Source: Lachnospiraceae bacterium (GTDB lineage Bacteria > Bacillota > Clostridia > Lachnospirales > Lachnospiraceae). Taken from it: a stretch of 64,000 nt of DNA. Positions 1 to 64,000 of this stretch are shown piece by piece. Positions within the stretch are counted from its first letter, which is position 1, and every line of letters starts with the position of its first letter. A program made the translations under genes and the position numbers. Under the pieces are notes generated by a model. The model was not told the DNA's origin. It worked only from the letters and a program-made list of their open reading frames with translations, and made no database searches. The stretch covers positions 62,001-126,000 of the forward strand of contig JAILLN010000023.1 in NCBI GenBank assembly GCA_024693135.1, read 5' to 3'.

Positions 1-57
1 AGGGGTCTGGTTTCGATCCTCAATCTGGCTGCCGTGATCGGTGAAAAGGAATCATGA
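1..57 (+). CDS. cheW: CheW C-terminal end (partial)
   Basis: Only the last 18 codons are in the window. They read as a hydrophobic strand followed by a short charged tail (RGLVSILNLAAVIGEKES), ending in TGA at 55-57. This is how CheW-type coupling domains end, and the position directly before cheC and cheD fits the cheA-cheW-cheC-cheD-sigD order of Bacillus and Clostridia. CheW links chemoreceptors to the kinase CheA. The identification rests mainly on synteny because so little of the gene is visible. Confidence 0.6.
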   Translation, partial: RGLVSILNLAAVIGEKES

Positions 58-65
58 GGTAAAAT

Positions 66-701
66 ATGGCAGAATTTGATCTGAACAATATGAATGATCT
101 CTATTTTGATGCATTGAGGGAGATCGGAAATATCGGAGCCGGAAATGCGGCATCCGCGCTGTCTTCCATGATCGATTCCAAGGTCGACATGAAGGTTCCC
201 CGGGTAGAGCTCCTGGATTTCAAAGAGATCGGGGAGGCTATGGGCGGGGAAGAGACGGTCATGGCCGGAATGCTTTTAGGCATTGAGGGCGACCTGACCG
301 GCAGCATCATGTTTCTTCTGGAGGAAAAATCAGCCCATATCCTGGTGGGGAAATTCATGTCCCATATGGGAATGCCCGTGGGTACGGGCAATGAGGGCGA
401 GTTTAACGAGATGGAGCAGTCTGTGCTGAAGGAGATCAGCAATATCATGACAGGAGCTTACCTGAATTCCCTGGCTTCCTTCACGAATATGACGATTTTG
501 CCCACAGTGCCTGCCCTGGCGGTAGATATGGCGGAGGCGATCCTTTCCGTGCCGGCCATCCAGTTTGGCATGGTTGGAGACAGGATGCTTCTGATCCAGA
601 CAGCATTTACCGGGGACGAGGCCTTGAACGGGTTTTTCATTCTCGTGCCTGACATGCCATCCTACGGCAAGCTTTTGAGCGCGCTGGGTGTCATGCAGTA
701 A
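66..701 (+). CDS. cheC: CheC, CheY-P phosphatase
   Basis: 211 residues, the usual CheC length. CheC dephosphorylates CheY-P and binds CheD in the Bacillus-type adaptation system. Both phosphatase signatures of the CheC/CheX/FliY family (E-x-x-N) are present: E19/N22 in LREIGNIGAGNAA and E123/N126 in LKEISNIMTGAYLNSL. Two intact sites point to CheC rather than to single-site CheX. The start is 8 nt after the upstream gene's stop and follows a GAGG element. It is followed by cheD after 30 nt, so the two are very likely co-transcribed. Confidence 0.95.
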   Translation: MAEFDLNNMNDLYFDALREIGNIGAGNAASALSSMIDSKVDMKVPRVELLDFKEIGEAMGGEETVMAGMLLGIEGDLTGSIMFLLEEKSAHILVGKFMSHMGMPVGTGNEGEFNEMEQSVLKEISNIMTGAYLNSLASFTNMTILPTVPALAVDMAEAILSVPAIQFGMVGDRMLLIQTAFTGDEALNGFFILVPDMPSYGKLLSALGVMQ

Positions 702-731
702 TTTTGAAGGAACGATACAGGGGAGAGTTTC

Positions 732-1217
732 ATGGCGGAAATGATTAAGGTCGGCATGGCCGATTTGAAACTATGCATCAGCCCCAACAGCATTACGACG
801 CTCGGTCTGGGATCCTGCGTGGGCGTGGCGATCCGGGATACCGGAAATAAGGTAGGCGGACTGGCGCATGTGATGCTGCCGGACAGCAATGAGATCAAGA
901 ATAACGTAAATATAGCCAAGTTTGCAGACACCGGTGTGGCGGAGCTGGTAAGGCAGATGGAAAAGGCCGGAGCCAGGCGCAAGATGATGGTAGCAAAGAT
1001 CGCCGGCGGCGCACAGATGTTTGCCTTCCAGAATAATTCCCAAATGATGAGGGTGGGAGACCGCAACGTAGAGGCAGTGAAGAAGAAGCTGAGGGAGCTT
1101 GGGATCCCCATCAAGGCAGAGGACACGGGACTTAATTACGGCCGCACGGTAGAGTTCTATCCGGAGTCCGGCGATTTCGTCATTAAATCGGTGGGTAAGC
1201 CGGTGAAGACCATATGA
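732..1217 (+). CDS. cheD: CheD, chemoreceptor glutamine deamidase
   Basis: 161 residues. CheD deamidates specific glutamines on methyl-accepting chemoreceptors and is held and stimulated by CheC. The family's papain-like catalytic residues are visible: C29 in LGLGSCVGV, H46 in GGLAHVMLP, and T23 before the cysteine, matching the C/H/T arrangement known for CheD of Thermotoga. The GGAGAG ribosome binding site lies just upstream. The 3' end overlaps the next ORF by 4 nt (ATGA), indicating translational coupling. Confidence 0.95.
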   Translation: MAEMIKVGMADLKLCISPNSITTLGLGSCVGVAIRDTGNKVGGLAHVMLPDSNEIKNNVNIAKFADTGVAELVRQMEKAGARRKMMVAKIAGGAQMFAFQNNSQMMRVGDRNVEAVKKKLRELGIPIKAEDTGLNYGRTVEFYPESGDFVIKSVGKPVKTI

Positions 1218-1657
1218 GCGACGGGGAGCTTGAAAATATCGAGACCGGAGCGAATCCAGACCCTGATCAGGCAGGAGAGGAAGAGCAGAAGGAAGAGCAG
1301 GAGGAGACGGAAAAGCTGAAAACCAAGCCGGTTTCCGCTGTAGTGACGCTTTTGGCGGGAGCCGCCGTGGCGATCGATGTCTATATCCAGAAATTCCCGA
1401 TGTGGAAGGCTCTGATCTGCATTTTAGCTACATTGATCATTTTTTTGGTGATCGGCGATATTGTGAAGCTGATCCTGGACCGGATCCGGATCCCCATCCC
1501 CAAGGAAGTCAGTGACGAAGGAGAGATGATCGAGAAGGGCTCAGGCGGGGGCCAGGAAGGGGAAGGCACACCGGAGGAGGAAGAAGCCTCCGGCACAGAG
1601 GAAGCACCTGCCTTTAACGGCACGGAAGACGTCATGACAGAGCAATACCGCGAATAA
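1214..1657 (+). CDS. Acidic membrane protein between cheD and sigD, unknown function
   Basis: 147 residues, not assignable to a named family. The first 35 residues are strongly acidic (E/Q/D rich). Residues about 38-85 form one or two hydrophobic segments (PVSAVVTLLAGAAVAI and ALICILATLIIFLVIGDIV). The tail is again acidic and glycine/glutamate rich. The start ATG overlaps the cheD stop, so it is translated with the chemotaxis operon. It resembles the small unannotated membrane proteins that often sit between cheD and sigD in Clostridia. A link to motility is inferred from position only. Confidence 0.65.
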   Translation: MSDGELENIETGANPDPDQAGEEEQKEEQEETEKLKTKPVSAVVTLLAGAAVAIDVYIQKFPMWKALICILATLIIFLVIGDIVKLILDRIRIPIPKEVSDEGEMIEKGSGGGQEGEGTPEEEEASGTEEAPAFNGTEDVMTEQYRE

Positions 1658-1682
1658 GTCTTAAAGGAGCTTTTTTTCGTTC

Positions 1683-2459
1683 ATGAACGATAACGAAAGG
1701 CAGAAGCTGTGGATGGAATATGCCAAGAACCATTCTCCCCAGCTTCGTGAAAAGATCATAATCGAATATGCGCCCCTGGTAAAGGTGGTAGCCGGCCGTC
1801 TCAGCATGTATCTGGGCTATAACGTGGAATACGACGACCTGGTGGGCTACGGGGTGTTCGGGCTGATCGATGCCATCGATAAATTCGATATGGCGAAGGA
1901 CGTGAAGTTTGAGACCTATGCGTCCTTAAGGATACGGGGCTCCATACTGGACCAGATCCGCAAGATGGACTGGATCCCCAGGACCATCCGCCAGAAGCAG
2001 AGGCAGATCGAGGAAGCGGTGAAGGCCGCAGAGGCCGAGACCGGGCTGACTCCCTCCGAGGAGGAGGTGGCAAAGAGGCTCGGGATCACCGTGGAGGAAT
2101 ATGCCGAGTGGCAGTCCCAGATGGCCGTGACCAATGTCATCTCGCTGAATGAGTTTAATGAAAACAGCAGCGACGAAGGAAGCGCCAGCCGGGATACCAT
2201 CGCGACGAAGGAAGCCGGCCCGGAGGAGCTGGTGGAGAAAGAGGAGCTGAAGAAGATGCTTGCGGAATCTCTGGAGCTCCTGACGGAAAAGGAAAGAAAA
2301 GTCATTCTCCTTTATTACTATGAAGAACTGACGTTGAAGGAGATCAGCAACATCCTCGAAGTGTCTGAATCCAGGGTTTCCCAGCTTCATGTAAAAGCCC
2401 TGTCAAAGATGAAGACGAAGCTTGGGAGGTATATGGGATACCTTACGGACGGAAAATAA
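1683..2459 (+). CDS. sigD: RNA polymerase sigma factor SigD/FliA (sigma-28)
   Basis: 258 residues, standard for the sigma-28/WhiG group. Region 2 is at about 25-95 (IIEYAPLVKVVAGRL, DDLVGYGVFGLIDAIDKFD, FETYASLRIRGSILDQIR). Region 3 is at about 110-150 and the region 4 helix-turn-helix is near the end (LTLKEISNILEVSESRVSQLH). It directs transcription of late flagellar, chemotaxis and autolysin genes. The AAAGGAG element sits 9 nt before the ATG. The position after cheC-cheD matches the Bacillus fla/che operon. Confidence 0.95.
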   Translation: MNDNERQKLWMEYAKNHSPQLREKIIIEYAPLVKVVAGRLSMYLGYNVEYDDLVGYGVFGLIDAIDKFDMAKDVKFETYASLRIRGSILDQIRKMDWIPRTIRQKQRQIEEAVKAAEAETGLTPSEEEVAKRLGITVEEYAEWQSQMAVTNVISLNEFNENSSDEGSASRDTIATKEAGPEELVEKEELKKMLAESLELLTEKERKVILLYYYEELTLKEISNILEVSESRVSQLHVKALSKMKTKLGRYMGYLTDGK

Positions 2460-2486
2460 GAAGGCTGTACTCAGGAGGGCGGTGGG

Positions 2487-4079
2487 ATGGCTGACAGAAA
2501 CGGTTATTTTTGTATCATACCCAAGGGATCAGAAACCTGGGTTCAACTGGTAGCACCGGAAGGAAGCGGCAGCAGGGTCGATCTGAAGGAAATGGAGGAA
2601 TATCTGACCCTCCATCGGATTCAGCACGACAGGGTGCCGCTTTTGTCTGCCATTGGAGATAAGGCAGAAGGCCTGTTCCGGGTGAACCGGGAGAAGGTAT
2701 ATCCGGTACCGGAGTCGTCGGTGCTTCGGGTATCGCAGGATGGAATGTCCGTGACCGCCCGTTTTTATCCTCCCACAGAGGGGGCGGGACTGGTAACCGC
2801 CGATGAGCTTAAGGGAGACCTGAAGGCGGCCGGCATCAAGGCGGAGCTGGATGAGAAGGAGGCAGAGGCCTTTTTCTCCGACAGGCATTACTGCACGGAT
2901 TATGTCATCGCCAGAGGGACTCCGCCGAAGGAAGGCACGGATGGCTATGTGGAGTATCTTTTCAATACGGATCCCCTGGCAAGGCCAAAGACCAATGAGG
3001 ACGGCTCCGTGGATTTCCACAGCCTGGGACTGGTGCATGCCTGCGCGAAGGGACAGGTCCTGGCCAGGATCCACAAGGAGGTTCCCGGGGAATTTGGCTT
3101 TAATGTCTATGGGGATGTGGTCTATCCCAAGGAAGTGAAAAAGGTACAGGTCCGCTGCGGCAAGGACATCTCCCGTTCCGAGGACGGCACGGAGCTGATC
3201 TCTGAAGTAGACGGGCACGTGGATCTGGTGGGAGGCACGATCTTTGTATCGGGCGTGCTGGAGATCAATGACGTGGACGTATCCACCGGTGACCTGAGCT
3301 TTGAGGGAGACGTGCTGGTACATGGCAATGTGGCCACCGGCTATAAGCTGAAGGCTTCGGGCAATATCGAGATCCAGGGCATCGTGGAGGCGGCCGAGGT
3401 AGAGGCCGGAGGAAGGCTCACCGTCGTGCGGGGCATCAACGGCATGGGCAAGGGTGTGATGAAGGCCGGCGGCAGTGTGGTGACAAAATACATCAACTCC
3501 GCTACGGTGGAGGCCGGAGAGCTGCTGCAGAGCGAGCTGATCCTGAACAGCAGCGTATCCGCCAAGGATACAATCGTGGTAAAGGGTAAGAAGGGCTTCA
3601 TCAGCGGAGGCCACGTCCGTGCGGGCAATGTGGTGGAAGCCAAGATCATCGGCTCGGACATGGGCACGGATACCGTGATCGAGGTCGGGGTGGATCCGGA
3701 GATCAAAGAAAAGAGCGCCAGGCTTCATAAGGAGGAGGAAGACCTTAGGGGAAATCTTTCCCGGATCGAGCCGGTACTCTTAGCCATGGCCCAGAGGCTG
3801 AAAAAGGGAGAGAAGCTGGCTCCGGAGCAGATCCAGAAGATGCAGGAGCTGAACGGCATGGTGCAGAAGGGAAAGGCGCGCCTTACGGAGCTGGAGGAGG
3901 AAAAAAAGGAACTCACCCAGCAGATCGGCGGCAATTCCGATGCGGCCATCGTGGTCTTCGGGGAGGCGCTTCCGGGGACAAAGGTCATCGTGTCCGATGC
4001 GGCGCTTACCCTCAAGACAGGTTATCATTATTGCAGGTTTAAGAAGGAACACGGAGATGTGAAGATGTTTCCGATCTAG
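2487..4079 (+). CDS. FapA family protein (DUF342)
   Basis: 530 residues, typical for DUF342/FapA. After an N-terminal domain (1 to about 170), residues about 175-390 are glycine-rich, regularly repeating beta segments (SGVLEINDVDVSTGDLSF, VHGNVATGYKLKASGNIEI) expected for a right-handed beta-helix. Residues about 400-480 are a charged coiled coil, followed by a short C-terminal beta domain ending near TGYHYCRFKKEHGDV. The AGGAGG site is at 2472-2477. DUF342 proteins are conserved next to sigD in Clostridia. A polymerizing or curvature-sensing role is known for one relative in Vibrio. The role here is unknown. Confidence 0.9.
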   Translation: MADRNGYFCIIPKGSETWVQLVAPEGSGSRVDLKEMEEYLTLHRIQHDRVPLLSAIGDKAEGLFRVNREKVYPVPESSVLRVSQDGMSVTARFYPPTEGAGLVTADELKGDLKAAGIKAELDEKEAEAFFSDRHYCTDYVIARGTPPKEGTDGYVEYLFNTDPLARPKTNEDGSVDFHSLGLVHACAKGQVLARIHKEVPGEFGFNVYGDVVYPKEVKKVQVRCGKDISRSEDGTELISEVDGHVDLVGGTIFVSGVLEINDVDVSTGDLSFEGDVLVHGNVATGYKLKASGNIEIQGIVEAAEVEAGGRLTVVRGINGMGKGVMKAGGSVVTKYINSATVEAGELLQSELILNSSVSAKDTIVVKGKKGFISGGHVRAGNVVEAKIIGSDMGTDTVIEVGVDPEIKEKSARLHKEEEDLRGNLSRIEPVLLAMAQRLKKGEKLAPEQIQKMQELNGMVQKGKARLTELEEEKKELTQQIGGNSDAAIVVFGEALPGTKVIVSDAALTLKTGYHYCRFKKEHGDVKMFPI

Positions 4080-4088
4080 GAGGTTTTT

Positions 4089-4403
4089 ATGGCGATTTCT
4101 CCGGTTTATCTGAATGGAATGATCTCGGCGACCCCGGATATCACGGCGGTGAGGCAGCCGGATGACGTGAGGGCCGCATTGATGGCCAATGCTTCGGAAA
4201 ATGATGTGGAGGAGCTGGCCGATGAGAAGGTGCATACGGTGACGGCGAAAGACAATGCCGACGGTCCTTCGGCAGGCTTTGATGCCAGCGGGAAGGGCAG
4301 CAATGAATATGCAGGAGACGGCGGAGCCCAGAGAAGGAAAAAACCGAAGGGAGACGGAAGGGTCATCGTAAAAAACAAGGGAGGCTTTGACATTACCATA
4401 TGA
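4089..4403 (+). CDS. Small conserved protein of the Clostridial che/sigD operon
   Basis: 104 residues, no recognised domain. It begins MAISPVYLNGMI, has a polar, probably unstructured middle, a basic stretch (QRRKKPKGDGRVIVK) and a short hydrophobic end (GGFDITI). No signal peptide or membrane segment is seen. A strong AGGAGG lies 7 nt before the ATG. The stop overlaps the next start (ATGA). The arrangement small polar protein, then N-anchored DUF6115 protein, is recurrent in Clostridial flagellar loci as far as I recall. The function is unknown. Confidence 0.7.
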   Translation: MAISPVYLNGMISATPDITAVRQPDDVRAALMANASENDVEELADEKVHTVTAKDNADGPSAGFDASGKGSNEYAGDGGAQRRKKPKGDGRVIVKNKGGFDITI

Positions 4404-5128
4404 GTGTAACCGAGATACTGCTCCTGATCATTGGAGCAGTTATTTTTGCGGCCGGTTTTATCGTGCCGGAAATGAAATCGAAGCAGGGCGGTCCGCCGGA
4501 TCCCGGACATCTGGGAGAGGACCTGAAGGCCATGACGGAAAAGACCCTGGAGGATGCCAGGCGCAGGCTAAACGATATCGTGACCATGGAGTGCGGCGTG
4601 GCCGAGGACGATGCCAAGAGGGAGATGGAGCGTGCCACCAATGACAAGATGATGGCCATCAATGAATACGGGAAGACCGTCTTGGACGAGATCGAGCGCA
4701 ACCATAAAGAGGTCATGTTCCTGTATGACATGCTGAATGAAAAAAGCGCGGACATCAAAAATACGGTCCGCAAGGTGGACAGCGTCAACCGGCAGGCCAT
4801 GGAGCAGAAGGCAGAAGAAAAGAAAGAAAGCATGCCGGAGGAAAAGAAGGAAGCGGCCCAGCCTTCCGGAAAGCAGCAGGAGCGGAGCATCAAGATCCCC
4901 AAGATCTTCGCGCCCAAAACCGCAGAAAGCGGGGCAGTGGACGGGGAGGAAAAGCAGAATGAGCCCCAGAAGGCAGCATCCCAGTCCAGGGTTCATAAGA
5001 AGATCCTGGAGCTCAGTGAAAGCGGGATGTCGGATAAGGAGATCGCAAAGGAGCTGGGCATCGGCGTAGGAGAGGTAAGGCTCAAGATCGACCTGTCCAG
5101 GCAAGAGGGGATGAAGCATGAAGCTTAA
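4400..5128 (+). CDS. SwrB-like membrane-anchored protein (DUF6115)
   Basis: 242 residues. One N-terminal transmembrane segment (about 4-22, LLLIIGAVIFAAGFIV) is followed by a long charged coiled coil (about 35-140), a lysine/glutamate/proline-rich linker, and a C-terminal helix-turn-helix-like motif (ILELSESGMSDKEIAKELG then VGEVRLKIDL). This is the layout of Bacillus SwrB/YlxL, which is encoded directly after sigD and promotes flagellar export-apparatus activation. The position, topology and C-terminal motif support the same family. Actual SwrB function is inferred. It overlaps both neighbours (4 nt and 11 nt). Confidence 0.8.
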   Translation: MSVTEILLLIIGAVIFAAGFIVPEMKSKQGGPPDPGHLGEDLKAMTEKTLEDARRRLNDIVTMECGVAEDDAKREMERATNDKMMAINEYGKTVLDEIERNHKEVMFLYDMLNEKSADIKNTVRKVDSVNRQAMEQKAEEKKESMPEEKKEAAQPSGKQQERSIKIPKIFAPKTAESGAVDGEEKQNEPQKAASQSRVHKKILELSESGMSDKEIAKELGIGVGEVRLKIDLSRQEGMKHEA

Positions 5129-5801
5129 ATACTATCTGAGGGGGCTGGGGCTTGGGATCCTGGTCACCACATTGATCCTTTCTGCCGGGGCGAAGCCGGT
5201 CCGGATGACGGATGAGGAGGTCCGTGCCCGGGCGAAGGAGCTGGGGATGACGGAGGAAAGCGAGGTGCTCTTAAGCCAGGCAAAAAGGCTGGCCGATGGA
5301 GAGGAAAGCGACGGAAGCCCCATCCACGCAAAGCCGAACGGAGCCATGGAGCCGGTATCCGGCAATGAAAAAGGAAGCAAAGCCATGGAGCCGGTATCCG
5401 GCAATGGAAAGAGTGAGGATACCGGAAAGGATAAGGCGGATGCAAAGACCGGAGGCCAGGAGAAGCCGGAGGAGAAAGAGGCGGACCCGGCCTTGAAGGA
5501 AAAAGAAGACCGGACTGCAGGACAGGCTTCCCCCACGGAGCCGAAAGAAGAGGAGCCGGAGGAAGAGGCGAAAGAGGAGGAGTCCCAGGAGGATTCGGTC
5601 ATGATCCTGATCCGCAAGGGAGAAACCTCCACATCCGTGGCCAAAACCCTGGAGGAGGAGGGGCTGATCCTGGATGCCGCCCAATTTGATTCCTATCTCT
5701 GCCTCAATGGATATGACCGAAAGCTGGTGGTGGGGCCGCATTCCATAAAGAGGGGGACCGGGATACCGGACATTGCCGTCATCATCACAACCGCAAATTA
5801 G
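5118..5801 (+). CDS. Secreted/anchored protein with MltG/YceG-like LysM-type end
   Basis: 227 residues. An N-terminal signal-anchor (YYLRGLGLGILVTTLILSAG) is followed by a long E/K-rich low-complexity linker containing a duplicated 25-bp segment (about 5343-5367 and 5381-5405, encoding AMEPVSGN twice). The final about 70 residues (ILIRKGETSTSVAKTLEEEG, then a G-x-Y-x-I-like end) resemble the LysM-like subdomain of endolytic transglycosylase MltG. The catalytic transglycosylase part is absent, so a peptidoglycan-binding role is more likely than an enzyme. It overlaps the SwrB-like gene by 11 nt. Confidence 0.65.
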   Translation: MKLKYYLRGLGLGILVTTLILSAGAKPVRMTDEEVRARAKELGMTEESEVLLSQAKRLADGEESDGSPIHAKPNGAMEPVSGNEKGSKAMEPVSGNGKSEDTGKDKADAKTGGQEKPEEKEADPALKEKEDRTAGQASPTEPKEEEPEEEAKEEESQEDSVMILIRKGETSTSVAKTLEEEGLILDAAQFDSYLCLNGYDRKLVVGPHSIKRGTGIPDIAVIITTAN

Positions 5802-5909
5802 CGGCTTCTTCTGCCCGGTGCGGAAATGCCCCGGGTTCACGGCATATGCGCCATCATTCCGGCGTGAATGATGCGGAAAGGAATGACCGGGTGAATTGCA
5901 AGGAAAGCA

Positions 5910-5938
5910 TTGCATGAAACGGGAATCTGTGGTAGAAT
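5910..5938 (+). promoter_or_regulatory. Sigma-A promoter of rpsB-tsf
   Basis: TTGCAT (5910-5915), a 17-nt spacer and TAGAAT (5933-5938). It lies in the 264-nt gap between the che operon end and rpsB and predicts transcription from about 5945, giving a 5' leader of about 120 nt. Confidence 0.75.
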
Positions 5939-5960
5939 GCGAAACGGTGCATATTTTATC

Positions 5961-6022
5961 CCATGCAAAGCCCACGGTGCCGGCATGTCCGGTCGGGAAG
6001 CGGCCAAATGCCGTATGCATGG
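5961..6022 (+). promoter_or_regulatory. Nested stem-loop in the rpsB leader (possible S2 autoregulatory element)
   Basis: Three nested helices: CCATGCA (5961-5967) with TGCATGG (6016-6022), CGGCAT (5981-5986) with ATGCCG (6008-6013), and GGTC (5991-5994) with GGCC (6002-6005, one G-U pair). It lies between the promoter and the rpsB ribosome binding site. Leaders of rpsB bind S2 in several bacteria. Calling this an r-protein leader is inference from position and fold. Confidence 0.5.
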
Positions 6023-6065
6023 CAGTATGGCGCAGGAGCGCTGAACCAAATAAGGAGGTTTTGGT

Positions 6066-6836
6066 ATGAGTGTTATTTCCATGAAACAGCTGCTGGAGGC
6101 AGGAGTCCATTTCGGACATCAGACCAGGCGGTGGAATCCGAAGATGGCTCCCTACATCTATACGGAGCGCAACGGGATCTATATCATCGACCTGCAGAAA
6201 TCCGTAGGCAAGGTGGATGAGGCCTACAATGCCATAGGCGATATCGCAGCAAACGGCGGCACGATCCTTTTCGTCGGCACAAAGAAGCAGGCGCAGGATG
6301 CCATCCGGGCAGAGGCAGAGCGCTGCGGCATGTTCTATGTCAATGAGCGGTGGCTTGGCGGCATGCTGACGAATTTCAAGACCATCCAGTCCCGGATCCG
6401 GAGGCTGAAGGAGATCGATCAGATGTCCCAGGACGACACCTTTGAGAAGCTGCCGAAGAAGGAAGTACAGGGCATCCGCAAGGAATGGGAAAAGCTGGAG
6501 AAAAACCTGGGCGGCATCAAGGAAATGAGAAGGGTGCCGGATGCCATTTTTGTGGTAGACCCGAAGAAGGAGCATATCTGCATCCAGGAAGCAAGGAAAT
6601 TAGGCATCACCCTCATCGGCATCTGCGATACCAACTGCGATCCGGATGAGCTGGATTTCGTGATCCCGGGCAATGACGATGCCATCCGTGCGGTGAAGCT
6701 GATCGTATCCAAGATGGCAGACGCCGTAGTGGAAGCACGCCAGGGCGAGACCGGCGCGGATTATACCGGAGAAGAGACAGGGGAAGGAGAGGCTCCCGCA
6801 GAGGAAGCTGCTCCTGCAGAGGAAGCAACCGAGTAA
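6066..6836 (+). CDS. rpsB: 30S ribosomal protein S2
   Basis: 256 residues. It begins [31 protein letters not shown], broken here only by normal family variation, with the S2 hallmarks [18 protein letters not shown] and [10 protein letters not shown]. The LVDPKKEH region ([18 protein letters not shown]) and the conserved DTNCDPD motif are present. The last about 30 residues are an acidic E/A-rich tail often found in Firmicutes. AAGGAGG precedes the ATG. It is followed by tsf, as in nearly all bacteria. Confidence 0.98.
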
Positions 6837-6869
6837 TCGAAACGGCGGTTTGACAAAAAGGGATGCCGG

Positions 6870-6930
6870 GGCGCGGCTTCATGCATTGATCTCCCATGAC
6901 GCATCAGGGAGATGAGGCGGGTTTTGCGCC
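6870..6930 (+). other. Structured rpsB-tsf intercistronic region
   Basis: A perfect hairpin ATCTCCC (6889-6895) / GGGAGAT (6907-6913) sits inside a longer-range pair GGCGC (near 6870) / GCGCC (6926-6930). There is no U-run, so it is not an obvious terminator. It may set the S2:EF-Ts ratio through partial attenuation or processing. That role is inference. Confidence 0.35.
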
Positions 6931-6963
6931 GGGTATCATAGAATGATAGAAGGAGATTTGAAC

Positions 6964-8061
6964 ATGGCTGAGATTACAGCAAAAATGGTTAAAGAACTGA
7001 GAGAAATGACCGGCGCGGGCATGATGGACTGCAAGAAGGCCCTGACCGAGTCGGAAGGAAATATGGATGAGGCCGTCGAGATCCTGAAGAAGAGCGGAGC
7101 CGCAAAGATGGAAAAGAAGGCCAGCAGGATCGCCGCAGAGGGCCTGTGCCGCATTTCGGGCGACAGCAAAAAGGCGGTGGTCGTCGAGGTGAATTCCGAG
7201 ACGGATTTTGTGGCAAAGAATGAGATCTTCCAGGAGTTTGTCCAGAAGGTAGCCGATACGGCCCTCCAAAGCGGACTGAAGGGCGGAAAGAACGGAGAGG
7301 ATGTGGAAGAGCTTCTGGAAAAGCACGGGATCAAGGAGCAGCTGATCGAAAAGACCGCAACCATCGGCGAGAAGCTTTCCGTCCGACGTTTTGAGCGGAT
7401 CGAGGCAGACTGCGTGTCTTCCTATATCCATGGCGGCGGAAAGATCGGCGTGCTGGTGGCGGCCACCGGAGCCGATGACGATGCGGTAAAGACGGCGCTT
7501 AAGGATATCGCGATGCAGGTCGCGGCCATGAGCCCGCAGTATGTGAGCAGGGAGGATATCCCGGATGAGGAGATGGCAAAGATCCGTGAGATCACCATCG
7601 ACAGTGCGCTGAATGATCCGCCCACACTTCCGAAGCCCATCCTTCAGAAGATCATTGATGAGGCCGTGAACGAAAAGAAATGGAACGAAGAGGATATTGC
7701 GATCTATGAAGAAAAGAAGAGCAATATGAACTTCCTCTTCAATTTCCTCTCCGAGGAAGCAAAGAATGTCTGTGCGGGCATCGGCCTGTCCCATAAGCCG
7801 GAGTACCTGGGGGACAAGATCTTTAACGGCCTTGTGGAAGGGCGTGTATCGAAGCATGTGAAGGATATCAGCCTTATGGACCAGGTATTTGTCAAGGCAG
7901 AGGACGGCAAGCAGAATGTGAAGCAGTATCTTGCCTCCGTCAATAAGGACTTAAAGATCCTTTCCTTCATCCGCTTTGAGACTGGAGAAGGCATCGAGAA
8001 GAAGGAAGAGGACTATGCCGCTGAGGTGGCAAAGCAGGTGGCGGCTGCCAAGGGGCAGTGA
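6964..8061 (+). CDS. tsf: Translation elongation factor Ts (extended form)
   Basis: EF-Ts is the nucleotide exchange factor for EF-Tu. The N-terminus is textbook (ITAKMVKELREMTGAGMMDC), followed by the core VNSETDFVAKNEIFQEFV and the C-terminal RFETGEGIEKKEEDFA-like end. I chose the ATG at 6964, 8 nt after AAGGAG, over the upstream in-frame ATG at 6943. At 365 residues it is longer than the usual 280-315. The extra length lies mainly between about 215 and 290 (KPILQKIIDEAVNEKKWNEE to LSEEAKNVCAGIGL), before the conserved VEGRVSKHVKDISLMDQ. It is followed by a terminator. Confidence 0.95.
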   Translation: MAEITAKMVKELREMTGAGMMDCKKALTESEGNMDEAVEILKKSGAAKMEKKASRIAAEGLCRISGDSKKAVVVEVNSETDFVAKNEIFQEFVQKVADTALQSGLKGGKNGEDVEELLEKHGIKEQLIEKTATIGEKLSVRRFERIEADCVSSYIHGGGKIGVLVAATGADDDAVKTALKDIAMQVAAMSPQYVSREDIPDEEMAKIREITIDSALNDPPTLPKPILQKIIDEAVNEKKWNEEDIAIYEEKKSNMNFLFNFLSEEAKNVCAGIGLSHKPEYLGDKIFNGLVEGRVSKHVKDISLMDQVFVKAEDGKQNVKQYLASVNKDLKILSFIRFETGEGIEKKEEDYAAEVAKQVAAAKGQ

Positions 8062-8089
8062 TGAACGACGTCATTTGATCGAATAAGAG

Positions 8090-8130
8090 ATACCCCGGGA
8101 ATCTGCATATGCATTTTCCGGGGTATTTTT
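8090..8130 (+). terminator. Rho-independent terminator after tsf
   Basis: ATACCCCGG (8090-8098) pairs with CCGGGGTAT (8118-8126), extended by a G-U and two A-U pairs inward. The loop contains the palindrome TGCATATGCA and the stem is followed by TTTTT. Confidence 0.85.
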
Positions 8131-8149
8131 ACTTAAAGGAAGGAAACCG

Positions 8150-9085
8150 ATGAGCACTGCGGCAGTCATAGAGCAGCTTGTGGTCTTTGTGATCCTGATC
8201 GCCACGGGATATCTGATGTACCGGAAGGAGATCCTGACGGACGATACGGCAAAGCACATTTCCGCTCTCATTACCAATCTATGCAATCCGATGCTGATGC
8301 TTGCCAGCATCCTGAACGCGGAGGAGAGGGTGCCCCACGAAAGGCTCCTGTTGACCTTTGCCGTGGTGGCCGTGATCTATGCCGTCCTGATCCTCATGGG
8401 TTTTTTGATCCCGCGCCTGCTTGGGATCCGCGTGGAGGAGAGGAATGCGTACCACATGATGTGCGTATACGGCAATACCGGCTTCATCGGCATCCCCCTG
8501 GTACAGGCTCTTCTGGGCAATTCTGCCGTCATCTATGTGACGGTCTTTAATCTTTATTTCAATCTTTTGGTCTATACCCATGGGAAATGGATCCTGAAGC
8601 GGGGCAGGAAGGTGGAGGGAGAGCCCGGCTTCCGGCTGAAGGACCTCATGACCCCGGGCTTTCTTCTAAGCGTCTTGAGCCTTTTGATCTACTGGTTTAA
8701 TCTGTCCCTTCCCCTTGTGGTCACAAAGGCGGTGACGACCATCGGCAATTCCACGACCTTCCTTTCCATGGCTGTGCTGGGGGTATCCCTTTCCGCGGTG
8801 AAGGTGGCAAGCCTGCTGAAGGATCTCAGGCTCCATCTTTTCGTTCTCGTGCGGTTTGTGGCTCTGCCCATCGCCATAGGCCTGGTCCTGAAGGCCTTCC
8901 TTAAGGATCCGGTGATGGTGGCCGTGCTTACCATCATCTGCGGGGTTCCTGCGGGCAATATGCCGCTGATGCTCTCCCATGAAATGAGGCTTCCCACAAA
9001 GACCCTGACCTATGGCATCGCCTGGAGCACCATGCTTTCCGTGGTGACGCTGGCTGTGGTACTTTTCGTGGTACATCCCTTCTGA
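8150..9085 (+). CDS. AEC family transporter (auxin efflux carrier/malate permease type)
   Basis: 311 residues, almost entirely hydrophobic, with about ten predicted membrane segments in two halves. The family's conserved centre is visible: NTGFIGIPLVQALLG in the first half, and FLSMAVLGVSLS plus ICGVPAGNMPLML in the second. AEC proteins (COG0679) export or import small organic acids such as malate. The substrate cannot be read from sequence. It is preceded by the tsf terminator and a strong AAGGAAGG site. It may share a unit with the two following genes. Confidence 0.85.
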   Translation: MSTAAVIEQLVVFVILIATGYLMYRKEILTDDTAKHISALITNLCNPMLMLASILNAEERVPHERLLLTFAVVAVIYAVLILMGFLIPRLLGIRVEERNAYHMMCVYGNTGFIGIPLVQALLGNSAVIYVTVFNLYFNLLVYTHGKWILKRGRKVEGEPGFRLKDLMTPGFLLSVLSLLIYWFNLSLPLVVTKAVTTIGNSTTFLSMAVLGVSLSAVKVASLLKDLRLHLFVLVRFVALPIAIGLVLKAFLKDPVMVAVLTIICGVPAGNMPLMLSHEMRLPTKTLTYGIAWSTMLSVVTLAVVLFVVHPF

Positions 9086-9157
9086 ACCCGGCAGGAGCCT
9101 GAGACTGCCCTGTCGGATTCCCCCGGGGCTTTGGAGATAGAGAAAAGGAGGCAGGAG

Positions 9158-10018
9158 ATGATGGAGCAAAAAAGCGTGATCCAATCCATGGCCAAGAGGT
9201 ATCCCCAGCTTTATGTGGCGCCGTCCCCGGATTCGGAGGAAGCCTACAAGAGGGCAGTACAGGCCGGGGAGGAGCCGGAGGATAAAAGCCTTTCCCATTT
9301 TACCGGAAGCCAGGAAGACCGTCTTGAAACGGTGCATACCGGGGCAGGGGACGTGGAGGTTTTGACTCTTTTCTTAAGGGCAGACTTTGAGACCTTTGAG
9401 CAGATCATCCTTTACCGGGCAAAGCCGGCAGAGATCCTTCCCTCCGTGGGAGCCGAGACCATTATCGGGCTTCGGGACTGGGCCGATCTCCATAAGCATA
9501 TGGAGGATTTCCGGGAACTTGGGGAGGAGGAGTACTGGGAGGAATTAAAGCGGTATGCGAAGGAAAAGTCCGGAGAGAGGCCTACGCTGATCCTGCTTTC
9601 TTCGGGACCCTATAGTGCTGTTACGGCGAAGCAGGCGGGGATGGGAGAGGAGGAATGGCTCCTTACCTCCCTTAAGATCCGGAAATACCATGAGCTCTGC
9701 CATTTCATGTGCCGGAAGTCCTGTCCTGAGCTGGCGCACCCTCTCTGGGATGAGCTGGTGGCAGACATGTATGGGCTTTTGATGGCCGTAAACTGTTATG
9801 ATCCGGATCTGGCGGCACTTTTTCTCGGGGTGGATCAAGCAGGCTATCATGGAGGGAGGCTCATCCATTACCTGGGGGAGGAAGAAAAAAAGGCCTTGGA
9901 GGATACGGCACAGAGGACCTACAAGGCCATAAAGGAGCTGTCCGGCTTTGTGGAGGAATACAAGGGGGAGATCGGGCTTGACATGCTGATCGAGCTTACC
10001 ACTCATCCCATGCTTTAG
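9158..10018 (+). CDS. Putative zinc-dependent (HExxH) protein, unknown family
   Basis: 286 residues from the ATG at 9158, 6 nt after AAAGGAGG (an in-frame ATG at 9131 lies upstream of that site). No signal peptide, so probably cytoplasmic. The notable motif is HELCH at about 178-182 (KYHELCHFM), a match to the HExxH zinc-binding signature. It is followed about 20 residues later by WDELVADMYGLLM, which could provide a third ligand (E or D). The rest is not recognised. It sits between an AEC permease and a LysR regulator. A peptidase role is possible but unproven. Confidence 0.6.
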   Translation: MMEQKSVIQSMAKRYPQLYVAPSPDSEEAYKRAVQAGEEPEDKSLSHFTGSQEDRLETVHTGAGDVEVLTLFLRADFETFEQIILYRAKPAEILPSVGAETIIGLRDWADLHKHMEDFRELGEEEYWEELKRYAKEKSGERPTLILLSSGPYSAVTAKQAGMGEEEWLLTSLKIRKYHELCHFMCRKSCPELAHPLWDELVADMYGLLMAVNCYDPDLAALFLGVDQAGYHGGRLIHYLGEEEKKALEDTAQRTYKAIKELSGFVEEYKGEIGLDMLIELTTHPML

Positions 10019-10041
10019 GCGGACAAGGAAAGGAGGACATC

Positions 10042-10920
10042 ATGGAGCTGAGGCATATCCGGTATTTTATGGCGGTGGCGGAGGAAATGAATTTTACCAA
10101 GGCGGCGCAGAAGCTTGCCATCGCACAGCCGCCTTTATCCAGGCAGATCAAGGAGCTGGAGGAGGAACTGGGGGCGAGGCTTTTTGACCGGAATTCCCAT
10201 TCCATACATCTTACGGAGGAGGGCATCCTCTTTAAGCAGTATGCCACCCAGATCCTGGAGCTTGAAGGAAGGTCCAGGGATGAGATCTCGGAAATGGGAC
10301 AGTCCCTCCACGGCCGGATCTATGTGGGCTCCGTGGAGGGCTACGGCCCCCATCTTCTGGCGCAATGGATCCAGGATTTCCATCAGGAAAATCCCCATGT
10401 CCAGTTTGACCTTTGGAACGGGAGCACCGATGAGATCGTAAACCGGCTGGCCAGGGGGCTGTGCGATCTGGCCGTGGTCATGGAGCCCTTCAGCGATCCC
10501 TTCATCAATACCCGGAAGGTCCACTCCGAGCCTTGGGCCGCCGTGATCCCCAGGACCAATCCCCTTGCCGAAAAGAAGACCGGCTCCATCCATCCGGCGG
10601 AGCTGGAGGACGAGCCGCTGATCATTCCTTCCCGGGCATCCCGCAGTGATGAGATCCGGAGATGGATGCCGGATCCGGAGAAGCCGCTGAACGTGGTATG
10701 CCGGGTAGCGCAGCTGGTCAATGTCATGGAGCTTGCCCATGCCGGCGTGGGGATCGGCATCTTTCCCTTGGCCAAGGGAGTGATGTCGGAGGACGAGCAT
10801 GTGGCCATCAAGACCATAAAGCATCCTCTGGCCAGAGCCTCCTATCTTCTGGCCTGGATGAAGGACCGCCCCCTGTCCAAATCCGCCGGAGCATTTCTGG
10901 ACCGGATCCGGGGGCGCTGA
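10042..10920 (+). CDS. LysR family transcriptional regulator
   Basis: 292 residues, standard LTTR length. The N-terminal winged helix-turn-helix is clear (LRHIRYFMAVAEEMNFTKAA, then QPPLSRQIKELEEELGARLF). The rest is a periplasmic-binding-protein-like effector domain starting near residue 92 (GRIYVGSVEGYGPHL). The AGGAGG site is 5-6 nt before the ATG and 23 nt after the previous gene's stop. LysR proteins often control neighbours, so the AEC permease or the HExxH gene is a reasonable target. The effector is unknown. Confidence 0.92.
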   Translation: MELRHIRYFMAVAEEMNFTKAAQKLAIAQPPLSRQIKELEEELGARLFDRNSHSIHLTEEGILFKQYATQILELEGRSRDEISEMGQSLHGRIYVGSVEGYGPHLLAQWIQDFHQENPHVQFDLWNGSTDEIVNRLARGLCDLAVVMEPFSDPFINTRKVHSEPWAAVIPRTNPLAEKKTGSIHPAELEDEPLIIPSRASRSDEIRRWMPDPEKPLNVVCRVAQLVNVMELAHAGVGIGIFPLAKGVMSEDEHVAIKTIKHPLARASYLLAWMKDRPLSKSAGAFLDRIRGR

Positions 10921-11017
10921 AGATATAAGAAGTCTGAAACCGTTTTTTGGTCGGTTACGGTATTCGCATCCGGACCGAGGTTAGTGAGATAAAAACAAGC
11001 GGTACGGGAGGAGAAAA

Positions 11018-14000
11018 ATGAGAAAGAAGAGACTGGCACTTTATTTGGCGTTCATCATGGCATTTCAGCCGCAGGCAGGGGTCCTTGCGGCAGGGCTGGC
11101 TCCTGTGGCAGGAGAAGCTTTTGCATTCCATGAATCCGGTCCGGAAACGGGCATTTCCCGGGATGCGGAGGAAGGAGATCCCATGCCGGAGACAAAGGAG
11201 AACGGCCTTCAGGATCCCGTACCGGAGAGAAAGGAGGGCGGCCTTCAGGATCCCATGCCCGAAGCAGGAGAGGAATCCTTGGAGGAGACCGGTGAGGCAT
11301 GGGAAGGACAAGGGTACAAGGAGGATCCCTACCAGATCTACAATGCAGAACAGCTGAAGGCCGTGTCCAACTATCATACGGCCTGGTTTAAGCTGATGAA
11401 TGACATCGACCTGAAGGGGGTAGACTGGGGAGAATATACCTTCAAGGGGAGACTGGATGGAAACGGAAAAACAATCCGGAACCTGACGGTAGAAAGGTCT
11501 TCTTATAGCGAGGGCTGTCTGTTTAAGAAAACAGATGAGGATTTTACGGAGATTTCTGACCTGACCCTTCAGAATGTCACGGTACGGATCACGGGTGATG
11601 CAGCCAATATTTCCCTGGGATTGATGGGAGGCCGCATGAAGTCGCTCCGGGGCTGTACCGTGACCGGCACGGTCCGGGTGGAATGCGAAAAGGAGGTAGA
11701 GAACCGATCGATCCGGATCGGCGGGATGGCTTATAGCTGCCAAAACGCGGATGACTGCTGCTTTAATGCTTATGTGGAGACTCCCTTTGCATATCAGCTC
11801 TACTTCGGAGGTGTCGCTTATGAAGCGCGGGAGAATGCACAATATACGAATTGCAGCTTTGGTGAAAAGGGAAGGCTTTCCCTGTCCGGCAACGGGACAT
11901 ACGCGGCAGGCATTGCCTGGGAAGCAGAGCAGAATGCCTTATTTGAAAAATGCGAATATCTGGGAAGGATGACCGCAGATCCCGCTCTGAATACCGGAGC
12001 CAGTCTTTACGGGATCCTGGGATCCGGTTATTCCTCACGATATTCGGAGCAGGATCTGATCGTGCGGAACTGTGAGACGGCGAAGCATTCCCTGATCTCG
12101 GTGAACCAGGGAAGGGCCGCGGGCATTATCGGGGATGTAGACAAGGGAAATATCGTGGAATCCTGCACCAACCGGGGGATCATTAAGGGAGAAGAAACCA
12201 ATTCCAGTGCTTCGGGGATCGCCTCCAACATCAGTGGGGGGCTGGTCTCGGATTGCCTGAATGAAGGCACCGTAAAGGCAGGGGGATCTGTCGCAGGGAT
12301 TGCCCTATGGGTGTTCCCTGGTTACGGGAAAGGATCCGTCTCTTCCTGCATCAATGCCGGTACGGTAAACGGCACCGGCCAGACCTCCGCAGTGGGAGGG
12401 ATCGCTGTCAATGTCCAGGGGAGCATCATCTCGGAATGCATCAATGAGGGCGAGGTCAATGGATACCAGGCGGGAGGAATCGCCAATGATTCGAAAGGCC
12501 AGATGACATTTGCGGATTGCTTTAATGAGGGGAAGGTTACCGGAGAATACGCAGCCGCCGGTATCGTAGCTCAGCTTCGTGCGGAATATGAAGAGGGAGA
12601 GGAGCCTAGCCTCATCACCGGCTGCTATAATGCCGGGGAGGTATTCTGCGGATCCTCCGATGCAGCTGCCGGGATCGTAGGCTGGCTTGACGGGGATGTG
12701 ACATTAAGCGGCTGCTATAATATCGGCACGGTTCATGGCTATTACGCTTCCGGCGTCGCCTCCTGGATGGGGACACAGTTCGCGGATTATGAGGGGACCG
12801 GAGTGAACCTGCCCAAGATCGTAGACTGCTTTAACCTGGGCCGGGTGGAAAGCACCGGCACAGGCGGCGGCATCGTATCGATCGTCATGAAGGGGGATAT
12901 CCTCCGGTGCTTCAATGCGGGCACTCTTGCCCTCAGCAGAAGATCCGATGGTTTGACCGGCTATGTGGTACTTGGAGGAATCGCAGGAGACCGGATGGTT
13001 GAGATCTCCAGTTATGAGGAGGTTCCTGGCGGGCAATATAACCCTGTCCGGATACAGAACTGCTTTGCTGCAGGCAATTATGAATGTGACGGAGACTATG
13101 CTTCAGGTGATCTTGGGGGGATCATGGGTTCGGCCAGCCTGTCCCCGACCCCCTATGAGGCCGGCCTGCTTACGACCCCCTGCCGCCAGACCCTCCTGAT
13201 CGAAAACTGCTATAACGCCTCGAAGCTCCAGACAGAAGCCGGGCTTGTCACAGGCGGGATCTTCGGCAGCCTGGCACGGAAAAAGGACCTGCCGGCCATC
13301 TGGAATCAGGAGGATATTATAAAGGTCCTGGGTTCCTACTATTCGGACAGCTGGAAGAAACTGACTCCCTATGACCGGGATTATGGATGGACGCTGAATG
13401 CCGCGGCAAAGAACGACCAGGAGCTTAGGACGAGATCAACCTATGCGGGCTGGGACTTTACGGATACCTGGGATATTGGCTACGGGCTTTACCGTTATCC
13501 TGTATTGCAGAATGAGGGAGCCGGACTGCTGCAGGAGGCATGGGGAGGAGACGGCGCAAAGCTTACCTGCTATAAGCTCCGTGCCATAGACCGGAGCACG
13601 GAAGCGGGAGTCCGGGATGCCTATGTATCCTTTTCGGATTATGGAAGCAAGACAGACCGGAACGGCATAGCCAGATTTTATATGAAGAGTAAAGCGGCGC
13701 AATATACCACCATCACCTCTCCCCTTTATGAGACCTGGACGGGAATGGTACATTTCAACGCCAAAAAGCCCTTTACGGCAGAGCTGAAGCAGGATATCAA
13801 GCTGAAGCCGCCTGCATTGGATGCCGGAAGCGTGGACCGGTGGCAGGGAAATGTCGCCCGGACCATGGGGAAGTATACCTTCCTCTATGATGCCAATACC
13901 TCTCTGGGGCTGGATCTGACCAATTTTGCCAAATATGATGAAAACCGTAAAACGGCCATTCCCTTCTCCCTGGAAAATGACCCGGCAAAGCAGCAGGTCA

Positions 14001-17000
14001 AGATCTCCTTCGGGATGAACAGCAAACGGGCGCCAAGCGGCTTTAAGGACAGCTACGACTGGACCAAGCATGTGACGGAAAGCGCCCTGAGATCCGGAAA
14101 TAAAAATGAGGTCCCCTCTGTGGTGACCCAGGCCGGAAGAGGGCTGGATAAGACCGTTACCATCGGCAGCAATTCCATCAAGGCAACGGTTTATTATACA
14201 GGCTATGTGACCATTGATTATTCTACCGGCAGCTGTAAGGTCGTAGAATCGGGAGCCCTGATCGGGATGACGGGCTCCGTGAAAGCGACCTATTCTCCCG
14301 TATCCACCGCCGGCCTGGCCGAGGCTTCCGTCTCCGTGAGCCTTGGCGCCAGCGGGGGCTTCAGGATCTCCATTGACCCCAAGACCTCGGAAATGACCGC
14401 GGGCACCTCCATCTCCCTGATGCAGGGGCTTTCCGGAGAGATCATGGTGGGGTCCGATTTCCTGCTGCAGGCGGGCATTACCTTTGATGCGGCACTTACC
14501 GAAACCTTCTCCCATACGGTGGGACACAGGCTTAGCAGCCATGATGACATGACGGTAAATATGAACCTGAAGACCGGGCTGAAGGCGGTGATATTGAAGC
14601 GTGAGATCGAGTGCACCCTGGCTGAGGCAGATGCCACGATCTATCCGACTAAGGAGGTGATCTCAAGCGGCCCGGCGTTGGAGGAGAAGATGAAAAACAA
14701 ATCCTCCGCCATGACGGCTGTCTTTGGCAATGAGATCCCGGAGGCAGGGACCGGGCCGGAGGATGCGGCCTATGCCTATTCGTCTCCCGTTATGGCAAGG
14801 CTTCAGGACGGCACCCTGATCAAGGCTTTCTTAAAGGGAGAGAACCTTTATTATACGGTGGATGACGGGGAAGAAAAAGCGGTCTTCCAGTCGGATACGG
14901 CGGATTTCGATCCGGTCCTTGCCACAGGCCCGGACAGGGCTTACCTTGTCTGGATCCATGCCCAGACAGACTCTTCGGATGAGGAAGCATGGAAGAAGAG
15001 CCTTTCCATCAAGGCTTCGGCCTATGATGCGCTTACGCATGAATTCGGCACTCCCGTAACATTGGCATCCGGCAGGGAAAAAGCCCCCATGGTGCTTAAA
15101 GCCAGGGCTTCTTCGGCAGGACTTACGGCGGCCTGGGTAGAAAACAGCGAAAACGACCTGGATATGATGTCCGGGAAGAATACGGTCTATGGGGTGGAAT
15201 ATGACGGCGTGACGGTGAAGGATCCCATGACCCTCATCTCCGGCCGGAACGGGATCTACGACCTGTCCCTTGGGGAGGAAGGAGGAAAGCTTTCCCTGGC
15301 CTTTACGGAATATCTGCCGGAGGAGGGAGAAAACATGCCCGGCTCCCGGATCCTGACCGTCTGTGAAGGAAAGGTCACGGAGCTTACCTCAAAGGAACAA
15401 AACGGCTTCAGGGTCTTTTATCTCGGCGATACCCTGTATTATGATGCGGACGGAATGCTCTATGTAAAGGAAGCCGGGAAGGATCCGGTGCCTGCGGGAG
15501 TACGGGTATTTGGGCGGTTCCTTCCTGTGGAGGGCACCATGGGGCATGCGGTCTTATTCACGGACAGGAGCGGGGAGGGCACGGCCATGATGGCTTCCTA
15601 CCGGAAGGGGGATACCTTTACCCTGCCGGTAAGGCTTCCCGTGGAAGTGGAAAATATCAGCCCGCTTTTCGGTGCGGTCTATGAAGAAAGCGGCGGCATA
15701 TCCCTGCTTACGGTCCGGCCGGGACCGGAAAGCGAGCCGCAAAACACAACGCTTGCGTTCTTTAGCGGAACTGCCGCAAGGGATCTGGTGCTTTATGAAG
15801 AGCTTTACCACGATACGGCGGCCGTAAGAGCGGGAAGTGAAACCGCCTTTATCGGCAAAGCCCTGAATAATACCGATCAGGAGATCGGAAGCCTTGCGGT
15901 GAAGCTTTATAAGGAAGGACAGGAGGAGCCTGTATCATCCCAGAGCCTGACGGAGCTTCATTGGTCTCCGGGCAATGAGCTGCCGCTTTCCATCAATTAT
16001 ACCCTGCCGATGTCCGGCTTTGCAGGAAACTACCGGATGGAGATCGAAAGCACGCAGATCCAGGAAACGAATCTTGAAAATAACCGGACTGGGAATACGC
16101 AGGTGGGTCTCGGAAATCTCTGCTTTGATGCATCCGAAACGGAAATGGAGGAAGACGGGAAGCTTGTCCGGGATGCGGATGGAGCAGTTACGGTGAAGGC
16201 TTTGCTTAAAAATAGCGGATATACCGGCCTTTCCGGCGTATCCTGGGATCTTATCCTGCGGAAGGAAGACGGGGAAGAGATCCTTAACCATGCAGAAGGG
16301 CAGGCCGTGGATCCAAACGGTTCGATCGTGATATCGGAAAAGATCTCCGCAGAGAAGCTTTGCCCGGATGCCGCCTTCGAGCCGAAGGTGTTGCTCCTCC
16401 GTACCGAAACGGCAGGAGCTGAGGCAAATTACGGGGATAATGCAGAAGAATTCTATGTGGAGCCGGCCGCGCCGGAAAGCCTTGTGGTGAAGGCCGGCGG
16501 CAGTCCCCTTTCCACAGAGGAGGCTTACGAGATGAATGCCGGAGACAGCGTCAAGCTGACCAAGGAGATCACGCCTTCCTTTGCTTATCAGGGCGTAGAT
16601 TATGCTTCTTCGGATATGAATGTGGCCTTTGTGGATGAGGAGGGCAATCTGATCGCGACCGGCAGCGGAAAAGCCGAGATCACGGCCGAAACGGGAGATG
16701 GGAGCATCATTCAGACTTTCCCGGTCATCGTAAGGCCGGATCCCTCCGGCATAGTTTACGACATGAATCCCAAGGGGATCGAGCTGGAGAGGGGAGAGGA
16801 TGGAAGCATGTCCTTCATCTGGATGGATCTGACCCCCGGACAGACGGCGCAAAAGCCCCAGGGAAATGTGGTCTGGGAAAACGGAAACCCGGATGTGGCT
16901 TCCATATCAGAAGATCGTTCGGCGGCTCCCGGAGGGGATCCGGATCAGGTCTTAAGCCGTGTCGAAATCCATGGGAAGAAGGAAGGCATCGCCCTGATCA

Positions 17001-19375
17001 AGGCCACGATCCAGACGGCAAGCGGAAATAAGTCCGCCTTCGGCATCGTATCCGTAAAGGACAGCCGCGTGAAGCATGCGGAATTTTCGGAGAAGGAGGT
17101 GGAGCTTGGGCTTGGGCAGAGCAAAAAGCTTGAACTGATCACCCAGCCGGAGGCGCCCGTCAGCGACTTTACCTTTTCGTCGGATCAGCCGGAAACGGTG
17201 CGGGTGGATAACCTCGGTAATGTGACCGGTCTTTTGGCCGGGACTGCCCTGATCTCGGCTTCCTACAATAAGACGGAAGAGGGGGAGGAGCCCATCATCG
17301 CCTATGCCAAGGTTACGGTGAAGGATGAGGGGGCTCAGGAGCATACCCTGTCCTTTGATCCAAACGGAGGAAATGAGATCGACCCGGCCCTGAAGGTCCA
17401 GGTAAAGCAGGAGGGCGAAGCCTTTGTATTTCCTGCCGATCCTTTCCGGGCAGGCTGCCGCTTTACGGAATGGAATACGGAAAAAGACGGGACCGGCGTC
17501 TCCTATAACGGCACAGAAACCCTGATCGCCGGAAAGGATGTGATAGGAAGCCTTACCCTCTATGCCATCTGGAAGGAGGCCTCCGGCATGCAGGCGGCGC
17601 CCATCCCGGACCAGCTCTACAGCCCGGGGAAGGCCATAAAGCCGGTGGTGACGATCTATGACGGCACCAGGCTTTTGATCGAGGGGGTGGATTATCAGGT
17701 AAGCTATAAAAACAACAAGAAGGCGGCGGATAAGAACAGCGCAAGACCGCCTATGGCAGTGATCAAGGGAAACGGAAATTACAGCGGAACCCTGGAGCTC
17801 CCCTTTACGATCCTTCCCGTAAGCCTCATGGGAAATGTGTCCGCAGAGGATATCTATCTGGCTTACAATAAAAAGGTGCAAAGGAAGATCCCGGCCGTCA
17901 AATACGCCGGCAAAGCCCTGGCCCTGAATAAGGACTTTACTGTAAAATATGTGGAAGAGGCAGAAGCCGTAAGAGGTGCTTTTCAGGAGCCGGGGACCTG
18001 GACGATCCAGATCACGGGAGAGAATAATTATACCGGAAGCATAAGCGTCAATGAGGTCATTACGGATAAGCCGCTCATCTTAAAGGCAAAGGTATCCAAG
18101 CTGAAGAACATGAAGTATACCGGAAAGCCCCTGACCCAGGAATATACCGTGGCCTTTGGCGCAAAGGGAAAGCTGAAAGAGGGAGAGGACTATAAAGCGG
18201 AATGGATCAACAATACCGAGGTCGGGACCGCATCCCTGGTGCTTACCGGAATAAATGAATATGCCGGGACAAAAACCGTGGCCTTTAAGATCCTGGGAGA
18301 TAAGATCGCCTCCTGCAAGGTTTCCGGGATCCCGAAAAATGTGATTTACTGCGGGAAGCCCATCGAAGCCGGCACCGAGGCCTGGAAGGAGGCCGGGGGC
18401 TTTGTACCTGCCCTTACCATCACGGTAAAAGGAGAGAAGAGCGTCTTAAGCGAAAACCGGGACTATAGGATGACCTATGAAAGGAATGTGAATAAGGGAA
18501 CGGCCAGGGTCGTCTTTACCGGAATGGGAGGCTATACGGGAGTGCTGAAAAAGTCCTTCCGGATCACCCCCTATGATATCGGACAGGATAAGGCCGGGAT
18601 CTTCAGCCTTTCCCTCAACGGATCCGCACCCTATGAAAAGGGCGGGGCGAGGCCGGAGGTCAGCGTAAGCTTTGACGGAAGGCTTCTGGAATATGGAAAG
18701 GATTATTCCCTGGGCTATAAAAAGAATAAAAAGGCGGGAGAGCAGGCTCAGGTGACCTTAGCCGGAAAGGGAAATTTCAAGGGGAAGGTGCAGGCCTCCT
18801 TTACGGTCACAAAGCAGGATCTTGGGCTTCTTTCCCTGTACATCCACGATCCGGTCTATAAGAATAAGCAGAAGGCATATATTCCGAAGATCACGGTGAT
18901 GGACCGGAACGGAAAGACGCTGAAAGCCGGCACGGATTATGCAAGACAGATAAACATCACGGATCTTTCCGGAAATGCGGTTTTGCCGGATGCCATACCG
19001 GAAGCGGGGACGGAGCTTCTGCTTTCCGTCAGCGGAAACGGAAATTACGAGGGCTCCCTAACGGGGAACTACCGGATCGTAAGCTACAGCCTGGCTTCAG
19101 CCGTGGCGGTGATCCCGTCCAAGGAATATACGGGATATCCGATCCGGCCGGAGAAGAAGGACATCGAATTGAGCAGGAAGCCCTACCGGGCGATCGGGGA
19201 GGCGGACTATGAGATCGTCTCCTACGGCGAGAATATCAAGAAGGGGAAGGGAACGGTGCTGCTTCATGGGACCGGGGAGTATGGAGGCTACAAGACGGCA
19301 TCCTTTAAGATCGTTTCGAGGAAGCTTTCCCTGGCAGAGCGGGCAGAGGCATTCCTCAGGAGCCTGTTTAAATAA
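11018..19375 (+). CDS. Giant secreted multidomain repeat protein (2785 aa)
   Basis: Starts with a signal peptide (RLALYLAFIMAFQPQAGVLA). A short E/P-rich repeat follows (LQDPVPE/LQDPMPE at about 65-90). Residues about 100-840 carry many GLUG-like units (GGIAVNVQGS, AGIVGWLDGD, CYNAGEV). A middle beta-rich region leads to a CARDB-like segment from about 1608, three Big_2-like Ig domains (about 1800-2105), an InlB B-repeat at about 2110-2187 (LSFDPNGG to LTLYAIW), and seven MBG-like repeats to the end (repeated Y-x-G-K-x-I / G-x-DY / G-x-GNY patterns). No LPXTG or SLH domain is visible, so it is probably released or held non-covalently. Adhesin-like role inferred. Confidence 0.88.
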   Translation: MRKKRLALYLAFIMAFQPQAGVLAAGLAPVAGEAFAFHESGPETGISRDAEEGDPMPETKENGLQDPVPERKEGGLQDPMPEAGEESLEETGEAWEGQGYKEDPYQIYNAEQLKAVSNYHTAWFKLMNDIDLKGVDWGEYTFKGRLDGNGKTIRNLTVERSSYSEGCLFKKTDEDFTEISDLTLQNVTVRITGDAANISLGLMGGRMKSLRGCTVTGTVRVECEKEVENRSIRIGGMAYSCQNADDCCFNAYVETPFAYQLYFGGVAYEARENAQYTNCSFGEKGRLSLSGNGTYAAGIAWEAEQNALFEKCEYLGRMTADPALNTGASLYGILGSGYSSRYSEQDLIVRNCETAKHSLISVNQGRAAGIIGDVDKGNIVESCTNRGIIKGEETNSSASGIASNISGGLVSDCLNEGTVKAGGSVAGIALWVFPGYGKGSVSSCINAGTVNGTGQTSAVGGIAVNVQGSIISECINEGEVNGYQAGGIANDSKGQMTFADCFNEGKVTGEYAAAGIVAQLRAEYEEGEEPSLITGCYNAGEVFCGSSDAAAGIVGWLDGDVTLSGCYNIGTVHGYYASGVASWMGTQFADYEGTGVNLPKIVDCFNLGRVESTGTGGGIVSIVMKGDILRCFNAGTLALSRRSDGLTGYVVLGGIAGDRMVEISSYEEVPGGQYNPVRIQNCFAAGNYECDGDYASGDLGGIMGSASLSPTPYEAGLLTTPCRQTLLIENCYNASKLQTEAGLVTGGIFGSLARKKDLPAIWNQEDIIKVLGSYYSDSWKKLTPYDRDYGWTLNAAAKNDQELRTRSTYAGWDFTDTWDIGYGLYRYPVLQNEGAGLLQEAWGGDGAKLTCYKLRAIDRSTEAGVRDAYVSFSDYGSKTDRNGIARFYMKSKAAQYTTITSPLYETWTGMVHFNAKKPFTAELKQDIKLKPPALDAGSVDRWQGNVARTMGKYTFLYDANTSLGLDLTNFAKYDENRKTAIPFSLENDPAKQQVKISFGMNSKRAPSGFKDSYDWTKHVTESALRSGNKNEVPSVVTQAGRGLDKTVTIGSNSIKATVYYTGYVTIDYSTGSCKVVESGALIGMTGSVKATYSPVSTAGLAEASVSVSLGASGGFRISIDPKTSEMTAGTSISLMQGLSGEIMVGSDFLLQAGITFDAALTETFSHTVGHRLSSHDDMTVNMNLKTGLKAVILKREIECTLAEADATIYPTKEVISSGPALEEKMKNKSSAMTAVFGNEIPEAGTGPEDAAYAYSSPVMARLQDGTLIKAFLKGENLYYTVDDGEEKAVFQSDTADFDPVLATGPDRAYLVWIHAQTDSSDEEAWKKSLSIKASAYDALTHEFGTPVTLASGREKAPMVLKARASSAGLTAAWVENSENDLDMMSGKNTVYGVEYDGVTVKDPMTLISGRNGIYDLSLGEEGGKLSLAFTEYLPEEGENMPGSRILTVCEGKVTELTSKEQNGFRVFYLGDTLYYDADGMLYVKEAGKDPVPAGVRVFGRFLPVEGTMGHAVLFTDRSGEGTAMMASYRKGDTFTLPVRLPVEVENISPLFGAVYEESGGISLLTVRPGPESEPQNTTLAFFSGTAARDLVLYEELYHDTAAVRAGSETAFIGKALNNTDQEIGSLAVKLYKEGQEEPVSSQSLTELHWSPGNELPLSINYTLPMSGFAGNYRMEIESTQIQETNLENNRTGNTQVGLGNLCFDASETEMEEDGKLVRDADGAVTVKALLKNSGYTGLSGVSWDLILRKEDGEEILNHAEGQAVDPNGSIVISEKISAEKLCPDAAFEPKVLLLRTETAGAEANYGDNAEEFYVEPAAPESLVVKAGGSPLSTEEAYEMNAGDSVKLTKEITPSFAYQGVDYASSDMNVAFVDEEGNLIATGSGKAEITAETGDGSIIQTFPVIVRPDPSGIVYDMNPKGIELERGEDGSMSFIWMDLTPGQTAQKPQGNVVWENGNPDVASISEDRSAAPGGDPDQVLSRVEIHGKKEGIALIKATIQTASGNKSAFGIVSVKDSRVKHAEFSEKEVELGLGQSKKLELITQPEAPVSDFTFSSDQPETVRVDNLGNVTGLLAGTALISASYNKTEEGEEPIIAYAKVTVKDEGAQEHTLSFDPNGGNEIDPALKVQVKQEGEAFVFPADPFRAGCRFTEWNTEKDGTGVSYNGTETLIAGKDVIGSLTLYAIWKEASGMQAAPIPDQLYSPGKAIKPVVTIYDGTRLLIEGVDYQVSYKNNKKAADKNSARPPMAVIKGNGNYSGTLELPFTILPVSLMGNVSAEDIYLAYNKKVQRKIPAVKYAGKALALNKDFTVKYVEEAEAVRGAFQEPGTWTIQITGENNYTGSISVNEVITDKPLILKAKVSKLKNMKYTGKPLTQEYTVAFGAKGKLKEGEDYKAEWINNTEVGTASLVLTGINEYAGTKTVAFKILGDKIASCKVSGIPKNVIYCGKPIEAGTEAWKEAGGFVPALTITVKGEKSVLSENRDYRMTYERNVNKGTARVVFTGMGGYTGVLKKSFRITPYDIGQDKAGIFSLSLNGSAPYEKGGARPEVSVSFDGRLLEYGKDYSLGYKKNKKAGEQAQVTLAGKGNFKGKVQASFTVTKQDLGLLSLYIHDPVYKNKQKAYIPKITVMDRNGKTLKAGTDYARQINITDLSGNAVLPDAIPEAGTELLLSVSGNGNYEGSLTGNYRIVSYSLASAVAVIPSKEYTGYPIRPEKKDIELSRKPYRAIGEADYEIVSYGENIKKGKGTVLLHGTGEYGGYKTASFKIVSRKLSLAERAEAFLRSLFK

Positions 19376-19445
19376 AGCCGCTTCGTCCTTTCCCCTGCTC
19401 TGGATGGCAGAAGCCGGGCTTTGGAAGGAGAATTGTGATCCGTCC

Positions 19446-19474
19446 TTGAAAAATTAAGGATAACGCAATAAAAT
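19446..19474 (+). promoter_or_regulatory. Promoter of ilvE
   Basis: TTGAAA (19446-19451), 17-nt spacer, TAAAAT (19469-19474). Predicted transcription starts near 19481, leaving a leader of about 100 nt before the ATG at 19583. Confidence 0.75.
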
Positions 19475-19490
19475 AGAACCAATGGGAAGG

Positions 19491-19548
19491 GGATGCTCCG
19501 TTTTTTCCTTAAGACCGTATACTTTGGCAGGCGGTTTAAGGAGCATCC
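19491..19548 (+). promoter_or_regulatory. Long imperfect hairpin in the ilvE leader
   Basis: The outer helix GGATGCT (19491-19497) pairs with AGCATCC (19542-19548). The inner helix CCTTAAGACCG (19507-19517) pairs with CGGTTTAAGG (19532-19541) with one bulge. The left strand carries a 9-nt bulge with T6. No T-box or tract of branched-chain codons is seen, so the ligand or purpose is unknown. Confidence 0.45.
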
Positions 19549-19582
19549 GGCGTAAAGCTATGAAAATAAGGAGGGTATATTT

Positions 19583-20611
19583 ATGAGTAAGGATATGGAC
19601 TGGTCAAATCTGGGTTTCGGCTACATCCGAACGGATCAGCGCTATGTATCGAATTATAAGGACGGGAGCTGGGACGAGGGCACTCTCACCAGCGATGATT
19701 GTGTCACCATCAGCGAATGTGCCTGCGTCCTGCAGTATGCACAGTCCATCTTTGAAGGGCTTAAGGCCTATCAGACCGAGGATGGCAGGATCGTGACCTT
19801 CCGGCCGGACCTGAATGCGGAGCGCATGATCGATTCCGCAAAGCGTCTGGAGATGCCGCCCTTCCCGAAGGAGCGCTTCCTGGATGCGGTGGATCAGGTG
19901 GTTTCCGCAAACCGGGAATGGGTGCCGCCCTTCGGCTCGGGAGCCACGCTTTACATCCGGCCCTATATGTTCGGCAGCAATGCGGTCATCGGCGTGAAGC
20001 CTGCGGAGGAATATCAATTCCGCGTCTTCGTGACCCCGGTGGGCCCTTACTTTAAGGGAGGGGCAAAGCCCATCTCGGTAAAGATCAGCGACTTCGACCG
20101 GGCGGCTCCCCACGGTACGGGCCATGTGAAGGCGGGCCTGAACTATGCCATGAGCCTCCATGCCCTGGTCACGGCCCACAACGAGGGCTTTGCGGAGAAT
20201 ATCTATCTCGATCCCGGCACCAGGACCAAGATCGAGGAGACCGGCGGGGCCAATATCATCTTTATTGACGGAGACGGCAATGTGGTCATTCCGAAGTCGG
20301 ATTCCATCCTGCCCTCCATTACGCGCAGGAGCCTCATGGTGGTGGCGGAGTCGGTCCTCGGCCTCAAGGTCACCCAGAGGGAAGTGCTGCTTTCTGAAGT
20401 GAAGTTCGGCGCCTTTAAGGAATGCGGCTTATGCGGCACGGCGGCGGTGATCTCCCCGGTGGGCAAGATCACGGATCATGGGGAGGAATTCGTTTTCGCG
20501 GCCGGCATGGAGGAAATGGGACCCGTAACGAAGAAGCTCTATGATACCCTGACCGGCATCCAGATGGGACGGATCGAAGCTCCGGAGGGCTGGATCAGGG
20601 AGATTAAGTGA
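19583..20611 (+). CDS. ilvE: Branched-chain amino acid aminotransferase
   Basis: 342 residues, fold-type IV PLP aminotransferase. It transfers the amino group between glutamate and the keto acids of leucine, isoleucine and valine. The PLP lysine sits in GTGHVKAGLNYAMSLHA. Other family marks are YAQSIFEGLKAYQ near the start, LYIRPYMFGS, and ETGGANIIFI followed by ILPSITRRS, which contact the cofactor phosphate and substrate. It has its own promoter and leader hairpin and an AAGGAGG site. The stop overlaps a GTG start of a small membrane protein gene. Confidence 0.93.
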   Translation: MSKDMDWSNLGFGYIRTDQRYVSNYKDGSWDEGTLTSDDCVTISECACVLQYAQSIFEGLKAYQTEDGRIVTFRPDLNAERMIDSAKRLEMPPFPKERFLDAVDQVVSANREWVPPFGSGATLYIRPYMFGSNAVIGVKPAEEYQFRVFVTPVGPYFKGGAKPISVKISDFDRAAPHGTGHVKAGLNYAMSLHALVTAHNEGFAENIYLDPGTRTKIEETGGANIIFIDGDGNVVIPKSDSILPSITRRSLMVVAESVLGLKVTQREVLLSEVKFGAFKECGLCGTAAVISPVGKITDHGEEFVFAAGMEEMGPVTKKLYDTLTGIQMGRIEAPEGWIREIK

Positions 20612-20970
20612 ATTTTATCATCAGCATAGCGGAAGGCATTCTGTTTTCCGCGGTCTATCTTTTTGCTACAAAGCGGCGGCCGAAATACCGGCTGCCGCTT
20701 ATGATGCTTTTCATGGCCATTTTGATCCTTACGGTATACCTTCTCTATGGAGGGCAGGACGAGGCCGTATGGCCCTTCTTCTTCCATCCCTATCTTTCCT
20801 TCCTGATCCTGGATCTGGCTGAATTTTATGTAAACCCGAAAGAAAAGTTCGAGAAGCTTTTCCTCTGGCCTTTTTTCGTACTGCCCGCGGTATGCGGATT
20901 CATTCTCTGCTGCGGATGGGTCTTGAATATCCACGCCCTTCCGGAGCTCTTCTCTGCCCTGTTTTCCTGA
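20608..20970 (+). CDS. Small integral membrane protein, unknown
   Basis: 120 residues from a GTG that overlaps the ilvE stop (GTGA), implying translational coupling. Four hydrophobic segments alternate with short charged loops: about 4-20, 31-46, 58-72 and 88-106 (FFVLPAVCGFILCCGWVL). I do not recognise the family. The coupling to ilvE suggests a minor accessory role or chance operon membership. There is no signal peptide cleavage site. Confidence 0.6.
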   Translation: MNFIISIAEGILFSAVYLFATKRRPKYRLPLMMLFMAILILTVYLLYGGQDEAVWPFFFHPYLSFLILDLAEFYVNPKEKFEKLFLWPFFVLPAVCGFILCCGWVLNIHALPELFSALFS

Positions 20971-21020
20971 CTTTTCCTGCGATGCCTGCTGCACAGGACG
21001 TCTTTTTTATCCCTTCTGGC

Positions 21021-21080
21021 GATACCTGCAAGGTATGACAGCATGTTTACCTGGGATATCATACGATACCTGCAAGGTAT
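21021..21080 (+). promoter_or_regulatory. Two identical dyad operators upstream of a small-ORF promoter
   Basis: The dyad ATACCT-GCA-AGGTAT occurs twice, at 21022-21036 and 21066-21080, each inside a shared context (CGATACCTGCAAGGTATG). Centre spacing is 44 bp, about four helical turns. Both lie upstream of the promoter at 21104-21132, as expected for a dimeric regulator acting from upstream. The regulator is not identified. Confidence 0.6.
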
Positions 21081-21103
21081 GTCAGCCGATATGATATAAG
21101 TAT

Positions 21104-21132
21104 TTCACATATTAAAACAACGGGGTTATGAT
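21104..21132 (+). promoter_or_regulatory. Promoter of the 21-codon ORF transcript
   Basis: TTCACA (21104-21109), 17-nt spacer, TATGAT (21127-21132). Downstream are small hairpins (GGCG/CGCC near 21187-21200), a strong ribosome binding site and a terminator at 21311-21345, together defining a transcript of about 200 nt. Confidence 0.65.
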
Positions 21133-21215
21133 ATAGCTGTAAGGAAACAAAGGAGCCGGAACAGGGGCTTAAGGATGGATTTAAAGGGCGGGAAACGCCG
21201 GGAAAGGAGAAGACC

Positions 21216-21281
21216 ATGAAGAAGATTGAGATGTTTCTGAAGGATCTGTATGAGAGCTTTGCATATACGGTAAGGTTTTAA
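21216..21281 (+). CDS. Small ORF, 21 residues, unknown peptide
   Basis: ATG at 21216, stop TAA at 21279-21281. The ribosome binding site AAAGGAG is 6 nt upstream, as good as any in the window. The peptide begins MKKIEMFLKDLYESF and ends TVRF, an amphipathic pattern with no signal cleavage site. It sits alone between its own promoter and terminator and behind two operator-like dyads. It could be a signalling or leader peptide, a small membrane-associated protein, or a by-product of an sRNA. No family recognised. Confidence 0.5.
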   Translation: MKKIEMFLKDLYESFAYTVRF

Positions 21282-21310
21282 GCAGGGCTTAAACTGAACA
21301 GGGAATGGAA

Positions 21311-21345
21311 AGCCGCTCCGGGCAAGGTGCCAGGGCGGCTTTTAT
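21311..21345 (+). terminator. Terminator of the small-ORF transcript
   Basis: AGCCGC (21311-21316) pairs with GCGGCT (21335-21340), extended inward by a G-U and a C-G pair, followed by TTTATTTTA. Confidence 0.75.
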
Positions 21346-21353
21346 TTTAAAAA

Positions 21354-21382
21354 TTGTATTATCCGGCTTCAATGGTTACAAT
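21354..21382 (+). promoter_or_regulatory. Promoter of the acyltransferase-like gene
   Basis: TTGTAT (21354-21359), 17-nt spacer, TACAAT (21377-21382), about 100 nt before the ATG at 21490. Confidence 0.6.
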
Positions 21383-21489
21383 AAAAAGACATGAACGGCT
21401 CTTCATGGATCCGGAAGGAATAAAGCAGGATCTCTGGGAGCCGGCCGGATGAATAGCACACGAAAAACAGCTGAAGGAGGGCCTGCCAT

Positions 21490-22764
21490 ATGAGTAAGAA
21501 TCCGGATATCTATCTTTTGTATGAATACATGAAAAAGGTGCCGTTTACGGTAAGGATGAAAGCCTGCCTTGATGCACCGGTGGACGGAGCGGTGCTTAAG
21601 GATGCGGTACAGGAAGCAATGGGAAGATTTCCCTATTTCAATGTGAAGGTCGGTCTGGATGATAAGCAGAATTACACCTTGGAGCATAATGACCAGCCTA
21701 TCGCGGTCCTGCCGGAAAAGGATGAGAGCCTGACCCTGGGCAGTGATGAGGTGAACGGGCATCTCTTTGCGGTTACCTACAGGGCTGACTGCATCTGGTT
21801 TAATTATTCCCATGCGGTCTGTGGCGCCATGGGCGGGCTGTTTTGGGTAAAGGCCGCCCTGTATCAATATATGTTAAAAAAGTACGCGCCTTTGGAAGCA
21901 CCGAAGGATGTCAAGCTGCCGGGGACGCCCGTAGAGGATGGCGAGGTTTCTTTCCCTGATCCCGATCAGCTTCCGGACGATGAGCCCATCAGCCGTTATG
22001 ACGGAGGCGATACCAATCTTCATCTGGGCCGGATGCTGAAATACCTCTTCAATCCCTTCGCCAGAGATACGTACTATTATCAGATCAATATCCCGGTAAA
22101 GGCATTTATGGAATATGCGGCGAGGATCGACGGAAGCCCGAATACGATCCTGGCAGCGATGATGTTTAAGGTTTCCACCCGGCTGTTTAAGGAGAAGGAG
22201 GGGACGTTTATCTCCGCCAGGATCTCAGCGGATTATCGCAAGGACATTGGCGCCGATGAATCCTACCGTGATTTTGTGCGCTTCATCCATGCCCGGTTTG
22301 AATGGAGCATGAAGGACGAATCGATCCAAAAGCTCAATATGCGGGCAAGGGGAGCCGTGATCTCCCAGAACCAGCCGGAGCTGAGCTATGAGCGGTTCAA
22401 GAAGCTCTGCCGGATCCATGAGGAGATCGACGCCAAGCCGGACCTGAAGGCCAAGAAGAAGCATGCGTCCGAAAACAGCACCTTCCGGAGCGACCCGAGG
22501 GATACCTATGTCATCAGCTATGTGGGGCAGACCGACTGGGGCGGCATGGATGCGCATATCAAAGGCTTCTATACCATTACCGACGGCGACCTGATGATCG
22601 AGCTGAATGCCACGACGGAGACGCTCTGCATCACCTATCAGCTGGTCAACAAGGACAGGAAGCCGCTGGAGCTCTTCTGTGAGGTGCTGAAGGAGGAGGG
22701 CGTTCCTTATACCGTGTCGGAGCGGTATACGCGCTATATGCCGAAGATCAAGCTGCCTTCCTGA
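21490..22764 (+). CDS. Condensation/CAT-superfamily acyltransferase-like protein
   Basis: 424 residues. The overall pattern matches the CoA-dependent acyltransferase superfamily (NRPS condensation domains, alcohol acetyltransferases). The N-terminus contains a paired substrate-binding half (LKDAVQEAMGRFPYFNVKV). The motif WFNYSHAVCGAMGG at about 113-126 stands where HHxxxDG normally lies. Only one H is kept and the D is replaced by A, so activity is uncertain. The second half shows the usual ISARISADYR and TEAL-type strands. No carrier protein or NRPS genes lie nearby. GAAGGAGG precedes the ATG. Confidence 0.65.
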   Translation: MSKNPDIYLLYEYMKKVPFTVRMKACLDAPVDGAVLKDAVQEAMGRFPYFNVKVGLDDKQNYTLEHNDQPIAVLPEKDESLTLGSDEVNGHLFAVTYRADCIWFNYSHAVCGAMGGLFWVKAALYQYMLKKYAPLEAPKDVKLPGTPVEDGEVSFPDPDQLPDDEPISRYDGGDTNLHLGRMLKYLFNPFARDTYYYQINIPVKAFMEYAARIDGSPNTILAAMMFKVSTRLFKEKEGTFISARISADYRKDIGADESYRDFVRFIHARFEWSMKDESIQKLNMRARGAVISQNQPELSYERFKKLCRIHEEIDAKPDLKAKKKHASENSTFRSDPRDTYVISYVGQTDWGGMDAHIKGFYTITDGDLMIELNATTETLCITYQLVNKDRKPLELFCEVLKEEGVPYTVSERYTRYMPKIKLPS

Positions 22765-22864
22765 CCTTTATGGCGATCTTTAAATCGAAAACGAACACAG
22801 CGGCATTGTGTTTGGAATATATATGGACCAAGGGGTGAAGCACATCAAACATAGGAGGTAGACA

Positions 22865-24732
22865 ATGAAAATGAAAAAATGATCTCGGTGATCCTGGCCA
22901 TGGCTGTGGCCCTCAGCCTATCAGCCTGCAATGTGGTCCTTCCGGATGAAGGGGAAGTCCGGTCCCTGGCCGAGGAAGGCCTGGATCTTCTCTCGGAAGC
23001 GTCTTACGCCGGAGATAATGCGCCGGAAGAGCCGGCGGACATCGAAGAAAAGGCACCGGTGGAGATCACGGCAAAGGATATGACCTGGTATCTGTGCGAT
23101 ATGGAAGATACACGCACACTGCCGGTCTATTTTGCGGGGGATTCGGATGTGCCTTATGTATCCTTAGAGGACTGGGCCGAGCTGTATCCCTATCTGCTGA
23201 AGAAATATGTCCACCTTGGGAGCGAGGAACTCGCTTATGGACTCAGCTATTCCAAGGAAGGAGAGACCGGCACCCTGACAAGGACGGACGGGGATCCCTA
23301 TAATATGATCGTCGACTGCGATGCCGATACGATCACCTTCTTTGATTATGATGCGTTCCAGCGTCTTGAAGCAGACCGCGTGCTGATCGACGTGCTGGAA
23401 GCAGACAGTGCGCATTCGGAGGAAGAAGAATCCTTATTCCGCCGCACCGGGGCATCCTATGAGCGTTATGGCGATCCGCTGGTACTGGATGCTGGAGCCT
23501 ACGGGATCGATCTGGTGGCGGATGACAAGGGCGTATATGTCCCGATACAGACCCTCAGTGATTTTCTGCTGTCGCTAAAATATATCAACCTGTTTTATAA
23601 CGGCGATGCCATCTTCTTTGCGAGCTATGGCGGTCTCGGGGATGGCTTGTCCGGAGAGAGGACACCGTTCGGGGATCTGTTTTATTCAGCAGAAAAGCGC
23701 CAGATCAGCAAAGCGATGGGCGGGTTTGGCTACAACGAACTCTGTATGGTCTTCGACTATCTTTATGGCCTGAAAGAGGTCCATGGCATCAAATGCTTTG
23801 ATGACCTGGCACAGCAGGCCGGGGCAAAAGAGATATTGATGGGGCCGGATCCCAATGCCGCGGATGAAGCACTATACCGCATCATCTTCACGCATCTGGA
23901 TGACCTGCACAGCACCTTTGGGACAGAGTCCGCCTGGAGCCGTGACGGACTTGGCAAGGAACTGCTCGATCAGATCGGCATCGGACGCAGTTACATCAGC
24001 AACATCGAAGGGGGCAGGATTTATGATAATGCCCGGGCGGAAGCCTTCCCGGATGGAGTACCGGCTTACCAGGAGGTAGGAAATACCGCTTATATCACCT
24101 TTGATGAATTCCTCCCGATCCCGGAAGGAGTGAATTACTATGAAACGGCTCCTACGGCAGAGGCAAAGGACACCATAGGCATCATGATCTATGCCTATTC
24201 CCAGATCATGCGGGAGGGAAGCCCGATAGAGAATGTTGTGCTGGATCTTTCCAACAACGGCGGCGGAGATGCGGATACGGCGGTTTTCGTCATATCCACT
24301 TTCCTGGGGGATGGTTATGGGAGCCTGAAGAATACCATGACCGGTGCATTGGCTACCGGGGTATACAACGTGGATGTGAACCTGGACCATCACTTTGATG
24401 AGAAAGACCGGGGGCTTACCGGCAAAAAGCATTTCTGCCTGACAACCGCCAGCAGCTTTTCCTGTGGTAATTTCGTGCCCTGCGTGTTTCAGAATTCCGG
24501 GAGAGTGACGCTGCTCGGAAGGACCTCCGGCGGCGGAAGCTGCGTTGTGTTGCCGCTGACCACGGCCTATGGTACCTTCTTCCGGATCTCAGGCCCCAGC
24601 CGTCTGGCATTTACCAAGAACGGATCCTTCTATGACATAGATCAGGGCGCCGAGCCGGACATCTTCCTGGCATTCCCGGAATCCTTCTATGACCGGGAGG
24701 GGCTGACGGAGATGATCAACGATCTGCGATAG
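22865..24732 (+). CDS. S41-type lipoprotein with frame break at codon 5
   Basis: AGGAGG (22853-22858) points to ATG 22865, which reads MKMKK then TGA. The long frame opens at ATG 22879, overlapping that stop (ATGA) at an A6 tract (22874-22879). Joining the two gives a complete lipoprotein signal ending in lipobox LSAC. The mature part (about 600 residues) has a C-terminal S41/C-terminal-processing-peptidase domain: VVLDLSNNGGGDADT, then TASSFSCGNFVP with the likely nucleophile S528 (numbering from 22879), then GRTSGGGSC. It is secreted and membrane-tethered. A paralogue lies at 27955. The substrate is unknown. The frame may be bridged by -1 slippage, reinitiation, or be broken. Confidence 0.8.
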
Positions 24733-24742
24733 ATCATATATA

Positions 24743-24857
24743 AAGCCTTCCCATGCCAAAGAGAGGGACAGCACCCGGAAAGACTGTGCTTTATCCCTGG
24801 CGGAATATTGCGCTTTTAAGGGCGGCTTCTCCCTTCAGGCATGGGAGGCTTATTTTT
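24743..24857 (+). ncRNA. Multibranched RNA element ending in a terminator, before the MscS-fusion gene
   Basis: The closing helix AAGCCTTCCCATGCC (24743-24757) pairs with GGCATGGGAGGCTT (24838-24851), 14 bp with one bulged T. Inside are P2, AGGGA/TCCCT (24764-24768/24794-24798) stacked on AGCAC/GTGCT (24770-24774/24786-24790), and P3, AAGGG/CCCTT (24818-24822/24831-24835). T5 follows at 24853-24857, then the ribosome binding site. It may simply end the upstream gene, but the junction layout is riboswitch/attenuator-like. Confidence 0.55.
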
Positions 24858-24881
24858 GAGAAAAGGAGCGGATGATCTAAG

Positions 24882-27867
24882 GTGGAAAAAAACGGTGGAG
24901 GTTTATCTGGCGGGAAGGGGAGCTCGCCTCGTCAGGCATGGGATAAATGGAAGCATCGAAGGAAGCAGGGAGGCACGGAATACAGAAGGTACAGACGGAG
25001 GCTTTTCCTCCGGAGGTTCCTCCTGTATTTTGTGCTATTCATTTCTTTTTTTTGTCATTCTTGTCCGGAATATCTCAGCATACAGTGAAAATTACAAGGC
25101 CCGCCTCAAGCCGCAGATCTGTCGTGCGGTGATCCAGGTGGCGAGGATCATTCCCCAGCTTGAAGAGAGCGAGAAGGCCCTGAGAGATGTCTGTGACCAG
25201 ATGAACAACAGCTGGGACAGGATCGCGGCCGACGACCTGCTGGATGAAGCGGACTATGATATCCCGGATACCAGGTCGAAGCTGGAGCAGTTTATCGGGG
25301 AAACCCTTTCCTGGATGGACAGGGCGACGAAGCTGAAGGTAGGACGTGACGGCAGCGTAGTGGTACTGGACAAGAAGACCATGAGCGTGATCGCCCATCC
25401 GGATCAGGCCGTGCTGGGGATACGCCTGATTCCCAATGAGTCTTTGACGAAGGAAAATGTGCTGGACATCAGAGAAATATCATCGGAGACAAGGGCGGAG
25501 GATCTGGAAGCCAAATTCAACCTGTTTGAGCTGTATAATCCAAAGGATGAGGATAATTGGCAATTTCCGGATATTGATGAGTATCTGTACCGATCGCTTT
25601 ATGGCTGCATCATCGAATATGAGGATTATTATATCATCTGCGGGATTTCATTTTATGAAAGGCTTTCTTTCCTTTTCAATGCCTTTTTCGTCACGGTCAT
25701 CCTCTTTATCCTGATCTGGCTCATTATCCGGTGGATCAGCCTCGTGATGGACAGCCGAAGCGAGACGGTAAAGACGATGAGAAACAAGCTGATCGCTTAT
25801 TCGCTGATCGTATGCCTGATCTCCTTCGGGGTTTCCGTCTATTTCCAGACCCTGACGAATGTAGCGGATGACCTCAAGACCATGACGCATCATGCGGAAG
25901 TGGCCGTGGAAACACTTGAGACCTATGATAAGCAAAGCGAAAAACTGGGGAGCTGGCTTGATTCTTTCTATGAGATCCAGTGCCGCCTGGCCGCGCTGAT
26001 GATCCAGAAAAGGCAGATGCCTCTTGACCGCGCCGCCATGCAGATGTACGCAAATTATCTTGGCGTGAAATATGTCTTTCTTTTTGACGAAAGCGGAAGC
26101 GTGGTCGTCACGAACTCCAATTACGATCATGTCAGGGTGGGAAACGATCCGGGAGATCCGCTGTATGAATTCAGCGTGCTTCTGGAGGGCGCGGACTGCG
26201 TGGTGCTTCCTCCGGCAAAGGTGGAACGTTATAACGAATATCTGCAGTATATCGGAGTCAGTATCCGCAATGAGGAGGATCTCTGCAACGGCTTCGTGAT
26301 GATCGCGGTGGATCCTGCATTGCGGGATGAGCTTCTCAATGCCCTTAAGCTGGAGAAGGTCCTGCAGAACCTGGTGATCGGACTTCCGGACTATGCCGTC
26401 GCCGTCGACAAGGAGAAGCTTACGATCTCAGAAACCGCGGGACTGGGCTATGTCGGAGAGAATATAGAGGAGCTTGGCATATCCCAGGAGAATCTTGAGC
26501 AGAATTTCAGCGGCTTCATCGAGGTCAATGATATGTCGTATTATGCTGGGGTCAGTGCCTCGGAGGATCAGTATGTGGTACCGGTCATGCGCCGGAGCAG
26601 CAACAGCGGGGTGCTTTCCAGTTCACTGATCCTGATGCTGGAGGCGGCATGTATATTGCTTTTGGTCATGATATTGACGCTTTTCCGGTTCCAGAAGGAT
26701 GTGATCGACGCCGCTCCCTCAGAGGCGTATGGCAGCAATGACGAGGAGATCGAGATCGATGATGACGAAGAAGTCAAAAGCGAGGGGCTTTTCTCCGGCA
26801 TCCGAAACCGGGTACGGGAAAAGAAAGGCTTCGAGGACCGCTGGAACGTGGACAACCGGGATGGAAGCGGCCTGACTCCGGAGAAGCGCGTAAAGAAGAT
26901 CGTATACCGGCTTCTGCTGCTTTTCTGCCTGTTTGTCCTTCTGCCTACCCTTTATATCAGCATCAACACCGATACGAATATCGGCAAGCTGAGCAACCTC
27001 ACCTATGTGATCTCCGGAAAGTGGGAAAAGGGAGTGAATATCTTTGCTTTCACCTCCTGCATATTCCTGCTGTGCGCCATGTATGTGGGCGCGGTATTAG
27101 TGGACGCCATCCTTTACCGGATCGCGAGGGCGTCGGACACCCGGGTGGAGACGATATGCCTTCTCGTGAAGAATGCCATCAAATATATCTGTGTGATCAT
27201 TTTCGTCTACTACGGCCTGTCCCAGTTCGGCGTCAACACACAGACGCTGATCGCATCGGCGGGGATATTGTCTCTTATGGTCAGCCTTGGCGCGAAGGAT
27301 ATGGTCAGTGACATCCTTGCCGGGTTCTTCATCATTTTTGAGAGCGCGTATAAGGTGGGCGACTTTATCGAGGTGGGGAGCTGGAAGGGCACAGTAACGG
27401 AGATCGGACTGCGTACGACCAAGGTGAAGCGGGAGACCAATGTCAAGATCTTTAACAATTCATCCATGCGGGATATCGTAAGCTCCGAAGAGATATCCAG
27501 GCAAACGATCAAGATAGCGGTTTCCTATGATGCGGATATCCAGGAGATAGGGAGGATCCTGGAAAAGGAGCTTGCCGAAGTCGGTCCGGATAAGATCCCC
27601 GGCCTTCGGATGGGACCGAAGTATGAGGGCATCAGCTCCTTTGAGGACAGCAGCATACTGCTCCAGATCGCGATCTATGTGGAAAGCTCCATGAGATTTC
27701 CTGCGCTCCGAGCCCTTAACCGTGAGGTGAAGCTGATCTTTGACCGCAATGGGATCGAGATCCCCTTCAACCAGATCGTTGTGCATGAGGCGCAGGGCGG
27801 GGCAGAGGATATTCCCGGCGAAGAGACACAGCAAGCCCTTGAGGAAGTCCGGGAAACTACGGAATGA
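24882..27867 (+). CDS. Sensor-MscS mechanosensitive channel fusion (frame break at T8)
   Basis: About 995 residues if restored. The natural start is GTG 24882 after AAAAGGAG: a basic cytosolic head (HRRKQGGTEYRRYRRR) and first membrane helix. That frame stops 35 nt after a T8 tract (25046-25053), and the remainder lies in the next frame, so one T is extra. The main frame holds an extracellular region, helices (FVTVILFILIWLIIRW), a second extracellular Cache-like region (about 350-580), another helix, and a C-terminal MscS domain from about 690 (SLGAKDMVSDILAGFFIIFE, then VGDFIEVGSWKGTVTEIGLR). A ligand-gated or osmotic channel is inferred. A longer reading from ATG 24841 starts inside the terminator and looks false. 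Confidence 0.8.
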
Positions 27868-27954
27868 CTGCAGGGCAAGGCTTTCTTCACCGGTACGGTT
27901 TATGGATCGAGATACCAGACCATGCTACAGAATAGATGAAATGGAGGAAGGATT

Positions 27955-29817
27955 ATGAAAAAATGGATTTCTTTGGTTTTGGCAGGAATTATGGCTCTAA
28001 ATCTTACCGCCTGTGCGGATTATGTCTCCGGAGGGGGCACGGTTCCCGGCTCCGAAGCAGTATCCGCGGCCACAGAGGCCATACCGGAAACAGAAGCCGC
28101 TAAGGAGGCGCAGGCTTTGGCAGGAGCTTAAGCATCCTATACGGAAAAGCAGATTCCGGTCGTGTGGGACAGCTTGGACAATACCGAAACCGTAGGCGTC
28201 CGTTTTTATGAGGATCTGCCCAATGTGCCATATATGAGCGTCACGGATTTCTATAACCATTTTTATCTGGTGAATACCAGCCTGAGCGAAGGCATGACCT
28301 TCAAACAGGAGGAGAATAAGTATACGGTCACCAATTTCTGTGAGGATGCTGCTGTGTTTGATGTGGATGCCGACACCATCGTCATGGATAATATGGCGCG
28401 TTTTATCGTGCTGGCCTGTGATCTTCAATCTGAAAATATCGACGGTCTGAACCCGGACTATCCATACGCAAAGCTCAGCCATGCCTCTGATCCGGAGGAG
28501 GCGGCCGCGAAAGTCCTTGCGCTTGCAGATTATCACATCGACCTGAAAGGGGATCAGACGGGAGTTTTTGCACCGCTGCCCACGCTTGCCGATATCTTTG
28601 CCGGGCCGAGCTGCTACTATGTCGTATATGCCGGCGAGAAGATCTATGTCAGGGATTTTGTCGGGCTTTATTTCGAATCGGTCATGGACGAAGATCCGGA
28701 TTACTTTACGGCAGTGAAGGCAGACCGTCCGGAGGATCTGGCACGGTATACCTATGATGAGCTCTGTTTCAATATTGATCTGTGGTATGGCAGGCCTGGA
28801 CAGGAGCTGATCCATGATGAACTGATGAATAAACCGCTGGATCAGGTACTTACTGAGCAATATCCGGAGATCAGGGAGAAGCTTTTGGCGGGAGACTTTG
28901 AGACATTCTATGCCGGTCTTATCCATTTATTCAGTGGGCTTCTGTTTGACGGGGGACATACCGGGATGGGATGCGATGCGCTGATCGATGAGGAATTTGA
29001 GCTGTCCACCGGGATCTATAAGGACATGCGGGCAAAGGATTATGGACGTCCCTACAATGAAACGGCTGGGAGGGCTGCGCAGGGAGTGATCCGCGAAGAG
29101 ACTCGTGAAGCAGTCTATAAGGGAAATACTTATGTGGAACAGGGCGATACGGCGATGATCTCTTTAGAGACGGATTTTATGATCGATGTGGACGGATGGA
29201 AGGATTTTTATGCAGGAAAAGGGAAACTCCCTCTGGAGGGGGACACCGTGGGCACGGTTCTTGCCGGCCTTGAACGCGCCTCCCAAAATCCGGAGATCAA
29301 GAACATCATCATCGACGACAGCTGCAACGGCGGAGGGAATGATATTGCCATGCTGGCGATTGAGTGGCTGATGACCGGCAAAGGATATATCCGGGACAAG
29401 AATGAACTCACAAGCCAGTTTAACATAAAAACAGAGGTCTTTGACCTGAACCATGACGGCCGGATCGATGAGAGCGATGAGAGTCCCTACACCGGTTTCC
29501 GCTATGGGATATTGACCAGCCGCGGTTCCTTCTCCTGCGGCAATGCCTTCCCCTGGTTCATGCATGAGCACGGGGCGATGATCCTGGGCGAAAAAAGCGG
29601 CGGAGGTGCCTGCGCCATCCGGATTTCAAGTGCCGGAGGCATCGAGATCATCAACTCTTCTGCTTCCAGCTGTACCGTCACCGATGAAGGGGGTACAGTG
29701 GATAATGGCTGCCCGGTTGACGTGGAGCTGACCACCGATGGGGAAAATCCTTATGAAAACTTCTATGATCTGAGCATTCTCAGCGAACAGATGAATAAAT
29801 ACTTCGGCGAGCCTTAA
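27955..29817 (+). pseudogene. S41-type lipoprotein, paralogue, interrupted by in-frame TAA
   Basis: ATG 27955 follows GGAGGAAGG and encodes a lipoprotein signal with lipobox LTAC. The frame hits TAA at 28129-28131 (codon 59) and then continues open in the same frame to 29817. Past the stop the protein matches its neighbour at 22865 in layout: an N-terminal domain (DNTETVGVRFYEDLPNVPY), then a C-terminal S41 domain with IIIDDSCNGGGND, the nucleophile serine in SRGSFSCGNAFPW (S527 counted from 27955) and GEKSGGGACAI. Translation could restart at GTG 28162, but without a signal peptide. It is either a nonsense pseudogene, a recoding site, or a base error. Confidence 0.75.
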
Positions 29818-29944
29818 GGAAAGGGCAGAAAGACAGCCGGAGGCCATAGCAGCGCCTTAAAAGACCGGAGCACAAACGCTTAGGATTTATCAATTTAACC
29901 GCAAGCTGGTAAATCGCCATAGATAGAAAAGGACGGGGAAGAAG

Positions 29945-31168
29945 ATGGATGAACGGATCAAGATCTTCGAGGAAGTCAATCCGATATTCACGACGGCACA
30001 ATCCTGCCTAAGGACCTTTGCGGGGCTGGGAGACAGAGACTCCATACTGCTGGCCGGGCAATTGGGGTTCAATAATGAAGGGAAGGCAGATGCGGATAAT
30101 CTTACCCCGGAGATGAAGGAATTTCTTGAGCATAAGGCGGCTCCCGGCTTCAAGGCCATGATTGAAGCACGGTTTCTTTGCTCGAATCAGATCATAAAGG
30201 ATTTTGGATATAAGCAGGTGCTGGATCTCCCCTGCGGATATACCCCGAGGGGGATCAAGCTTTCGCAGAGTGATGTAAAGTACTACGGATGTGACCTGCC
30301 GGTGGTGATCAGGGCTATGATGCCGGCGTTTGAGAGCATAGCAGGCCGAAGCGCAAATATCGAGTATCACGAGGTGGATGCCACGAATTACTCCTCGGTG
30401 AAGGAGGCCGTGAAGAATGCCGGCGGGGGAGAGGTGCTGGTCACCACGGAAGGGCTTTTGATGTATCTTACGCAATCCGAGCTGGAGGAGGTTTTTTCCA
30501 ATATCCGCAGGATACTTGCAGAATATGGCGGCAGGTGGATCACCACGGACAATGAGATCGTGACGACGCAGAACAGGGTGATGATGGCGATCGCCGGGGA
30601 GAACATATCCGGCAGCCTTGCATCCCCGCCGACACCGGACAATGATTTCTTCCGGCCTTTAAGGGCAGAGCAGTTTGTGAAGGAAATGGGCTTTGATCTG
30701 GAATTCACCCCGGCATCAGAGCATATGCCCGGCGGACTGAGCTCGCTTAAGGGAATGCCGAATGAGCAGGCGGATGCGGTGCTCGGGGCGATCGGGGAAA
30801 TGAGATTCTGGGTCATGACCGTCCGGAAGGAAGAAGCCCGCAAAGAGGACAGGATAGAAACAAACGGATTTAAGGCGGAAATAATCCGGGATAAGGATGC
30901 CTTAAACATCCGTCTTTCGGGACGGCTTGACACCATCACCTCGCCGGATCTTTTGACGGCTTATCGCAAGGCTTCCGAAGAGGGGAGGATAACGGCCATA
31001 ACGGTGGATATGGAAGAGCTGGATTATGTATCGTCTGCGGGGGTCCGTGTTCTGCTGATCATGCATAAGGAGCTGAAGGGGAATGGTAGCATAAAGCTCA
31101 CCAATATGAATGCGGCGGTACGGGAAATATTGGATACGATGGGCTTTTCTGAACTATTTGAATGCTGA
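29945..31168 (+). CDS. SAM methyltransferase (LCMT/PPM type)-STAS fusion
   Basis: 407 residues. Residues 1 to about 295 resemble the leucine-carboxyl/PPM-type class I methyltransferases: SAM-binding VLDLPCGYTPRGIKLS, an acidic strand end (YYGCDLP), VDATNYSSV and TTEGLLMYLTQSELE. Residues about 305-405 form a STAS domain (LNIRLSGRLDTITSPDL, then MEELDYVSSAGVRVLLIM) whose SSAG serine is the usual phosphorylation site of anti-sigma-factor antagonists. No partner anti-sigma kinase is seen nearby. The start is preceded by AAAGGACGGGGAAG. The gene ends at a terminator. Fusion partners and substrate are unknown. Confidence 0.82.
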   Translation: MDERIKIFEEVNPIFTTAQSCLRTFAGLGDRDSILLAGQLGFNNEGKADADNLTPEMKEFLEHKAAPGFKAMIEARFLCSNQIIKDFGYKQVLDLPCGYTPRGIKLSQSDVKYYGCDLPVVIRAMMPAFESIAGRSANIEYHEVDATNYSSVKEAVKNAGGGEVLVTTEGLLMYLTQSELEEVFSNIRRILAEYGGRWITTDNEIVTTQNRVMMAIAGENISGSLASPPTPDNDFFRPLRAEQFVKEMGFDLEFTPASEHMPGGLSSLKGMPNEQADAVLGAIGEMRFWVMTVRKEEARKEDRIETNGFKAEIIRDKDALNIRLSGRLDTITSPDLLTAYRKASEEGRITAITVDMEELDYVSSAGVRVLLIMHKELKGNGSIKLTNMNAAVREILDTMGFSELFEC

Positions 31169-31269
31169 AGGAGCCGGCTTTTGCATCCGTTCCGTTTTCC
31201 GTTCGTGAAGCAATCTTCTGAGGAAATCGGCATGGTTGTGAGACAGGGCATCGATATGGTTCAGCATGC

Positions 31270-31300
31270 GGCGGATCGCCATAACGGATCCGCCGTTTTT
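31270..31300 (+). terminator. Terminator after the methyltransferase-STAS gene
   Basis: GGCGGATC (31270-31277) pairs perfectly with GATCCGCC (31287-31294), followed by GTTTTT. Confidence 0.75.
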
Positions 31301-31317
31301 CATCTTGACGTTGTTGA

Positions 31318-31476
31318 TTCCCGAACGAAAGAGATAATCTGTATGATGAATTTGTCCGGCTCTTTAAGTCGTTGTTTAAAAATCCGGATAATCATGTTAA
31401 AGTCATAGAAACGATCGCCGGGCTTTTCGTCCTGCAGGATCAGTTTAAGGATATTGGCTATGTGGAAAAGATTTAG
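31318..31476 (+). pseudogene. Remnant of an AAA+ ATPase C-terminus
   Basis: A 52-codon open stretch after a TGA (31315-31317), with no start codon of its own or ribosome binding site. It reads DNLYDEFVRLFKSLFKNPDN then HVKVIETIAGLF, the helical segment typical of the region after the ATPase core in DUF234-type AAA+ proteins of anaerobes. The rest of the gene is missing upstream, and the fragment runs into the start of the MATE gene. It is probably a decayed gene end. The family assignment is from memory of similar segments. Confidence 0.4.
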
Positions 31477-32854
31477 GGAAAAATTCATCGGAGACCGGGA
31501 CTTCTACCGGATGGTGCTCATGGTTGCCGTGCCCATCATGATCCAGAACGGGATCACGAATTTCGTGAGCCTTCTGGACAATATCATGGTGGGACAGGTG
31601 GGCACGGAGCAGATGAGCGGCGTCGCCATCGTCAACCAGCTCATCTTCGTTTATTTCCTCTGTATGTTTGGGGGACTTGCCGGAGCCGGGATCTTTACGG
31701 CACAGTACTATGGCAAGGGGGATAATGAGGGGATCCGGCATACCTTCCGCTATAAATTCTGGATGGCAGTCTGCCTTACGGCCCTTGCGGTCACGATCTT
31801 TTGTTGCTTCGGGAGGGAGCTGATCGGCCTCTACCTGCAGGGGGATGCAGACGGGGGAAGCCCGGCTCTTGCCATGGGCTACGGGCTGGATTACCTGAAG
31901 ATCACCTTGATGGGGCTTCCTGCCTTTATGATGGTACAGATCTATGCCGGTACGCTCAGGGAATGCGGGGAGACCATGGTGCCCATGAAGGCCGGGATCG
32001 TGGCGGTGCTGGTGAATCTCTGCTTTAATTATCTCCTGATCTTCGGGCATTTCGGCTTCCCGAGGATGGGGGTCAGGGGAGCCGCCCTGGCCACGGTGAT
32101 CTCCCGGATCGTGGAGATGCTCATTGTGGTCATTTTCTCCCATACCCATACGAAGACCCACCCGTATATGAAGGGACTGTACCGCACACTGCGGGTACCC
32201 GTTTTACTGGTCCGGAGATTTTTCTTTACGGGCTTTCCGCTGCTGATCAACGAGACGCTCTGGTCGGCGGGGATGGCCATGCTTTCCCAGTGCTATTCCA
32301 TGCGGGGGCTCAATGTGGTGGCCGGGCAGAATATCGCCAATACCATCAATAATATGTTCAACATCATGTGGGTCGCCATGGGGGATGCGGTGGCCATCAT
32401 CGTCGGAAGGCTCTTAGGTGCCGGGAAGTTCAGCGAGGCGAGGGATAAGGATAATAAGATCATTGCCTTCACGATATTTTCCGCTCTTCTCATGGGGATC
32501 CTCATGTTTTTTACGGCTCCCCTTTTTCCGAGGCTTTACAATACCACCCCCGAGGCAAAGCAGGTGGCGGCGCATTTCCTCATGGCCTTTGCCGTATTCA
32601 TGCCGCAGATGGGCTTCCTTCATACGACCTACTTTACCCTGCGCTCCGGAGGAAAAACCATTGTCACCTTCATCTTTGACAGTGCCTTTGTTTGGGTAGT
32701 CAGCGTGCCCCTGGCCTACTGCCTGTCCCGGTTTACGGATCTTTACGTGATCTGGATCTTTGTGGCGCTGAACGTGGCGGAGTGGAGCAAGTGCCTTTTA
32801 GGCTTCATCCTGGTGAAAAAGGGAGTATGGATCAACAATATCGTTTCGTCCTGA
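31460..32854 (+). CDS. MATE family efflux transporter
   Basis: 464 residues with twelve predicted membrane helices in two six-helix halves. MATE pumps export drugs or metabolites using Na+ or H+. The family signatures are clear: LVSLLDNIMVGQVGTEQMSG-like N-terminal helix 2 (FVSLLDNIMVGQVG), GVRGAALATVISR in the first half, and GRLLGAGKFSEARD in the second. I chose ATG 31460, 8 nt after AAGGA. The substrate cannot be told. A second, different MATE gene lies at 45861. Confidence 0.92.
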   Translation: MWKRFREKFIGDRDFYRMVLMVAVPIMIQNGITNFVSLLDNIMVGQVGTEQMSGVAIVNQLIFVYFLCMFGGLAGAGIFTAQYYGKGDNEGIRHTFRYKFWMAVCLTALAVTIFCCFGRELIGLYLQGDADGGSPALAMGYGLDYLKITLMGLPAFMMVQIYAGTLRECGETMVPMKAGIVAVLVNLCFNYLLIFGHFGFPRMGVRGAALATVISRIVEMLIVVIFSHTHTKTHPYMKGLYRTLRVPVLLVRRFFFTGFPLLINETLWSAGMAMLSQCYSMRGLNVVAGQNIANTINNMFNIMWVAMGDAVAIIVGRLLGAGKFSEARDKDNKIIAFTIFSALLMGILMFFTAPLFPRLYNTTPEAKQVAAHFLMAFAVFMPQMGFLHTTYFTLRSGGKTIVTFIFDSAFVWVVSVPLAYCLSRFTDLYVIWIFVALNVAEWSKCLLGFILVKKGVWINNIVSS

Positions 32855-32913
32855 GAATGGGGCATGCCTTAATGGATAACATGAAACATCAAGCGAAGGT
32901 CATGGGAAGGGAA

Positions 32914-32934
32914 CCGGCAGGCTCTGCCGGGAGG
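32914..32934 (+). promoter_or_regulatory. Hairpin overlapping the Shine-Dalgarno of the M4 peptidase gene
   Basis: CCGGCAG (32914-32920), loop GCT, CTGCCGG (32924-32930). The right arm ends inside the SD sequence GGGAGG (32929-32934), 8 nt before ATG 32943. Folding would partly hide the SD. Regulation is inferred. Confidence 0.4.
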
Positions 32935-32942
32935 ATTTGGAT

Positions 32943-35246
32943 ATGGCTTTGATACAGTGCCCGCGCTGCGGGAACAGGGTGGATGACAGGGAGGGGAGGT
33001 GCTTCGTCTGCGGGACGGAGCTTTTTAAACCGGTGAACCCTGCGGCGCCAGCCCCCCGTCCGGAGCCGGTAAACCCTGCGGCGCCCAGCCCGCGCCCGGA
33101 GTATGTGAACCCTGCGGTGTTTAATCCGGCTCCCGCAGCCCCCGCGCCCGCGAAGAAAAAAAAGACTTCAAAGTGGCCGTTCATCCTCATCTTCGGCATT
33201 CTTTTCGTGATCATCGTGACGGTTCTTTTTCTCGACTTCTATAATCAGAGCATCCAAGACGGGGAGGAGGAAGAGGAAGCCGCATGGGATGAGCTTCCGG
33301 ATGATCCGGAGATGGAGGATTTCTGGGCGGAGGATGATCCGGTCTATACCGGGGAGGGTGCCGTACAGACCTTTATCGGCGAGCCCTTTTACGAGGGGGT
33401 GGTCAGGGATGAGGAGGATGCCCTGAAGGCCGTCTTAAGCGTGCTGGATCTTGCGAGGGAGGATTCCTCCATCCATCTGGAGTGCGTAGCCATCCAGCCC
33501 ATCGAGGACGGCACCACCTATTATGCCTTCCGCCAGATGGCGGGGGATGTATCGGTATACGGGGCCTCGGTCAAGCTCATTGCCGACAGGGAGGGCAAAG
33601 CCGTGGGACTGGTCAGCTCCCTGGTTCCAAACCTTGATCCCGATGAGCTGGAAAGCTGGGCCGTGGATGCCATCGGAGCCGAGGCCGTGGTGATGGATGA
33701 GTATGAAGGGGAGGGCTTGAAGCTTTACCGGGATGCCACAGAGCAGATCCTCCTTCCCATGGAGGATGGGAGCGACCAGTTTTATTATGCCTGGGCAGTC
33801 TACAGCAACAACATCTTTGACGATGTGGATACGGCATATCTTGTCCATTATGTGGATGAAAGTGGGGAATTCCTTTACAGCGTGCCGGTATCCAGGCCGG
33901 GGAGCCGGGAAGCCGGGTCCGGAGGCGCGGCCTTTGCCTTTGAATCCATGGAGCCGGATGTCTGGAGCGGGACGGTAAAGTGCCTGGATGGGACGAAGAA
34001 GGAGATCGAGATCCCCGTCATGAAGGATCCCCAGACGGGAGAAATGATCCTGGGGGATGTGGAAAGGAAGATCCTCTGCGCCGACCAGGAGGCTTTCATT
34101 TATGAGGATACGCTGGATTACTGTACGGCGAAAAAGGGCAGATGGGACGACGAGGCCATGCTGACCTATGCCAATTTCATCAATATCTATGATTTCTATG
34201 ATACCACCGGCTGGGACGGGCCGGACGGGGAGGGGACGCCCTGCCTCATCCTGGTCAATGCGGTGGAAGAAAACGGGGATCCGGTGGAAAACGCTTACTA
34301 CAGCGGAAGGATGGAGGGTTTCCAGGTCTTTGAATTCGATACGACCCAGGCCTTCGGCGAGGCCGTGGATGTGATGGCCCATGAATATACCCACTGCTTT
34401 ACCACCACCGCCATGACCACGAATATCTACAGCAATGATTACGGCGCCATCAATGAAGGAATGAGCGACATCATGGGGAACCTGGCGGCCATAATGACGG
34501 ATGAGACAGATGAGCCTTATATCATCGGGGAAAAGATCCCGGATATGCTGCTTCGCAACATGGGGGATCCGAACAAGGGAGGGCAGCCGGCCTTTGTATG
34601 GGACCGCTACTATCTGCCCAAGGCGGAGATCAGCACAGATAATAATGACAACGGGGGAGTGCATACGAATTCCTCCCTTCTCAATATCCTTTCCTACCGC
34701 CTGCATGAAGCCGGGATGCAGCCGGAGGATGAATTCTATTTCTGGATGAATGTGGGCTTTGCCATGACCCCCAGGTCAGATTTCGACCAGATGCTGGACA
34801 TCCTGCCCTGGGCCATGGAACGGTGCGGGTATCCGGAATACGTGGGCGTCATGAAGGCGGCGCTTGATGAGACGGGACTCAGCGACCGAAGCCTTCCCGG
34901 GGTGCCGCCAAAGGACCTCGGGCTTTTGAAGATCGGCCTGGAAAACCGGGATCTTCTGGAGGATGCAGAAGTGCTCTGCGAGATCCTGGGGCTTTCGGAG
35001 GAAGGGGATTATGAGACCTATCCGGAGGCAGGTACCGGCCGGATCGCAGCCACCCTGCCGGAGGGGGAATACTTTATTTATCTTGACCTGATCCGGGAGG
35101 ATTCGGACACGGATGATTACTACTTCCTTCAGGAAAACGAATGGAGGAAGATATCGGAAGAGGAGCTGGATGAGCTTATGGATGATGCGCAGACCGGAGC
35201 TTCCCTGAAGATCAGCAAAGGGCAGGTCGTGGAGCTTGATGTTTGA
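32943..35246 (+). CDS. Membrane-anchored M4 (thermolysin-like) metallopeptidase with N-terminal zinc ribbon
   Basis: 767 residues. Residues 4-25 are a four-cysteine zinc ribbon (CPRCGN, CFVCG) on the cytoplasmic side. Next come a P/A-rich repeat (RPEPVNPAAP and variants), one membrane helix (about 78-97, WPFILIFGILFVIIVTVLFL), and an extracellular part with an FTP-like propeptide (GDVSVYGASVKLI). The M4 catalytic core has HEYTH at 480-484 and NEGMSD with E505 as the third zinc ligand. Thermolysin relatives are normally secreted, so the anchor and ribbon are unusual. Start ATG 32943 is 8 nt after GGGAGG. Confidence 0.85.
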   Translation: MALIQCPRCGNRVDDREGRCFVCGTELFKPVNPAAPAPRPEPVNPAAPSPRPEYVNPAVFNPAPAAPAPAKKKKTSKWPFILIFGILFVIIVTVLFLDFYNQSIQDGEEEEEAAWDELPDDPEMEDFWAEDDPVYTGEGAVQTFIGEPFYEGVVRDEEDALKAVLSVLDLAREDSSIHLECVAIQPIEDGTTYYAFRQMAGDVSVYGASVKLIADREGKAVGLVSSLVPNLDPDELESWAVDAIGAEAVVMDEYEGEGLKLYRDATEQILLPMEDGSDQFYYAWAVYSNNIFDDVDTAYLVHYVDESGEFLYSVPVSRPGSREAGSGGAAFAFESMEPDVWSGTVKCLDGTKKEIEIPVMKDPQTGEMILGDVERKILCADQEAFIYEDTLDYCTAKKGRWDDEAMLTYANFINIYDFYDTTGWDGPDGEGTPCLILVNAVEENGDPVENAYYSGRMEGFQVFEFDTTQAFGEAVDVMAHEYTHCFTTTAMTTNIYSNDYGAINEGMSDIMGNLAAIMTDETDEPYIIGEKIPDMLLRNMGDPNKGGQPAFVWDRYYLPKAEISTDNNDNGGVHTNSSLLNILSYRLHEAGMQPEDEFYFWMNVGFAMTPRSDFDQMLDILPWAMERCGYPEYVGVMKAALDETGLSDRSLPGVPPKDLGLLKIGLENRDLLEDAEVLCEILGLSEEGDYETYPEAGTGRIAATLPEGEYFIYLDLIREDSDTDDYYFLQENEWRKISEEELDELMDDAQTGASLKISKGQVVELDV

Positions 35247-35344
35247 AACCCTTTACGGGCATTCTCCGGATTGAACATGGATGCCTTCCTGCTTTATAAT
35301 GGGCAGAGGGCACAAAGAAAAACCGTTTGAAAGGAAAGCAGGAA

Positions 35345-37039
35345 ATGAAAAACGAAAAAGACCTGAAGGCACTTTTGGAATCCATCCACAGGAGGGGCTA
35401 TCCCGCCTATAAGGATACCAGGGGCTCCTATCATTTCGGGGGATATATCCTCCATATCGACCATGTGCAGGGGGATCCCTTTGCCTCACCCTCCCACCTG
35501 ACCATCGAGGTGCCTGGAGAAAAGGCCGGCTTTCCTTCGGAATACTTAAGCCCGAAGCACCGCCGCATTGCCCTGGAGGATTTTCTCACCAGGCGCTTCC
35601 ATGGTGTTTCCAGGAAGTTCGACCATCAGGCGAAGGGCTCCGGCAAGAGCGGGAGTATTTCGGTGGTGAGCCCGGGACAGGAGATCCTGGAGAGGACGGC
35701 CTGCCTGGTGGATCCGAAAAATGGCACGGTATATTACCGCTTTGAGGTGGGCTTCCCCGCCAATGGCCGAAGCATCAATGCCTATGAGCTGATCCGGATA
35801 CTCTATGATTTCCTGCCGGTATGCGTAAAGCAGGGGCTGGTATATGGAAACGGAATGGCCGAGGAGCTGAAAAAAGCGGTGGAGCTTTCGGACGACCAGG
35901 CGGCGATCCGGGAGCAGATCCGGGAGCTGGGGCTTTCGGCCTTCGTGGCGGAGGGCGCCATACTTCCCAGGAAAAGCGGGGTATCTGAGCTTCCCATGAA
36001 GGAGGCCAGGGTCTTTGCTTCCCCGGAATCCCTGAAGGTCACCCTCACCCTTCCCCATAGGGGGCAGCTTCAGGGCATGGGGATCCCCAATGGAGTGACC
36101 CTTATCGTAGGAGGAGGCTATCACGGCAAGTCCACCCTCTTAAAGGCACTGGAGCTTGGGGTCTATAACCATGTGGCGGGAGACGGGAGGGAATACGTGA
36201 TCACGGATCCCACGGCGGTGAAGATCCGCTCGGAGGACGGGCGGTCTGTCCATGGCACGGATATCTCCCTGTTCATCAATGACCTGCCGGACAAACGGGA
36301 TACGAAGAGCTTTCATACCGAGGATGCCAGCGGTTCCACCTCACAGGCCGCCAATGTATCGGAGGCCATCGAATGCGGAAGCCGGGTGCTTCTTATCGAC
36401 GAGGATACCTGTGCCACGAATTTTATGATCCGGGATGAGCTGATGCAGAAGGTCATCGCGAAGGAAAAAGAGCCCATCACGCCATACCTGGACCGGATCG
36501 GCGCCCTGAAGGATGCCGGGATCTCCACGATCCTGGTGGCGGGAAGCTTCGGTGCTTATTTCCATGTGGCCGATACCATCATCCAGATGGACCATTATGA
36601 GCCGGTGGATATCACGCAGAAGGCCAAGGAAGCGGCCCGGGATTATCCTCTGCCGCCAAAGAGCACAAAGCCTTTTTCCCTTCCCCGGATGGAGCGGAAG
36701 ATACAGCCCGTGAAGGGATGGGATCTCAATGGTCGGATCAAGACGAAGACCATGGGAAGGGACGGCTTCCTCATTGAGAGGGAGAATGTGGAGCTGAGAT
36801 ATCTGGAGCAGATCGTGGAGTCCGGACAGGTGAGCGCCCTTTCCAAGATCCTGCTCTATGGATTGAGGCATATGGCGGACGGGAAGCACTCCCCGGGAGA
36901 GATCACCGGGGACATGGCTCGTATCCTGGAAAAGGAGGGGCTCGATGCCCTCTATGAGCATTCCTATACCGCCATGGGCCTGACCATGGTCCGTCCCCAG
37001 GAGATCGCGGCCTGCCTGCATCGCTGCAGGTTTCTGTAG
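35345..37039 (+). CDS. Predicted ABC-class ATPase (COG3044 type)
   Basis: 564 residues, cytoplasmic. The P-loop is GGGYHGKST (256-264, with K262). Further on are DASGSTSQAANVSEAIECG, similar to an ABC signature region, then VLLIDEDTCATNFMIRD (Walker B plus the conserved ATN-M-RD block) and ILVAGSFGAYFHVADTII. This layout is that of the uncharacterised family annotated as predicted ATPase of the ABC class. No permease partner is encoded beside it. I chose ATG 35345 over 35327 because GAAAGG lies at proper distance. Its biological role is unknown. Confidence 0.85.
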   Translation: MKNEKDLKALLESIHRRGYPAYKDTRGSYHFGGYILHIDHVQGDPFASPSHLTIEVPGEKAGFPSEYLSPKHRRIALEDFLTRRFHGVSRKFDHQAKGSGKSGSISVVSPGQEILERTACLVDPKNGTVYYRFEVGFPANGRSINAYELIRILYDFLPVCVKQGLVYGNGMAEELKKAVELSDDQAAIREQIRELGLSAFVAEGAILPRKSGVSELPMKEARVFASPESLKVTLTLPHRGQLQGMGIPNGVTLIVGGGYHGKSTLLKALELGVYNHVAGDGREYVITDPTAVKIRSEDGRSVHGTDISLFINDLPDKRDTKSFHTEDASGSTSQAANVSEAIECGSRVLLIDEDTCATNFMIRDELMQKVIAKEKEPITPYLDRIGALKDAGISTILVAGSFGAYFHVADTIIQMDHYEPVDITQKAKEAARDYPLPPKSTKPFSLPRMERKIQPVKGWDLNGRIKTKTMGRDGFLIERENVELRYLEQIVESGQVSALSKILLYGLRHMADGKHSPGEITGDMARILEKEGLDALYEHSYTAMGLTMVRPQEIAACLHRCRFL

Positions 37040-37048
37040 GAAAAGCCT

Positions 37049-38269
37049 ATGCGAAGCGAAAGAAAGAAGATCGATCTTTTCCTTTGGATCTCCTTATCCT
37101 GCACAGGGCTTTTCTTCCTGCTCCTTCTGGCCACGGGGGGAAGGGCTGCCCAGTGGCTTGCGATGGAGAATAATTTCGATTTTTCCTTTACCGACCATTT
37201 CCGCCATATCGCCTTTGCCTCAGACCGGACACAGTTTTACTTCAATACCTACGATGCCACATTCCCGGCCTTTGCCTATCTTTTGTATTACCTGCTGGTG
37301 CGCATCGATCCCCCTGAGGCTCCCTGGGATGTGAATGGATGGCGGGATGCCAGGGACTACAATTACAACATGCTGGCCTATATCATCCTGACCCTCCTTC
37401 TGGTGGTCTTTTTCCAGTATCTGCTCACGAAGATGCTTGAAAATGCCGGGGCGGGCAAGGCAGCCCTCCTTACCGCGGCCCTGATGCTTTCGGCACCCTT
37501 CATGGCAGGAGCCATCGAGAGAGGCAACATTTCCTTCCTGACGGCGGTCATGGTCCTTGCCGCCCTGTACTGGAAGGATTCGGAAAGCCCGGTGAAGCGG
37601 GAGACTGCCCTGATCCTGATCGCCATGGCAGCGGGGCTCAAGCTGTATCCGGCCATTGTAGGGATGGTCTATGTGAAGGAAAGGCGCTGGAAGGAAACGG
37701 TGAGGCTTGTGATCTACGGCCTTGTCGTATTCCTCGTTCCCTTCTTTTTCGTGGGAGGGATCCCGGCCCTGATCCGCTATCTTAAGGTGCTTTTCTTTTT
37801 TGAGAACCAGGGCTACTGCAGCTGGACCAATATCCGCAATTTCCTTCTTTCCATCTCAAAGGTTCTGGGGCAGTATGAACATTCCGCATATTTCGTCAAG
37901 TACTTTAAGATCGCAGAGAATCTGTATATGCTCCTTTGCATCCTCACGCTTTTTATCGCAAAGGAGAAATGGAAGCAGGGGCTTTATACGGCAGGGATCA
38001 TGGCGCTTTACGTGCCCTACAGCTACCGCTATGTGTCGGTCTATATGGTGATCCCCCTGATCCTTTATTTCAGGGAAAAGGAAGAAGACCAGGGGCTTTG
38101 GGAATGCATCCTTTTTGCCCTGATCTTTACGGTGCCCTTCTATGGGTATTTTACGGGCTGGGGGGCAGATCTTTTCATCTTTGCCCCGATCTATCTTTTG
38201 ATGGGCCTTTCCCTCCTGCGGGAGTGGGCGGCTTTTTTCAGGGGACGCCGGCATATGGGCCCTGCATAA
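37049..38269 (+). CDS. GT87-type membrane glycosyltransferase (DUF2029-like)
   Basis: 406 residues, polytopic with about ten helices. Features fitting GT-C fold mannosyltransferase-like proteins are an extracellular acidic first loop (ENNFDFSFTDHFRHI), the conserved AGLKLYPAIVG region, and WTNIRNFLLS between later helices. Such enzymes use lipid-linked sugar donors to build cell-surface glycans. It starts 10 nt after the ATPase gene, so the two are probably co-transcribed. No other glycan genes are near. Confidence 0.72.
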   Translation: MRSERKKIDLFLWISLSCTGLFFLLLLATGGRAAQWLAMENNFDFSFTDHFRHIAFASDRTQFYFNTYDATFPAFAYLLYYLLVRIDPPEAPWDVNGWRDARDYNYNMLAYIILTLLLVVFFQYLLTKMLENAGAGKAALLTAALMLSAPFMAGAIERGNISFLTAVMVLAALYWKDSESPVKRETALILIAMAAGLKLYPAIVGMVYVKERRWKETVRLVIYGLVVFLVPFFFVGGIPALIRYLKVLFFFENQGYCSWTNIRNFLLSISKVLGQYEHSAYFVKYFKIAENLYMLLCILTLFIAKEKWKQGLYTAGIMALYVPYSYRYVSVYMVIPLILYFREKEEDQGLWECILFALIFTVPFYGYFTGWGADLFIFAPIYLLMGLSLLREWAAFFRGRRHMGPA

Positions 38270-38347
38270 GCACACTGCCTTCGATGCCGGTCTATAATGT
38301 GATGGGCTGTCCGCTGAATCGCAGCTTCCGGAGGGGCAGAAAGCGGC

Positions 38348-38389
38348 CGCCCTCTGATACTTGCAGGGAGGGCGGGAATCATGTATGAT
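38348..38389 (+). promoter_or_regulatory. Promoter with overlapping inverted repeat, upstream of the EAL gene
   Basis: TTGCAG (38361-38366), 17-nt spacer, TATGAT (38384-38389). An 8-bp inverted repeat CCGCCCTC (38347-38354) / GAGGGCGG (38368-38375) overlaps the -35 element, so it may be an operator. It has no U-run. Confidence 0.55.
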
Positions 38390-38439
38390 GGGGATAGCAA
38401 GGATGCTGTTTATGTGGAAAAGGATATGGGTTTCCCAAT

Positions 38440-40098
38440 ATGATTCTTTCAGATCATCAGGACGAGCTCCGCTTTTGGCGGGAAATTTCTAAGAAACAGG
38501 CAGGAATCCGGGAGTTGAAAAAGACTCTGGCTGAGATCCTGCCCAATTTTCATGTCTGCGGAGTGGAAGCCGAGCTTCTGGGGGACGTGGCCGGCACGGC
38601 GAAGGAAAAGGAGCTGCTCCTTTACCAGAAGGCAGAGGCCATGCCCCATGGAGAGCCCCTGAAATTCACCTATGAGCCGGATCCGGACCACAGCATCGTG
38701 ATCTACGTCTATGCGGACAGGATGGATTTTACGGAAACGGAGAAGGAATCCCTGGAAATGCTGGCCGCAGGCTGCCGGTTCGTGCTGGAGGAGTCTCTTT
38801 TTTGCACCGGGGCGGGCTCGGAATCCTTAAGCCAGGCGGTTACCGGCCTGCCCAATACGGACGGCTTCCTGGCCAGGGTGGCCGCCCTCAGGGAAGAAGG
38901 GGCGGATTTTTCGGAATACAGTGCGATCTGCTTCAACCTGAAGGGCTTCGGGGAAGTGAACCGGCGCTTCGGAAGGAAAAAGGGCAACGAGGTCATGAAG
39001 CTGTATGCCGGGATCCTTCAGGGGATCGTGCGGGGGGATGAGGCCCTGGGTCATTTGGGCTGGGATTATTTCACCGTGTTGATCCGGAAAAGCCGGCAGA
39101 AGCGCTTCCTCCATCACATCCGGAATATGGAGGTACGCTTTGATGCAGACGGCATAGAGGAGAAAGTACGTATTTCCGCTACCGTGGGGATCTGGGAGAT
39201 CGAGGACGGGCTGAAGGATCTGGAGGATGTGGTATCCAAGCCCTATACGGCTCTGAACCAGGCCAGGAATATCCTGCATGCAGGCGTCGCCTATGCCTCG
39301 GATGACATGATCCGGCTTATCCGCCAGCGGGAGTCGGTGATCAAGTATTATAAGGAAGCCCTTGAGAATGAGGAATTCCAGGTATATTACCAGCCAAAGG
39401 TGGATTCCAGGACAGGCCTTTTGGTCGGGGCAGAGGGGCTGGTACGGTGGTTCAGGGACGGAGAGATGATCTCTCCCGGGGTATTCATTCCTTCCCTGGA
39501 GGAGGATGGGAGGATCCTGGATCTGGATTATTATGTGCTCCGCCATGCCTGCCGGGATATCCGGGAGTGGGTGGAGAAGGGGTATGACCCGGTCACGGTA
39601 TCCGTAAATTTCTCCAGGAAAGACCTGAAGGATCCCAGGCTTGCCGAAAACATCAACCAGATCATTGAGGAATCCGGGATTGACAAGAGCCTGATCCAGG
39701 TAGAGCTTACGGAGACGGTAGATGTGGAGGAGCATGGTGAGCTTTCCGGCTTCATCGAAAAGCTGTATCGGATGAATATTATGACGGCGATCGATGACTT
39801 CGGCTCCGGTTATTCTTCCCTGGCTACCCTCCGGGAATTCAGGGTCCATACCTTAAAGATCGACCGGTCCTTTGTCAATGACGATGATTTTTCCTGGAAG
39901 GACGAGATCATCCTGCGGGATATCATCCATATGGCCGGGGAGCTTGGGATGGAGATCCTCTGCGAGGGGGTGGAGCGGGTAGACCAGCTGGCGCTCCTAA
40001 ACAGCGTGGGCTGCTATGTGATCCAGGGCTTTTATTATGACCGGCCGCTCCCCAGAAATGAGTTTGAGAAGCGGCTCATAGCCAAAAATTACAGCTGA
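38440..40098 (+). CDS. c-di-GMP phosphodiesterase, degenerate GGDEF plus EAL
   Basis: 552 residues, soluble. Residues 1 to about 125 may be a GAF-like sensory part. Residues about 130-285 form a GGDEF domain whose signature is lost (LGWDYF in place of GGDEF), so it cannot make c-di-GMP but might bind GTP. The EAL domain (about 300-550) keeps the catalytic set: E332-G-L-V-R, VSVNFSRKDL, ELTETVD, IDDFGSGYSSL, LKIDRSFV and EGVE. It should hydrolyse c-di-GMP. The ribosome binding site is weak. It opens a signalling cluster that includes CheV and a GGDEF cyclase. Confidence 0.88.
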   Translation: MILSDHQDELRFWREISKKQAGIRELKKTLAEILPNFHVCGVEAELLGDVAGTAKEKELLLYQKAEAMPHGEPLKFTYEPDPDHSIVIYVYADRMDFTETEKESLEMLAAGCRFVLEESLFCTGAGSESLSQAVTGLPNTDGFLARVAALREEGADFSEYSAICFNLKGFGEVNRRFGRKKGNEVMKLYAGILQGIVRGDEALGHLGWDYFTVLIRKSRQKRFLHHIRNMEVRFDADGIEEKVRISATVGIWEIEDGLKDLEDVVSKPYTALNQARNILHAGVAYASDDMIRLIRQRESVIKYYKEALENEEFQVYYQPKVDSRTGLLVGAEGLVRWFRDGEMISPGVFIPSLEEDGRILDLDYYVLRHACRDIREWVEKGYDPVTVSVNFSRKDLKDPRLAENINQIIEESGIDKSLIQVELTETVDVEEHGELSGFIEKLYRMNIMTAIDDFGSGYSSLATLREFRVHTLKIDRSFVNDDDFSWKDEIILRDIIHMAGELGMEILCEGVERVDQLALLNSVGCYVIQGFYYDRPLPRNEFEKRLIAKNYS

Positions 40099-40119
40099 CC
40101 GAAAGCGGCGGTGCCAATC

Positions 40120-40482
40120 ATGCGTGTGATCAATTCCATGGAAAAATCCAATGCCCAGATGCTGAAGGAATCCAAGGTACAGAGTACGTTTGATTCCTGG
40201 CTGGAATTCTTCATCATAGACCATGAGATCAATACCGAGGATGTGATCTTCGAGGGGGTGGTGGACGGAGAGATGGTACGTATCACCTACCGGCAGTTTT
40301 TCAATGCCGCGGCGCCCTATCCCTACATCCTGGAGCGGATCCGGAATGACCTTTCCGTAGCTGCCTATACGGGGATGCCGGTCCAGGTGGCGGCAGCGAA
40401 GATATGTGATGAGGAGCTGATACAGACCGGGCATTTTTCGGAGAAGAAAAAACGCGGGCCTTCCCATTTCTGGGAGGAATGA
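40120..40482 (+). CDS. Small protein after the EAL gene, unknown
   Basis: About 120 residues, no signal peptide or membrane helix. It starts 21 nt after the phosphodiesterase stop. Sequence features are a polar N-terminal helix (MEKSNAQMLKESKVQ), a central mixed alpha/beta region with aromatic residues (WLEFFIIDHEINTEDVIF, RQFFNAAAPYPYIL), and a basic end. The start could also be the ATG at 40138. Co-transcription with the EAL gene suggests a c-di-GMP-related role, which is only inference. The coding end carries a GC-rich hairpin (GCGGG/CCCGC). Confidence 0.55.
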   Translation: MRVINSMEKSNAQMLKESKVQSTFDSWLEFFIIDHEINTEDVIFEGVVDGEMVRITYRQFFNAAAPYPYILERIRNDLSVAAYTGMPVQVAAAKICDEELIQTGHFSEKKKRGPSHFWEE

Positions 40483-40497
40483 AAGACCCGCGGACGG

Positions 40498-40527
40498 TTG
40501 TTACACCGGATGCAAAAGTGATATAAT
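40498..40527 (+). promoter_or_regulatory. Promoter of cheV
   Basis: TTGTTA (40498-40503), 18-nt spacer, TATAAT (40522-40527), about 45 nt before the ATG at 40572. Confidence 0.7.
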
Positions 40528-40571
40528 AGGGAATGTGAGTTAATAAAATGGGAGATGACGGAGGACGGGCT

Positions 40572-41474
40572 ATGGAACCAGGATCGGCCAATAATCATGA
40601 AGAAAAAGAGCTCCAGCTGCTGGAATTCAAGCTGGGGGAATACCGCTACGGGATCAATGTAGCCAAGGTGAAGGAGATCATCACCTATCAGCCGACGACT
40701 CCGGTGCCGCTGTCCCATCCCGGGGTAGAGGGGATCTTTATGCCGAGGGATGAGATGCTTACCGCCATCGACTTGAAGGTATGCCTGGGGATCGGCCAGT
40801 CTGAGCCGACAGGCTCTTATATCCTGACCAATTTCAATAAGCTGCACATTGCTTTTCACGTGGATTCCATCGTGGGGATCCATGACGTGACCTGGGCAGA
40901 CATCATGAAGCCGGGAGCCGCCACGGGCACCGGGGAGGACAGCGTCACCATCGGCGTCATCAAGTATGAGGGAAGGCTGATCAACCTGCTGGATTTTGAA
41001 AAGATCGTGGGCGTCATCTCTCCCAGCACCACATTGGACATGGATCAGCTGGAAAGCCTGGGTCCCAGGAGCCGGAATGACATCCCCATCATCCTGGCCG
41101 AGGACTCCCAGCTTTTGAACCGGCTTATCGTGGAGTCGCTAGAGTCTGCCGGATATGACAATATACGTCATTTTGAAAACGGGAAGGATGCCTATGATTT
41201 CATTCTCAAGTGCGCGGATGAGGGCATGCTGGCCCATAGGGTGGGCTGCATCATCACCGACATCGAGATGCCGGTCATGGACGGCCATACCTTCACGAAG
41301 CTGGTAAAGTCAAATGGTAAGACCAGTCATATCCCGCTGATCATCTTCTCCTCCCTGGTGAATGATGAAATGAGGAAAAAAGGGGAAAAGCTTGGGGCAG
41401 ACAGGCAGGTGTCGAAGCCGGAGATCGGCAGCCTGGTATCGATCATCGATGAGCTGGTGGGATACGAAGAATAG
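40572..41474 (+). CDS. cheV: CheV, CheW-receiver coupling protein
   Basis: 300 residues. An N-terminal CheW domain (LLEFKLGEYRYGINVAKVKE, VPLSHPGVEGIFMPRDEML) is joined to a C-terminal receiver domain from about 170 (IPIILAEDSQLLNRLIVE). The phosphoacceptor is D230 in CIITDIEMPVMDG and the switch lysine is in QVSKPEIG. CheV couples receptors to CheA and tunes adaptation by phosphorylation. I chose ATG 40572, 7 nt after GGAGG, instead of ATG 40548. It is convergent with the cyclase gene, and the two stops almost touch (41474/41476). Confidence 0.92.
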   Translation: MEPGSANNHEEKELQLLEFKLGEYRYGINVAKVKEIITYQPTTPVPLSHPGVEGIFMPRDEMLTAIDLKVCLGIGQSEPTGSYILTNFNKLHIAFHVDSIVGIHDVTWADIMKPGAATGTGEDSVTIGVIKYEGRLINLLDFEKIVGVISPSTTLDMDQLESLGPRSRNDIPIILAEDSQLLNRLIVESLESAGYDNIRHFENGKDAYDFILKCADEGMLAHRVGCIITDIEMPVMDGHTFTKLVKSNGKTSHIPLIIFSSLVNDEMRKKGEKLGADRQVSKPEIGSLVSIIDELVGYEE

Positions 41475-41475
41475 A

Positions 41476-42813
41476 TCAGGTCAGTTTTTCAATCTCATAG
41501 GAAATGTCATAATAGCGGCTGGCGTTGACGTCAGCCCAGTTTTTTATGATCCGGTCCGTGACGGTCTCGATATTGAGGGGGGAGAGCCTGAGGAGGATCA
41601 CCAGGAACTGGTTCTTGCCGCTCTGGGCGATCACGTCGCTCTGCCTTAAGGAAGCACCCAATGCAAACTGGAACTGCTCCATGGCATCCTTCAGGGGCAG
41701 GGAGGGGCTGTGGTCATGCCCTTCCTCATTAAGGAAGCCGGATTCGTCCAGGGAGAAAAGCAGCAGCCAGGCTTCATTCTGATAGTTGGCATGGATCCGC
41801 ACCAGGAAACGGTAAACCAGCTGGAACTGCTCGAAGGAAAGGCAGAAGGCTCCTCTGGGCTGGTTCCTTTCTCCCAGGATCTGCATCAGGTTGGTGAGGA
41901 CGCTGGAGTAGGATTCCTTCTGCTCGGCCTCTTTTTCGGAATCCCGGCAGACGGCATATCCGTGCTTGCCGTTCTGCTTCACGCTGCGGAGAGCCTTGTC
42001 GGCCTTCTGGAAAAGATCCTGGAAGGCGGTCCCTTCCTCCGGCGTAAATACGCAGCCAATGGAGGCGCCCAGCGGGATGGAGATATCCTCCCCCAGGAGC
42101 TCTGCTGCGGAGGAGAGAAGGTTTTCATTGATATAGGAGGCCTTTTCCGCAATGACCGTTTCATCGGTGATGTTCTGGCAGAAAGCAATGAATTCGTCCC
42201 CGCCCACACGGCCGGACAGGTCGTTCTGGCGGATGGCGGAACAGAGGATCTCCGCGAAGCGGATCAGGATCTCGTCGCCCTTGTCATGCCCATAGATATC
42301 ATTTACCGGCTTGAAGCAGTCCAGGTCGATCATCATGAGGGCGCCGGGGGTTCTCCCCAGCATGGTCTGAAGCTCAGCCTGGAAGGAGGCTTTGTTTAAG
42401 AGGCCCGTCATGGGGTCGGTCACGGCCGCATGAGTGAGCCCCTCGATCGTCTCCCTGGTCTTGATGATGTTGCTCACCCGTTTCAGCAGCACGTCGGCGC
42501 GGAAGGGCTTGCGGATGAATTCTTCAGCACCGGACTCAAAGGCCTTTGCCTCCACATGGTCATCATTGTCTGCGGTCATGAACATGACCGGGATGGTCTC
42601 ATGGAATTCCTTCTGCAGGCTTTCTAAAAGCTCATAGCCGTTCATCCCCGGCATCCTCAGGTCGGAAACGATCATGTCCGGACGCTCCTGCCTGTACAGC
42701 GTAAGAGCCTCCTGCCCGGAAAGGGCGCAGATGGTCTGATACTGGGAAGACAGGATATGCTCCGTCATCATCAGGGATATCTTTTCATCATCTACGATCA
42801 GAATCTTAACCAT
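41476..42813 (-). CDS. Response regulator diguanylate cyclase (REC-GGDEF)
   Basis: 445 residues. Receiver 1 to about 118 with D51 (IVSDLRMPGMNG) and K in FIRKPF. GGDEF domain at about 125-290 with an intact GGDEF at 204-208 and an allosteric I-site RQND at 195-198, exactly five residues before it. It should therefore make c-di-GMP with product inhibition. The last about 130 residues resemble a second, degenerate GGDEF-like fold (SDVIAQSGKNQFLVILL). It is transcribed divergently from the Hpt and permease-kinase genes. No strong ribosome binding site precedes ATG 42813. Confidence 0.92.
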   Translation of the reverse strand: MVKILIVDDEKISLMMTEHILSSQYQTICALSGQEALTLYRQERPDMIVSDLRMPGMNGYELLESLQKEFHETIPVMFMTADNDDHVEAKAFESGAEEFIRKPFRADVLLKRVSNIIKTRETIEGLTHAAVTDPMTGLLNKASFQAELQTMLGRTPGALMMIDLDCFKPVNDIYGHDKGDEILIRFAEILCSAIRQNDLSGRVGGDEFIAFCQNITDETVIAEKASYINENLLSSAAELLGEDISIPLGASIGCVFTPEEGTAFQDLFQKADKALRSVKQNGKHGYAVCRDSEKEAEQKESYSSVLTNLMQILGERNQPRGAFCLSFEQFQLVYRFLVRIHANYQNEAWLLLFSLDESGFLNEEGHDHSPSLPLKDAMEQFQFALGASLRQSDVIAQSGKNQFLVILLRLSPLNIETVTDRIIKNWADVNASRYYDISYEIEKLT

Positions 42814-42841
42814 ATCGTAAAGATAGCATAAAAATCACGGT

Positions 42842-42871
42842 TTTACAAATCCCCGGACCCTGGTATATACT
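42842..42871 (+). promoter_or_regulatory. Promoter of the hpt-kinase operon
   Basis: TTTACA (42842-42847), 18-nt spacer, TATACT (42866-42871), in the divergent gap between the cyclase and Hpt genes. Confidence 0.6.
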
Positions 42872-42937
42872 ATCCTTGTTCCTTAAAAGCTGGCGCATCC
42901 GGGGGTGCTTAAAGGACTCCGGAGGGCTTTGGGGAGG

Positions 42938-43312
42938 ATGGGAATACTCACGATTGAAAACCTTAGAGAATACGGGGCTGACGTAGACGAGGCTTTGGCA
43001 AGGTGCATGGGTAATGAGGCCTTTTATCTCAAAATGGTAGCCATGGGGATAGCGGACGAGCGGTTCGGATCCCTGAAGAAGGCGCTGGAGGAAAAGGATC
43101 TGGACGAGGCCTTTGAACAGGCACATGCCCTGAAGGGCGTGGTGGGAAATCTGGCCCTGACCCCCATCGCGGGTCCCATTGGAGAAATGACCGCGCTTTT
43201 GAGAAAGCGGGAGGATGCAGATTATCTGCCGATTTATGAGAGAATGAAGGAGACCAGGGATGCCCTGGCAAGGCTTGGGGAGGACGGAGAAAGGACCGAT
43301 GGGAGAGAATAA
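42938..43312 (+). CDS. Stand-alone Hpt phosphotransfer protein
   Basis: 124 residues from ATG 42938 (GGGGAGG abuts it; a GTG-type start at 42905 is the alternative). The HPt four-helix pattern is clear, with the phosphorylated H63 in QAHALKGVVGNLAL. Such proteins shuttle phosphate from a kinase's receiver to a final response regulator. The 3' end overlaps the start of the permease-kinase gene by 14 nt, so the two are translated together and are very likely partners. The REC-GGDEF protein encoded divergently is the obvious acceptor candidate. Confidence 0.85.
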   Translation: MGILTIENLREYGADVDEALARCMGNEAFYLKMVAMGIADERFGSLKKALEEKDLDEAFEQAHALKGVVGNLALTPIAGPIGEMTALLRKREDADYLPIYERMKETRDALARLGEDGERTDGRE

Positions 43313-45860
43313 TACAGCAGAAAAGCAGAAGGGAAGGGGCATCACCGCCCTCATGGCCTGGGCTCTTTCCTTTGGATGCATGATCGGGTGGGGAGCCTTC
43401 GTCATGCCCGGCACCACATTCCTTCCGGGGGCCGGTCCGGTGGGCTCCGGGATTGCGATCCTGGGGGGGATGGCATTTGCCATGCTGATCGCGGCCAATT
43501 ACTATTTCATGATGAACCGGCAGTCCGAGGCAGGGGGAGCCATCGCCTATGCGGATGAGGCTCTTGGCGCAGACCAGTCTTTTCTTTGTGCCTGGTATCT
43601 GCTTCTGGCCTATCTTTCCGTGGTGCCGCTCAATACATCGGCCCTGTCCTTCATCGCCAGGAGGCTGATCTATGACAATGCCATCTTTTCCCTGATGCTT
43701 GCCATCGTCATCTTAGGGCTCTGCGTGGTGTTCTGTCTCGTGAAGCCCAGGCTTGCCGGGATACTGCAGAGCATCCTCGTGCTCCTGCTCTTTGTGGGGG
43801 TGCTTATTTTCTTCGGTATGGCCATCTTTGAGCCGAAGGTCATGGAGGGCCATATGGAGCCCGGCTTTTATCCGGAGGGGAGCCGCCTGACCCAGACCCT
43901 GATGGTGACGGCCATCATGCCCTGGGCTTATATCGGTTTTGACACCCTGTCCCATATGGCCGACCTGTTTGAATTTGACATGAAAAAGACCTTCCGCATC
44001 ATGGCCAGGTCCATCGGAGCGGCGGCCGTGACCTATCTCATCCTGACCGTGATCCCGGCGGCGGTGATGTCCGGGGAATATGGCAGCTGGGTCACATATC
44101 TTGAGGAAATGGGAGATTTTACCGGGATCCGGACCATTCCGGCTTTTTATTCTGCGGAGATCTTATTTGGAAGGACCGGGGTCGCGATCCTGATCTTTGC
44201 GGCGGTATCGGCCATCCTGTCCTGCCTCATCGGCTTCTGCATGGCTTCCGGGAGGCTGCTGTCTGCCATGGCCGAGAAGGATTTCCTTCCGGCGGTATTT
44301 AAGAAACGCAGGGCGAGCGCCATCTTCATCATGAGCCTTACGGTCATCCTGCTGGTGTCCGGGGAGGCCGTCTCGGAGCAGCTGGTGGATCTTTGCGCCA
44401 TCGGGGCTTCGGTAGGATTTTTCTATACCTCTGTGGCCGTATTCAAAAAGGCCAGGGAAGAGAAAAACAAAAGATACATGGGGACGGGAGCCCTGGGGAT
44501 GCTTTTTTCTGCCGTTTTCGGCCTGTATGAGTTCTATTTCATGCTGCTGAATGCTTATGTAGGGGGATTGAACTCCTTCCTCCTGTTGGTGTTCGTATTC
44601 CTTTATACCGTCTCAGCCCTGATCCTGATCTACCATTCTTCCGTGAGGCGGGAGGACAGGCTCAACCAGAAGAGGCTCGAGGCGGAAGAAAAGATCCGGG
44701 AAGAGGGACGCTTTATCTACAGCATGGCACATGACCTGCGCACGCCGATGAATGCCGTCATGGGCTTCTCGGATCTGGCTCTTTCCAGTGGAGATGACCC
44801 GGAGAAGATAAGGGATCATCTGGAAAAGATCAAGGATTCGGCAGGGCAGCTCCTGTCGCTCATCAATGATATCCTGGAAATGGGCCGTATGGACAGCGGG
44901 GATATCCAGCTCAATGAGGAGGCTCATGACCTGCGGGATGTGGTGGACGAGGCCTGTGCCATGGCAGAGAGCCGGGCAGAGGAAAAGAAGCTGCGTTTTA
45001 CCGTGGATACCAGCCGCGTGGAGTCGGGGATCGTCTTCCTTGACCGGGAAAAGATCCTCCGGATCCTGCTGGACCTCATAAGCAATGCCATCAAATTTAC
45101 CCCGGAGGGAGGCAGGGTGGAGGTAACCCTGGCACAGGAGGGGAAGAGCCAAAAGCCGGATTACGGAAGGTATGTGCTGCATGTGAAGGATACCGGAAAA
45201 GGCATGACGAAGGACTTTGCAGAGGGCATGTTTGATGTCTTTGAAATGGAGAGGGCATCCGGCACAGGCCTCATGCATGTCAGCGGCCTGGGGGTGGCGG
45301 TGGCCAGAAACCTGGTAGATATGATGGAAGGCACCATCACCGTGGATACCGCTCCCGGGGAAGGGAGCGATTTCGAGGTCGTGCTGGAGCTGAAGATCCA
45401 GGAGGACGCCGGATCGGGGGCGGCGCTTCACCGCCACGATCCTGCGGCCGCATCCTTAAGCTTTAAGGGCAGGCGGGTGCTGATCGCGGACGACAATCTC
45501 GTCAGCCGGGAGATCGCAAGAGAGATCCTTGTGGAGCATGGGTTTAAGGTAGAGGAAGCAGAAAACGGCAGGCAGGCCCTGGAAAAGGTATCGGGCTCCG
45601 AGCCGGGATATTTCGACCTGGTGCTGATGGATGTGAGAATGCCGGTCATGGGCGGATATGAAGCTACGGCCGCGATCCGGCTATTGGAAGATCCTGTCCT
45701 TTCCAATGTCCCCGTGGTGGCCTTGACGGCCAATGCCTTCGAGGAGGATGTGAGGGCGGCAAAGAGCGCAGGGATGGACGGGCATATTGCAAAGCCGGTC
45801 GACATCCCGCTGATGATGGAGACACTGAATAAGGTTTTTGCCGAAGGGAAATCGAAATAA
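43299..45860 (+). CDS. APC permease-histidine kinase-receiver fusion (transceptor)
   Basis: 853 residues from ATG 43299. Residues about 10-440 are an amino-acid/polyamine/organocation permease: twelve helices, helix 1 with FGCMIGWGAFVMPGT, then IMPWAYIGFDTLSHMADL in helix 6. After a short coiled coil come HisKA with H478 (FIYSMAHDLRTPMNAVMGF), an ATPase domain (LISNAIKFTPEGGRVEV, VKDTGKGM, VSGLGVAVARNLV), and a C-terminal receiver with D778 (LVLMDVRMPVMGG). The logic resembles CbrA, where a transporter-like domain drives a kinase, but the permease family differs. The substrate is unknown. It is likely part of a relay with the overlapping Hpt gene. Confidence 0.88.
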   Translation: MGENNTAEKQKGRGITALMAWALSFGCMIGWGAFVMPGTTFLPGAGPVGSGIAILGGMAFAMLIAANYYFMMNRQSEAGGAIAYADEALGADQSFLCAWYLLLAYLSVVPLNTSALSFIARRLIYDNAIFSLMLAIVILGLCVVFCLVKPRLAGILQSILVLLLFVGVLIFFGMAIFEPKVMEGHMEPGFYPEGSRLTQTLMVTAIMPWAYIGFDTLSHMADLFEFDMKKTFRIMARSIGAAAVTYLILTVIPAAVMSGEYGSWVTYLEEMGDFTGIRTIPAFYSAEILFGRTGVAILIFAAVSAILSCLIGFCMASGRLLSAMAEKDFLPAVFKKRRASAIFIMSLTVILLVSGEAVSEQLVDLCAIGASVGFFYTSVAVFKKAREEKNKRYMGTGALGMLFSAVFGLYEFYFMLLNAYVGGLNSFLLLVFVFLYTVSALILIYHSSVRREDRLNQKRLEAEEKIREEGRFIYSMAHDLRTPMNAVMGFSDLALSSGDDPEKIRDHLEKIKDSAGQLLSLINDILEMGRMDSGDIQLNEEAHDLRDVVDEACAMAESRAEEKKLRFTVDTSRVESGIVFLDREKILRILLDLISNAIKFTPEGGRVEVTLAQEGKSQKPDYGRYVLHVKDTGKGMTKDFAEGMFDVFEMERASGTGLMHVSGLGVAVARNLVDMMEGTITVDTAPGEGSDFEVVLELKIQEDAGSGAALHRHDPAAASLSFKGRRVLIADDNLVSREIAREILVEHGFKVEEAENGRQALEKVSGSEPGYFDLVLMDVRMPVMGGYEATAAIRLLEDPVLSNVPVVALTANAFEEDVRAAKSAGMDGHIAKPVDIPLMMETLNKVFAEGKSK

Positions 45861-47213
45861 ATGAGCACGAAAGAAAACAAAATGGGCGTCATGCGCGTCA
45901 AGAAGCTGATCATCTCCATGTCCCTGCCGATGATGATCTCCATGCTGGTGCAGGCTCTGTACAACGTGGTAGACAGCATATTCGTGGCAAGGATCAGTGA
46001 AAATGCCCTGACGGCAGTGACGCTGGCCTTTCCCATGCAGAATTTCATGTTTTCCATCGGCGCAGGCACCGGCGTGGGCGTCAATGCCATGCTTTCCAGG
46101 GCCTTGGGAGAGAAGAAGTTCGATGAATCCGACCTGGCGGCGAACAACGGCCTCTTCCTGACCTTCATCAGCGCCTTTGTGTTCATGTTCATCGGCCTGT
46201 TCCTTTCCGGCCCCTTCATCGCGACGCAGACGGGCAATCCGGAGATCATCGCCTATGGAAAGCAGTATCTGGGGATCATCTGCGTTTTCTCCTATGGCCT
46301 TTATTTCCAGATGATGTTTGAGCGGCTGCTGCAGTCCACGGGGCTTACCCTATACAGCATGGTCTCCCAGATCGTGGGTGCCGTGACGAACATCATCCTG
46401 GATCCCATCATGATCTTCGGGCTTTTCGGCCTGCCTGCCCTGGGGGTAAGGGGCGCTGCCCTTGCCACGGTCATCGGGCAGAGCGTGGCGGCCACATTGG
46501 GGCTTATGATGAATCTCAGGGTAAATAAGGAGATCCGCTTTTCCCTGAAGAAGGTGCTCTCCCTGAATGGGGAGATGGTGCGGAAGATCTATGCGGTGGG
46601 GGTTCCCTCCATCCTCATGATGTCCATCGGCTCCATCATGACCTATTGCATGAATAAGATCCTGATCGCCTTCTCCAACACGGCAACGGCTGTATTTGGG
46701 GTATATTTCAAGCTGCAGAGCTTTTTCTTCCTGCCGGTCTTCGGCCTGAATAACGGCCTGATCCCGGTGCTTGCGTATAATTATGGGGCCAGGAGAAAGG
46801 ACAGGGTGATCGAGGCGCTGAAATTCTCCGTTACCCTGGCCCTTGTGATCATGGCGGCCGGCACTCTGGTGATGAACCTGTTTCCGAAGGAGCTTTTGGG
46901 ACTGTTTAATGCTTCCCAGGACATGATGGGGATCGGCGTGCCGGCGCTCCGGATCATCTCGCTTCATTTTCCTGTGGCGGCAGCGGCCATCATCATAGGA
47001 TCCACCTTCCAGGCTTTTGCCCAGAGCATCTATTCCCTGATCACCTCCATAGCCAGACAGCTTGTGGCGCTGATCCCGGCGGCCTGGCTTCTGTCGCTTA
47101 CCGGAAATGTGAATAACGTATGGTGGGCCTTCATGATCTCAGAGGTCGTCTCCCTTACCATGACGCTAGTATTCTTCCGGAAGCTTTACCGTGAAAAGAT
47201 TGAAGACCTCTAA
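45861..47213 (+). CDS. MATE family efflux transporter (second)
   Basis: 450 residues, twelve helices. Conserved marks are NVVDSIFVARISENALTAV, GVGVNAMLSRALGE, GVRGAALATVIGQS and NNGLIPVLAYNYGARRKDR. The ATG directly follows the kinase gene's TAA, so it is in the same operon. The pairing with the transceptor kinase suggests a common metabolite or cue, but the substrate is not known. It is only distantly like the MATE gene at 31460. Confidence 0.93.
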   Translation: MSTKENKMGVMRVKKLIISMSLPMMISMLVQALYNVVDSIFVARISENALTAVTLAFPMQNFMFSIGAGTGVGVNAMLSRALGEKKFDESDLAANNGLFLTFISAFVFMFIGLFLSGPFIATQTGNPEIIAYGKQYLGIICVFSYGLYFQMMFERLLQSTGLTLYSMVSQIVGAVTNIILDPIMIFGLFGLPALGVRGAALATVIGQSVAATLGLMMNLRVNKEIRFSLKKVLSLNGEMVRKIYAVGVPSILMMSIGSIMTYCMNKILIAFSNTATAVFGVYFKLQSFFFLPVFGLNNGLIPVLAYNYGARRKDRVIEALKFSVTLALVIMAAGTLVMNLFPKELLGLFNASQDMMGIGVPALRIISLHFPVAAAAIIIGSTFQAFAQSIYSLITSIARQLVALIPAAWLLSLTGNVNNVWWAFMISEVVSLTMTLVFFRKLYREKIEDL

Positions 47214-47244
47214 ATAAAAGGCGCTTATAGAAAGGAGAAACGAA

Positions 47245-48852
47245 ATGAAAAAGAAAACTTTGCTGCTCATGGGCGTTGTCGTGCTTTCCTTGGGGCTTGG
47301 CGGCTGTACCGGAAAGGATCTGGAGAAGCTGCCGGAGCTTACCGAGGAGGTGATCTCCCAGATTCCTGAGGAGTCGGTGGATGAGGTAATGGATGAGGTC
47401 TTTGAGGAGGCGGAAAAGATCCTGGCCGGGGAAGAGCAGAAGGAGGATAAAGAGGAAGACCGGGATGAGGACGAAGAGGGCATGGAAGTCCGGATCCAAA
47501 AGCATGCCTATGATTCGGATTATGAATATATGGACGGCTCCTGCGAGGTCGTAGAGGTTGTGGATGAGGACCATCCGGAGCTGAAGAAGGCCGTAGATCA
47601 ATGGTTTGAAGGCTATGTCCAAAAATTTGATGAAGAGTGCGCCCTTCATAAGAAGGAGGCCGTAGAAGACAATGCAGAGCTTGAAGGGGATGATTACAGG
47701 ATGTATCACAGCCTGGATTATTCCGTGGAGGTGACAAGGGCGGACGAGGGGATGCTGAGCCTTTGCTTTTCGGAATACCTGTATGGCGGCGGCGCCCATG
47801 GGATGACTACGGTATATGGGGTGAACTTTGATGCCACTACCGGCGAGATCATCCAGGGAGAAAGCCTGCCGGCCAGCGTGGCGGATGCGGTAAAGCAGAG
47901 CGTGGTCCGGGATCTGGAGGAATCCACGGAGGAAGTGAAGGAGATGCTCTTTCCGGGATATATGGATACGGTGGAGGCGCACTTTGCCCAGGGGCTTAAG
48001 GGAGTGGACTTCTGGTTTGATTACCGCGGCCTCGTGACCTGCTTCCAGCAGTATGACATAGCCCCCTATGCCGCCGGGATCATCCGGTTTACCGTGCCCT
48101 ACGGCGATCTTTCGGGTTTCCCGGAGAAATGGATCCCGGACGGGAAATTCTACTTTGCCGGCTTGTCCGAATCCGGGTTTTCGGATCACTTTGATACGGA
48201 TGGCGACGGCAGGGAGGAAGAAGTCTACCTTACGAGCAAGACAGATGAGGACGGCTATTATTCGGAATATACCCTTCATGTAGGGGAAGGCACCATCACC
48301 TTGGAGGAGCCGGGATTTTATTGTGAACCCTACTTCATCCACAGCAGCAAGGGGAATTTCTTCCTCTTTAACGAAAGCTTTGAAAGCGACTGGCATACGC
48401 TTTACCTCTATGATTCCAGCCTGAAGAAGGTGGGCGAGGTGGATGCCTCGGTGGGAAAGATCATGGATGGAAAAATGAAGCTTTATATCCGGCATGATGC
48501 TTTCGGCACCTGGCAGGTGGTGAAGCCCTGCGCCTATGATGCGGACGGCTTCCATTTCCTGGAGGAGATCGACCGGATCGATAATGACCCGAGGACAAAG
48601 GAGCAGGCGACAGGCATCACCTTAAAGAAGGACATGAAGTACAGCACGGATCCTGACGGGGAGGAAAACGAGCTCCTGGAGAAGGGGAGCGTGATCTATC
48701 CCATTGCCGATACCGGCTCACAGATCACCTTTGTGACGGAGGACCGGAAGGAAGGCTATTTCCGGTATGAGAAGGAAGAGGACGGAGCCGGCCGGATCGT
48801 GGACGGCGTCCCCGAATTCGACCTCTTTGACAACATGCCTTATGCAAGCTGA
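47245..48852 (+). CDS. Lipoprotein with DUF3298/RsiV-like domain
   Basis: 535 residues. The signal peptide ends in lipobox LGGC (SLGLGGCTGKD). A very acidic linker follows (EEQKEDKEEDRDEDEEG). Residues about 95-300 match the DUF4163/DUF3298 pair found in anti-sigma factor RsiV and peptidoglycan deacetylase PdaC, with the hallmark LYGGGAHGMTTVYGVNFD. The C-terminal 200 residues include an EF-hand-like DTDGDGREEE segment and otherwise look like a beta-rich secreted domain. A strong AAGGAG lies 8 nt upstream. It lies outside the cell, tethered to the membrane. The ligand is unknown. Confidence 0.78.
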   Translation: MKKKTLLLMGVVVLSLGLGGCTGKDLEKLPELTEEVISQIPEESVDEVMDEVFEEAEKILAGEEQKEDKEEDRDEDEEGMEVRIQKHAYDSDYEYMDGSCEVVEVVDEDHPELKKAVDQWFEGYVQKFDEECALHKKEAVEDNAELEGDDYRMYHSLDYSVEVTRADEGMLSLCFSEYLYGGGAHGMTTVYGVNFDATTGEIIQGESLPASVADAVKQSVVRDLEESTEEVKEMLFPGYMDTVEAHFAQGLKGVDFWFDYRGLVTCFQQYDIAPYAAGIIRFTVPYGDLSGFPEKWIPDGKFYFAGLSESGFSDHFDTDGDGREEEVYLTSKTDEDGYYSEYTLHVGEGTITLEEPGFYCEPYFIHSSKGNFFLFNESFESDWHTLYLYDSSLKKVGEVDASVGKIMDGKMKLYIRHDAFGTWQVVKPCAYDADGFHFLEEIDRIDNDPRTKEQATGITLKKDMKYSTDPDGEENELLEKGSVIYPIADTGSQITFVTEDRKEGYFRYEKEEDGAGRIVDGVPEFDLFDNMPYAS

Positions 48853-48903
48853 GAAAAACGGAAGGGAGTACATTCCGGGGAAGACAGGAGGGGATAAGAA
48901 GCG

Positions 48904-50602
48904 ATGAAAAATGGGTCAAAGAGGCTCTGGGCGCTGCTTATGATACCGGCTGTGTTAGCCTGTACGGTTTCCTTTGCTGGCTGCGGAGCGAAAGAAGAAT
49001 ATGACGATTATGCGGAATATGACGATTATGAGGACTACGACGATTACGAAGACTATGGAGACGAGGATCCCGGCGATGAAGAAGAGGAGATAGCCGCAGA
49101 GGGAAATGATGCTTCCGGATACGAGGAAGAAAATCCGGTGGAGAAGATGAAAAACCGTCCTGCGGACTATGACACCGAAAACGAGACGGGTGAACTGGGG
49201 GCGCTGAATTATGCCCCTGTGGAGGTTACGGTCGAGGATTATTGCGACGATTATGCCATTGCCTATGCGGAAGAGAAAAACTGCCGGGATCATCTGCTCT
49301 GGCTTGCGGACTATGCGGTAAACAGCGTAGAGCCCCAGGCCGTAAATAAGCTCCTGAAGATCCCGGCCCTGGCGGAGGCGGCCAGGCTGGGGGAGATCAG
49401 CAGGTATATTTCCGTCTATGTCACCAACAATGACGTCAACCAGTTCGGAGCCATGGAGGAGACCTGCTATCTGGGAAAGGACGGGCATGGGATCGAGGAA
49501 TGGGACTCCCCCCATGTACTATCTTGGCCATAAGATCCTGATCAACCTCAACAGCTTCGGGCCGGGGAGCGTGGATGACCCCGAGCGGCTCCGGTTTCTG
49601 GAATCTTCCATGATCCATGAGCTGATGCATGCCTTCATGGCAGATTATCTCATGAATATGTCCCTGGGGACCGGAAGGGACGGAGCCAGGGTATTAGAGC
49701 GGGATGCGGACGGGAAGCCCCGGGAAGGAGAGGACGGGCGGCCTGTGCTTGTGGATGAGATCCCGGGATGGCTCCAGGAGGGGCTTGCCATGACGGTGGA
49801 GGATGGATACAATACGCGCCGCGAGGAGCTCAGGGATTTCTTTGGCGTCGACCATTACGATGAGGAATATCTTACGATCCTGTCTACGCCCGAAAGCGCG
49901 ACGGAGGCGCTGAATCCGGAATATGAGGATGGGGAGATCGTCAACATGGCGCAGGTGACCATTGAGGAAAATACCTATAATATGGGATATGTCGCGACTC
50001 TTGCCCTGTGCTCCTTTGCCGGAGAGAAGCTGGGCTACAAGGTATTTGACGAGAACGGAATGCTCAACAGCGAGGCGCTTTTTTACGGCCTGAATGATAT
50101 CCTGGTGCGGATTCATGAAGGGAACTCCCTTGACCGGGTCATCGCGGATATTTCCAGGGATCCTTCGACAGGAGAGCCTGCTTATGCCGATACGACAGAC
50201 TTTGAGAAAAAGTGCTTTGGAAGCGCAAAAGATCCGGGGCTTATCTTCCTGCAAAAGATGCTCTTTGATTATGAGGCGCGGAGCCAGAAGGATCCGGAGC
50301 AATACATTCCCTGCGGAAGCGTTCTTCCGGGATACGTGAACGGGGCACAGTACTGCATGGACGGCTTTTATCACGAGCCTGCGCGGGTATACGAGGTGGC
50401 AAATACGGAGGAAGGAAATCCGGAGGGGGATTATTTCTCCATTTCCACGATCCGCATGTCGAAGGTGGCTCTTACCGGGGGAAGGAGGACTTCCTATGAT
50501 CCTTACGGCGATCCGCTGACGGGGGCTGAGGAGGACGAGAGGGACAGCTGCTATATCGGCGAGGAAAAGAGGTATGTGGATACCTCACTGGAGGATGATT
50601 AG
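48904..50602 (+). pseudogene. HExxH metallopeptidase-like lipoprotein, frameshifted at C6
   Basis: Two overlapping frames belong to one protein. Frame one (48904-49533) gives a lipoprotein signal (lipobox FAGC), an extreme D/Y/E run (DDYEDYDDYEDY) and a globular part, then falls into TAA soon after a C6 tract at 49508-49513. Frame two carries on to 50602 with MYYLGHKILINLN, zinc motif HELMH (SSMIHELMHAFMADYL) and WLQEGLAMTVEDGY, whose E may be the third ligand. Removing one C joins them into about 560 residues. A secreted gluzincin-type peptidase is inferred. The break may be phase variation, decay or a base-call error. Confidence 0.75.
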
Positions 50603-50609
50603 GGCAAAA

Positions 50610-51248
50610 ATGAAAACGGTTCTTTGCTACGGGGATTCGAATACATACGGCTATATGCCGGGATCCGGAATGAGGTATCCGAAAGAGGTGAGATGGCCGG
50701 GCCGGCTCCAGTTGCTTCTTGGAGAGGATTATGCCGTGGTGGAGGAGGGCTGCAATGGGAGGACCACAGTCTTTGATGATCCCATAGACGGCTGGAAGAA
50801 TGGACTTGGATATCTGAAGCCGTGCCTGCATTCGCATAAACCCATGGATATCGTGATCCTGGCTCTTGGGAGCAATGACCTGAAGGAGGTCTTTCATGCG
50901 TCTCCAAAGGACATTGCAAACGGAGCGGAGACTTTGGTGGAAACCATTCAGGCGTTTACGGAAGAAGACCAGGGCTTTGCGCCGAGGATCATTCTCGTAT
51001 CGCCGCCAAAGATCGGAGAGGGGATCCGGTCATCGGACTTTTATGGGAGATTTACGGAGAGTGCCATAGAAAGATCGAAGGAGCTGGCGCGGTTTTTTAA
51101 GGAGGCGGCAGACAGGAGGAATTGCATCTTCTTTGATGCGGCTGCCTTTGTGAAGCCGTCTGAGGAGGATTCGCTTCATCTCACCGCGGAAGGCCACAGG
51201 ATCATGGCGGACAAAATCGCCGAACGGATCAGGGGATTGTACGCTTAG
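50610..51248 (+). CDS. SGNH/GDSL hydrolase
   Basis: 212 residues from ATG 50610. Block I is VLCYGDSNTYGY (nucleophile S in GDSN), block III is LALGSNDLKE, and block V is EEDSLHLTAEGH with the catalytic D and H. No signal peptide, so it is cytoplasmic. Its closest look is the arylesterase/acyl-esterase-type SGNH group. It deacylates or de-esterifies an unknown small molecule or glycan precursor. It starts 7 nt after the stop of the frameshifted peptidase gene. Confidence 0.88.
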   Translation: MKTVLCYGDSNTYGYMPGSGMRYPKEVRWPGRLQLLLGEDYAVVEEGCNGRTTVFDDPIDGWKNGLGYLKPCLHSHKPMDIVILALGSNDLKEVFHASPKDIANGAETLVETIQAFTEEDQGFAPRIILVSPPKIGEGIRSSDFYGRFTESAIERSKELARFFKEAADRRNCIFFDAAAFVKPSEEDSLHLTAEGHRIMADKIAERIRGLYA

Positions 51249-51660
51249 TTGTAGGTATGCGCTGGGGTCGCCGGAAAAATGATATCTGCCGGCGCTCGGT
51301 CGGATCTCTGCTCGACCATCGTCCCGATTGTAATGTGTTCGCTTCGGGTCGCCCTCCACACAACATTTCCTTGTCACGGCCTTCGTAACGAATAAAAGAA
51401 GCATAGAACGTGAGGGGATATTATATGTTTGAAACAGCCTTCGCTGGCTGCCATTTATTTTGCGAAGGGTGAGCCGCCAAGGGCCTTGGTGTTTCCTAAG
51501 GAGCCTCTTACCGCGAACACGCGGAGATTGCCGCCTGCGTAGACTTGCAAGATCGGCTGTTTGGCGAGACAATACGCTTTATCATTGGCTCGCCAAGCCG
51601 AGATTGCATAGTCGAAGCCGGCGGGAAGCTCCGCATTAAGTGAGCGGTGAGGCGACGTGG
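51249..51660 (+). other. Non-coding region rich in stem-loops
   Basis: About 410 bp with no credible gene. Clear hairpins are CGCCGG/CCGGCG (51269-51274/51289-51294), CAGCC/GGCTG near 51434-51450, and a long stem CGGC then TTGGCGAG (51554-51568) with CTCGCCAA then GCCG (51589-51600). ORFs on the minus strand across it are low-quality and overlap the tandem repeats. It could be a structured RNA or a mobile intergenic element. Confidence 0.45.
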
Positions 51661-51662
51661 AA

Positions 51663-51866
51663 ATGCAAGGCCCGTCGGTGGCGCATTTTAGCCACAATAC
51701 AAGGCCCGCCGGCGGCGCAGACCTGCCACAATGCAAGGCCCGTCGGTGGCGCATTTTAGCCACAATACAAGGCCCGCCGGCGGCGCAGACCTGCCACAAT
51801 ACAAGGCCCGCCGGCGGCGCAGACCTGCCACAATGCAAGGCCTGCTGGCGGCGTATCTTTGCCACA
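51663..51866 (+). repeat. Six tandem 34-bp units
   Basis: Units start at 51663, 51697, 51731, 51765, 51799 and 51833 with no spacers. Two sequence variants alternate (type A at 1 and 3; type B at 2, 4 and 5; unit 6 is diverged). Type B contains the palindrome CCGCCGGCGG. In type A it is CCGTCGGTGG and in unit 6 CTGCTGGCGG, where changes are G-U compatible. The open frames across it are repeat artefacts. Confidence 0.9.
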
Positions 51867-51962
51867 TCAGACAAAAGAATCGTCCCCCTGTCTCTATGGG
51901 TTCTATGACAACGTTTTCGACAAGCTTGAACTGGCGATTATGATTTTGTGGATAAAACAGGG

Positions 51963-51991
51963 TTGATTTTATTTTGCGCATCTGTTAAAAT
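51963..51991 (+). promoter_or_regulatory. Promoter of rpmB
   Basis: TTGATT (51963-51968), 17-nt spacer, TAAAAT (51986-51991). Just after the predicted start lies a leader hairpin CTGTGG (52000-52005) / CCGCAG (52017-52022), ahead of the GGGAGG ribosome binding site. Confidence 0.7.
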
Positions 51992-52049
51992 ATTTCTTGC
52001 TGTGGGTTTTTGGGTTCCGCAGATTATTCTGGTAAGGGAGGTGTGAATC

Positions 52050-52235
52050 ATGGCAAAATGTGCAGTATGTGGCAAGGGCGTGCATTTCGGAAATAACGTC
52101 AGCCATTCTCATAGAAGGTCCAACCGGATCTGGCACTCCAATATCAAGAGAGTCAAGTGCAAGGTAAATGGAGCGGCAAAGCGGATGTACGTCTGCACCC
52201 GGTGCCTGCGTTCCGGCGCAGTGGAAAGGGCATGA
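52050..52235 (+). CDS. rpmB: 50S ribosomal protein L28
   Basis: 61 residues, the usual length. It begins MAKCAVCGKGVHFGNNVSHS and ends CTRCLRSGAVERA. The paired CxxC motifs (CAVC, CTRC) mark the zinc-binding form of L28. It has its own promoter and a strong bidirectional terminator. In Firmicutes rpmB is often divergent from or near yloU, yloV and recG, and the same neighbourhood is seen here. Confidence 0.97.
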   Translation: MAKCAVCGKGVHFGNNVSHSHRRSNRIWHSNIKRVKCKVNGAAKRMYVCTRCLRSGAVERA

Positions 52236-52256
52236 TCCGATAATCGACGAAAAAGG

Positions 52257-52296
52257 ACGGCGCTGTCTACATCAGACAGCGCCGTTTATTTTTTTT
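52257..52296 (+). terminator. Bidirectional terminator between rpmB and gerW
   Basis: A perfect 12-bp stem ACGGCGCTGTCT (52257-52268) / AGACAGCGCCGT (52274-52285), 5-nt loop, followed by a T-rich run on the plus strand. The minus strand also has a T5 tract after the stem, so it can end both rpmB and the convergent gerW transcript. Confidence 0.9.
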
Positions 52297-52398
52297 CTTT
52301 GACTGCAGGACAGTCGCCTCCAGGTCATCCTGTTTTCTGCAGGAGTGCATTCCCGTGTATGTCGCTCTTTTTTGGAGAAGGGGAGGGCGTTTCCCGGA

Positions 52399-52800
52399 TC
52401 ACTCGTCCTTATTGTCGAAGGCAATGTCTACTGCCTCAGAATCTGTGAGTTCAGAGGAAGCGGGATCCTTGCTTTCCGTGAATTTGTTGATGAGGTCGGG
52501 CACCATGTCCAGGATCTTGGTGACTGCATCCTGATTCCGGATATTGACCAGCTTCGTTACGCCGTTTTGGATGATCAGCACGGCAGAGGGAGTGATCTTG
52601 CCGCCGATGCCGCCACCCCCGGAGGCCTTCTTGTCGGTATTTCCGGCTCCGGTCCCCATGCCGAAGGTCACGTCCACAAGGGGAATGATAATGGTGTCGT
52701 CGATCTTCTTCGGCTCGCCCACCACAGTCTTGGTGGAGAAATATCCGCTCATGCCCTGCATTAGGGATTCAATCATCTGGTCGATATTTACGTTTGCCAT
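52399..52800 (-). CDS. gerW: GerW/YtfJ family sporulation protein
   Basis: 133 residues. The family pattern is visible: IDQMIESLMQGMSGYFSTKTV, VVGEPKKIDDTIIIPLVDVTFG, then a glycine-rich segment (ASGGGGIGGKI) and PSAVLIIQNGVTKLVNI. GerW (YtfJ) is made in the forespore of Bacillus and is needed for normal germination. It lies directly after the DUF2953 (YtfI) gene as in Bacillus. The presence suggests a spore-former or a descendant of one. Confidence 0.88.
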   Translation of the reverse strand: MANVNIDQMIESLMQGMSGYFSTKTVVGEPKKIDDTIIIPLVDVTFGMGTGAGNTDKKASGGGGIGGKITPSAVLIIQNGVTKLVNIRNQDAVTKILDMVPDLINKFTESKDPASSELTDSEAVDIAFDNKDE

Positions 52801-52830
52801 ACAATCCTCATTTCCGCGCCGCGGCGCATT

Positions 52831-53868
52831 TTATTTGTTTTTGACGATGCCGATAAGCCGGCGTATTTTTTTGTTGAAATAGACCCGGATGGCGGCGATC
52901 AGCACAAAGAACAGGATCACATGTCCTTTTATGATGAAGTCGCCCTGAAAGCAGTCATTTTCAAAGTCCGGTGTCAGCCGGATCCGTTTTCCATGGTGCA
53001 GATCCCAAAAAGACCAGTAGATGCCGTATATCTGGCCGGTTATGGAAGGATCTTCAAAGCCCAGGAGGATATTTGCGTTGAACTTCCGGGGCCGGATATG
53101 GCGGAGCAGCTTTTTCAGGATCACGCACAGATCGCGGACGGCTTCCTTCGTGCGTTCGTCCTCAAGCTTTGCCAGAAACTCAGAGGCATTTTTGCCGCCG
53201 GTCTTTATTCTATCACAGAATGAGCGGATTTTGTACTTAAAAATATGGATGGATTTTTTCAGGGCTTCGATGCGGTCCGCAAGTTTTTTCTTCGGAGGCT
53301 TTTCGCCGGGATCCCCTTCGACAGAAGACCCATCCGGCATATCCTCGAAGAAATTCCCGGGTTCATCGGAAAGATCTCCGTCAGAGGCTTCATCCGGCAT
53401 ATTCTCGAAGAAATTCCCGGGTTCATCGGAAAGATCTCCGTCAGAGGTTTCATCCGGCATATTCTCGAAGGAACCTTCTTCGTCAGAAGTTTCATCCGGC
53501 ATATTCTCGAAGGAACCTCCTTCGTCAGAAGCTTCCTCTGGCGTATCTCCGGGCAGCTCCCCGGATCCTTCGGGAAGCTCCGGGGGATTATCCTCCGGCT
53601 CATTTTTTGGATAGAGCTTGAACCAGAAAAGCTTCAGGGAGACGTCCCGGCCTTCTGCATTCCACAAAAAGCGGAACCTTATGATATGGAGGAGCCACCC
53701 CGCCTTTGCCGTGACATAAGCCGGACCGGGATCGGCCTTGTCATAGGCTCCTTCAGCCCTGTAGTGTATCGGTGCGAAGAGGATGATGAGGATCAGGGCC
53801 AGGACAAAGACAAGGATGCCCAGAAGAATGAGCCCTATGATCTTCAGTGCAGTCAGAAACAGAGCCAT
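52831..53868 (-). CDS. DUF2953 (YtfI-like) membrane protein with acidic repeats
   Basis: 345 residues. An N-terminal membrane helix (GLILLGILVFVLALILIILF) leads to IHYRAEGAYDKADPG and a DUF2953-type core: LKLFWFKLYP, later RPRKFNANILLGFEDPSITG and IRLTPDFENDCFQGDFIIKG. A second hydrophobic stretch lies near the end. Between them an inserted D/E/S/P-rich tract (about 115-180) is made of DNA repeats: two 60-bp and two 42-bp units (53331-53534), encoding FFENMPDEASDGDLSDEPGN-like and FENMPDETSDEEGS-like units. Start codon overlaps the stop of the upstream gene by 1 nt (TGATG). Confidence 0.8.
   Translation of the reverse strand: MALFLTALKIIGLILLGILVFVLALILIILFAPIHYRAEGAYDKADPGPAYVTAKAGWLLHIIRFRFLWNAEGRDVSLKLFWFKLYPKNEPEDNPPELPEGSGELPGDTPEEASDEGGSFENMPDETSDEEGSFENMPDETSDGDLSDEPGNFFENMPDEASDGDLSDEPGNFFEDMPDGSSVEGDPGEKPPKKKLADRIEALKKSIHIFKYKIRSFCDRIKTGGKNASEFLAKLEDERTKEAVRDLCVILKKLLRHIRPRKFNANILLGFEDPSITGQIYGIYWSFWDLHHGKRIRLTPDFENDCFQGDFIIKGHVILFFVLIAAIRVYFNKKIRRLIGIVKNK
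53331..53534 (-). repeat. In-gene tandem repeats, 60 bp x2 and 42 bp x2
   Basis: The motif CATCCGGCAT recurs at 53331, 53391, 53451 and about 53493, giving periods of 60, 60 and 42 bp. All are multiples of three, so copy-number change would keep the DUF2953 frame open. Confidence 0.85.
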
Positions 53869-54200
53869 CAGGATTCCCTTCCCGCGTCCAGCAGGGAAAC
53901 GGCATAGGAGCGAAGGCTCAGGCTTCCGGTCTTTATCATGCAGTCCTTGATGATCTGGCTGATGAGAGCGATGGCTTCATCCTCATCCCCGGCGATGCCG
54001 ATGACCCATGGTTCATGGCGGTCATACCAGCTTTTATAAAGCTCCCCGGCCTTCATGTATTCCAAGGGGGCTGATCCTCCTTCCGGCAGGCAGATGACGT
54101 AGGTGCCGGGCAGGAGTTTGTGCTTCTTCAGCCTGGAGACCAGCCTTTCCTGCTTCTTTTGTACGGTTTCTCCCAGATAGAGCTTGCTTATGAATCTCAT
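53868..54200 (-). CDS. Small conserved protein upstream of ytfI, unknown
   Basis: 110 residues from ATG at 54200 (an upstream ATG at 54245 is possible; neither has a clear ribosome binding site). No membrane helix or signal. Sequence features are a basic start (RFISKLYLGETVQKKQERLV), then YVICLPEGGSAPLEYM and WVIGIAGDEDEAIALISQII, suggesting an alpha/beta fold. It overlaps the DUF2953 gene by 1 nt and is in the same minus-strand unit as gerW. The function is unknown. Confidence 0.65.
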   Translation of the reverse strand: MRFISKLYLGETVQKKQERLVSRLKKHKLLPGTYVICLPEGGSAPLEYMKAGELYKSWYDRHEPWVIGIAGDEDEAIALISQIIKDCMIKTGSLSLRSYAVSLLDAGRES

Positions 54201-54262
54201 GCCATCCAGTTTACCACAGATCGGCGGAATTTGACAGTGCCGCATACTTTATGACAAATACG

Positions 54263-54291
54263 TTGACTTTGACAGGGATTCTACATATACT
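54263..54291 (+). promoter_or_regulatory. Promoter of the HD-GYP gene
   Basis: TTGACT (54263-54268), 17-nt spacer, TATACT (54286-54291), about 48 nt before ATG 54339. Confidence 0.75.
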
Positions 54292-54338
54292 ATTGATGGA
54301 TTATTTTGTGCTATATATTGTGTGTGCCAGGGGGGCTT

Positions 54339-55397
54339 ATGGAAACAGTTGCCGTGATGGGCTTAAAAGATGGGCAGATTTTGGGCGAAGACATCATTGT
54401 GGGAGACAAGATCGCGATCAAAAAGGGAACCAAGCTGGATTCTGTCACACGCAAGAAGATCGAAGCCTTTCATCTGGTCACGGTGAATATCATGGAGGAC
54501 GAGGACTTCGCGGAGACCTATTATGAGAAGATCAAGGCGTCCAAAGCCTTCAAACAGTTCACGGAGGACTACAGGGTACAGCTGGAAGCCTATAAGGTGG
54601 CGGTGGATTCCTTTATTTACAAGAAGGTGCCCTTCCGGCTGGACGACCTGAAGACCATTGCGGGAAGGCTCTGTCCGGATTCCTTGATGGGCAAGACTCT
54701 CTTTGCATACCTGAACCAGATGAAGCCCAGGGAAAACGATATGTCCTATTCCCATCAGCTGAATGTAGCTTTGATCTGCAAGGTTATGGCAAGATGGTAT
54801 AAGCTGTCGCCTGCCGAGACGGACCTTCTGATCTGCTGCGGTTTCCTGTATGACATCGGGAAGTTCATGCTCCCCTATGACATCGTTTGGAAGCCGGGCA
54901 AGCTGGACAAGATGGAATTCGACCTGATCAAGACCCATGCTTTCCACGGCTATTACCTGCTGTCCAAGTTCCGCTTCTCGCTGGATGAACATATCCTGAA
55001 TGCCACCCTCCAGCATCATGAGCGCTGCGACGGCACGGGCTATCCCCAGGGGCTTACCGGGGATCAGATCGATCCCTATGCGAAGATCGTCGCCATCGCA
55101 GACGTTTACGAAGCCATGACCTCGGCCAAGACCTACCGGGAGCCTCTGTGCCCGTATCAGGCCATACAGATCATACAGGGGGACAGCTTCCTGAAGTACG
55201 ATACGTTTTTCATCTCCACTTTCCTGCGTAATATCGTGGATGAGCTCATCGGCAACCGGGTCCGGCTCTCCAACGGGCTGGAGGGGGAGGTCTTGATGAA
55301 CAACCAAAACGACCTTTCGAGGCCGGTAGTGAAATGCGGAGATCAGATATTCGATCTGATGCAGAACCGGAGCGTCAGCATCGTTGCTATCATTTAG
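54339..55397 (+). CDS. HD-GYP-like protein with altered HD motif
   Basis: 352 residues from ATG 54339, after AGGGGGG. The N-terminal 100 residues are a non-catalytic helical part. The HD-GYP domain follows: HQLNVALICKVMARWY, FLYDIGKFMLP where LLHDIGK is normal, KTHAFHGYYLL, HHERCDGTGYPQGL with the GYP motif intact, and IADVYEAMTS. The H of the HD pair is Y here, so metal binding and c-di-GMP hydrolysis may be weakened or lost. It could act as a c-di-GMP-binding or protein-interaction module. It is independent of the nearby yloU gene. Confidence 0.85.
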   Translation: METVAVMGLKDGQILGEDIIVGDKIAIKKGTKLDSVTRKKIEAFHLVTVNIMEDEDFAETYYEKIKASKAFKQFTEDYRVQLEAYKVAVDSFIYKKVPFRLDDLKTIAGRLCPDSLMGKTLFAYLNQMKPRENDMSYSHQLNVALICKVMARWYKLSPAETDLLICCGFLYDIGKFMLPYDIVWKPGKLDKMEFDLIKTHAFHGYYLLSKFRFSLDEHILNATLQHHERCDGTGYPQGLTGDQIDPYAKIVAIADVYEAMTSAKTYREPLCPYQAIQIIQGDSFLKYDTFFISTFLRNIVDELIGNRVRLSNGLEGEVLMNNQNDLSRPVVKCGDQIFDLMQNRSVSIVAII

Positions 55398-55409
55398 AGG
55401 AGGATTTAT

Positions 55410-55766
55410 ATGAAAGGCAGGATGAATACGGAACTGGGTACTATCTTGATCGACACAGAGGCCATCGCGCAGTATGCCGGCACGGAGGCCATGGAATGCT
55501 TCGGCATTGTGGGCATGGCTTCTTACTCCATGAAGGACGGGCTGGTGAAGCTTCTGAAGCAGGAAAGCCTGACCCGCGGCATCAGCGTGATCCTGAATAA
55601 GAACCGGATCACCATCGACTTCCATGTGATCGTGGCTTACGGGGTCAGCATCCCCGCCATGGCAGATAACCTCATCAGCAATGTGAAGTACAGGGTGGAG
55701 GAATTTACGGGCCTTTCGGTGGAAAAGATCAATGTCTATGTCGAAGGCGTGCGTGTGATTGATTAG
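55410..55766 (+). CDS. yloU: Asp23/Gls24 family envelope stress protein (YloU)
   Basis: 118 residues. The family core is present: LIDTEAIAQYAGTEAMECFG, GMASYSM, then IDFHVIVAYGVSIPAMADN and VEKINVYVEGVRV. Members sit at the membrane or associate with fatty-acid and envelope stress functions. A GAGGAGG ribosome binding site precedes it, and it lies directly before the yloV gene as in most Firmicutes. Confidence 0.93.
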   Translation: MKGRMNTELGTILIDTEAIAQYAGTEAMECFGIVGMASYSMKDGLVKLLKQESLTRGISVILNKNRITIDFHVIVAYGVSIPAMADNLISNVKYRVEEFTGLSVEKINVYVEGVRVID

Positions 55767-55788
55767 TCGGTTCCAGGAGGAGAGAAAA

Positions 55789-57570
55789 GTGTCTACAAAG
55801 ACTTTGGATGCGAAGAAGATCGCGGAGCTTTTTCTGGCGGGAGCGGGGGAGCTTCGATCACAGAAGGAAACCATCAATGAGCTGAATGTATTTCCGGTAC
55901 CGGACGGGGATACGGGCACCAATATGACCCTGACCATCATGTCTGCGGCGAAGGAGGTGCTGTCCCTGGGGGAGGATTACAGCATGGAGGCTCTGTGCAA
56001 GGCCATCTCCATGGGATCCTTGAGAGGCGCCAGGGGAAATTCCGGCGTTATCCTGTCCCAGCTCTTGAGGGGGCTTACCAAGGTGCTGAAGGAGTACCAG
56101 GAAGTGGACGCCCAGATTCTTGCGGCAGCCTTCAATAAGGCAACGGAGACAGCGTATAAGGCGGTCATGAAGCCGAAGGAGGGAACGATCCTGACGGTAG
56201 CCAGGGGGATCGCGGAGAAGGCGTCTGAGGCCTGTGACGGAGCGGAGGATCTGGAAAGCTTTGCAGAGGAGATCCTGAAGCACGGAGAGGAGGTGCTGGC
56301 AAAAACCCCGGAGCTTTTGCCGGTGCTGAAGGAAGCCGGGGTGGTGGATTCCGGCGGACAGGGGCTTATCGCGGTGCTTACCGGCGCAAAGAAGGCCATG
56401 TTCGGCGAGGCCGAGGAATTCAAGCTGGAAACATCCGCAGCGTCGGAAGGGGCTTCTACCGGGATCAACCGGGATGCGGTGGCAAATGCTGAGATCAAAT
56501 ACGGCTATTGCACGGAATTCATCATCATGCTGAACCGCATCTTTAATTCGAAAAATGAGAAGGACTTCAAGGCATATCTGGAATCCATCGGCGATTCCAT
56601 CGTATGCGTGGCCATGGATGACATCGTAAAGGTCCATGTGCATACCAACCATCCGGGACTTGCCTTTGAGAAGGCGTTGACCTTCGGCGCCCTGACCTCC
56701 ATGAAGATTGACAACATGAGGGAGGAGCACCAGGAGAAGCTCTTTAAGCTGGATGGCGGCAAATATGTGGAAAAGACCGGCGAGGAAATGGACCAGTCCG
56801 GCCCTGCGGGTACAGCGAACGGTCCGATCCCCGGATCTATAAGGAACGAGCCGGCAGATCCCTTTAAGCCGGTAGAGGGCGGGGCTGGGACTTCCAGCGT
56901 TTCTTCCGGTGGGAAGTACGGCTTCCTTACCGTATCGGCCGGTTCCGGCATGGAGGAGATCTTTAAGGGGCTGGGAGCCGATGAGGTGATCTCCGGCGGC
57001 CAGACCATGAACCCGTCCACAGATGACCTGCTTAAGGCCGTGGAGAGGGTTAAGGCAGAGACCATATTCATCCTGCCGAATAATAAGAACATCATCCTGG
57101 CGGCAAACCAGGCGGCGGCCCTGACCGAGGACAAAAAGGTGGTGGTGATCCCCACGAAGACGGTGCCGCAGGGCATCACAGCCATGATCAATTTCATCGC
57201 GGATCTTTCGCCGGAAGAAAATGAGGAGACCATGAAGGAGGAGATCGCCCGGGTGAAGACCGGCGAGGTGACCTATGCGGTGCGGGATACCATGATCGAC
57301 GGCATGGAGATCCGCGTGGGAGACATCATGGGCATCGGGGACAAAGCCATCCTTTCCGTGGGAAGCGGGATCATGGATGTCACTATGGATATGCTGTCGA
57401 AGCTGGTTACGGATGACGACAGCCTGATCAGCATTTATTACGGAGAGGAAACGAAGAAGGAAGAAGCAGAGGAGCTTCTGCAGCAGGTGGAGGAGGCCTA
57501 CCCGGATCTGGATGTGGAAATGCATGAGGGCGGACAGCCGGTGTATTACTACGTCGTATCCGTGGAGTGA
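55789..57570 (+). CDS. DAK2-domain kinase, FakA/YloV type
   Basis: 593 residues from GTG 55789, 7 nt after AGGAGGAG. The N-terminal DAK2 kinase domain contains NVFPVPDGDTGTNMTLT (ATP and Mg binding), SMGSLRGARGNSGVILSQLL and VVDSGGQGL. The C-terminal domain starts near 370 (YGFLTVSAGSGMEEIF). FakA phosphorylates fatty acids held by FakB partners for membrane lipid synthesis. A 40-residue P/G/S-rich linker (about 345-385) lies between the halves. It lies between yloU and recG, the standard order. Confidence 0.9.
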   Translation: MSTKTLDAKKIAELFLAGAGELRSQKETINELNVFPVPDGDTGTNMTLTIMSAAKEVLSLGEDYSMEALCKAISMGSLRGARGNSGVILSQLLRGLTKVLKEYQEVDAQILAAAFNKATETAYKAVMKPKEGTILTVARGIAEKASEACDGAEDLESFAEEILKHGEEVLAKTPELLPVLKEAGVVDSGGQGLIAVLTGAKKAMFGEAEEFKLETSAASEGASTGINRDAVANAEIKYGYCTEFIIMLNRIFNSKNEKDFKAYLESIGDSIVCVAMDDIVKVHVHTNHPGLAFEKALTFGALTSMKIDNMREEHQEKLFKLDGGKYVEKTGEEMDQSGPAGTANGPIPGSIRNEPADPFKPVEGGAGTSSVSSGGKYGFLTVSAGSGMEEIFKGLGADEVISGGQTMNPSTDDLLKAVERVKAETIFILPNNKNIILAANQAAALTEDKKVVVIPTKTVPQGITAMINFIADLSPEENEETMKEEIARVKTGEVTYAVRDTMIDGMEIRVGDIMGIGDKAILSVGSGIMDVTMDMLSKLVTDDDSLISIYYGEETKKEEAEELLQQVEEAYPDLDVEMHEGGQPVYYYVVSVE

Positions 57571-57675
57571 AGGAAGCCCCCTTAAAGAGACGGGCTTGAT
57601 TTCCTCTATTGCCCGGGCCTTTGGGAAAACGCATTTTCCCCGGAACTTCCGGCCAGGAATACCGGATTGAATGGA

Positions 57676-57720
57676 TAACTGCCTTATTTTGCGGCTCGCA
57701 AAAGCAGGCAGTTATTGTTT
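57676..57720 (+). terminator. Terminator before recG
   Basis: TAACTGCC (57676-57683) pairs with GGCAGTTA (57707-57714). Inside, TTTTGC (57687-57692) pairs with GCAAAA (57698-57703). TTGTTT follows. It separates the yloUV unit from recG. Confidence 0.8.
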
Positions 57721-57764
57721 AGAAGGAGGCAGAGAGGGCAGGCTGTGGTTTTCTTTCATGGGGC

Positions 57765-59834
57765 ATGGGATCATTTATGGAACTGGAAGATGAGATAACC
57801 GAATTGAAGGGGATCGGGGAAAAGAAGGCGGCCTTATTCCATAAGGCGGGGATCTATACCTTTTGGGATCTTTTGATGTATTTTCCCAGGGACTACCTGC
57901 GCTATCCTGCAGTGAAGCCGGTGTCTGCACTGGTTCCTCCCGAAAAGGCGGCAGTCCGGGCGCGGATCGCAAGCACCCCGTCCATCCTCCGGGTCAAGGG
58001 TCTGGTTGTATTGAACGCTGTGGCAAAGGATGGGACCGGAAGCATACTGCTTACCTGGTATAATGCTCCTTTCTTGAAATCCATGCTCAAGGTGGGGACG
58101 GAGAAGGTTTTTTACGGACAGGCGGAGGTCTACCGTGATGCCCTGACCATCCGCCAGCCCCAGATGTTTGCCCCGGGGGAGTATGAGGCAGGGCTGGGGA
58201 AGCTGAAGCCCATCTATCCCCTGACCAAAGGGCTTACGGAAAAGGCTGTGGAGAGTGCGCTTTCCCAGGCGTTTTCGGAGCTTACGGGCCTGGAGGATTA
58301 TCTTCCCGGGGAGGACAGGAAGGAATTGGATCTCATGGAGCTTGGGGAGAGCATAAAGGTCATGCATTCCCCCAAAAGCCTGGAGGAGATGATACGGGCA
58401 AGGCAGAGGCTTGTCTTTGATGAGTTTCATTTCTTCATCCGTTCCGTACAGAGGCTTAAGGAAAACAAGGCCAGAATGAAAAATGCGTATCCGATCGCAG
58501 AGCCTCCGGAATGTAAAGCCCTGGCGGGATCTCTCCCCTATGAGCTCACCGGTGCGCAGCGAAGGGCCTATGGGGATATCCTGAACGACCTTGCCGGGGA
58601 TTATGCCATGAACCGGCTGATCCAGGGGGATGTGGGCTCCGGCAAGACCATCGTGGCGCTCCTTGCCATGGTGGCTGCCGTAAAGAACGGATACCAGGCT
58701 GCCCTCATGGCACCCACGGAGGTGCTGGCGGCCCAGCATAGGAAAAAGATCAGTGAAATGGTACAGCCCCTTGGCATAAGCTGCATGCTTCTTACCGGCT
58801 CCATGACCGCAAAGGACAAAAGGCTTGCCAGAGAGAAGATTGCCTCCGGAGAAGCCCAGATCGTCATCGGCACCCACGCCCTCATTACAGACAAGGTGGA
58901 ATTTAAGAGCCTTTCTCTCGCCATCACGGACGAGCAGCACCGCTTCGGGGTGAAGCAGAGGAAGGTTCTTATGGAGAAGGGCTCCGGGGAAGGAACGGAC
59001 ATGCCGCATGTCCTGGTCATGAGCGCCACCCCGATCCCCAGGACGCTGGCCATCATCCTTTACGGCGATCTGGACATCTCCGTCATGGATGAGGTACCGG
59101 CCATGCGGCTTCCGATCAAGAACTGTGTGGTGGGAAAGGAGTGGAGGCCGAAGGCTTACCGTTTCATCCTGGATCAGATCCGGGAAGGGCATCAGGCCTA
59201 TGTGATCTGCCCCAAGGTGGAGGAAAGTGAAGGGGGAAGCCTTGGCGGGGCAGAGAGGGAGAATGTAGAGGATTACGGAAAAAAGCTTGCGGAAATTTTG
59301 GGCAGTGAGGCGAGGGTCGGGATCCTCCACGGCAGGATGAAGCCAAAGGAGAAGGACCGGGTCATGGAGGATTTTTCAGAAGGAAGGCTGGACGTCCTGG
59401 TGTCTACTACCGTGGTGGAGGTGGGGGTGGATGTGCCCAACGCCACGGTGATGATGATCGAAAACGCGGAATGCTTCGGACTCTCCCAGCTCCACCAGCT
59501 CAGGGGGAGGATCGGCCGGGGAGATGCCCAAAGCTACTGCATGTTCATCGATACCTCCGAGTCCCGGCAGAAGGAAGGAAAGCCCTGCAAGAGGCTCCTG
59601 GTCATGGATGAGACGAATGACGGCTTCAAGATCGCCTCAGAGGATCTGAAGCTGAGGGGGCCGGGCGATCTTTTCGGCATCCGCCAGTCAGGGGACTTCA
59701 CCTTCCGCCTGGGGGATGTGTATACGGATGCAGGGATCCTGAAGAAGGCATCGGAATATGCCACAAAGAACGGAAACAAGGCTGGAGAGGGGTATTACAG
59801 GCACGAGAAGCTGTATGATGCTGCTCTGCTTTGA
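57765..59834 (+). CDS. recG: ATP-dependent DNA helicase RecG
   Basis: 689 residues, the typical size. RecG remodels stalled replication forks and Holliday junctions. The wedge domain begins ELKGIGEKKAALFHKAGI. Helicase motifs are in order: Walker A GDVGSGKTIVALLAM, DEQHRFGVKQR (motif II DExH), VMSATPIPRTLAI (motif III), STTVVEVGVDVPNATVM and QLHQLRGRIGRG (motif VI). The start is either 57765 or 57777, as neither has a good ribosome binding site. Confidence 0.97.
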   Translation: MGSFMELEDEITELKGIGEKKAALFHKAGIYTFWDLLMYFPRDYLRYPAVKPVSALVPPEKAAVRARIASTPSILRVKGLVVLNAVAKDGTGSILLTWYNAPFLKSMLKVGTEKVFYGQAEVYRDALTIRQPQMFAPGEYEAGLGKLKPIYPLTKGLTEKAVESALSQAFSELTGLEDYLPGEDRKELDLMELGESIKVMHSPKSLEEMIRARQRLVFDEFHFFIRSVQRLKENKARMKNAYPIAEPPECKALAGSLPYELTGAQRRAYGDILNDLAGDYAMNRLIQGDVGSGKTIVALLAMVAAVKNGYQAALMAPTEVLAAQHRKKISEMVQPLGISCMLLTGSMTAKDKRLAREKIASGEAQIVIGTHALITDKVEFKSLSLAITDEQHRFGVKQRKVLMEKGSGEGTDMPHVLVMSATPIPRTLAIILYGDLDISVMDEVPAMRLPIKNCVVGKEWRPKAYRFILDQIREGHQAYVICPKVEESEGGSLGGAERENVEDYGKKLAEILGSEARVGILHGRMKPKEKDRVMEDFSEGRLDVLVSTTVVEVGVDVPNATVMMIENAECFGLSQLHQLRGRIGRGDAQSYCMFIDTSESRQKEGKPCKRLLVMDETNDGFKIASEDLKLRGPGDLFGIRQSGDFTFRLGDVYTDAGILKKASEYATKNGNKAGEGYYRHEKLYDAALL

Positions 59835-59876
59835 ATTATTTTCGATAGATAAGCATTGGATGAGAAAGGGGACGGT

Positions 59877-61391
59877 ATGGCGACAATAAAATGTCCGGGC
59901 TGCGGGCTGATCGTAAGCGATGAAGACGGGGAATGTTTTGCCTGCGGGTTTTCTTTTACAAAGAATATAGGCACGGCAGAAAATGGCGCCGGGGAACCGG
60001 GAATGGAGGATCCGGGACAGGAGGATTTAGCTGAAGCGGAGAACCCGGGACAGGACGGTGCGACCGAAGCGGAATACGGGACGGAGAACCCTGGACAGGC
60101 CGGCTTGACCGAAGCGGAGAACCCGGGGGCGGCCGGCTTGACCGGGGCGGAGAATCCGGGACAGGACGGTGCGGCCGAAGCAGGACCCGGAGAAGAGCCG
60201 AAGCTTAAGAAGGGCGTACCGCCATGGATATTCCTTGCAGCCTGCATTATGGCAAACCTGCTGTTGATCGGCCTTTCCTTCGGCTTTTCTGCCTTCGTGG
60301 CCAATCAGATGGTGCTGGCAGAGGCGTCTGCGGCCGATGCCATTGCCGCAGAGGAGGGACAGGCTTCGGAGGGCAGCCTGGAGGAAGAAGAAAGGCCCGG
60401 GGAAGAAACACCATCAGATGCCGAAACCATGCCGGGATCCGAAGCACCACAGGAAGCAGAAAGCATGCCTGGGCCAGAAGATGCGCCCCAGCCGGTGGGC
60501 ATACCGGAATCCGAAGCGCCGGAAGATACGGAGATCCTGCCGGAGCCGGAAATGCCGCAGAATCCGGATGAATCTTCCGGGGCAGAAGCGCAGAATGCGG
60601 ATGGAGGCACCGGCACAGCAGAAGCGCAGAATGCGGATGGAAGCACCGGCACAGCGGAAGCGCAGAGTTCCGGCGGAGGCTCCGGTACAGCAGAAGCGCA
60701 GAATGCGGATGGAGGCACCGGTACAGCAGAAGCGCAGAGTTCCGGCGGAGGCACCGGCACGGCAGAAGCGCAGAGTTCCGGAGAAGGCTCAGGCACTTCA
60801 GAAGCACAGAATACGGATGGGAGCACCGGCACAGCGGAAGCTCAGAATGCAGATGGAAGCACCGGCACAACAGAAGCACAGAATGCTGGTGGAGGCTCAG
60901 GAGCAGGAGATACAGCAAATGCTGATGGAAATTCCGGCACAGCGGAAGCGCAGAGTTCCGGTGGAGGCTTGAGCGCTGAACCAGCGCAGAAGCCGAAAGA
61001 CACTTCAGGACAGACCGCCGCTTCAAAAAAGACCGGAAATTCGGCACCGAAGGCCTTTTCTCCAAAGGACCTTTCCGATGCGACCATCGAGTCCATCGCA
61101 ACCTACGGGGATTTCCTTACCATGTACCAGCTGATCCAGGCGGATTATCTGAAGAACCTTGAGCAGGCCATGAAGGGAACAGTGTATTACAACGGGGAGG
61201 CGTTTCAGAAGATCCGACGCGATAAGGAGGCGGAGTATGCCCTGCTTCAGATGCAGTATGCTTCGCTGAAGGAAGCCCGGCTCCCCAGCCAGGAAGCCTA
61301 TGTGCGATACCTGAAGGCCTTCCGTGATTCCCTGTGGCGGTCCGTGGCAGGCTTGAACCAGCAAAAAAGCCAGTCGGCAGCCCAGCCCTAG
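59877..61391 (+). CDS. Zinc-ribbon membrane protein with 12-residue tandem repeats
   Basis: 504 residues from ATG 59877. The cytoplasmic head has a zinc ribbon (CPGCGL, CFACG at about 6-26), then ENPGQ/AEN-type repeats (about 44-105). One membrane helix (PWIFLAACIMANLLLIGLSF) is followed by an acidic, then a repetitive extracellular stretch: eleven 12-residue units of the type AEAQNADGGTGT. A final helical domain of about 120 residues (YGDFLTMYQLIQADYLKNLE, ending in SAAQP) closes it. The layout parallels the M4 protein at 32943 (ribbon-helix-extracellular). The function is unknown. Confidence 0.75.
   Translation: MATIKCPGCGLIVSDEDGECFACGFSFTKNIGTAENGAGEPGMEDPGQEDLAEAENPGQDGATEAEYGTENPGQAGLTEAENPGAAGLTGAENPGQDGAAEAGPGEEPKLKKGVPPWIFLAACIMANLLLIGLSFGFSAFVANQMVLAEASAADAIAAEEGQASEGSLEEEERPGEETPSDAETMPGSEAPQEAESMPGPEDAPQPVGIPESEAPEDTEILPEPEMPQNPDESSGAEAQNADGGTGTAEAQNADGSTGTAEAQSSGGGSGTAEAQNADGGTGTAEAQSSGGGTGTAEAQSSGEGSGTSEAQNTDGSTGTAEAQNADGSTGTTEAQNAGGGSGAGDTANADGNSGTAEAQSSGGGLSAEPAQKPKDTSGQTAASKKTGNSAPKAFSPKDLSDATIESIATYGDFLTMYQLIQADYLKNLEQAMKGTVYYNGEAFQKIRRDKEAEYALLQMQYASLKEARLPSQEAYVRYLKAFRDSLWRSVAGLNQQKSQSAAQP
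60590..60985 (+). repeat. 36-bp minisatellite inside the zinc-ribbon membrane protein
   Basis: About eleven units of 36 bp, each encoding a 12-residue E-A-Q-N/S-A/S-D/G pattern ending TGT or SGT. Being a multiple of three, copy-number change keeps the reading frame. Confidence 0.9.
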
Positions 61392-61446
61392 TACACGGCA
61401 CGGATTCCTATCCAGAAGGCTGATCCTGCGCGAAAAACAGCGGTAA

Positions 61447-61558
61447 GGATAAGAGCACAGGGAAGTGACGTCACGAATAAGAGCACAAGGAAGAGGCGTC
61501 ACGGATAAGAGCACAAGGAAGAGGCGTCGCGGATAAGAACACAAGGAAGAGGCGTCAC
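61447..61558 (+). repeat. Four tandem 28-bp units upstream of the cytidine deaminase gene
   Basis: Units at 61447, 61475, 61503 and 61531, each beginning GRATAAGARCACA and ending GRCGTCRC, with no spacers. They are in the non-coding gap between the zinc-ribbon gene and the deaminase gene. Purpose unknown. Confidence 0.9.
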
Positions 61559-61623
61559 GAGGAAACGACATGGGCTTGGATGGCTGTAGTATACGAAAAA
61601 AAGAGGGGGAAAAAGGAGGAAAA

Positions 61624-62019
61624 ATGGATCAGACCTGGATCGACATGTATAATGCGGCGAAGGCCGTGCTGGGCGGCAGAACAATTTCTGAATATGTTAC
61701 GGCAGGAGAGGTATCGGCCGCGGTCCGCTCAAAATCAGGCAGGATCTATGTGGGGGTCTGCATTGATACCTGCTCGACCCTTGGGATCTGTGCGGAGAGG
61801 AACGCGATCTTCAATATGATCACCAACGGGGAAAATGAGATCGACAGGGTGCTCTGCATCCCGCCGAATGAAGGGAAGGGGGCGCCATGCGGAGCCTGCA
61901 GGGAGCTGATGGTACAGCTCATGCCTGGAAAATATAAGGACATTGAGATCATGATCGATTATTCCAAGGGGAAGGCCATGAAGCTGGGGGAACTGACCCC
62001 GGAATGGTGGATCGACTGA
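61624..62019 (+). CDS. Cytidine deaminase family protein
   Basis: 131 residues from ATG 61624, after AAAGGAGG. The zinc-dependent deaminase signature is complete: CAERNAIFNMI (with the proton-shuttling E) and PCGACRELM. A GVCIDTCSTLGIC stretch precedes the first motif. It deaminates cytidine-type nucleosides for pyrimidine salvage. A blasticidin-S-deaminase-type member of the same family is the alternative. I prefer the short start over the upstream in-frame ATG at 61570. Confidence 0.9.
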   Translation: MDQTWIDMYNAAKAVLGGRTISEYVTAGEVSAAVRSKSGRIYVGVCIDTCSTLGICAERNAIFNMITNGENEIDRVLCIPPNEGKGAPCGACRELMVQLMPGKYKDIEIMIDYSKGKAMKLGELTPEWWID

Positions 62020-62084
62020 ATAAGCCAGGCACCGGGAGCTTAGAGCGGTTTCACGGACATGAGAAAAACAGTGTCATGAAAAGG

Positions 62085-62113
62085 TTTATTTCTTCCGGGA
62101 AGTGTGGTACGAT
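62085..62113 (+). promoter_or_regulatory. Possible eno promoter
   Basis: TTTATT (62085-62090), 17-nt spacer, TACGAT (62108-62113), 50 nt before the eno ATG. The -35 element is poor. Confidence 0.35.
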
Positions 62114-62150
62114 AACGGTGTTTGAATTCAGATTGAGCCGTGCGGCTTAG

Positions 62151-63464
<1,314 letters not shown>

Positions 63465-63488
63465 TCGAAATAAACCCTTGAAATATAC

Positions 63489-63524
63489 GGGCTCCCCATC
63501 TTTTTGTGGGGAGCCCCTTTTGTT
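63489..63524 (+). terminator. Terminator after eno
   Basis: GGGCTCCCC (63489-63497) pairs perfectly with GGGGAGCCC (63508-63516), followed by CTTTTG. Confidence 0.9.
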
Positions 63525-63678
63525 TGCCCGGCATGTGTTTTCCCCAAAAGAACGGGCGAATAAGGCAGGGTTCATAAGCCTAGAATGGCTGCCTTATTTT
63601 GCAAATTGCAGGCGGGCCTGCTGCGATTTTGACAGCCACTATCAGGATGGGCTTGCCAGCCGCAGAGAGAAGAAGATC

Positions 63679-63777
63679 ATGGATTTCTTCATCGGTGAGG
63701 ATGAGGACGGAGATGCTGCTTTTAAGTGTGACCGGATCCTGTCTATGGATCTGAAAAGAAGGAAAAATAGAAGATGA
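63679..63777 (+). CDS. Small ORF overlapping the next gene, uncertain
   Basis: 32 residues from ATG 63679 (MDFFIGEDEDGDAAF to LKRRKNRR): acidic then basic. Ends with TGA overlapping the next ATG (ATGA). The same frame is open upstream through 63600 but has no start there. It may be a real small protein coupled to its neighbour, or the end of a decayed gene. No family recognised. Confidence 0.35.
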   Translation: MDFFIGEDEDGDAAFKCDRILSMDLKRRKNRR

Positions 63778-64000
63778 CCGCAGATCAGAGAGAATGGACA
63801 TGGGCAAGAGACGAACTTGTGAGAAATATTGTCGATCTTGGTTTCCCGGAGGAACTTGGAAACGAGATCGTGAAGAACCTCGGAAGCCCTAAGGCTATGC
63901 GCCGGATGACGGACTATCTCATAAATGTCAAGCCGAAAAGCGTTGAACTTGTGGTAGATGAGATGCTGGCAATCCGCAGCGAGATTCTGGCGTGGAAAGA
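63774..64000 (+). CDS. Conserved hypothetical protein (partial)
   Basis: At least 75 residues, running off the window. The visible part reads WARDELVRNIVDLGFPEEL, SPKAMRRMTDYLINVKPKS, then VELVVDEMLAIRSEI, an all-helical, soluble pattern. I recall similar short proteins in Lachnospiraceae without a known function. ATG 63774 overlaps the small ORF's stop. Confidence 0.6.
   Translation, partial: MTADQREWTWARDELVRNIVDLGFPEELGNEIVKNLGSPKAMRRMTDYLINVKPKSVELVVDEMLAIRSEILAWK

Follow-up and report, generated by a model that had tools for sequence, protein, structure and literature searches.

Single-clade fusions of APC-type permeases to signalling outputs in Clostridia, including a candidate permease-kinase phosphorelay to c-di-GMP

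An APC-type permease, a histidine kinase and a receiver were encoded in one reading frame of a Lachnospiraceae bacterium, beginning within a separate hpt gene, and the permease part belonged to a single clade of fused permeases found mostly in Clostridia. From the anatomy of the proteins and their gene context, we propose that this fusion may begin a solute-responsive relay (H478 to D778, to H63 of the Hpt protein, to D51 of a REC-GGDEF protein) that would set c-di-GMP, and we put the probability of this reading slightly above even, at roughly 0.55. As part of the same reading, the permease would be a sensor module drawn from amino-acid or amine transporters. The features concerned (Table 1) lie in the window, which is the whole 64,000-nucleotide stretch of DNA that was analysed.

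Table 1. Features of the permease-kinase locus, in window coordinates.
Feature	Position	Strand	Residues or length	Basis and remarks
GGDEF/EAL protein	38440..40098	+		Pfam, motifs; GWDYF at the GGDEF position, EGLVR kept
CheW-REC (CheV-like) protein	40548-41474			near the relay genes
REC-GGDEF protein	41476..42813	-	445 aa	Pfam, motifs; D51, RQND preceding intact GGDEF; proposed terminal response regulator
Divergent intergenic region	42814..42937	.	124 nt	between the REC-GGDEF gene and hpt
hpt gene	42938..43312	+	124 aa	Pfam Hpt, E 4.7e-9; phospho-acceptor H63 in HALKG
APC permease-HisKA-HATPase-REC fusion	43299..45860	+	853 aa	ORF and Pfam; begins within hpt
12-TM APC (CAT/ApcT-like) permease part	43335..44636	+	~13-446	Pfam, profile, AlphaFold2, Foldseek, conservation
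Predicted single helix, TM12 to linker to H478 helix	44568..44786	+	424-496	AlphaFold2, hydropathy; without TM13-TM14 hairpin
HisKA, H478	44706..44900	+	470-534	Pfam
HATPase_c	45042..45395	+	582-699	Pfam
Receiver domain (Response_reg), D778	45477..45827	+	727-843	Pfam
MATE transporter	45861..47213	+		ORF and Pfam; first base directly after the fusion stop

The first-pass annotation had described the order permease, HisKA, HATPase_c and Response_reg together with a separate Hpt, and Pfam found each of these, with AA_permease_2 at residues 19-421 of the fusion (E 4e-20). The key residues were all recovered with the numbering claimed, namely H478 (in HDLRTP), D778 and Hpt H63, which supply the HisKA histidine, receiver aspartate and Hpt histidine of a hybrid kinase phosphorelay. 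Other motif residues of the fusion were kept as well (N596, D631/G633/G635, D732, T810 and K832), H63, K66 and G67 were invariant across all 26 aligned Hpts, and the REC-GGDEF acceptor D51 was assigned by its position in the receiver. Both reading frames were open over the coordinates given for them, which bore out the 14-nt overlap of hpt and the fusion gene. The fusion start at 43299 is an assumption; translated from the in-frame ATG at 43260, the protein would have 866 aa. The REC-GGDEF gene and the fusion gene lie on opposite strands, and the region between the former and hpt held one promoter-like match (42842-42871, + strand), a frequency expected by chance in the scanned stretch. The MATE gene is probably co-transcribed with the fusion, and MATE-like genes were also seen near fusions at loci L114 and L132. 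By its motifs, the GGDEF/EAL protein is a candidate for a nearby c-di-GMP phosphodiesterase. Rfam at the gathering threshold gave no matches in the window, and megablast of window positions 42700-46000 against plasmids gave none.

The architecture had been regarded as unusual in the first-pass annotation, a view that was wrong at family level; the search for fusions and the count of lineages that it had suggested returned one clade of fused permeases, recurring across many Clostridia. Of 48 genomes sampled from the window's genus, 32 had permease matches (E<=1e-3), and at E<=1e-25 matches occurred in 34/397 genomes of the family, 11/391 of the class and 10/398 of the phylum, these being overlapping genome samples in which some matches are standalone permeases. 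The named carriers among the matches listed include Lachnospiraceae, Oscillospiraceae, Christensenellaceae, Selenomonadaceae and Erysipelotrichaceae, with one Coriobacteriaceae and one Verrucomicrobia bin for which mis-binning is possible, and the permease clade was found in many gut and rumen bacteria. The outputs attached to the fused permeases were HK-REC, HK-REC-REC, HK without a detected receiver, GGDEF, GGDEF-REC and HD-GYP. The GGDEF motif was intact in all six that were looked at of 14 GGDEF fusions, and HHExxDGxGYP was present in both HD-GYP fusions (L160:631-2853 and L162:523-2898, both on the - strand). As one permease clade is carried on HK-REC, HK-REC-REC, GGDEF and HD-GYP proteins, it behaves as an exchangeable input. 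More tentatively, and at somewhat less than an even chance, these proteins may form a bacterial receptor class, in which an APC-fold amino-acid or amine permease was recruited once in Clostridia as an exchangeable input for HK phosphorelays, diguanylate cyclases and HD-GYP phosphodiesterases, nutrient amines would set c-di-GMP, and the window member would be a stripped-down form whose TM12 drives the kinase.

The single-clade origin of the fused permeases was seen in a careful tree of 33 rows, where 25 of them, the window's included, formed one clade with 100/100 support, and the nearest permeases outside it were the standalone L150 and L141. In a quick tree of 106 rows, the 14 GGDEF fusions and the two HD-GYP fusions fell together inside the HK fusions. 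The window permease was placed near the base of the clade beside L138, on the longest branch among the fused permeases, and its exact place is therefore unsure. An independent fusion event in the window was considered, as 17 diagnostic columns of its permease were standalone-like in eight cases, fusion-like in four and neither in five. This was rejected despite the eight standalone-like columns, because the permease lies inside the fused clade, its placement outside a group made up of the remaining fusions and the standalone L141, L150 and L158 was rejected (p-AU 1e-5), and its kinase grouped with fused kinases at modest support (84, 91), including that of L138 (84). The fused kinases as a whole did not form one clade in the kinase tree (8 label changes).

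The twelve or so helices that had been counted from the sequence agreed with the AlphaFold2 model of the window fusion (mean pLDDT 81.5), whose helix list contained 12 membrane helices, and Foldseek against AdiC gave a TMt of 0.78. The permease part thus combined a Pfam APC match with a 12-TM LeuT fold in the predicted model. A profile built from 27 fused permeases, including the window's, matched PDB 6f34, 5oqt, 9uat and 9sqh, the closest solved structures being human CAT1, CAT4 and bacterial GkApcT; we take 6f34 and 5oqt to be GkApcT. By profile these are the solved transporters nearest to the window permease; unlike the window fusion, they are without signalling domains. The fusion also had TM1 G30-W31-G32 and the unwound TM6 segment P208-W209-A-Y-I-G213-F214-D215, which we take to be the APC substrate-site motifs, and both TM1 glycines were invariant in 63 of 63 HK fusions and 14 of 14 GGDEF fusions. 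The fusion would be a transceptor if it senses its substrate. GkApcT K191, presumably the proton-coupling lysine of TM5, corresponded to L164 in the window permease, and this position was hydrophobic in every HK fusion (63/63), GGDEF fusion (14/14) and standalone relative (19/19). A missing TM5 lysine was rejected as a mark of lost transport, since standalone relatives are without it too and it cannot separate receptors from transporters.

The APC fold and intact TM1 and TM6 motifs would suit a permease that still transports, with a kinase largely independent of transport and a fusion that serves localisation or co-expression. A precedent comes from Pseudomonas CbrA, the analogue of the fusion that is closest among those studied, which is called a transceptor in the available parts of three reports (PMC13022988, PMC7096432, PMC7918813), and whose transporter domain, in P. 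putida, was not essential for kinase output according to one of them (PMC7096432); this cautions against assuming that the transporter in such a fusion governs the kinase. We consider continued transport of this kind unlikely as the main explanation, as the attachment of one permease clade to three unrelated output types fits an input role; the absence of the TM5 lysine would point the same way, but is not decisive given the standalone relatives. CbrA/CrbS-type SLC5-STAC kinases, as described in the same parts of those reports, resemble the window fusion in joining an N-terminal LeuT-fold transporter to a (hybrid) histidine kinase (PMC13022988, PMC7096432, PMC7918813), and the C-terminal histidine kinase of that type is present in the fusion. 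The fusion differs from them in its APC/CAT-type AA_permease_2, its adjacent Hpt gene and its c-di-GMP enzyme neighbours, and its permease clade, unlike CbrA/CrbS, also has GGDEF and HD-GYP versions. Pfam on the window fusion reported AA_permease_2 and AA_permease and no SSF, and no STAC match was found in this protein or in the canonical HK fusions L039, L041, L032 and L109.

A hydropathy comparison of 78 fusions set the window copy apart at the junction between permease and output. The other 77 had two extra hydrophobic segments and a loop at this point, with a gap of more than 100 aa, whereas the window fusion alone was without the two-helix hairpin, its permease and kinase being separated by 21 aa with no extra hydrophobic segments. 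In the model of L041, extra helices at residues 477-504 and 509-588 follow TM12, and the second extends past H571; in the window model, the helix spanning the junction extends past H478. As pLDDT was 62-70 across this block, the coupling is put forward as a suggestion, namely that TM12 may run straight into the kinase helix of the window fusion. A similar arrangement appears in the available part of a report on the ammonium sensor kinase Ks-Amt5, in which transport has been lost and the transporter fold gates the kinase without a linker domain (PMC5764959). Like Ks-Amt5, the window fusion has a transporter fold coupled to a kinase and no PAS, HAMP or STAC, and unlike the other 77 fusions it has no linker domain between the last TM helix and the DHp; Ks-Amt5 differs in having an Amt fold and in being a trimer, and that part of the report mentions no receiver or Hpt (PMC5764959).

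The window permease was also the most divergent, with 47 of the 70 columns conserved in other HK fusions kept, compared with a median of 98%, and its ligand site may therefore have drifted. Taken with the longest branch and the missing hairpin, this low conservation could mean that the sensor is decaying or has been re-purposed and is no longer under ligand control. The same genome carries another APC-kinase copy, in two pieces (L128:8325-9356 and 9368-10855, + strand), the latter piece giving no receiver match. Decay of this kind is nevertheless very improbable for a copy whose 853 codons are open and in which the kinase, receiver, Hpt and TM1/TM6 motifs are kept.

Partner genes were compared in the best 80 of 527 loci confirmed in a scan of genome contigs. 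In 28 of these a single ORF encoded both permease and kinase, and the other 52 were permease-free kinases. An Hpt gene lay within 3 kb on the same strand at 25/28 fusions and at 4/52 of the permease-free hybrid kinases, and a GGDEF/EAL gene, within the same limits, beside 22/28 and 5/52, respectively. A check by motif alone, within 500 nt, was positive at 24/28 fusions and 0/52 controls. The total flank was at least 3 kb for 49 of the 52 controls, and in these comparisons the counted loci share descent and the controls are of a different kinase lineage; owing to the shared descent, the Fisher p-values for the motif check overstate independence. At family level, among loci of shared descent, the pairing with Hpt exceeds chance. 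The order HK-REC, REC-(GGDEF-)EAL, Hpt, fusion was seen at 15 of the 28 loci; at L053 the HK-REC gene is downstream instead, and at L036, L041, L060 and L070 a large GGDEF protein is encoded next after the fusion, which in L036 and L041, the two scanned, was SBP_bac_3-PAS-GGDEF.

The claim that the Hpt is dedicated to the fusion stood in part. A separate Hpt gene accompanied 25 of the 28 fusions in named genomes among the best 80 of 527 loci, but within the window's genus the association was loose. At the 15 HK-type fusion loci inspected in the genus (L109-L123; several contigs are short and L120 is split by a stop), a separate Hpt gene was nearby only at L119 and L123, on the other strand, and Hpt domains were found within neighbouring larger kinases at L111, L113 and L120. 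Of the 37 genomes searched in the genus, 30 had an Hpt of the window type (E<=1e-6); ten of the 30 gave no permease match, although only three of those ten were at least 90% complete. Apart from its locus in the window, this Hpt had 32 places in the genus, and we surveyed the context at 16 of them. A REC-GGDEF, REC-(GGDEF-)EAL or EAL neighbour was present at 12 of the 16, and at four a relative of the window's REC-GGDEF protein, with the C-terminal part in common, lay beside the Hpt. Hybrid kinases were directly beside it at four of the 16; L199, L200 and L202 had hybrid kinases and no c-di-GMP enzyme match, and L205 had no recognised neighbour. As c-di-GMP regulators accompany the window-type Hpt both with and without a permease kinase, this Hpt points to the REC-GGDEF protein as the output in the window and weakens the word dedicated. 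The REC-GGDEF protein, which did not figure in the first-pass annotation, is thus the likely terminal output.

These observations also bear on whether the Hpt is a general hub shared by several hybrid kinases of the genus, with its position next to the fusion due to local rearrangement and the output of the fusion lying elsewhere, for example in the CheW-REC protein. The wide occurrence of the window-type Hpt, the ten genomes with no permease match and its position directly beside other hybrid kinases would fit such a hub. The window's genome gave 19 matches to the Hpt domain, which would fit a hub too and make cross-talk possible; the fusion query had 61 matches there, and the many further hybrid kinases and receivers of this genome are possible partners as well. 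We judge a general hub improbable, as Hpt genes adjoin most fusions in the named genomes and the only window-type Hpt in the window's genome is the one beside the fusion.

A multi-step relay, as had been claimed, is well supported by gene context. In the relay that we propose, occupancy of the LeuT-fold site of the permease, or a conformational change in it, would shift TM12, which is predicted to be continuous with the kinase dimerisation helix and would in this way set autophosphorylation at H478. Phosphate would then move to D778 of the attached receiver and on to H63 of the Hpt, whose gene overlaps that of the fusion. The last acceptor would be D51 of the REC-GGDEF protein, encoded in the divergent direction, and c-di-GMP synthesis would change as a result.

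Ssy1 and Gap1 of yeast are kin of the APC family. In the available part of one report they are, like the proposed sensor, amino-acid permeases that serve as receptors, and unlike it they are eukaryotic and have no fused kinase, Gap1 acting on the PKA pathway (PMC5890159). Transporter-fused kinases are already known. Few of them (CbrA type, Ks-Amt5) are described in the available parts of the reports cited above, and their kinases may be driven by transport or by binding. The titles and abstract openings of the open-access literature, among the matches listed, contained no APC-kinase, APC-GGDEF or APC-HD-GYP fusion, which leaves room for database annotation without discussion, and the main text of a 2022 census of c-di-GMP stimuli and receptors that describes itself as comprehensive, in its available part, did not use the word permease (PMC8846402). 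Among those open-access matches, the APC-type fusion, its GGDEF and HD-GYP siblings and its Hpt and c-di-GMP context did not appear. With its standalone sisters, its three kinds of output and a single linker-less member, the clade allows a direct test of how a transporter evolves into a receptor, and in Clostridia of the gut and rumen the fused permeases are candidate inputs to c-di-GMP signalling.

Assignment of a ligand from the gene neighbourhoods of standalone sisters (L210, L211, L212) was rejected as these were too mixed. The sister at L210 adjoins choline-kinase and BCCT genes and that at L212 CoA-transferase genes. At L211 (2008-8964), the standalone sister adjoins a (2S)-3-sulfopropanediol dehydratase and its activase, which suggests a sulfonate or an amine as its substrate. 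A more distant APC permease was found joined to a cytidylate-kinase-like domain (Cytidylate_kin2) at L134:6154-8280 (-) and L137:2792-4630 (+).
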